In this document: in pieces, positions 1-24,713 of the stretch
Layout: each line of letters begins with the position of its first letter
Numbering within the stretch: the first letter of the stretch is position 1
Origin: a virus
Direction: 5' to 3' (one strand)
IMG/VR virus record: IMGVR_UViG_3300007960_000176
Coordinates: 1 to 24,713 of that record
Length of the DNA stretch: 24,713 nucleotides
Translations under genes and position numbers: made by a program
The notes under the pieces: model-generated
What the model saw: the letters and a program-made list of their open reading frames with translations, nothing else
The model's database searches: none
Told to the model about the DNA's origin: nothing

Positions 1-350
1 ACGTTGCCGGAGGACAATACCAACTGATTGCTGTTGACATTCAGCCCATTGGGCGCAGACACCGCTGTCCCGTTGATCGTCAGCGTGTCAGCACTTGCGT
101 CACCGAGTGTGGTGTTGCCACTGAATGATACAGATGGACATGAAACAGATATTGAGTTTGTAAATACTAATGATGTAGCGTCTGGAAAATTTACTGGACT
201 ACCATATATAGTCATTGAAGATCCAGTAACACCAATAGATATAATTCTATTGTATGATATCCATGCAGTACCATCCCACTGCCAAGACTTACCATTGGCC
301 GTGTATACTTGTCCTATTGTTGGACTTGAAGGAAAATCTAATGCAGCCAT
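1..350 (-). CDS. tail fibre or adhesin protein, N-terminal part (runs off the left edge)
   Basis: The minus strand is open from an ATG at 350 to base 1, with no stop inside the window, so about 116 N-terminal residues are seen. A GGAG Shine-Dalgarno lies just upstream, and the start is 11 bases after the stop of the collagen-like fibre gene. The N-terminus reads MAALDFPSSPTIGQ, followed by a W-Q-W-D-G-T-A-W segment. That type of module recurs at the start of structural and fibre proteins of aquatic phages. Further on come beta-repeat-like residues of the GNTTLGDASADTLTING type, common in shaft repeats of marine phage fibres. It probably forms or decorates a distal tail fibre. The last visible 120 bases (1-120) are about 57% GC against about 37% for 121-360, which suggests a recombinational junction inside the gene. 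The function is inferred from residue patterns and position. Confidence 0.75.
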   Translation of the reverse strand, partial: MAALDFPSSPTIGQVYTANGKSWQWDGTAWISYNRIISIGVTGSSMTIYGSPVNFPDATSLVFTNSISVSCPSVSFSGNTTLGDASADTLTINGTAVSAPNGLNVNSNQLVLSSGN

Positions 351-361
351 TAATCACTCCA

Positions 362-1921
362 TTAAGAGTTTGTCAAAGTTGTAACAGCATCAACCCATTG
401 TGATGTTGTTCCATCATTATAATAAACACACAATGTCCCGCGTGTGCTGTCCCACCAAAATGGGTATGTCGATGTATCTACAGGAGGCACATCACTCATC
501 CATATTGATCCTGTTACACCTGTAGGCCCAGTTGCTCCAGTGGGGCCTGTAAGCCCTATTGGACCAGTTGGGCCTATTGGACCAGTTGGACCAAGTTGGG
601 TGTACATAACCTCAACTACTGTTAATATTATACCAGGGGAGTCTGGTGCGGCACCATCAGGTATTGTTTCTATTGATAATCCAGTATTTGTTCCTGACCA
701 AAATATCTGGACATAGTCTCCACCTCCTTCTGCAGAAGTTGCTACAAAATTAACAGTCCCAATTAACTTACCATTTGCACCACCATGCGTTTCAGGTATA
801 TCAAAGATGCTTGCTGAATATGGGTAATCAACTTCGTTATATCTGAGCCATACAGTTGCTGCCTGTATTTGCGTGTCTGTGTTAAGGAATTGAATTGAGA
901 ATGTAAATGAATATGTAGCTTGTTGTGAAAATGTTATTTTATTCCCGTCAACAATTGTAATTCCATTATATTCATTTGTTGTATTTATATTCACCACTTG
1001 TGGTGTCGCAACAGCCAAAAGTGGCTGACTAGTAGTATCGCAGAATGATCCATAATAACCATATGCGCCACCAACACCCGCGGGGCCAGTTGCCCCTACA
1101 GCCCCTTCTGGGCCTGTTGCTCCTGTTAATCCGGATGGCCCTACTGCTCCAGTATCTCCTGTCAGACCTGTTGGGCCAATTGGGCCGATTGGTCCAGTTG
1201 CACCAATCTCTCCTTGAACACCTTGAATACCTTGTATACCTTGAGGGCCAGTTGCACCAACCTCGCCTTGAGGACCAGTTGCACCTGTGTCTCCTTGTAT
1301 TCCTTGGATTCCTTGGATTCCTTGTATACCAGTAGCTCCTGTTGGGCCTACAGGGCCTACAGGGCCAGTAACACCTATTGGGCCAGTGGGCCCAACTATT
1401 TGGCCAGCATCATACCATTCTGATCCATTCCATATAAATAGATTTCCTAGATCAGTTACAATCCATGCATCATTAGGATTATTACCAGTTGCAGGTAAAT
1501 CAGCCTGTGTGGGAACTTCCCCTTTAAGGGTAATTGAAACACCCGCTGGGCCTGTGACTCCAGTTGGACCTGTCTGTCCAGCTTCTCCAATTGGGCCTGA
1601 TGGACCAGTTACTCCAACTTCTCCCTGAATGCCTTGTGGACCTACAGGCCCTGTTACACCCTGTATTCCTGTTGGCCCTATTTCGCCTTGTGGGCCTGTT
1701 TGGCCAATAGGGCCAGTTGGCCCTATATCTCCAGTAGGTCCTATTGCACCAGTAGGCCCAGGTTCGCCTTGGGGCCCAGTAGGGCCAGTAACACCTTCTG
1801 GACCAGAAGGACCAGATGGCCCAGAGGGGCCTGAAGGACCAGTGGGGCCAGGCGGCCCTTGTAGTATGTCTCCAAACTCAACAATTATTTGCGGCTTCTG
1901 TACAATGTTTAGATTAGACAT
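362..1921 (-). CDS. collagen-like modular tail fibre with C1q/TNF-like domain
   Basis: A 519-residue fibre protein in alternating modules. Residues 1-21 are a short N-terminal anchor. Residues 22-128 are Gly-X-Y collagen-like repeats rich in GPTG, and 129-176 form a small module with the W-N-G-S-E-W motif. Residues 177-284 are a second collagen block. Residues 285-442 form a beta-rich domain starting GAYGYYGSF and ending EVMYTQ, which looks like the C1q/TNF-type jelly-roll known from BclA-like and phage fibre proteins. Residues 444-471 are a third short collagen block, and 472-519 form a tip module with a [15 protein letters not shown] core. Gly-X-Y blocks would trimerise as triple helices and project the globular domains for surface recognition, at the baseplate or possibly on the virion. 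It follows a small fibre-associated gene directly and precedes another fibre gene. Confidence in a structural adhesin is high; the receptor is unknown. Confidence 0.85.
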
Positions 1922-2275
1922 TTAAACACCGCCCAATATAATAGTAGGCTGTGGGCCTGTTACATGCTTAACAACCTGTACTATAAAAGTTGGTATGTAA
2001 AGAATATTTCCGCTATAATCAAATCTTATATCACAGTACAAAGTTCCAATTGGCCACTGTTCTGTATGCTCAGCACTCTTGAAAAGAAGTAATGGCCACT
2101 TAGTTGATGGCTCAACAGGAGCATTGAGAGTGACATCAAGAGCTTCAACTAAAACTCCAGCATTATTTCTAATTTCAGAGGTAGCAGTCCAAACGCCATC
2201 AGGCAATGATGCATAACCCGCTTGTGAGAAAGTTGCGCCCTGCTTTATATAAATTGTTGGTGTTGGTATCGCCAT
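1922..2275 (-). CDS. small fibre-associated structural protein (BppU N-terminal-like)
   Basis: A protein of 117 residues if started at the ATG at 2275 ([16 protein letters not shown]). This start lies 1 base after the tail fibre stop and has GGGGAT upstream. A start 13 codons earlier (2314) would overlap the fibre gene by 38 bases and is less likely. The pattern is a hydrophobic N-terminal strand, then [28 protein letters not shown], and a closing strand ending KHVTGPQP. It resembles the small beta-sandwich proteins (N-terminal BppU-type domains) found next to tail-fibre genes of many phages, where they attach or brace fibres. I infer a baseplate or fibre connector. No catalytic motif is visible. 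The family assignment rests on pattern memory only. Confidence 0.65.
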
Positions 2276-2276
2276 A

Positions 2277-3350
2277 TTAATATCCCCATGCAACCCAATT
2301 GGCTGATGTGACACCTCTTACTTGAGGAGTTGTTGTTGAAACAATACCATTCAGAAATGCATATGGGGCAAAGATTTTGATCTTATCATTTGTGCTACCT
2401 TGCCCAATGGCATAAGGTACACACCCATTGCCAACATCTGAAACAACACCGCCAATATATGTAATTGGCCAAGGTATGGAAAGATTAACATTGACAACTG
2501 CTGATCCAGCAGGAATGTTGGCAATTCCGCCCCATTGTATGATTAACCCATTTGCTATTTTCTGATAACCTTGTTGCTGCAAAGCTGCTGAAAAGTCAGC
2601 ATAAAATGTCTTTGCATCAATCTGCTGTTGTACAGAATATTGTACGCCAGAAAGATAGCCCACTTCCGCTGAAGTTGCAGTGCTGGTACTTAGATTGCCT
2701 GAAGAATCAGTTATAACTGCCCTAGACTGATTTAGCAGAGCTTGTTTCTGCATGCCAAGCGGGTTGTATAGTCTCCAAGTAGAATCATAAGAATTATACA
2801 CACAGCATATTGGCGTATTTGCAGGGAGCTGTCCAGAAACTAAATTCGATCCATCTGCATTTCTTATATTTCTGGCACCAAGCCCATTAAGATTAAGAGT
2901 TGGTGATAAACTGCTATTTGAATTCAAAGTCCAGAATATACACATCATACCTGTGTAATATGCAGTTTCATGCTGTGGCGTATTTACAACATATGCATTA
3001 ATTGCACCAGTGTCTATTCCTGAAAATGGCTGCACAAATTGGTTATATGTAGCAGCAGTCGCTTCATTCGCGCATAGATCATTAACATTCCAAGAACGTG
3101 CAACTGTTCCTTCTCTACCCCTTGCAACTGTAAGAGAATCAGATGATCTTGATGTCACGTGCACAATTTCAATATCTGTATTAGGTGAAGCAGCACTGGT
3201 TATTGTCAATCTAAAAAATTGATCACCAGTTGGGCTTGGAAAGCTGCTTCCAGTTCCTGGTGCAATATTTATAGTTGTTGCACCTGCATCTATAGAATTT
3301 GCTAGCGTACTATAAGCATTATTGGCATATAATTCAATAGTTGTTGCCAT
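2277..3350 (-). CDS. tail fibre protein with gp53-like C-terminal tip
   Basis: A 357-residue protein. The N-terminal ~105 residues (YANNAYSTLANSI, TTINIAPGTGSSFPSP, SLTVARGREGTVARSW) match a module common at the virion-proximal end of phage tail fibres. The middle has short beta repeats and a segment TSAEVGYLSGVQYSVQQQID that recurs in fibre shafts. The C-terminus (QKIANGLIIQWGGI near residue 265, ending NWVAWGY) matches the receptor-binding tip of gp53/P2-H-like fibres. This is the probable main receptor-binding fibre, attached below the DUF2612/gpI-like baseplate protein encoded just upstream. The domain reading is good; the receptor cannot be told. Confidence 0.85.
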   Translation of the reverse strand: MATTIELYANNAYSTLANSIDAGATTINIAPGTGSSFPSPTGDQFFRLTITSAASPNTDIEIVHVTSRSSDSLTVARGREGTVARSWNVNDLCANEATAATYNQFVQPFSGIDTGAINAYVVNTPQHETAYYTGMMCIFWTLNSNSSLSPTLNLNGLGARNIRNADGSNLVSGQLPANTPICCVYNSYDSTWRLYNPLGMQKQALLNQSRAVITDSSGNLSTSTATSAEVGYLSGVQYSVQQQIDAKTFYADFSAALQQQGYQKIANGLIIQWGGIANIPAGSAVVNVNLSIPWPITYIGGVVSDVGNGCVPYAIGQGSTNDKIKIFAPYAFLNGIVSTTTPQVRGVTSANWVAWGY

Positions 3351-3359
3351 AAATATCCC

Positions 3360-4034
3360 TTATGTGTTAATTGTTACATTATATGCAAATCTAAATGGTA
3401 AACACAATATCCCTCCTTCCACTGCAAGTTGAAAATAATTAGCAACTGGATTTATCGCATTATTAACAACAATATTGCAAGTTGTTAGAGGTGTTGTACC
3501 ATTATCAAATGTTACACTTATATCTGGTGTAAATGGCGCTGATGCATCAGCACCTTCTATGCCAGCTAGGAATCTATATATCCTTCTTTTCAGCCAAGGT
3601 ATCGAGAAGTCAAAACCATCACCTTTATAAAACCACCACGTTAAAACCTTTTTATAGATTTCATCTGGGGTATTATAGTTTACAGAAGTTTTGTACACTT
3701 GAGTAGAGCCAATTGCAGAGGCTATATTCGGAGTTGGTATTTGTGCAGACCCGCGATGCTTTACAGCAGCTATTTGGCCAAATGTTGCATCAATAGATTC
3801 TGATTGAAATACCGGCCTTTGAACTCCATAAATGCCTTCGCCTGCCCAATCAAGAAGATCACCACTCAATCCTGTATATATAGGAAGATTGATATTATTG
3901 AACCAATCAAGATAATCTTGTGCCAAACTATTGTATGCATCAATTAATGCAGGGAGATCCTGATCATTCTGATACTGAAAATACAAATAACTTGGCAATA
4001 TACCAGTTACATTAGTTACAGAAGTTGGAAGCAT
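3360..4034 (-). CDS. DUF2612-like baseplate/tail protein (gpI-like position)
   Basis: A 224-residue protein 1 base after baseplate J. N-terminal helices (DQDLPALIDAYNSLAQDYLDWF) are followed by SGDLLDWAGEGIYGVQRP and IYKKVLTWWFYKGDGF. The signature 'disc of equilibrium, then LLDW..G..YG..RP' is typical of DUF2612 tail proteins. These occupy the place of P2 gpI and link the J ring of the baseplate to the fibres. The order J, this gene, fibre fits that role exactly. No enzymatic motif is seen. Confidence 0.8.
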   Translation of the reverse strand: MLPTSVTNVTGILPSYLYFQYQNDQDLPALIDAYNSLAQDYLDWFNNINLPIYTGLSGDLLDWAGEGIYGVQRPVFQSESIDATFGQIAAVKHRGSAQIPTPNIASAIGSTQVYKTSVNYNTPDEIYKKVLTWWFYKGDGFDFSIPWLKRRIYRFLAGIEGADASAPFTPDISVTFDNGTTPLTTCNIVVNNAINPVANYFQLAVEGGILCLPFRFAYNVTINT

Positions 4035-4035
4035 A

Positions 4036-5229
4036 TCAACCTCTTACAGTTGTTATATCTTCAGAGCCAGCATAGAAATAGCCTTCTTGATCACCAAGAA
4101 CAATTCCAGTATCAGTTTCTGGAGGAATTATAAAACCGTCAATATATACAAGAACTTCAATATTAATCACATATGCAGGAGGCAGCACGCTTTTAATTGA
4201 CTCTTGGAAAACATATTGGATCTCATATATATTTATTGGTTGCCCAGGTCCAAGCCCATTAATATAGTCTGCTATTGGTTGTGAGCAAAGAGAGTTTATC
4301 GTCTCATTGCTTATCAAATTTGTATTGTTTGTATTCCATGTAATCTGAACTCCTGCAAGTTGCTGTACTGGAATGATAAACGTCAGCACATATGAATCTG
4401 GAACATCATATATTGTAACATCAACAGTTGTTCCGCCAGCCGTGGCACCACCTAAGATACCAGGGTCACCACAAGATTGCCATATTGCATATGCAACTTC
4501 TTGGGGATCTCCACCTTTAACTATCACCTTCCAAGTATCTGACCTTTGTTGAACAGATACCAAATGGCTGACAACTCCTGATACATTTTTAATATAAGTT
4601 TTAATTGCCTGAGCCATGCCGGTTGCAGCAATTTTACCAGCATCCATCACTGCCTTTCTATACTCCTCAGGCGTTTGCGCCTCTTGAGGAGGAATTCCGA
4701 CTGCCGGGTTATTAACACTTATTATAACTCCGCTTGGGATGGAAGAAACGATATTTATTACAGTATTAGCTGGAACACTCCATGTCCCGCTGACAGAGGC
4801 AATGCAATATACCTGTTCGCTATATCCCAGAGAGTTTATGACAGTTGAGCTCTGTGTAACATATTGGTAACTTCCATCTGATACAATTACACCAGCATCA
4901 ATAACATATCCAGGAGTACCAGAAAACACAACATTAACACTAACATTATCTGCTTGAGATTGGCTAACTCCATATATCCTGCCAAGCTGATTTAGCATAA
5001 ATAGATTTGCACCATAAGGTGAAATGCTATTTATTGTTTCAACTCTTGCTTGATCTATAATTGTAAGTGCGCCAACATCAGTTGATACAATATCTTCAAT
5101 TAGTGTGCCAGGCAGATTTGTAGTTAGCCCTGGATTTGAAGCAGTAGCAATATCAACTAGCTGATCGCGGAGAACAGCAGGTGATGTTGCAACAGCGCCA
5201 CTTTCACTCATTATCACTGGTATAGACAT
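4036..5229 (-). CDS. baseplate J-like protein (baseplate wedge)
   Basis: A 397-residue protein lying between the gp25-like wedge and DUF2612 genes, with 1-2 base gaps. It shows the Baseplate_J order: an N-terminal region LVDIATASNPGLTTNLPGTL, a beta domain with FSGTPGYVIDAGVIVSDGSY, a long linker with QEAQTPEEYRKAVMDAG, and a core with VKGGDPQEVAYAIWQSCGDPG. This family (P2 gpJ, T4 gp6) forms the ring of the baseplate that opens when the sheath contracts. The length is within the usual range. Assignment is confident. Confidence 0.92.
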   Translation of the reverse strand: MSIPVIMSESGAVATSPAVLRDQLVDIATASNPGLTTNLPGTLIEDIVSTDVGALTIIDQARVETINSISPYGANLFMLNQLGRIYGVSQSQADNVSVNVVFSGTPGYVIDAGVIVSDGSYQYVTQSSTVINSLGYSEQVYCIASVSGTWSVPANTVINIVSSIPSGVIISVNNPAVGIPPQEAQTPEEYRKAVMDAGKIAATGMAQAIKTYIKNVSGVVSHLVSVQQRSDTWKVIVKGGDPQEVAYAIWQSCGDPGILGGATAGGTTVDVTIYDVPDSYVLTFIIPVQQLAGVQITWNTNNTNLISNETINSLCSQPIADYINGLGPGQPINIYEIQYVFQESIKSVLPPAYVINIEVLVYIDGFIIPPETDTGIVLGDQEGYFYAGSEDITTVRG

Positions 5230-5231
5230 AA

Positions 5232-5594
5232 TTAAATTGGAATTGTAAGAGATATTGAAGAGCCAGCCTGAGTTATAATCCCAACATTATATACAGGTGT
5301 TGGAGATCCATATTCATTTACAGCGTTAACTTTCTGAACTCTAAGCATTGCAAAAAATGAAGCATATCTTTGTTGCATCAATGAAACATTCAAATCAGGA
5401 AATAGCTGATTTAACACTGATTGGATAGCTGGAATGCCATAGTCTGCATAAAATGGAGATTCATTTGTCTGTAGTTGGAGAACTTGTGCAAATGCAGTTA
5501 CATATACTCCATCATTGAATCCAGAGGAATCAGTAGACACCTCTTTCCAGACATAATCCCCATTAATGTCATATTCTCTTCCCCACACTCTCAT
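5232..5594 (-). CDS. gp25/gpW-like baseplate wedge protein
   Basis: A 120-residue protein between spike and baseplate J. It starts at 5594 in a TAATG overlap with the spike stop. The segment LQLQTNESPFYADYGIPAIQSVLNQLFPD matches the gp25-like pattern, in which a conserved acidic or polar turn docks the first sheath ring, followed by the amphipathic region MQQRYASFFAMLRVQKVNAV. Its size and its place before gene J match P2 gpW and T4 gp25. It would nucleate sheath assembly on the baseplate. No other function is suggested. Confidence 0.82.
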   Translation of the reverse strand: MRVWGREYDINGDYVWKEVSTDSSGFNDGVYVTAFAQVLQLQTNESPFYADYGIPAIQSVLNQLFPDLNVSLMQQRYASFFAMLRVQKVNAVNEYGSPTPVYNVGIITQAGSSISLTIPI

Positions 5595-6226
5595 TAGTTT
5601 ACCCCTCCAGTATTTCCCGCTCCTGGCTCTACTCCAGAGTGAGTGTGTGCCATATACTCTTCTCCATTTATTATCAGCGTACCAGTAACCTTCACCTCGC
5701 CATTTGATATTTCAATGCTTGAATCTCCATTAACCATTTTTGCCATTGTTTGGCTTATAATTAATGTGCTGTGAGTTTCTTCATTGGAATAATCAAATAA
5801 CACTACACCGTCAGGCCCATATATAACTGTAGCATTTGGATTTGGCGTTTCAAATTTATTCCTATTCATAATAGGAGCAAACATGAGCACAGTATTCAAA
5901 TTTGATGATGGTGAAAAATCAGGTTGCCTAGATTTGCCGCCAGATATTGATATAAGATCAGTATCTGCTGAAATAGTTACGCCTGGATCACCTACTTGTA
6001 TTGGGTACCTAATATACTCCCAACACATAACAGGTATTGTTATCTGAGGTAGATTAAATGGAGTGTTTTCAACTTCAAAATTAACAGTAACTAACCCCTT
6101 AACATTATCAACTTCGACAACAGTGCAAGGAATCTGAAATCCATCCCGCTGTTGCGCTGCATCTATACGATAGTCAACAATTGATACTAGATTCTCAGCA
6201 ACTGGAAACCTCTTTGAAAAATCCAT
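5594..6226 (-). CDS. baseplate spike protein (gp138 N-terminal/OB-fold type)
   Basis: A 210-residue protein. Residues ~30-110 read as an OB-fold domain of the gp138 type (QIPCTVVEVDNVKGLVTVNF, IPVMCWEYIRYPIQVGDPG). Residues ~140-190 form a short beta-helix with alternating hydrophobics. The C-terminus carries MAHTHSGVEPGAGNTGG, with the HxH pair at residues 194 and 196. In gpV and Mu gp45 type spikes such histidines bind an iron ion at the tip. The trimer would puncture the outer membrane when the tail contracts. It sits directly after the baseplate plug gene and before the wedge gene, the usual order. Assignment is confident. Confidence 0.9.
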   Translation of the reverse strand: MDFSKRFPVAENLVSIVDYRIDAAQQRDGFQIPCTVVEVDNVKGLVTVNFEVENTPFNLPQITIPVMCWEYIRYPIQVGDPGVTISADTDLISISGGKSRQPDFSPSSNLNTVLMFAPIMNRNKFETPNPNATVIYGPDGVVLFDYSNEETHSTLIISQTMAKMVNGDSSIEISNGEVKVTGTLIINGEEYMAHTHSGVEPGAGNTGGVN

Positions 6227-6486
6227 TATGGCAACACCTGCATAACTGAATCTTCTTGATTGTAGTACAAGATGCTATTGAAATATCCATATAGCATATT
6301 AATGTTATAGTCACTACTAATCAGCGCAGTATTCAGAATTATATTGCCAGATGAATCATAAATAGCAATATACAATCTCTGTGAAAAAGCCATCCAATAA
6401 ATTGATGCACTATATGAATTGTCATCAAGTTGCAGATTATATTGCTGGGCCTTTTGGCTTTGCTGCTGCACTACATAATTAGTCAT
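6226..6486 (-). CDS. small baseplate plug-like protein (Pam3 gp18-like)
   Basis: An 86-residue protein that begins at 6486 in a TAATG overlap with the upstream stop and ends in the first base of the spike ATG. It is all-beta in appearance: QYNLQLDDNSYSASIYWMAF, RLYIAIYDSSGNIILNTALI, then a Y/N-rich C-terminal half. The pattern, size and position next to the spike match the 'baseplate plug' family described for cyanophage Pam3 (gp18 type), which seals the hub near the spike. Assignment is by pattern and context. Confidence 0.7.
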   Translation of the reverse strand: MTNYVVQQQSQKAQQYNLQLDDNSYSASIYWMAFSQRLYIAIYDSSGNIILNTALISSDYNINMLYGYFNSILYYNQEDSVMQVLP

Positions 6487-7178
6487 TATTGGTAACCAAA
6501 TACATTCTGTGATGCTTTCTGCATGACTCCGCTCCAGTTTAGTGACCCACTAGCATCAGGAAGAAAAGTGCCTCCATCAGTGAGTAAACTAGTAGCAGCG
6601 TTTTCAACAGTATTGAATCCTGGAAAAGTTAGAAGAGGCTGAACAAAATCCCATTGATATGCCCATTGTGATTGATTTGTTTCATCAGTTGAAACATCAG
6701 ATATTTGCGTCAGCAAACAATTGGTGTATATCCATGAAGGTGTAACAACTATATAAGTTCCGCCTAAATTTGTATGAACATCAAGCATGGATTTCATAGC
6801 GGACATAGTAGCCAGCTTTGTTGGAAACGGAGTTCCTTGTCCAGCTGGAGCCACCATTAACATGGATACATTTAGAGGCTGCTGGATCTGTGCATTAGCA
6901 GCAATCTGCTGCGTAAAGAATGGGTACATCGCAACTTCATTCTTTATAAGAGTGCTTCCAGGGACTGGTCTAAAATTAGCAAAATACTGACTTGGCATCT
7001 CGCCAGTTGTCGCCAAAGATGCAATCTCTCTTAAACCTACTGCTTCTGTAATGGCGATAATTGGCATATACCCGCCAATAGAATTCGCAATTCCATTGGT
7101 CAATATAATTGGGCTTGCTTGATTGGCAAGAGAGAAAATCTCAGAAGTTGCTGATGAGACAAGGCTGCTAAAACTCAT
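6486..7178 (-). CDS. baseplate hub-region tail protein
   Basis: A protein of 230 residues when started at the ATG at 7178, which forms an ATGA overlap with the preceding gene. An upstream ATG at 7217 would add 13 residues and overlap more, without a better ribosome site. Visible segments are YMPIIAITEAVG, YFANFRPVPGSTLIKNEVAMYPFFTQQ, and a conserved-looking core with LGGTYIVVTPSWIYTNCLLTQISDVS followed by QWAYQWDFVQPLLTF. In similar phages a protein of this kind sits between the tape measure/hub and the plug and probably forms part of the central hub or tail-tube adaptor. I do not recognise a named family with certainty. Confidence 0.72.
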   Translation of the reverse strand: MSFSSLVSSATSEIFSLANQASPIILTNGIANSIGGYMPIIAITEAVGLREIASLATTGEMPSQYFANFRPVPGSTLIKNEVAMYPFFTQQIAANAQIQQPLNVSMLMVAPAGQGTPFPTKLATMSAMKSMLDVHTNLGGTYIVVTPSWIYTNCLLTQISDVSTDETNQSQWAYQWDFVQPLLTFPGFNTVENAATSLLTDGGTFLPDASGSLNWSGVMQKASQNVFGYQ

Positions 7179-8227
7179 GCTTTTATAACACCAACTGAAG
7201 TTAAATAAGTTGCCCATCCCTGGGCTGAGTCATCCCTGAACTTTCCAATATGCCTGACTTGCTTGATTCTTAATTCTGCAGTAGATGCAGTTAATGGCTT
7301 ATCCTGTGCGCCAGCAACTGATCCTACATTTTTGGAAATAAGAGTGCTTATGTTTGGGAACTTGACTGATAATGGCATCAGCAAATCTGCCCTCAGCGGA
7401 TGTATTGATTGCACATCCAGGCCTTGTGGGGAGTATATTGATGGCTGTCCAATAAAATCTTCAACCTTTAATTGAACTATAGAGCTATTGGAATAATCAT
7501 CAAAAATAAGAACTGTATCAAATGATTTAAAAATCATATTGACGCCATTATATTTTTGAATCTGTCCACTTATAGGTGGATTGACAATCTTTGTTGTGAG
7601 TCTTTTTAAATATTTGCTAAAATCAGCAAAGGTGGTGTGCTGATTAGTTATTGCGCTATCTGTATTATTTTTAATTCTTGGATCTACATCACCAATTAAT
7701 TTAAGTCCAAGAGGTGATGATAATGTTTCTTTAACAGCATCAATAAATGATTGGCCAATCTGCCAATTAAACAAATAATTTTTAGGGCTGTTTGGAACAC
7801 CAGTATCAGGTAAACCAATATCAGGATTACCAACAACAGTAGGAACAATTATGAAGTCCATAACCATTTCAGTGCCCATATAGTTAGGGATACACGCTTG
7901 TACATATCCAAAACCTATAGAGCCAGATTGCTGCTGATTTGCTAATTTAAACCCATTAAAGCCATTGTTTATAAAACCGCCAAAGATTTCAACCTTGGTC
8001 CATTGATATGCTCTTGCTTGCTGACATATTTCAAGCGGGACATTTCTTATGCGAAGGTGAGTTGCTGGGCCTATATAATGGCCCATTGCATTTACAATAT
8101 CAAATTCAACTTCTAGTGCGCCTGGGTTTGGCATACCAAACTGATCAAGACTAGTATATACATATGGAATACGGCTATTGTATCCAGAGTATATAGTTCT
8201 AGTGAATTTGATTGTATACCATCGCAT
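7175..8227 (-). CDS. baseplate hub-like structural protein
   Basis: A 350-residue protein starting at 8227, on the last base of the tape-measure stop. The N-terminal third contains LEVEFDIVNAMGHYIG, LRIRNVPLEICQQA and WTKVEIFGGF. This strand-and-loop order resembles the first domain of the T4 gp27/Mu gp44 class of hubs, which starts from a tube-like fold and reports on small local deformations. The middle, SFIDAVKETLSSPLGLKLIGDVD, fits the second hub domain. Position after the tape measure and before plug and spike agrees. The hub would join tube to spike; assignment to the hub class is an inference. Confidence 0.7.
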   Translation of the reverse strand: MRWYTIKFTRTIYSGYNSRIPYVYTSLDQFGMPNPGALEVEFDIVNAMGHYIGPATHLRIRNVPLEICQQARAYQWTKVEIFGGFINNGFNGFKLANQQQSGSIGFGYVQACIPNYMGTEMVMDFIIVPTVVGNPDIGLPDTGVPNSPKNYLFNWQIGQSFIDAVKETLSSPLGLKLIGDVDPRIKNNTDSAITNQHTTFADFSKYLKRLTTKIVNPPISGQIQKYNGVNMIFKSFDTVLIFDDYSNSSIVQLKVEDFIGQPSIYSPQGLDVQSIHPLRADLLMPLSVKFPNISTLISKNVGSVAGAQDKPLTASTAELRIKQVRHIGKFRDDSAQGWATYLTSVGVIKA

Positions 8228-10344
8228 TAGTAGCCAAAGCCCCCGCCAAAGAGTGAACCAGCAGTCCTCATGCTCTGGACCATGATATTTGATTGGTTAT
8301 CGCTTTTTATTTTGATGTCTACATTAGCATTTCTAGGAACACTACGAATTACCGTACCGGGGGACGTAGAATCGTCTAGATTAGACGATAAATTATTCCC
8401 TAGGCCCTTACCCCTATCGCCTCTTTCCTTACGATCTCGGAGGTTTTCTAGGACTCTCCCTTTTCTCAGAGAAGGGGGAGTATCCTTGTATGGAGGTGTT
8501 CCGTGCCAACCTTCAGATGAATCCAAAGGATCAGATTTATTTCCGCTACCTTTAATGTGTTGTTTTACTGCATCAGCAAGCATCTTGCCAACACGCTTCT
8601 TTTCAGCACCTTCTGGCAAGCTATTATAAATATCACGAAGATTATCAATATCTTCACTTGTTATTTCTGATTGCTGCAATCCAGAGAATTCAGATGGCTT
8701 GGCAGATTCAAATCTTTTGCCCATTTTGATTTTTGGCTTTGACGGCCAAATATCATAATCAAGACCTTTGTTCAAACTTCCTGGTACATCAGGTGGTAAC
8801 CCGCTGAGTGCGCCCTCATTTGCACTAGACTCATCAATAAGGTGGAATTTAATCATCCACTCCTTTATTGCTCTGAACACTTCTTCAGCATCACTAGCTG
8901 CTTTTCTAATATCATCAAATGATGGGATCAAATCTTTTAAAGATTTACCAAATTCAAGGGCGCTTGAAAAGGCAGCATCCATTTTTTCAGTTGCTTCAGG
9001 GAATTTATTTTGAGCCCACTCATGGACGAAATCCCACGCCTCTTTTGCTCTGTCTAGCGTGTATTCCCCAAGATCCTTTGCATCTCTTTTCAGGATTTCA
9101 AAAAATTCTTCCTTGCTTTCTGACTGGAATAATTCATTAATCCTATTGATAAATTCAACAACACCTTCAAGTGCAGAGTCAATGGCATTTGCACCACCAC
9201 CCTTTTCAAACCCCTTCTTAACAGTATTGATAAGATTTTCAACAGGAAGCAATAGCCTAGTCATCTTGTTCTGGATAGCAGTCTCTGCCCCTGCCATACC
9301 AATAGCACGCTCTGTTTCAAAATGACGCCATGCTTCTGGATCTTTTAGCTTGGATGAGGATTCATATCTGCTACTAGTGTCTCTTATTTCTGAGTATTCT
9401 TTTTCAGACAGATTGCCTATTCTAAGCATATCCTGAACACTAAAGAACTGGCCTAAGCCAGTTGCACCTAGTGTCATTTCATTTGCTCCCCACCTTGGGT
9501 TCCTGGCATAATTTCTTGCCAGGTCAGTCATCTTCCAGGTGAGTTCTTCAGTAGACATAGACCTTGCTTCTTGCTGCGATATACCAGCAGTTGCAAGACC
9601 TAATGAGAATGGAGCAGCCCTAGCAGAAGCAATTCCTGAAAGTACATTTCCAGGGTCTGCTAATCTTCCATATGTAGCATTAAGTCTAAATATATCATTA
9701 GGGTTGATACCAACGGCATTGCTAAAGAATGAACGCTGTGTTATTGCTTGGCTAGAGCCAATCATCCCTTCAAATGAGAACATGTCAACAAACTTTTGAA
9801 GAACGCCTGCAGGACTTGTCATCTTCATCAGTAGGTTGCCAAAGCTATTCAGCCCTTTAATAGCAAGGTTGAGTGCCATGTTAGCCACATCCCCAACCAT
9901 TCCAACACCCGCGCCAAGAATGGATGTGGTTCCTTTCCATGCTGCACTTGAAACAGAAGATCCTATATTCCACATATAGGATGGGCCATCATCTCTATTC
10001 CCTCCATTATTTGGAGGGTGACCTCCTGGTTGCCACCCCCTATAGTATCCAGGATTGATATAATTATTGCCACCACCTCCGCCTGCTGCTGCAGCATTAG
10101 GAGTATAGCCTGCATTGAATCCACCAGGGCCAGATGGCGTTGATGATCCTCCCATGATATAAGCAGGATTCCAATTTGATCCGCTGAACTGACCACCAGT
10201 TGGTTTTACTGTGTCATCAATTCTGCCAGTATTATGAGAGGATGATTTAAAGTATCCGCTGAGGCCGTGGACATCACGAGCAGCCTTTTCAATGGCCTCT
10301 GCACCTTTTACTTCAATTTCAAGAATGCTTCTTATACTGCTCAT
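8227..10344 (-). CDS. tail tape measure protein
   Basis: A 705-residue protein, the longest in the window, placed after the chaperone frameshift gene and before the hub. Residues ~1-45 are a helical start. Residues ~48-120 are Gly/Pro/Asn-rich and probably disordered (AAAAGGGGGNN, QPGGHPPNNGGN). Residues ~135-175 contain a hydrophobic stretch with GAGVGMVGDVANMALNLAI, likely to interact with membranes. Residues ~340-520 are helical with long charged segments, as expected of a ruler. The C-terminal ~190 residues are charged and low in complexity. From the usual ruler relation of about 0.15 nm per residue, a tail of roughly 100 nm would follow, a rough inference. No lytic transglycosylase motif is seen. 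Confidence 0.85.
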   Translation of the reverse strand: MSSIRSILEIEVKGAEAIEKAARDVHGLSGYFKSSSHNTGRIDDTVKPTGGQFSGSNWNPAYIMGGSSTPSGPGGFNAGYTPNAAAAGGGGGNNYINPGYYRGWQPGGHPPNNGGNRDDGPSYMWNIGSSVSSAAWKGTTSILGAGVGMVGDVANMALNLAIKGLNSFGNLLMKMTSPAGVLQKFVDMFSFEGMIGSSQAITQRSFFSNAVGINPNDIFRLNATYGRLADPGNVLSGIASARAAPFSLGLATAGISQQEARSMSTEELTWKMTDLARNYARNPRWGANEMTLGATGLGQFFSVQDMLRIGNLSEKEYSEIRDTSSRYESSSKLKDPEAWRHFETERAIGMAGAETAIQNKMTRLLLPVENLINTVKKGFEKGGGANAIDSALEGVVEFINRINELFQSESKEEFFEILKRDAKDLGEYTLDRAKEAWDFVHEWAQNKFPEATEKMDAAFSSALEFGKSLKDLIPSFDDIRKAASDAEEVFRAIKEWMIKFHLIDESSANEGALSGLPPDVPGSLNKGLDYDIWPSKPKIKMGKRFESAKPSEFSGLQQSEITSEDIDNLRDIYNSLPEGAEKKRVGKMLADAVKQHIKGSGNKSDPLDSSEGWHGTPPYKDTPPSLRKGRVLENLRDRKERGDRGKGLGNNLSSNLDDSTSPGTVIRSVPRNANVDIKIKSDNQSNIMVQSMRTAGSLFGGGFGY

Positions 10345-10902
10345 TAAAGAATCTCAATCTAAAATTATCGATTATTTCAGAACAGATGTGTCCATATTTC
10401 CAGTAGGTTCTTCCGTGTTCGCAGTCGTCAAAGAAGCGATCACTTCCGAAACACTCAACGATGTAAGCTCCAAGCTCATCGCTGGCAGAATCCCCGATAA
10501 CCACGTTTTCATCATCGAGGGGAAGGTATGACGTGATAGTATAATAAAAAAAACGATACGATTAATGACCTCATCTTTAAGATCATTAGATATAGAACTT
10601 TCTGCCAGCATCTTTGGTTGTCCACCAGTAACTACAAAAGTTGCTGATGCTATGCTGGACAGAAAGTCCTGAATATCATTTTTCTTGTTGTATGTTTCTG
10701 CAGAGTTCAGTAATATCTTTTTAGAATAAAACATAGTTGCAGCCATACTTCTCCCGCTTGTCATCTCTTCATACGCATCACGGAATACCTTCCAATTAGC
10801 TTCAAAAGCAGCGGAAGATACAGGTGTAGAATGAACAACAAACGGGTTGCCATCCTCATCCGTGAGGTGCATGACCATGTTCAAGTCAGGATTGAATCGC
10901 AT
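10319..10902 (-). CDS. tail assembly chaperone, -1 frameshift fusion product (gpGT-like)
   Basis: This is the predicted alternative product of the same gene. Zero-frame codons 117-119 read GTT TTT TTT. Slipping back one base on T-TTT-TTT gives an open -1 frame that runs to a TGA at 10319-10321, for 119 + 75 = 194 residues. The new tail begins YYTITSYLPLDDEN and includes ECFGSDRFFDDCEHG and YWKYGHICSEII. It has a normal composition with three cysteines and common codons (GAT, GAA, GTT, GGA), unlike the zero-frame tail. It overlaps the tape-measure start at 10344 by 26 bases. In lambda and many other phages the G/GT pair is made this way at this position. The slip itself is inferred, not shown. 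Confidence 0.65.
10372..10902 (-). CDS. tail assembly chaperone, zero-frame product (gpG-like)
   Basis: A 176-residue protein beginning in a TAATG overlap with the tail tube stop. The N-terminal 115 residues (LTDEDGNPFVVHSTPVSSAAFEANWKV, helices with FYSKKILLN) fit small helical tail chaperones, which coat the tape measure before tube assembly. After residue 119 the frame continues for 57 codons but changes in character. It is full of TCG, ACG, GCG and TTG codons that the AT-rich neighbours use little. This suggests that the last third is a shadow of another frame, read by -1 frameshifting at the T8 run. Genes in this slot (after tube, before tape measure) classically use such a shift. The chaperone role is inferred from context. 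Confidence 0.78.
   Translation of the reverse strand: MRFNPDLNMVMHLTDEDGNPFVVHSTPVSSAAFEANWKVFRDAYEEMTSGRSMAATMFYSKKILLNSAETYNKKNDIQDFLSSIASATFVVTGGQPKMLAESSISNDLKDEVINRIVFFIILSRHTFPSMMKTWLSGILPAMSLELTSLSVSEVIASLTTANTEEPTGNMDTSVLK
10546..10554 (-). promoter_or_regulatory. candidate -1 ribosomal slippage site (G followed by eight T)
   Basis: On the minus strand the sequence is GTTTTTTTTA. In the chaperone frame it reads GTT TTT TTT ATT, so the heptamer T-TTT-TTT fits the X-XXY-YYZ slippery rule. The run of eight could also cause transcriptional slippage or a sequencing indel. I did not identify a clear downstream pseudoknot by eye. Confidence 0.6.
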
Positions 10903-11345
10903 TAAAGACTCCAGAGATCATTCGAGATGTTGTAATAACCAGCAAACACAACAGCAAAATCCGCTTGCCTGCCAGCCAGGCTAATCTCCTGCCAGTTAAC
11001 AATAGTTGCATTGTTAAGTGTGAATGGATCCATAACATCAGTATCAGGAGTGATAGTGATGTTTCCAAGCCCAGGAGAATTTTTAATCTGAGAGATATAT
11101 GCAGATGATAGAGCCAGCGATTTAAGAACCATTGCCCTAACTTGGATGATCTGATAAGGCTCTTCAGAATTTACAGTAGATGCCATTCCCTGAATAACAG
11201 TGGTAACAGCAGTCTGAGGTGTAATAATAATACCTTCAGCACCTAGGTATGGAGCAGTGATATTAAGAGATGAATTTGAAGGCACTAGAATAGTGCCTCT
11301 AATCCTGTTAATATTGCCAGGAATCAAATTAGGATTGGTAGGCAT
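10902..11345 (-). CDS. tail tube protein
   Basis: A 147-residue protein directly after the sheath gene with a strong GGAG site upstream. It begins NRIRGTILVPSNSSLNITAPYLGAEG and is beta-rich, with strands separated by polar loops and an ending of ADFAVVFAGYYNISNDLW. Tube proteins of contractile tails are about this size and always follow the sheath, and the next gene encodes the chaperone. It would polymerise as hexameric rings around the tape measure. The exact family is not certain (possibly the DUF3277 class), but the role is well supported by context. Confidence 0.82.
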   Translation of the reverse strand: MPTNPNLIPGNINRIRGTILVPSNSSLNITAPYLGAEGIIITPQTAVTTVIQGMASTVNSEEPYQIIQVRAMVLKSLALSSAYISQIKNSPGLGNITITPDTDVMDPFTLNNATIVNWQEISLAGRQADFAVVFAGYYNISNDLWSL

Positions 11346-11356
11346 TTTCTACTCCT

Positions 11357-12754
11357 TTATGCAAATTGGGTAACATTAAGATTAAAGACAATCTGCTCAA
11401 AGCCATACTGAGGAACGTATGCAGCCTGCAGACCGCCATAAAGCCCATTAGCATAATCAGAAGGATTCTGACCAGTATACAGGCTAAATGGGACAGCATT
11501 GATAACAAAGTTCCCTCTATATTTGCCAGTGCTCACATTAGTGGCAAATACATTAGGATCAAGTGCAGTAACAATTACCTGGCCAAGAGCAAGGCCAGTT
11601 GAGATCGCTCTATTGGCAGTATTGACTGCAACCTGCTGCAAGAAATTAATGCCATCCTGATTGTAGTACAGAGGGGATAGCGGGTTATTGCTACCATTGA
11701 TTACAGCATTTGCAATATCTTGATTAAGATGAATCTGAATCCAGTCAATGCTAAACGCAACATTCGATGGCGTTCCATCAAGATTCTTACCAGGAACAAG
11801 AATTGTGTTAGTGATGCCGCCTTCCGCGCCAGTGGTGACAAAATTAATATTGCCATCAACAAACAGGTTAATCTGCTGTTGCGATAGAGGCTTATAAGCA
11901 GTTACTCCGTCAAGGAATGTATATTGACTTGGCGGAAGTTTGTTAGTAGGTGTTGGATCAAATGCGGTAATATACTGGAAGAATGATGCGACATCAAGCT
12001 CAGTTGCAGGATCTGCATCAGGAGACTGAATCATGAGGAATGTGTTCCTCAAGGTATCATAACCAGCCCAGCTTTGGTAAGTGGATGATCTTACAGGCAT
12101 ATAGAATTTAAGAAGTGCTGTAAGGGAATTATGCCCAAGAAGGAATGTGTATCCTTCTGCTGCATCTTCATCCATGCCAGTAAGAAAACACCAATTGTAA
12201 ATAGTTTCAGGATTTTGGTCCAGATACACTTCTACAAAAGCATATACATCCGCTGGGACAACAGTATTGGTTTCATAAATGTAATAGCCAACCTGAGTGT
12301 TCCCTTGCGCCCACCACGTCTGATCAAATGCTTTGATGTAAATCTGATTACCAATTAGCAGAGATCCAAGAACAGAAGATGCGCCAGGATCATCTGAAAG
12401 GGAATAATTCAGAGTATTGTCATTGTATGACGTTGCAGTAAAAGTACCATTGTAGCCAGTGGGAGTCATCCCTTTGACTTCAACAGTAGTTGTCTGCCCA
12501 ATAGGAATTCCATGATTGTTAGTAGTGGTTACACTAACAACACCTGCAGTCCATGAAATGGAAGAGATGTCATAATCAGGAGTGATATAAAGATCAAGAT
12601 CCGAAGGAGATGCAATATATTGAGTAAATCCAGTCGGCACTTCAGTGCCGCCCATTGAGACAACTGCCGCAGTCTGCTGCAGCTTATTAGGCTCAGGCGC
12701 AATAGTCTGAGAGACATTAAGCCTGACAATCTGATTGTAGTAATTATTGGCCAT
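11357..12754 (-). CDS. tail sheath protein (DUF3383-like)
   Basis: A 465-residue contractile sheath subunit. The start (NNYYNQIVRLNVSQTIAP, LQQTAAVVSMGGTEVPTG) and the later PTNKLPPSQYTFLDGVTAYKPLSQQ resemble DUF3383 sheath proteins. The C-terminal domain contains ISTGLALGQVIVTALDPNVF and YVPQYGFEQIVFNLNVTQFA. Residues ~60-133 appear to be an inserted Ig-like beta domain (SWTAGVVSVTTTNNHGIPIG, GMTPTGYNGTFTAT), probably exposed on the outer surface. It is followed by the tube gene 11 bases later. The sheath makes this a myovirus-type tail. Assignment is confident. Confidence 0.9.
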   Translation of the reverse strand: MANNYYNQIVRLNVSQTIAPEPNKLQQTAAVVSMGGTEVPTGFTQYIASPSDLDLYITPDYDISSISWTAGVVSVTTTNNHGIPIGQTTTVEVKGMTPTGYNGTFTATSYNDNTLNYSLSDDPGASSVLGSLLIGNQIYIKAFDQTWWAQGNTQVGYYIYETNTVVPADVYAFVEVYLDQNPETIYNWCFLTGMDEDAAEGYTFLLGHNSLTALLKFYMPVRSSTYQSWAGYDTLRNTFLMIQSPDADPATELDVASFFQYITAFDPTPTNKLPPSQYTFLDGVTAYKPLSQQQINLFVDGNINFVTTGAEGGITNTILVPGKNLDGTPSNVAFSIDWIQIHLNQDIANAVINGSNNPLSPLYYNQDGINFLQQVAVNTANRAISTGLALGQVIVTALDPNVFATNVSTGKYRGNFVINAVPFSLYTGQNPSDYANGLYGGLQAAYVPQYGFEQIVFNLNVTQFA

Positions 12755-12780
12755 TTTATACCTCTTGCGTTAAATGGCAG

Positions 12781-13719
12781 TTACGGAACATTTTCCATCA
12801 GGGATACAGGCAGAACACTCTCAATATACTCAAGAGCATAATTATACACTGCGTGCTGATTATAGCTAATATCTAATTCAACAAATTTCTGCTGTGCGAT
12901 AGTATTCAATTCTGATTGAATGTGCTTACCATCAGCCACTCTTATGCCATCGCCTATTATACCAAAACATCCATTCTTCCATGATTGGGCAATGATGTAT
13001 TGCACATAATTCTGAATATCAGTATTGTTCAATCCATACACAACTAATTGAACACTATCCTGCATCAATTGCCAAGTTCCTTCTGCATTATACAAAGGTA
13101 TCGGTTGAAGAATTGATGTAGAGGTCTCATCAATGTGACAAGCTATATATGGAGGATGTACATTTTCAGGGACAAGATAAGAAGGATATATTGCTGCATA
13201 TTGGTTCAGTGAAATCCAAATAGGCAAGCTATTTGAAACAATTATATCCTTGCTATTAAGAATGTCAAGGCTATCAACAATCTGACTCATCATCTGAGGA
13301 TAGACTGCTTGACCTTCATAGTGCCATAGATTGGCTTGCTGATAATAATTTTTATGACTAGAAAAGCTGAATAATAAATTTTGGAATTCACCAAGATACA
13401 TATATTCAGGCTGTAAGATGTTAAAATCAGCTATCTGTGTACCAGTAGTGAAAATAACATTTTGATATGCTATAGTGCTGGATAACTCTTGTTTTTGATC
13501 TGAATAATAATGAAATGATCCAGCTACATCAAGAATTGGATTGACTTCATTTTCATCAAGTAGAGAAGCAAGAACCCAAAATACAAAGCCGTCATAAGGG
13601 AGAATGACTCTTTTGTATTTTTTGAATGTGACAACTTGCTCTTGGCTAATTATGCCAAGGCCAGACTTTAATACAGCCTCTAATGAGCTATCTGGAATGC
13701 CTTGATTAAAAGTTGTCAT
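12781..13719 (-). CDS. virion structural protein, neck/tail terminator region
   Basis: A 312-residue protein that overlaps the preceding gene by ATGA (13719/13716) and precedes the sheath. Visible features are a N-terminal helix, a long beta-rich body with VTFKKYKRVILPYDGFVFWVLAS and FSFSSHKNYYQQANLWHY, and a C-terminal domain with VQLVVYGLNNTDIQNYVQYI. The last part looks like the fold of small tail-completion or terminator proteins. I do not recognise the family. Position between head-completion genes and sheath suggests a neck or tail-terminator protein that joins head and tail. Confidence 0.7.
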   Translation of the reverse strand: MTTFNQGIPDSSLEAVLKSGLGIISQEQVVTFKKYKRVILPYDGFVFWVLASLLDENEVNPILDVAGSFHYYSDQKQELSSTIAYQNVIFTTGTQIADFNILQPEYMYLGEFQNLLFSFSSHKNYYQQANLWHYEGQAVYPQMMSQIVDSLDILNSKDIIVSNSLPIWISLNQYAAIYPSYLVPENVHPPYIACHIDETSTSILQPIPLYNAEGTWQLMQDSVQLVVYGLNNTDIQNYVQYIIAQSWKNGCFGIIGDGIRVADGKHIQSELNTIAQQKFVELDISYNQHAVYNYALEYIESVLPVSLMENVP

Positions 13720-14102
13720 TTACGCAGTACTATTTGAAGTGATCTTCTATACAATCCAGTATCAACAAAACTTGGTCTAGGATAATGCTTTCTTTTAATC
13801 TTTCCCTTTCTTGTCAAAGATCGCTTTGTAGGAACACCAGCAATCTTATTATCAAATTTTTTGTTAGTTAATGCGTATTGAAATAATTTAGTAGATTTTT
13901 CAAGACCCATAACCTTTGGGTAAGGCTTCTTCCTCATGGAGTAAAACAAAAGCACTTCTTGAACTTCCTTAGCAATTGCATCAGCATACATATTGCTAAA
14001 TAATTCAACTATGCCATAATTGTTTTCAATCCATTGAGCAACCCATTTAACAGACTTTCTATTTTTATAATATCCAGTTTTTACCTCAAAGGATATTTTC
14101 AT
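13716..14102 (-). CDS. basic neck/head-tail joining protein
   Basis: A 128-residue protein rich in Lys and Arg. It starts at 14102 in a TAATG overlap. The N-terminal half is helical (WVAQWIENNYGIVELFSNMYADAIAKEVQEV). The C-terminal half has a run of basic residues (RSLTRKGKIKRKHY) ending in FVDTGLYRRSLQIVLRK. The 'DTG-L-x-x-S-L' ending is typical of HK97 gp10-like tail completion proteins. It probably forms part of the neck. The family assignment is tentative. Confidence 0.65.
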   Translation of the reverse strand: MKISFEVKTGYYKNRKSVKWVAQWIENNYGIVELFSNMYADAIAKEVQEVLLFYSMRKKPYPKVMGLEKSTKLFQYALTNKKFDNKIAGVPTKRSLTRKGKIKRKHYPRPSFVDTGLYRRSLQIVLRK

Positions 14103-14563
14103 TAAGCAATATTCAGCAAGCTCAAATTTCCAAAACTTTGCGCAATTTGCATATATGTCCTACCATATATGGTTTTCAAATTCTGCAAATTCTGCAAAGT
14201 CATATCTTTAAAGAAGTCAGGGACAAACAAATCAGTAGATGTAGATTCATCTTGTGCTCTTTCAACTACACCAGGCACTAATGCTTTAAGTTTATATTGC
14301 TGTTGGTATCTTGCAAAATAATCTTGCCCAGGCTGGTCAATAGCATAAGTAAGAAGCGTATCAGCAGCAAGATTGTACACTGCTGTTGAATATAAAAAAT
14401 TTTCAGGAATTTGAGGAATAGAGCCAATCAATGGCAAGCATATATTTATTGAATAATTATATGAAAATGATATGGCCCAATTATCATCAGGAAGAATGGT
14501 ATTATCAATCTGCATTATGTCGCGGATAAATGTCAAAAATCCAGCTTCTGTTGGGCCACTCAT
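14102..14563 (-). CDS. head completion/adaptor protein (DUF4054-like)
   Basis: A 153-residue protein, 4 bases after its upstream neighbour. The order FLTFIRDIMQIDNTILPDDNWAISF, then YNLAADTLLTYAIDQPGQDYFARY, then FFKDMTLQNLQNLKTIYGRTYMQIAQS is the helical pattern of DUF4054 adaptors. These close the portal vertex after DNA packaging. The position between capsid and neck genes fits. The short N-terminus and all-helical body are in the usual size range. Confidence 0.7.
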   Translation of the reverse strand: MSGPTEAGFLTFIRDIMQIDNTILPDDNWAISFSYNYSINICLPLIGSIPQIPENFLYSTAVYNLAADTLLTYAIDQPGQDYFARYQQQYKLKALVPGVVERAQDESTSTDLFVPDFFKDMTLQNLQNLKTIYGRTYMQIAQSFGNLSLLNIA

Positions 14564-14567
14564 ATTA

Positions 14568-15050
14568 TCAGTCCTTTGAGGAGAATTTCTGTTTGACCAA
14601 AGGCTTGCTCTTGCGAGCAGTCTCCTTTGGAGTCATTTCAGTGATTTCAACTTCAACTGCTTTAACACCTTCATTAAGATCAGGATTCTGCTCTACAGAC
14701 TTCATCACAGCAATAGCGCTGCGTTCTTTCTCAAGCTGAATTTGACGAGATACAATATCTTCATTGATCTCATCAACCATCTCATAAATATCAGCAGGCA
14801 TAGGCTTTTCAGAGTACACTAGCGCAATCTTATTTCCGCTACGTTTTGCGCTCTTTGCCTCAGAGACACTAACCATGCCATATCTTTTATGGTGATCAAC
14901 GACATAATTAAATACATCTTCAGATACACCATTCAGAACTTGCATCTGACTTCCAGCATCAATAGTGCGAGTAAAAATCCTTTCACCCTCAGGAACCCTC
15001 CAATTAAAATTGTGAGACTGAGTAGTTGGATTCAATACATACAAGTCCAT
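14568..15050 (-). CDS. phage protein of unknown function downstream of the capsid
   Basis: A 160-residue protein, the first gene after the capsid terminator, with a GAGGT ribosome site upstream. The N-terminal ~60 residues (MDLYVLNPTTQSHNFNWRVPEGER, FTRTIDAGSQMQVLNG) read as a small beta domain. This motif recurs in a gene found next to the capsid in several myovirus groups. The C-terminal half is charged and helical (EMVDEINEDIVSRQIQLEKERSAIAVM), with a Lys-rich end. I do not assign a function. It could be a head-associated or accessory neck protein. Confidence 0.6.
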   Translation of the reverse strand: MDLYVLNPTTQSHNFNWRVPEGERIFTRTIDAGSQMQVLNGVSEDVFNYVVDHHKRYGMVSVSEAKSAKRSGNKIALVYSEKPMPADIYEMVDEINEDIVSRQIQLEKERSAIAVMKSVEQNPDLNEGVKAVEVEITEMTPKETARKSKPLVKQKFSSKD

Positions 15051-15077
15051 CTTTTTACCTCATTAAAGATGATGCCC

Positions 15078-15140
15078 AAATAAAATGCACTGGCAGGGGT
15101 GAGGGCTTACCCTTTTCGATGCGCTACTCTAGCCAGTGCA
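15078..15140 (-). terminator. rho-independent terminator with nested hairpin after the capsid gene
   Basis: Perfect 9-base arms TGCACTGGC (15086-15094) and GCCAGTGCA (15132-15140) enclose 37 bases. That loop contains a second hairpin (GGGTGA 15097-15102, TTACCC 15107-15112, with GGGC between them). On the minus strand the outer stem is followed by TTTTATTT. It lies 7 bases after the capsid stop, so it would end or thin the early part of the head transcript, or protect its 3' end. Confidence 0.8.
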
Positions 15141-15147
15141 ACATGTT

Positions 15148-16173
15148 TTAGGCGTAAGCCATAGACAGGATAGAAATGCCCTGTGAACGGATTGCCCAGC
15201 CCGGCGTACAACGAATCTCAGAAACAGTGCTCAGTGCTCCATCAGGAAGCGGAGAGGTGATCTCTTTAGGTGCAGCCATATCAGACAGCATCAGAGTAGT
15301 TGCATCAGTGCCAGGGGTGAGAGTTGCAAAGATATTGGTGTTCGGCTTGGAGCCAACATACGGGGTCTTGATTTCCGGGATAACCAGAAGAATAGCATCC
15401 GTACCACCAGCACCCTTGCCAATAAGGGTGTCATCATAACACCACTCAACAGAGTCACCAGACCATCCAATAACTCCTTCAGTAACACCAGCAGTGGAAG
15501 TGACACCAGCACCAGGAATCTGATACTCAGTGACAGATACAACGCTATACATCCACTGGCCAAGGCAGCGCTGCGGACCAAGCACAACAACACGAGCAGC
15601 AGTCCCCATCTGATTCATACGAATCTTGGCCTGGACAATCTGCTTAGTAAGATACTGTGCCATTTCAGCAGGGCTGTAGGTAACAACAGTGGTGTTACCG
15701 CCAGTATCCGCTGGTAGGGTATCAGTGAATGCTCCAGGAGTATTCAGGAGACCTTCACCAGTGTTCTGCGGGTTAAAGCCATAAAGCAGGCCATTACGCA
15801 TTCCAGTGAAAATACCCTGACGCATCGCAAGTCGATTCGCCTCAGGAAGAGCAAAGCCCCAATTATTTGCAGCAGCAATATCATGGTGATCATAAATAGT
15901 ACGATTGCGCAGCAAGTAAGTAGGTGCAGAAATCTGCTGTGCACTTACAGAGCAAGAGGGAAGCTGATTTCCTGCATTCTGGTTTGCCTGATATGCAGAC
16001 TTAACATTCAGACGCTTGATGTATACAGCCAGATCACCTTGTGCCATCTTGGGAGCAATAGAGCCGCCAGCTAGTGCACTAAATGCACCAGACGGCTGCT
16101 GATACTGCATGATGATTTCCGGCATAGTAAATGACGGATGGATCTGAACAAAACCATTAGTAATATTTGCCAT
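15148..16173 (-). CDS. major capsid protein (DUF2184-like)
   Basis: A 341-residue protein after a TTAAGGAGTTA Shine-Dalgarno leader. It shows an N-arm (PEIIMQYQQPSGAFSALAGG), LAVYIKRLNVKSAYQ, and a core with DIAAANNWGFALPEANRLAMRQGIFTGMRNGLLYGFNPQ. Later come AEMAQYLTKQIVQAKIRMNQ and an ending LPDGALSTVSEIRCTPGWAIRSQGISILSMAYA. This is the pattern of DUF2184 capsid proteins with an HK97 fold, in which an encapsulin-like E-loop and P-domain follow the N-arm. Position directly after protease and decoration genes fits. It would form the head shell around the scaffold carried by the upstream protein. Assignment is confident. Confidence 0.9.
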   Translation of the reverse strand: MANITNGFVQIHPSFTMPEIIMQYQQPSGAFSALAGGSIAPKMAQGDLAVYIKRLNVKSAYQANQNAGNQLPSCSVSAQQISAPTYLLRNRTIYDHHDIAAANNWGFALPEANRLAMRQGIFTGMRNGLLYGFNPQNTGEGLLNTPGAFTDTLPADTGGNTTVVTYSPAEMAQYLTKQIVQAKIRMNQMGTAARVVVLGPQRCLGQWMYSVVSVTEYQIPGAGVTSTAGVTEGVIGWSGDSVEWCYDDTLIGKGAGGTDAILLVIPEIKTPYVGSKPNTNIFATLTPGTDATTLMLSDMAAPKEITSPLPDGALSTVSEIRCTPGWAIRSQGISILSMAYA

Positions 16174-16185
16174 TATTGTAACTCC

Positions 16186-16782
16186 TTAAATCTGAATGAC
16201 AGCAACATTGGCAGTAGTATTCCAAGTTGCATAACCAGTTGCACCATCATAGGAAACAATAGCACCGTTGGTATCAACCTGAATAAGCGTTGCGGTGAAT
16301 TCATCAGTGCCATTACCAGAAATGAGCTGGCCATTCACAAAATCCCAAGAAAATGCCTGAGGATTTGAGGAGCCTGCCAAGGCAATAATTGCAGCAGAAC
16401 ACTTAACAACAATACGGTTGTTAGTACCTTTGCGAACAAAATTAAAGCTATTTCCAGCAACTGCCGTAGGAACAGGAGACTGAGGAGTGGTAGGAACGCT
16501 GTAAGAACCATTGAATACAGTGAAGCCAGAAATCTCCGCTGCAGTGGTTGCCAGAGTCAGATTCGAGCCCATGTATCCAGCTTCAGGAGTAGCAGCAGGA
16601 GTGCCTTCAACAATAGGCAGACCACCCCAAATTACACCAGTCTCACTAGCATCAATGACACCAGCCGCAAGCTGAAAACGTCCAGCAGGATCAGATTGAA
16701 GATCACCCTGCCAGAAGCCATTGGACTGTACAGAAAAGCTATCCTGTACATTAGTAACGGCAAAAGGATTGAAAGTCGTCAT
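16186..16782 (-). CDS. head decoration/structural cement protein
   Basis: A 198-residue, beta-rich, Ala/Gly/Thr-rich protein between the protease and the capsid. Notable stretches are SDPAGRFQLAAGVIDASETG, TTPQSPVPTAVAGNSFNFV and VDTNGAIVSYDGATGYATW. Homologues at this site in similar phages are called structural cement proteins that cap the capsid surface. Its leader (TTAAGGAGTTA and ATG after a short A-rich spacer) is nearly identical to that of the capsid gene, which suggests matched high expression. Assignment to cement is by position and composition. Confidence 0.75.
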   Translation of the reverse strand: MTTFNPFAVTNVQDSFSVQSNGFWQGDLQSDPAGRFQLAAGVIDASETGVIWGGLPIVEGTPAATPEAGYMGSNLTLATTAAEISGFTVFNGSYSVPTTPQSPVPTAVAGNSFNFVRKGTNNRIVVKCSAAIIALAGSSNPQAFSWDFVNGQLISGNGTDEFTATLIQVDTNGAIVSYDGATGYATWNTTANVAVIQI

Positions 16783-16794
16783 TTGTATAACTCC

Positions 16795-18576
16795 TTAATG
16801 TTTGATTACGCCATTAAATACCGCACCAGATGAGAACTGTCCCATCCAAGCACGCGGATCACTATTGGCAGAAGGAGTGCGAACCATACGACCAGCATCA
16901 TCCCGCGACTCTACCAAATGTACTCTCCCTTCTGCCATAGGCGGCGCCTTGGCATAGGCCATTGCATCTGCATAAACAGCATCTTCAATCGGGTTGAAAA
17001 GCTCAGCATCATTAATTTTGCTTATATCAACATTCTTGAAACGATCAGAGAACTTAGAGAAACGAGAAGCAAGACGCTTGCGGTATGAAATCAGCGCCTC
17101 TCCCATCATAGGAGAAATGCCAGCAGTTTCACCAAGTGCCATCGCAACAGAATCTGCACGGGCCTGTGCCTGGGCAAGAGCTTCAGTATCAGCAATCGAA
17201 CGCTCTGAAGTTTTCTCATCAAGGGAAGCAATGCGTGCTTTCAAAGATGAAATTTCATCAAGCAGAGAGTCTACACGAGAATCTGCCTTTTCAGCTTCAT
17301 CAGCGGAATCCGCTTTTGCATCTGCCTTTTCATCTGCATCAGCCTTCTCATCACAAGAGTCTGCATCATCCTTTACATCTTCATCTTCGGCTTTGGAATC
17401 GCCTTTGACTACATGCTTGGTTTCCTCAATCTCTTTTTCAACTTCTTTCTTTTCTGCCTTATCAAGGGCATCCAATCGATTGTTGATTTCATCATGCTTT
17501 GCATCCATACGGACTTCAAAGCCACTCAACATCTCCTGGATTTTATCCAAAATCTGCTCATCCATGTTTTTATCCTCAAGTGAATCTAAACGAATGCCGT
17601 CAGGCTCCCCTTTGTCCCATACACCATTTAAGCAAACAGCAACATGGTCTAAGTACACGGGCTTGCCTTCTACCAATAAATCCCCATGCTTTATTGCAGA
17701 GGAGCCTATCCGAACAGCTGGCGAAGTTGATAATTGCTTTTCAGCCATTAATTCCGCTGCTCTTTCGTGATATATGCGGGCTACAGTCCATACCTCATCA
17801 CCTTCAATATAAGGTAGGCAGGATGTGCCAATAATCTGTTTCTGGAATGACTCTGTATCTAAAAGTTTATCTTCAGGGTGTTCCCAAATAACAGGGAGCC
17901 CATTACAGCGTTCAAGAAAATCATTCGTCAAATAATCAGCCGGGCTTTTAAAAGCAATTTCACCATTGCCTCTAACAGCTATCCCAGATCCAGTAATCCT
18001 TAAGGCGTATAGCCAAATACCATCATACTTCTGAGGGGATGGAATAGCACCATCGCGGATGTCTTTCATTACATCCAGCTCAGACCTTTCTTCTGCGTCT
18101 GGATATACTTGTTTGATTGCCTCGTGGCAACCTGGGATCATAGGGTGTGGAAGGCTTTTGCAATCAAACCATTGGGCTGCTACATGCTCATCACTTATTA
18201 CAGGATCAAAATAATCATTTGCAATATATGCATGAAAATTTACCCCGCTCTGTCCGAATGAGCCAAGAAGCCTTGGATGAATAGCATTATAACCAGTTTC
18301 TTCTAATGTCTCTCTAATTGCTGCATCATAAGCAGACTCTCCTTCGTTCAAAGAGCCTCCAGCAAATCCCCAATTACTAGCAAATGATGAAGCATCTCTT
18401 CTTCTTTTAAGAAGAAGTACTTTGCCATTCTTGTGGACTAGAATGCCTGCAGCATCTGATTTATGCTCTTCAAACTTCTTGCCAACTTCCTGAGGAATGC
18501 CTACTTTTTCAGCAAACTCAGGATTATTAGCAACACCTTTCATAAGGCGCTCTTGTTCTTTAGACTGGTAAGGCAT
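16795..18576 (-). CDS. NUDIX hydrolase fused to prohead protease (DUF2213-like) and scaffold
   Basis: A 593-residue fusion. Residues 1-40 (SKEQERLMKGVANNPEFAEK) are a short helical phage motif. Residues ~41-160 are a NUDIX domain with an intact box: G74-x5-E80-x7-R88-E89-x2-E92-E93-x-G95-Y96. Residues ~165-335 read as a DUF2213 head-maturation protease. H233 (EHP), S283/S285 (LSTSP) and H311 (LDHVAV) are candidate catalytic residues. Residues ~335-460 are a coiled coil rich in Asp, Glu, Ala and Lys, typical of a scaffold. Residues ~460-593 are a C-terminal helical domain probably bound to capsid. The start overlaps the endolysin end by 17 bases. The protease would cut scaffold and capsid, and the NUDIX part would hydrolyse some nucleoside diphosphate derivative, substrate unknown. 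Confidence 0.88.
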   Translation of the reverse strand: MPYQSKEQERLMKGVANNPEFAEKVGIPQEVGKKFEEHKSDAAGILVHKNGKVLLLKRRRDASSFASNWGFAGGSLNEGESAYDAAIRETLEETGYNAIHPRLLGSFGQSGVNFHAYIANDYFDPVISDEHVAAQWFDCKSLPHPMIPGCHEAIKQVYPDAEERSELDVMKDIRDGAIPSPQKYDGIWLYALRITGSGIAVRGNGEIAFKSPADYLTNDFLERCNGLPVIWEHPEDKLLDTESFQKQIIGTSCLPYIEGDEVWTVARIYHERAAELMAEKQLSTSPAVRIGSSAIKHGDLLVEGKPVYLDHVAVCLNGVWDKGEPDGIRLDSLEDKNMDEQILDKIQEMLSGFEVRMDAKHDEINNRLDALDKAEKKEVEKEIEETKHVVKGDSKAEDEDVKDDADSCDEKADADEKADAKADSADEAEKADSRVDSLLDEISSLKARIASLDEKTSERSIADTEALAQAQARADSVAMALGETAGISPMMGEALISYRKRLASRFSKFSDRFKNVDISKINDAELFNPIEDAVYADAMAYAKAPPMAEGRVHLVESRDDAGRMVRTPSANSDPRAWMGQFSSGAVFNGVIKH

Positions 18577-18997
18577 ATAATTCAGACTCTGCTTTTCTAC
18601 GCCTTATTAAACCTGCAAGAACTTTACCTCCTGCTTTATTCCATAGCATCATTTTAGAAGCTGCCAATTTATAATTGCCAGCTTTGTGCTCTCTAAGAGC
18701 AGATGATTTTGAAAAGGCTGATGGGCCAATGTTGTAGCACAGGCTAACAAATGCTGAAAATTGATTCTCATTCGTCGGTGCAGATCCAACAAGTTGGAAT
18801 ACTCGTTTTTCAAAAAAGCTCAGATCATTAGCAAGAAGCTCATCTGCTCTATCTTGGGTGATAGTCAAACCTCTATAAACATCCGCTCCTGTATGTCCAT
18901 ACCCAATAGTCCACACGCTAGCAGGGCATAGGTAAGCAGTAAGCTTGCACCCTTCAAACTCTTTTACAATATCTAGACCAGCTTGATTTATTTTCAT
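18560..18997 (-). CDS. GH24 endolysin (T4-type lysozyme)
   Basis: A 145-residue muramidase starting in an ATGA overlap with the portal stop and ending 17 bases inside the next gene. The catalytic triad spacing fits GH24: E15-x8-C24-x5-T30, followed by GYGHT. C24 replaces the usual Asp, a substitution found in some active members. Further on are FVSLCYNIGPSAF and WNKAGGKVLAGLIRRRKAE, both standard for phage lysozymes. There is no signal peptide or SAR-type membrane segment, so release would need a holin, but no holin is visible here. The position between portal and protease genes is unusual. It is not fused to either. Confidence 0.92.
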   Translation of the reverse strand: MKINQAGLDIVKEFEGCKLTAYLCPASVWTIGYGHTGADVYRGLTITQDRADELLANDLSFFEKRVFQLVGSAPTNENQFSAFVSLCYNIGPSAFSKSSALREHKAGNYKLAASKMMLWNKAGGKVLAGLIRRRKAESELYALPV

Positions 18998-20568
18998 AGT
19001 CTATTTGTAATAGCAGTTATTCCATCGCCATTAGTATCAGTCCCTCTTTTACCCGCCTTGTGCGGGGAAAGCTCTGATCTTCCAGGTGCATGAGGCTTCC
19101 CACGCATTCTGCTCATCCCAATACCAGCAGGCTTGTTCCCGCTCATCACTCCAGGTATGGCCTCTCCACCCATAGAAGCATTCTGCTTAGCAATAATATC
19201 ACTTTCCTTGGCGATTTCTTCTGCATCTAGCTCAAGACGATTGGGGAATAGGTTCTGTGCTTCATTAAGATTGGCTGTGGTCCAATCGACAAGTCTCGCC
19301 AGATTATCTCCTGAAAGAGAAGGTGCTAGTGTATTATACACTTCTAGCACAGATGTGTATTGCTCTTTCTGCATCAGAACAAGCTCTTTCTTTGTAGGCT
19401 CAAGAGCAGCAGGCCATTTTGTTCTAAAAGAGCGTCTTGCCTTTGAGAAGAATTCCTCAAAAGACATTTTCCTATAATCTGGATCTTGTGATTTTAATGT
19501 TTCAAAATATTCTGGAGACCAAGCAACATGCTGAACTATATTATCAAAGAAGTCATAAAGCGGTTGCATGTCAAGCCGAACATCATCGATATATCCCGCG
19601 ATGAGCTTGGCATCTTCAGATCCTTCACCAAACCCTTGTGCAAGAGATTCATTGGTAAGGAAGCTAGATGGCATATCTAGTGAGAGTGCAATATTCTCAA
19701 GAATATTCTTTCTTGGGACTGCATAATCTAGGCTATGCAGATCAAGAGATTGGACATCTTCGTCAGGTTGCACTGCAATTGTATTTCCAGTTTTTGCAGT
19801 TTTCAGAAGGTTCAATCTAAACTGGTTTGCCGCATGCATTATGCGATCAGAAATAGATCCAGGCTGTCTTATCTTAGCAACTAATACACCTGATTTAAGG
19901 ACAACCATATTGTCCGTAATCATAGATGAAAGGAAAGACTGTAGCGGATATAGTGCCCTATTAAAGACAGAGCGTCCTACATATCCAAATGCAGAATTTG
20001 TGAAGCTGAGATATACGGGTTGTTCATAGAGCTGAATATGCGCTCTTGATTTGGCATACTGTTTACCCGCGACAGCAATAGATGAATATTTCAGGAACTG
20101 TGGATCATTAGGATCAAGAATCCCAACCATAGATCCAGCAGTATTGAGAGGATCAAATACAGAAAATTTTAAGTTTGTCCCGCTGTTTCTCAGCTCATCA
20201 GGGCTTAAAGGCTTATCAGTGTTGCCATCTTCTGGAATAACAGCTACTGATCCAACCCCATAAATCCTTGAAAGTCTGTATGTATTGGCAATATAATCAT
20301 CAATTGCCATTGAGTCCCAGATCTCATTATATCTTTTTACCAGTCTCTCTGAGATGTCTTCAGTAATGATAATATCCCTCCGCTTGCCCATAGCCTTGCT
20401 AATGGGCGCATCTACAATTTTCTTGCCAAGAGGGTGATAGACATAGAGAAGCTTACAGACTTGATAGGATGGCTCTTCTCCTGGGACAAGCTGCTGGGCA
20501 TTAAGAATCTGATAAAGTGGTGAGCCGTCACCAAATGTATCTGAAATGAATGATGTACTCAGATCCAT
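18994..20568 (-). CDS. portal protein (DUF1073-like)
   Basis: A 524-residue protein 2 bases after the large terminase stop. Early segments (CKLLYVYHPLGKKIVDAPISKAMGKRR, SRIYGVGSVAVIPEDG) fit the DUF1073 portal class. Later ones are RRNILENIA-like (VPRKNILENIALSLDMPSSFLTNESLAQGFGEGSEDAKLIAGYIDD, cut here by rule) and the long helix toward the clip. The C-terminal 60 residues are basic and low in complexity, ending DTNGDGITAI, an EF-hand-like calcium loop pattern. The dodecameric portal would thread DNA with the terminase encoded upstream. I see no Acb1-type phosphodiesterase domain at the C-terminus. Confidence 0.88.
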   Translation of the reverse strand: MDLSTSFISDTFGDGSPLYQILNAQQLVPGEEPSYQVCKLLYVYHPLGKKIVDAPISKAMGKRRDIIITEDISERLVKRYNEIWDSMAIDDYIANTYRLSRIYGVGSVAVIPEDGNTDKPLSPDELRNSGTNLKFSVFDPLNTAGSMVGILDPNDPQFLKYSSIAVAGKQYAKSRAHIQLYEQPVYLSFTNSAFGYVGRSVFNRALYPLQSFLSSMITDNMVVLKSGVLVAKIRQPGSISDRIMHAANQFRLNLLKTAKTGNTIAVQPDEDVQSLDLHSLDYAVPRKNILENIALSLDMPSSFLTNESLAQGFGEGSEDAKLIAGYIDDVRLDMQPLYDFFDNIVQHVAWSPEYFETLKSQDPDYRKMSFEEFFSKARRSFRTKWPAALEPTKKELVLMQKEQYTSVLEVYNTLAPSLSGDNLARLVDWTTANLNEAQNLFPNRLELDAEEIAKESDIIAKQNASMGGEAIPGVMSGNKPAGIGMSRMRGKPHAPGRSELSPHKAGKRGTDTNGDGITAITNRL

Positions 20569-20570
20569 TT

Positions 20571-21872
20571 TTAAAAACCAGTTGTGTTGCCAACACCAAT
20601 AATAGTACCATAACAGAATGAATCTACTAGATCATCTGCTCTTCTGGCACCCTCTTTATCACCTATGCGAAAGCTTGCTAGTTGGGCCAGAAGGTGGTTC
20701 CTTGTTGAGCCCTTAACATTCATAGTTTTGCTATATGCACAGTCTGTCATTTTAACTAGATCACGTGCAATATAGGGTGAGGACGCAAGCGCACGTTCTG
20801 ATTTACCCATTTGGGTCAGCTTTGAATCGATAGGCCATGCTGGGGCTCCTTTTGCAGCGAGATTCTGGAGGAGAATCGTCCCGCTTGCCTTGTCCTCAAT
20901 AAATATGCCATTAGACCCAGCTGGTGAATTATGTCTAATAGCAAGTTCATCTAGCCTATTTACAATCCTTGGAACAAAATCTAATAACATTCCGCCATCT
21001 ATTTGTTCCAAATGCCAATCAAGAACAAAAATCCGCGCTTGTCGGTCCTCGTATAAGTACCCAGGTTGTTTGCCAAAATAGACTATAGCAGTTGAATCAT
21101 GTTCCTGGCCTGATTTCATTGCAGTGTCAACACATGCAAAGATATGGCCGTGAATCCTATAATCATCCGCTACAGGGCTGCCATCCACAAGAAGTTTCTC
21201 AATACCAAAGAAAACTTCTCCTGACCAACTAATAAACTCTGCCAGAAACTCTTGGCGCCAGACTAGAGGGTGGGTTGTCTGCTTTATGCGCTCAAGCTCA
21301 TCTACTGGCATGTAAGGGTTAGTAGAAGTCGGTGCCTGAAATTTCCTCCAATCAGGATCTTCCGAAATCTTGTAAAACCAGTTGTCTTCAGAAATGCCAT
21401 TTGGCGTGCTGAAAACAAATGCCCTACCCTTATAATCTAGGAGCGTTGGAAATATAGCCCGCTCCCAGATGGCTGTCATTGCCTCATTCTTACAGAATGC
21501 AGCCTCATCAATTAGAACACAATGATATTTGCGTCCTCTCCCACAAGCCTCATTTTCTGTTGACCAGAAATCAATCTTGCCACCTGTCGGAATCCTTATA
21601 ATTCCTTCAGTTTTACTTGCTTGCGGCCCTAGAGGGAGCAATCTGTCTAAAATTTCTCTGTAAACCTCAGAGAGAAATTTGTAAGCAGGTACGAAGATAC
21701 CAACATACTCTCCGCGTAGTGCATGCTCAACAGCAAGCCTTGCTAGAAAATATGTCTTACCCCACCTTCTTCCACAGCAAACATGGTTAAATCTAGTTGC
21801 ATTTTCATAGATAGCAAGCTGTCCACCATGAAATCCTGGCAATGTAACAACATTACCACTAAATTTAGCCAT
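20571..21872 (-). CDS. terL: large terminase subunit (ATPase/nuclease)
   Basis: A 433-residue packaging motor. The ATPase domain has a Walker A GRRWGKT at 34-40, Walker B VLIDEA at 119-124 with the catalytic Glu, and the coupling motif STPNG at 155-159. The nuclease domain carries D249 (VDTAMKSG), E326/D327 (FIEDKASG) and DD at 413-414 with D417, a full RNase H-like set. Length is normal for a minimal TerL. The gene starts 17 bases after the small terminase stop. That gap and stop hold two direct copies of TAACTAGCT (21874-21882, 21887-21895), with no strong ribosome site, so coupled translation is likely. Assignment is confident. Confidence 0.95.
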   Translation of the reverse strand: MAKFSGNVVTLPGFHGGQLAIYENATRFNHVCCGRRWGKTYFLARLAVEHALRGEYVGIFVPAYKFLSEVYREILDRLLPLGPQASKTEGIIRIPTGGKIDFWSTENEACGRGRKYHCVLIDEAAFCKNEAMTAIWERAIFPTLLDYKGRAFVFSTPNGISEDNWFYKISEDPDWRKFQAPTSTNPYMPVDELERIKQTTHPLVWRQEFLAEFISWSGEVFFGIEKLLVDGSPVADDYRIHGHIFACVDTAMKSGQEHDSTAIVYFGKQPGYLYEDRQARIFVLDWHLEQIDGGMLLDFVPRIVNRLDELAIRHNSPAGSNGIFIEDKASGTILLQNLAAKGAPAWPIDSKLTQMGKSERALASSPYIARDLVKMTDCAYSKTMNVKGSTRNHLLAQLASFRIGDKEGARRADDLVDSFCYGTIIGVGNTTGF

Positions 21873-21889
21873 CTAACTAGCTCATTTAA

Positions 21890-22279
21890 CTAGCTAATTT
21901 TCACATTCACATCAGGAATGATGTTTTTACCAGTATCATCCTTAATGACAATGGTAGCATTTCCATCACCAATCTGAGGAAAGTTGTTTGCAAACCTTAA
22001 CAGATAGGCAAGAGCAGCTGGAGTCCCATTCTTTCCTTTTGCTTGAATGAAAAGAGCCTCAGACATCTGCTTAATACCTTGGACTTTGCCATAGTTGAAG
22101 TGTTCCATGAACGCTTCTTGATCCGCGGCGGGTAGGTCTTCCCATTTAGTAGAGTACCCTTCAAGGATCTCTTCCTTGGAGATACCATGCTTTGCCATTT
22201 GGCCCACTTCAGAAAGAATCGCATCATTAAATATGCTGCAATTACTTCTGTTTACATGTTGTCCGTAATAAATGGCCAT
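21890..22279 (-). CDS. small terminase subunit
   Basis: A 129-residue protein directly upstream of the large terminase and the first gene of the minus-strand operon. N-terminal residues (AILSEVGQMAKHGISKEEILEGYS) fit a helix-turn-helix for binding packaging sites. The middle has a helix pair (MSEALFIQAKGKNGTPAALAYLLRFA), an oligomerisation segment common to small terminases. The C-terminal 25 residues (TIVIKDDTGKNIIPDVNVKI) form a tail that likely contacts TerL. The ribosome site is weak. It would recognise the genome for cutting by TerL. Confidence 0.82.
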   Translation of the reverse strand: MAIYYGQHVNRSNCSIFNDAILSEVGQMAKHGISKEEILEGYSTKWEDLPAADQEAFMEHFNYGKVQGIKQMSEALFIQAKGKNGTPAALAYLLRFANNFPQIGDGNATIVIKDDTGKNIIPDVNVKIS

Positions 22280-22567
22280 TTGCTGATACTACTTTTTGAC
22301 AGTCCTTTTGTTTTTGGGCGAAAATGTAATTATTTGAGACTAATTTTAGCTGGCACTTGACAAAAAGTAAATAGATGCAGGAGTTGAAATCGATATTTTT
22401 TTGAAAATTTTCAATTTTTTTTGAAAAAAAATTTTAGAATTGTGTCATTTTTTGATTTTTGAGGTAATTTCAGTCATAGGTACCGCCCCCTGGGGTAGCA
22501 TAATGTAAAACATTCAATTCTACCGACTACCCTAAGAAAATCTTATGGATAAATTTGGTATAAAGGG

Positions 22568-22596
22568 TAGACGACCCCAGCCAACTGGCGTATAAT
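22568..22596 (+). promoter_or_regulatory. sigma70-like promoter of the plus-strand cassette
   Basis: TAGACG (22568-22573) and a perfect TATAAT (22591-22596) are separated by 17 bases. The -35 has four of six consensus bases. Transcription would start near 22603 and give a leader of about 135 bases. It is the only good pair upstream of the cassette. Confidence 0.65.
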
Positions 22597-22625
22597 ATCT
22601 TCAACGGTTAGGGAAAACCAGCCAA

Positions 22626-22640
22626 CTACCCAAGAGGTAG
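22626..22640 (+). promoter_or_regulatory. boxB-like hairpin in the leader
   Basis: CTACC-CAAGA-GGTAG is a 5-base stem with a 5-base loop, about 24 bases into the predicted transcript and 17 bases before the boxA. Size and place match boxB hairpins of antitermination leaders. The loop is not a clear GNRA-type lambda boxB loop. Confidence 0.45.
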
Positions 22641-22657
22641 AAGGGGCCAGGAGGCCA

Positions 22658-22669
22658 GCTCTTTAACAA
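22658..22669 (+). promoter_or_regulatory. rrn-type boxA (Nus factor site)
   Basis: GCTCTTTAACAA is identical over 12 bases to the core of the boxA in enterobacterial rRNA leaders, as I know it. It lies between the boxB-like hairpin and the hairpin at 22698-22710. In rRNA operons the order is boxB, boxA, boxC, as here. NusB/NusE (S10) would bind it. The match is direct; the function is inferred. Confidence 0.6.
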
Positions 22670-22697
22670 AATGTATAGTATAGTACCATATGGGTCA

Positions 22698-22710
22698 CCC
22701 CGCTGTGGGG
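22698..22710 (+). promoter_or_regulatory. GC hairpin with boxC-like sequence in the leader
   Basis: CCCC-GCTGT-GGGG forms a 4-base stem with a 5-base loop. It includes CTGTGGG, which matches the rrn boxC element (TGTGTGGG) at six of eight positions. The palindrome GCGGCCGC follows at 22710-22717. No T-run follows, so it is not an intrinsic terminator. The 5' arm lies 14 bases upstream of the GAGG site of the first gene. Confidence 0.4.
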
Positions 22711-22737
22711 CGGCCGCAAACCAAGAGGAATATAGTC

Positions 22738-23367
22738 ATGTCATTTACAAAAGAGCAACGTAGCCAGTATCGCACCCTTATCAGCATGTTTCATCCTGAC
22801 AGAGTGCCTGATGACTTCAAGGATACTGCGAACAAAATCTGCCAGATACTGAACAAGGCCAACGATGCTGTAGACTGGTTCACCATCTCAGACATTCTTA
22901 GATTGGTGGGCAAGTACGGGATAACCAAAAACAGCTATGATAACATCAATCAGCTGTGGGAGGATTGGGACAATATCCCAAAAACCCAGCAATCCCGCGC
23001 CAAAGCCGAGCCAAAAGCAAAGCCAAAAGCAGAGCCTCTCAACCAAGAGATTCTGGCCAAGGCTAAGGAAAAGCAACAGGCTGAGGGTTGGGATCGAAAG
23101 AAAACCGCGTCCTGGCTTGGATTCGTCTACGACCTATTTGGTAAGGATGCCAAACTTTATCTAGATGAAATTTTCAAGAAGCAATCTAGCGGAAAGGCAA
23201 AAACTGGTTGGACAGCCCAACTATATGAAAGGCTGGCACAAGGCCCGATGAGCATGGAGGAGCTGGAGGAGTGGATCAAGTCCACAGAGTCCAAGAACGT
23301 AGCAGCCCACAAAAGTCACTACTGGGCAATCTGCGAGCTGGCCAATACCATCCACGCTAAAAAGTAG
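22738..23367 (+). CDS. J-domain-like (HPD motif) protein, first gene of the plus cassette
   Basis: A 209-residue protein started at the ATG at 22738, which has AGAGGA 8 bases upstream. An in-frame ATG at 22690 would put the leader hairpin in the coding sequence and has no ribosome site. Residues 8-40 (QYRTLISMFHPDRVPDDF, then ICQILNKANDAV) match J-domain helix II, the HPD motif and helix III. A full helix I seems absent. Residues ~88-105 are an AKAEPKAKPKAEP linker. The rest is helical with GWDRKKTASWLGFVYDLFG and SMEELEEWIKSTESKN, a possible small DNA- or protein-binding domain. It would bring host Hsp70 (DnaK) to a phage process. The family of the C-terminal part is unknown. Confidence 0.72.
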   Translation: MSFTKEQRSQYRTLISMFHPDRVPDDFKDTANKICQILNKANDAVDWFTISDILRLVGKYGITKNSYDNINQLWEDWDNIPKTQQSRAKAEPKAKPKAEPLNQEILAKAKEKQQAEGWDRKKTASWLGFVYDLFGKDAKLYLDEIFKKQSSGKAKTGWTAQLYERLAQGPMSMEELEEWIKSTESKNVAAHKSHYWAICELANTIHAKK

Positions 23368-23376
23368 TATAATATA

Positions 23377-23396
23377 GGGGAGGGGCAACCCTCCCC
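23377..23396 (+). other. perfect hairpin with GCAA tetraloop between cassette genes
   Basis: GGGGAGGG (23377-23384), GCAA (23385-23388) and CCCTCCCC (23389-23396) form an 8-base perfect stem with a GNRA tetraloop. It lies 9 bases after the stop of the J-domain gene and 17 before the next ATG. No T-run follows, so it may stabilise the upstream mRNA or set relative expression. TATAAT at 23368-23373 precedes it, but its -35 is poor (ATACCA). Confidence 0.65.
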
Positions 23397-23413
23397 AACC
23401 TTTGGAGATAACA

Positions 23414-23593
23414 ATGAACAAGCAAGAACTGAGAAAAAATGCTGCTAAACTGGCCATTGACATCAGAGCAATGGAAAAACAGTACCCAGATTGGACCATA
23501 AAGGATTGGAATGAACAGGTGAGATCCACAGTTCAGACCTTCATGAAGGGCCAAGAAAGCTGGCTCAGAGCTAATGGATATTGGGAGGAGTGA
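23414..23593 (+). CDS. small helical protein of unknown function
   Basis: A 59-residue protein (MNKQELRKNAAKLAIDI...) from the ATG at 23414, with GGAG 6 bases upstream. An in-frame TTG at 23402 lies before the site and is rejected. It is mainly helical and amphipathic, with Trp residues near the C-terminus (DWTIKDWNEQVRSTVQ, ESWLRANGYWEE). Its charge is roughly balanced. It is followed 2 bases later by the next gene, whose GGGAGGAG ribosome site lies in its last codons, so translation is coupled. No family is recognised. Confidence 0.7.
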   Translation: MNKQELRKNAAKLAIDIRAMEKQYPDWTIKDWNEQVRSTVQTFMKGQESWLRANGYWEE

Positions 23594-23595
23594 GA

Positions 23596-23754
23596 ATGAA
23601 GAGGAAAAACTTTATCAAAACTGAAATTATAAGGGTGAGAACCCGCGTGGCAGTGGGCCAGCTTGTGAAAGTGAGCCCTTGGCTCCACAAAATCAGGCTA
23701 CCATTGCCATTTGGATATGCCATAGCAACCAGACAGCATTGGAGGCAGCCATGA
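23596..23754 (+). CDS. small strongly basic protein, coupled to an acidic partner
   Basis: A 52-residue protein that starts at 23596 with GGGAGGAG 5 bases upstream. It was found by reading the sequence, as it is very short. It has 12 Lys/Arg and a single acidic residue (Glu10), for a net charge of about +11. It begins MKRKNFIKTEIIRVRTRVAV, and the C-terminal half has Trp, Pro and aromatic residues (SPWLHKIRLPLPFGY). The stop overlaps the ATG of the acidic gene by ATGA. It may bind nucleic acid or pair with the acidic protein. No family is recognised. The good ribosome site, open frame and tight coupling support its reality. Confidence 0.65.
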   Translation: MKRKNFIKTEIIRVRTRVAVGQLVKVSPWLHKIRLPLPFGYAIATRQHWRQP

Positions 23755-23903
23755 GATGGAGATGGGAATATCCACCAGAGTATGATGATGTTTATGATGA
23801 GGAGGATGAGGAGGAATATGAAGCCCCAGATGAGGACGGGGAATTCGATGACCCAGCAGATGATTACATAATGACTGAGCGTGAACTCAGAGGAGACTTA
23901 TAA
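23751..23903 (+). CDS. small strongly acidic protein (possible DNA mimic or neutralising partner)
   Basis: A 50-residue protein from the ATG at 23751, with GGAGG 5 bases upstream inside the preceding gene. A TTG start at 23679 lacks a ribosome site and would add 24 residues overlapping the basic gene. It has 23 Asp/Glu and 4 Arg, for a net charge near -19, with a core of DDVYDEEDEEEYEAPDEDG. Such composition is known from DNA-mimic inhibitors, anti-restriction proteins and some phage anti-host proteins, though simple acidic tails also occur. Pairing with the basic upstream protein is inferred from the ATGA overlap and the charge match. An intrinsic terminator follows 5 bases after the stop. 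Confidence 0.65.
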   Translation: MRWRWEYPPEYDDVYDEEDEEEYEAPDEDGEFDDPADDYIMTERELRGDL

Positions 23904-23908
23904 TTAAT

Positions 23909-23941
23909 AAAAGGCAGTTCCAGAAATGGGCTGCCTTTTTT
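23909..23941. terminator. bidirectional intrinsic terminator between cassette and rusA
   Basis: AAAAGGCAG (23909-23917) pairs with CTGCCTTTT (23931-23939). The loop itself can fold as CCA-GAAA-TGG with a GNRA tetraloop. A run of six T follows on the plus strand, and the minus strand has TTTTATT after the stem. It can stop the cassette transcript and the convergent rusA transcript. Confidence 0.9.
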
Positions 23942-23963
23942 ATTCCTAACAAGCTTCTAAAAT

Positions 23964-24045
23964 CGATTTTAAGGGCGTTTATAGGGCGGGGGCTAGATCG
24001 ACCTAGGTTAGAGCTTATCTTCGCTTAAACGGCGATTTTAGGGCC
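23964..24045 (+). repeat. imperfect direct repeat of CGATTTTA-rich motif
   Basis: CGATTTTAAGGGC (23964-23976) and CGATTTTAGGGCC (24033-24045) lie 69 bases apart. The second copy covers the rusA stop. The region 23942-24037 shows no gene. These could be part of a termination or recombination region, but function is unknown. Confidence 0.35.
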
Positions 24046-24439
24046 TTCTCGGGCCTTTAAACGGGATAATCGGGCCGCCTAAATTTATTTCTAGCCTAGA
24101 AATCCCGCTTCTTTGTGTCTCACCTCTGTAAATCGAAAGTTGGTCTATCAACTCATCATCAGCCCATAGGCCAGAATGGGTTACTGCATCAAGCAGTGCT
24201 TTCATATAATTGTCCAAATCCCGTTTTCTCCTGTCAGGTGGATACAATATAACCTCTAAATTAATTCTAGAATCAATTCTAATTCCAGAACACTGTTCAT
24301 TAACACTTTCCACTACTTCATTTCTAAACTTTTTACCCGCTGCAGACACATACCTGACTTTACCATGCCCTGAGCTGTAATAACTGTTGACAGTAGGTGG
24401 AAATGGCAGAAAAATCACTAGTTCACTCGTGTCGCACAT
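24038..24439 (-). CDS. rusA: RusA-family Holliday junction resolvase
   Basis: A 133-residue endonuclease. It contains FLPFPPTVNSYY and the catalytic segment D74-L-D76-N-Y-M-K80-A-L-L-D, followed by SGLWADD (D94/D95). These match the Asp pair, Lys and later Asp that bind metal in RusA, and the length is in the family range (about 120). It would resolve recombination or replication junctions before packaging. The start at 24439 has GAGG about 8 bases upstream, though an A-run lies between. It is convergent with the plus cassette and separated from it by a bidirectional terminator. The C-terminus ends in PRRP. Other minus-strand early genes may lie beyond the right edge. Confidence 0.92.
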   Translation of the reverse strand: MCDTSELVIFLPFPPTVNSYYSSGHGKVRYVSAAGKKFRNEVVESVNEQCSGIRIDSRINLEVILYPPDRRKRDLDNYMKALLDAVTHSGLWADDELIDQLSIYRGETQRSGISRLEINLGGPIIPFKGPRRP

Positions 24440-24493
24440 TTTTTTACGGTCCTCGATTTAGTATTTAGTCGATAACTTTTTTCAATCCCTGGG

Positions 24494-24513
24494 TTTTACC
24501 CTAGTTTTACCCT
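24494..24513 (+). repeat. tandem TTTTACCCT repeat with 11-base period
   Basis: TTTTACCCT occurs at 24494-24502 and 24505-24513, with a partial third at TTACTTTCCC. The 11-base period equals about one helical turn. It precedes an A/T-only stretch, as iterons precede an unwinding region, or it may be a regulator site for rusA. Confidence 0.45.
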
Positions 24514-24588
24514 TACTTTCCCTCTATAAAAATATATATAAATTATATAGTTATAGAGTTTCGGAGCTTTTCGGGGGTACCCCCCTCT

Positions 24589-24611
24589 CCCCCCCCCCCC
24601 CCCCCCCCCCC
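24589..24611 (+). repeat. run of 23 C (poly-G on the minus strand)
   Basis: An uninterrupted C23 run, followed by GCCCCCCGGGGGC. It is either a real unstable tract (G-quadruplex forming on the minus strand) or an assembly or sequencing artefact. Confidence 0.7.
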
Positions 24612-24713
24612 GCCCCCCGGGGGCGGCGCCCCTCCCCTTTTTTACTCCAATACCCCCAAAAAAAAAATAAAAATAAGAAAGGCCTGATTGTCCCCCCCTC
24701 CCATTTTTTATAA

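Follow-up and report, generated by a model that had tools for sequence, protein, structure and literature searches.

Antitermination by Nus factors in phages is usually told through the example of lambda N. We know of no role for the boxB of rrn leaders, and, to our knowledge, HK022 put RNA, a cis-acting structured leader RNA that acts without a phage protein, needs no Nus factors. In rrn leaders, boxA has been described as necessary and sufficient for recruiting the factors, the presence of boxB has been called puzzling, and boxC has been defined as UCUGUGUGGG with at most two mismatches, lying 18-19 nt after boxA (PMC10250234). A boxA can also repress in the cell, as at suhB, whose 5' UTR carries it ahead of a protein-coding gene (Baniulyte et al. 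2017, PMC5725501). For the phiEco32-like phage 7-11, an antitermination strategy has been proposed by its authors and remains to be defined (PMC8948821).

An rrn-type boxA in an early-operon leader

The window analyzed here is the whole 24.7-kb record (24,713 nt, IMGVR_UViG_3300007960_000176) of an uncultured tailed phage. Virion genes run leftward, starting at a likely terminase small subunit gene (21890-22279), and a protein-coding early operon of ~1.3 kb runs rightward from 22738 to an intrinsic terminator that faces the convergent rusA gene. A promoter and leader occupy the 460-bp gap between the divergent terminase and early genes. The promoter, boxB-like hairpin, boxA, and boxC-like hairpin listed in a preliminary description of this DNA were all found in place, together with two hairpins absent from that list (H1 and H3). 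The features are as follows:

22568-22596, plus strand: sigma70-like promoter TAGACG-17-TATAAT (-35 box 22568-22573, -10 box 22591-22596), assigned by consensus match only
22606-22623, plus strand: hairpin H1
22626-22640, plus strand: hairpin H2, CTACC-CAAGA-GGTAG, the boxB-like hairpin of the preliminary description
22645-22656, plus strand: hairpin H3, GGCC-AGGA-GGCC, ending directly before boxA
22658-22669, plus strand: rrn-type boxA, GCTCTTTAACAA
22660-22685, plus strand: 26-nt block TCTTTAACAAAATGTATAGTATAGTA, comprising the boxA core and 16 further nt, identical in every leader-bearing relative
22694-22714, plus strand: hairpin H4, GTCACCCC-GCTGT-GGGGCGGC, whose inner part CCCC-GCTGT-GGGG (22698-22710) is the boxC-like hairpin of the preliminary description
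22724-22729, plus strand: Shine-Dalgarno-like AGAGGA, read from the sequence
22738-23367, plus strand: first early gene (209 aa), with a weak J-domain-like N-terminus (HPD; DnaJ E value 0.023, below the cut-off)
23909-23939, plus strand: intrinsic terminator closing the early operon

The boxA matches exactly the consensus GYTCTTTAANA (PMC5725501), which is gammaproteobacterial and may not be that of the host. This is the only match in the window, where shuffled sequences lead one to expect 0.18 (at least one match in 18 of 100 shuffles), so that the motif match by itself is mildly improbable and is weak evidence; it is the position in the leader and the conservation that carry weight. The boxA stands in a putative leader, read from the sequence, behind the consensus-assigned promoter, and lies ~55 nt from the ribosome binding site of the first early gene, with a hairpin in between. 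The overall fold of the leader is not unusually stable in RNA folding (z -0.67), and its single hairpins are conserved despite local sequence change.

Like the E. coli rrn leader (boxB-boxA-boxC), this leader has the boxA GCTCTTTAACAA, hairpins just upstream of it (H1-H3, as in rrn leaders), and a nearby sigma70-like promoter. It differs in being part of an mRNA, in lacking both a boxC at 18-19 nt and an rRNA leader-trailer helix, and in adding an invariant 16 nt and a hairpin ahead of the ribosome binding site. Rfam identified no rRNA in the window and the leader precedes protein genes, so it does not belong to an rRNA operon. The order boxB-boxA-boxC proposed in the preliminary description is a resemblance only. 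Its boxA is real and the central inference drawn from it is reasonable, but its boxC falls, since the sequence in H4 has three mismatches to UCUGUGUGGG, lies 30-31 nt after boxA instead of 18-19 nt, and forms half of a conserved local hairpin. Shuffled sequences equal this boxC match in 13% of cases, and among the matches listed, a boxC with at most two mismatches was present in only 1 of 43 boxA-bearing viral leaders.

The leader shares with the suhB 5' UTR a boxA ahead of a protein-coding gene; the suhB boxA adjoins the Shine-Dalgarno sequence (PMC5725501), whereas the phage boxA is ~55 nt away from it with a hairpin between. With the lambda nut site and N it shares an early leader containing boxA and hairpins, but the order of elements is different, the boxA is of rrn type, and no N-like protein family was found among the early proteins tested, although H4 does follow boxA. 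HK022 put RNA, similar as a structured leader, is not known to have a boxA-based mechanism.

Several other features of the window were observed. A strong hairpin, GGGGAGGG-GCAA-CCCTCCCC, lies between the first and second early genes (23377-23396) and is not followed by a run of T. An int-alpA RNA (Rfam RF02996) was detected above the gathering threshold (44.4 bits) at 15074-15139 on the minus strand, directly downstream of the major capsid gene. The C-rich, low-complexity end of the window (24590-24713) may be an assembly artefact because similarity to a near-identical record ends at 24632.

Conservation of boxA and hairpins in related phages

The near-identical record, 3300007541_007373, keeps the whole leader except for one G of the last hairpin. 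A second phage, represented by the near-identical records 3300001605_000055 (51 kb, hereafter G001) and 3300002220_000365, has the same gene order, with a terminase 89% identical to that of the window phage, a first early protein 57% identical, and a homologous promoter (TAGACT-16-TATACT) in the same place. The 26-mer TCTTTAACAAAATGTATAGTATAGTA is identical in G001, whereas only 57 of the 115 other aligned leader positions are, and an identical run of 26 did not arise in any of 200,000 simulations at that rate. Within boxA, TCTTTAACAA is identical in both phages, and the G001 boxA (GATCTTTAACA) departs from the gammaproteobacterial consensus GYTCTTTAANA by one base, at Y. Judging from the sequences, the boxA is most likely a putative NusB-NusE binding site that has been under selection in one diverged relative.

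All four hairpins are retained in G001 with altered sequences. H1 is kept in changed form, H2 is CUACC-CAAGA-GGUAG in the window and CCACUC-CAAAGC-GGGUGG in G001, H3 is GGCC-AGGA-GGCC and AGGCU-UGG-AGCCU, and H4 is GUCACCCC-GCUGU-GGGGCGGC and GUCACCC-GUUGU-GGGUGAC, respectively. The summed hairpin energy of G001 was matched by none of 2000 sequences simulated with equal mutation (H3 taken singly was not significant, p 0.09); the comparison involves two distinct leader sequences and is thus strong for these phages without being a phylogenetic covariation test. The CTACC/GGTAG copies at 22494-22640, which form a possible operator array, are not kept in G001.

A third phage, L280 (3300021956_000025), also has the same gene order (terminase 73% and first early protein 56% identical) and a promoter region homologous to that of the window, AACCAGCCRACTAC included. 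Its short leader lacks boxA; in the 120 nt nearest the gene, no sequence comes closer than six mismatches. Therefore, boxA was gained or lost inside this phage group, and its conservation among relatives is partial, with an identical core in G001 and no boxA in L280. The preliminary description named lack of conservation in relatives as a refuting outcome, and on that criterion the evidence is mixed. In the terminase relatives L281-L289, several of which are short fragments, no boxA match was found in a leader-like context. A BLAST search of the window leader against named phages gave nothing exceeding chance, no relative of the first early protein turned up among named phages or GTDB genomes, and a search of GTDB with the terminase gave two distant matches only. 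The 18-mer TCTTTAACAANATGTATA had 25 matches in viral contigs outside the family; inspected by eye, these lack the surroundings of a leader and resemble chance or coding matches.

rrn-type boxA in leaders of other phages

When named phages were searched by BLAST with the E. coli rrn leader and records of real rRNA were set aside, sites emerged in T7-like, T5-like, and phiEco32-like phages. The only consensus match of T7 (813-823) lies between promoter A3 and gene 0.3; this phage is unrelated to the window phage, but its early leader likewise has one rrn-type boxA between the early promoters and the first gene, with a hairpin upstream. The early region of T7 is long. T3 has one match (781-791), after A3, and SP6 has two (656 and 926), before and after the first annotated gene. 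In all three phages, these sole consensus matches lie where the early region begins. In the T5-like phage IME260, boxA copies are present in the terminal repeats, one of them close behind a TTGACA-TATTAT-like promoter. A series of four boxA was found in phiEco32 (NC_010324, 73609-74273, minus strand) and one of five in LAMP (MG673519, 66745-67445, minus strand), in both cases where no genes are annotated, and several copies follow a sigma70-like promoter. No consensus match is present in N4, which transcribes its early genes with its own polymerase. The reversed consensus pattern has at most one match per genome in these named phages.

The exact 15-mer GCTCTTTAACAATTT had at least 120 matches in 2.9 million viral contigs, compared with 100 for the reversed control. 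Among the matches listed, which are a sample including a few near-duplicates, 50 of 81 were intergenic versus 8 of 80 controls (Fisher p 3e-12), and 4 of 81 were inside a gene on the same strand versus 22 of 80 (Fisher p 9e-5), with genes called as greedy open reading frames, so that these proportions are approximate. Sites among the matches listed often stood directly behind a sigma70-like promoter, and the 50 nt upstream of boxA were folded (mean z -1.45, n=42, near-duplicates removed) in comparison with other offsets (z -0.18, -0.56, and -0.34; p 2e-5 to 1e-3). A boxA ahead of a tRNA array was present in 6 of 81 matches listed, two of the six being the same sequence, and in 0 of 80 controls; these arrays, of 2-3 genes (contigs L086, L099, L058, L079, L096, and L105), have a strong sigma70-like promoter in several cases. 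A recurring family of leaders with GCTCTTTAACAATTTRGAAAGTCGGAA was also observed in viral contigs (L059, L064, L103, and L112).

An rrn-type boxA is thus common in phage leaders, which suggests that the host rRNA antitermination machinery is often borrowed by phages. The preliminary description considered such a leader to be rarely, if ever, reported for phages. This may hold for the searchable literature, as we found no description of an rrn-type boxA in phage leaders in open-access papers (older or subscription papers may note the boxA of T7 or T5), but the sites themselves are common, T7 included. The value of the finding is in the pattern across phages more than in this single leader.

Possible roles of the leader

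We lean towards the view that the early-operon leader RNA is structured and that its rrn-type boxA is genuine and would recruit the host Nus complex, with Rho-resistant transcription as a likely result. Neither an RNA polymerase nor a sigma factor turned up in the G001 non-structural proteins scanned, so host RNA polymerase is probably used and would initiate just past the promoter at 22568-22596. By analogy with the E. coli literature on Nus binding and complex assembly, the boxA at 22658-22669, displayed between hairpins, would bind host NusB-NusE (S10) as the leader emerges, and an rrn-type complex containing NusA, NusG, and SuhB would then loop the leader onto the polymerase without the aid of an N-like phage protein. 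The early operon would then likely be transcribed fast and in a Rho-resistant manner. Downstream of boxA, the invariant 16 nt make up a second conserved part, and the same solution may recur in many unrelated phages. L280, whose downstream gene is just as closely related (56%) and which has no boxA, counts against this explanation. The one-base departure of the G001 boxA, the shortness of the operon, and the presence of the leader in only two distinct sequences point the same way.

The alternative that survives best accepts the boxA as a real Nus site and proposes that it acts as at suhB and lambda nutL-N, with the looped RNA repressing translation of the first early gene and Rho termination being promoted inside it, so that this gene would be throttled or tied to the host Nus supply. 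Since the operon is ~1.3 kb long, translated, and ended by a terminator facing rusA, a need for long-range read-through is hardly obvious; the boxA lies ~55 nt ahead of the ribosome binding site of a translated gene, and simple occlusion is reportedly not the explanation at suhB, as judged from constructs in which boxA and the Shine-Dalgarno sequence were moved apart (PMC5725501). Repression is for these reasons a serious rival, yet upstream hairpins have not been described for suhB and boxA often stands ahead of tRNA arrays or long early regions, where translational repression fits poorly, and we regard it as rather unlikely.

Conservation of the 26-mer for some other cause, such as a second promoter, a phage sigma site, a protein-binding site, or a short frame (MYSIV...RCG), with the likeness to boxA being incidental, appears less probable still. 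The 16 nt downstream are as conserved as boxA itself, AATGTATA within the block is the same as the core of tAATGTAtA, the consensus for phiEco32 gp36 promoters (PMC8948821), and the two phages share a colinear frame, opened by the ATG at 22672, over 13 codons up to RCG. However, the block starts on its left with the boxA core, and the match to the boxA consensus is exact. A gp36-type promoter for the invariant 16 nt gained no support, as each genome has a single copy of AATGTATAGTATAGTA, the 16-mer, and the protein scan turned up no sigma factor, and the short frame has all four wobble positions unchanged and no well-placed Shine-Dalgarno sequence. It is very improbable that H2 and its neighbors are DNA operators of an early-promoter repressor in a leader with no Nus role, even though six CTACC/GGTAG copies occur in 150 bp (200 shuffles never gave more than four) and one overlaps the -35 box, because G001 keeps the pairing of H2 but not its sequence, which suits an RNA and led us to reject the operator, and because the conservation of boxA would be left unexplained.

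Regarding recruitment of the host complex more broadly, tRNA arrays would be expected to require protection from Rho, and Rho resistance is the natural reading there and for long early regions. There is perhaps a nearly even chance that many unrelated phage families, that of the window phage among them, have independently placed a boxA, usually behind a hairpin, in the leaders of early mRNAs or tRNA arrays, thereby seizing the host complex without a phage antiterminator. If this is true, it would constitute a general N-independent path to Rho resistance in early infection. The boxA series of phiEco32 and LAMP are a candidate for the antitermination of phiEco32-like phages (cf. PMC8948821). Should leaders with an rrn-type boxA be functional, textbook lytic phages such as T7 and T5 may be using the host rRNA machinery directly, and such leaders would help to explain how their early transcripts escape from Rho.
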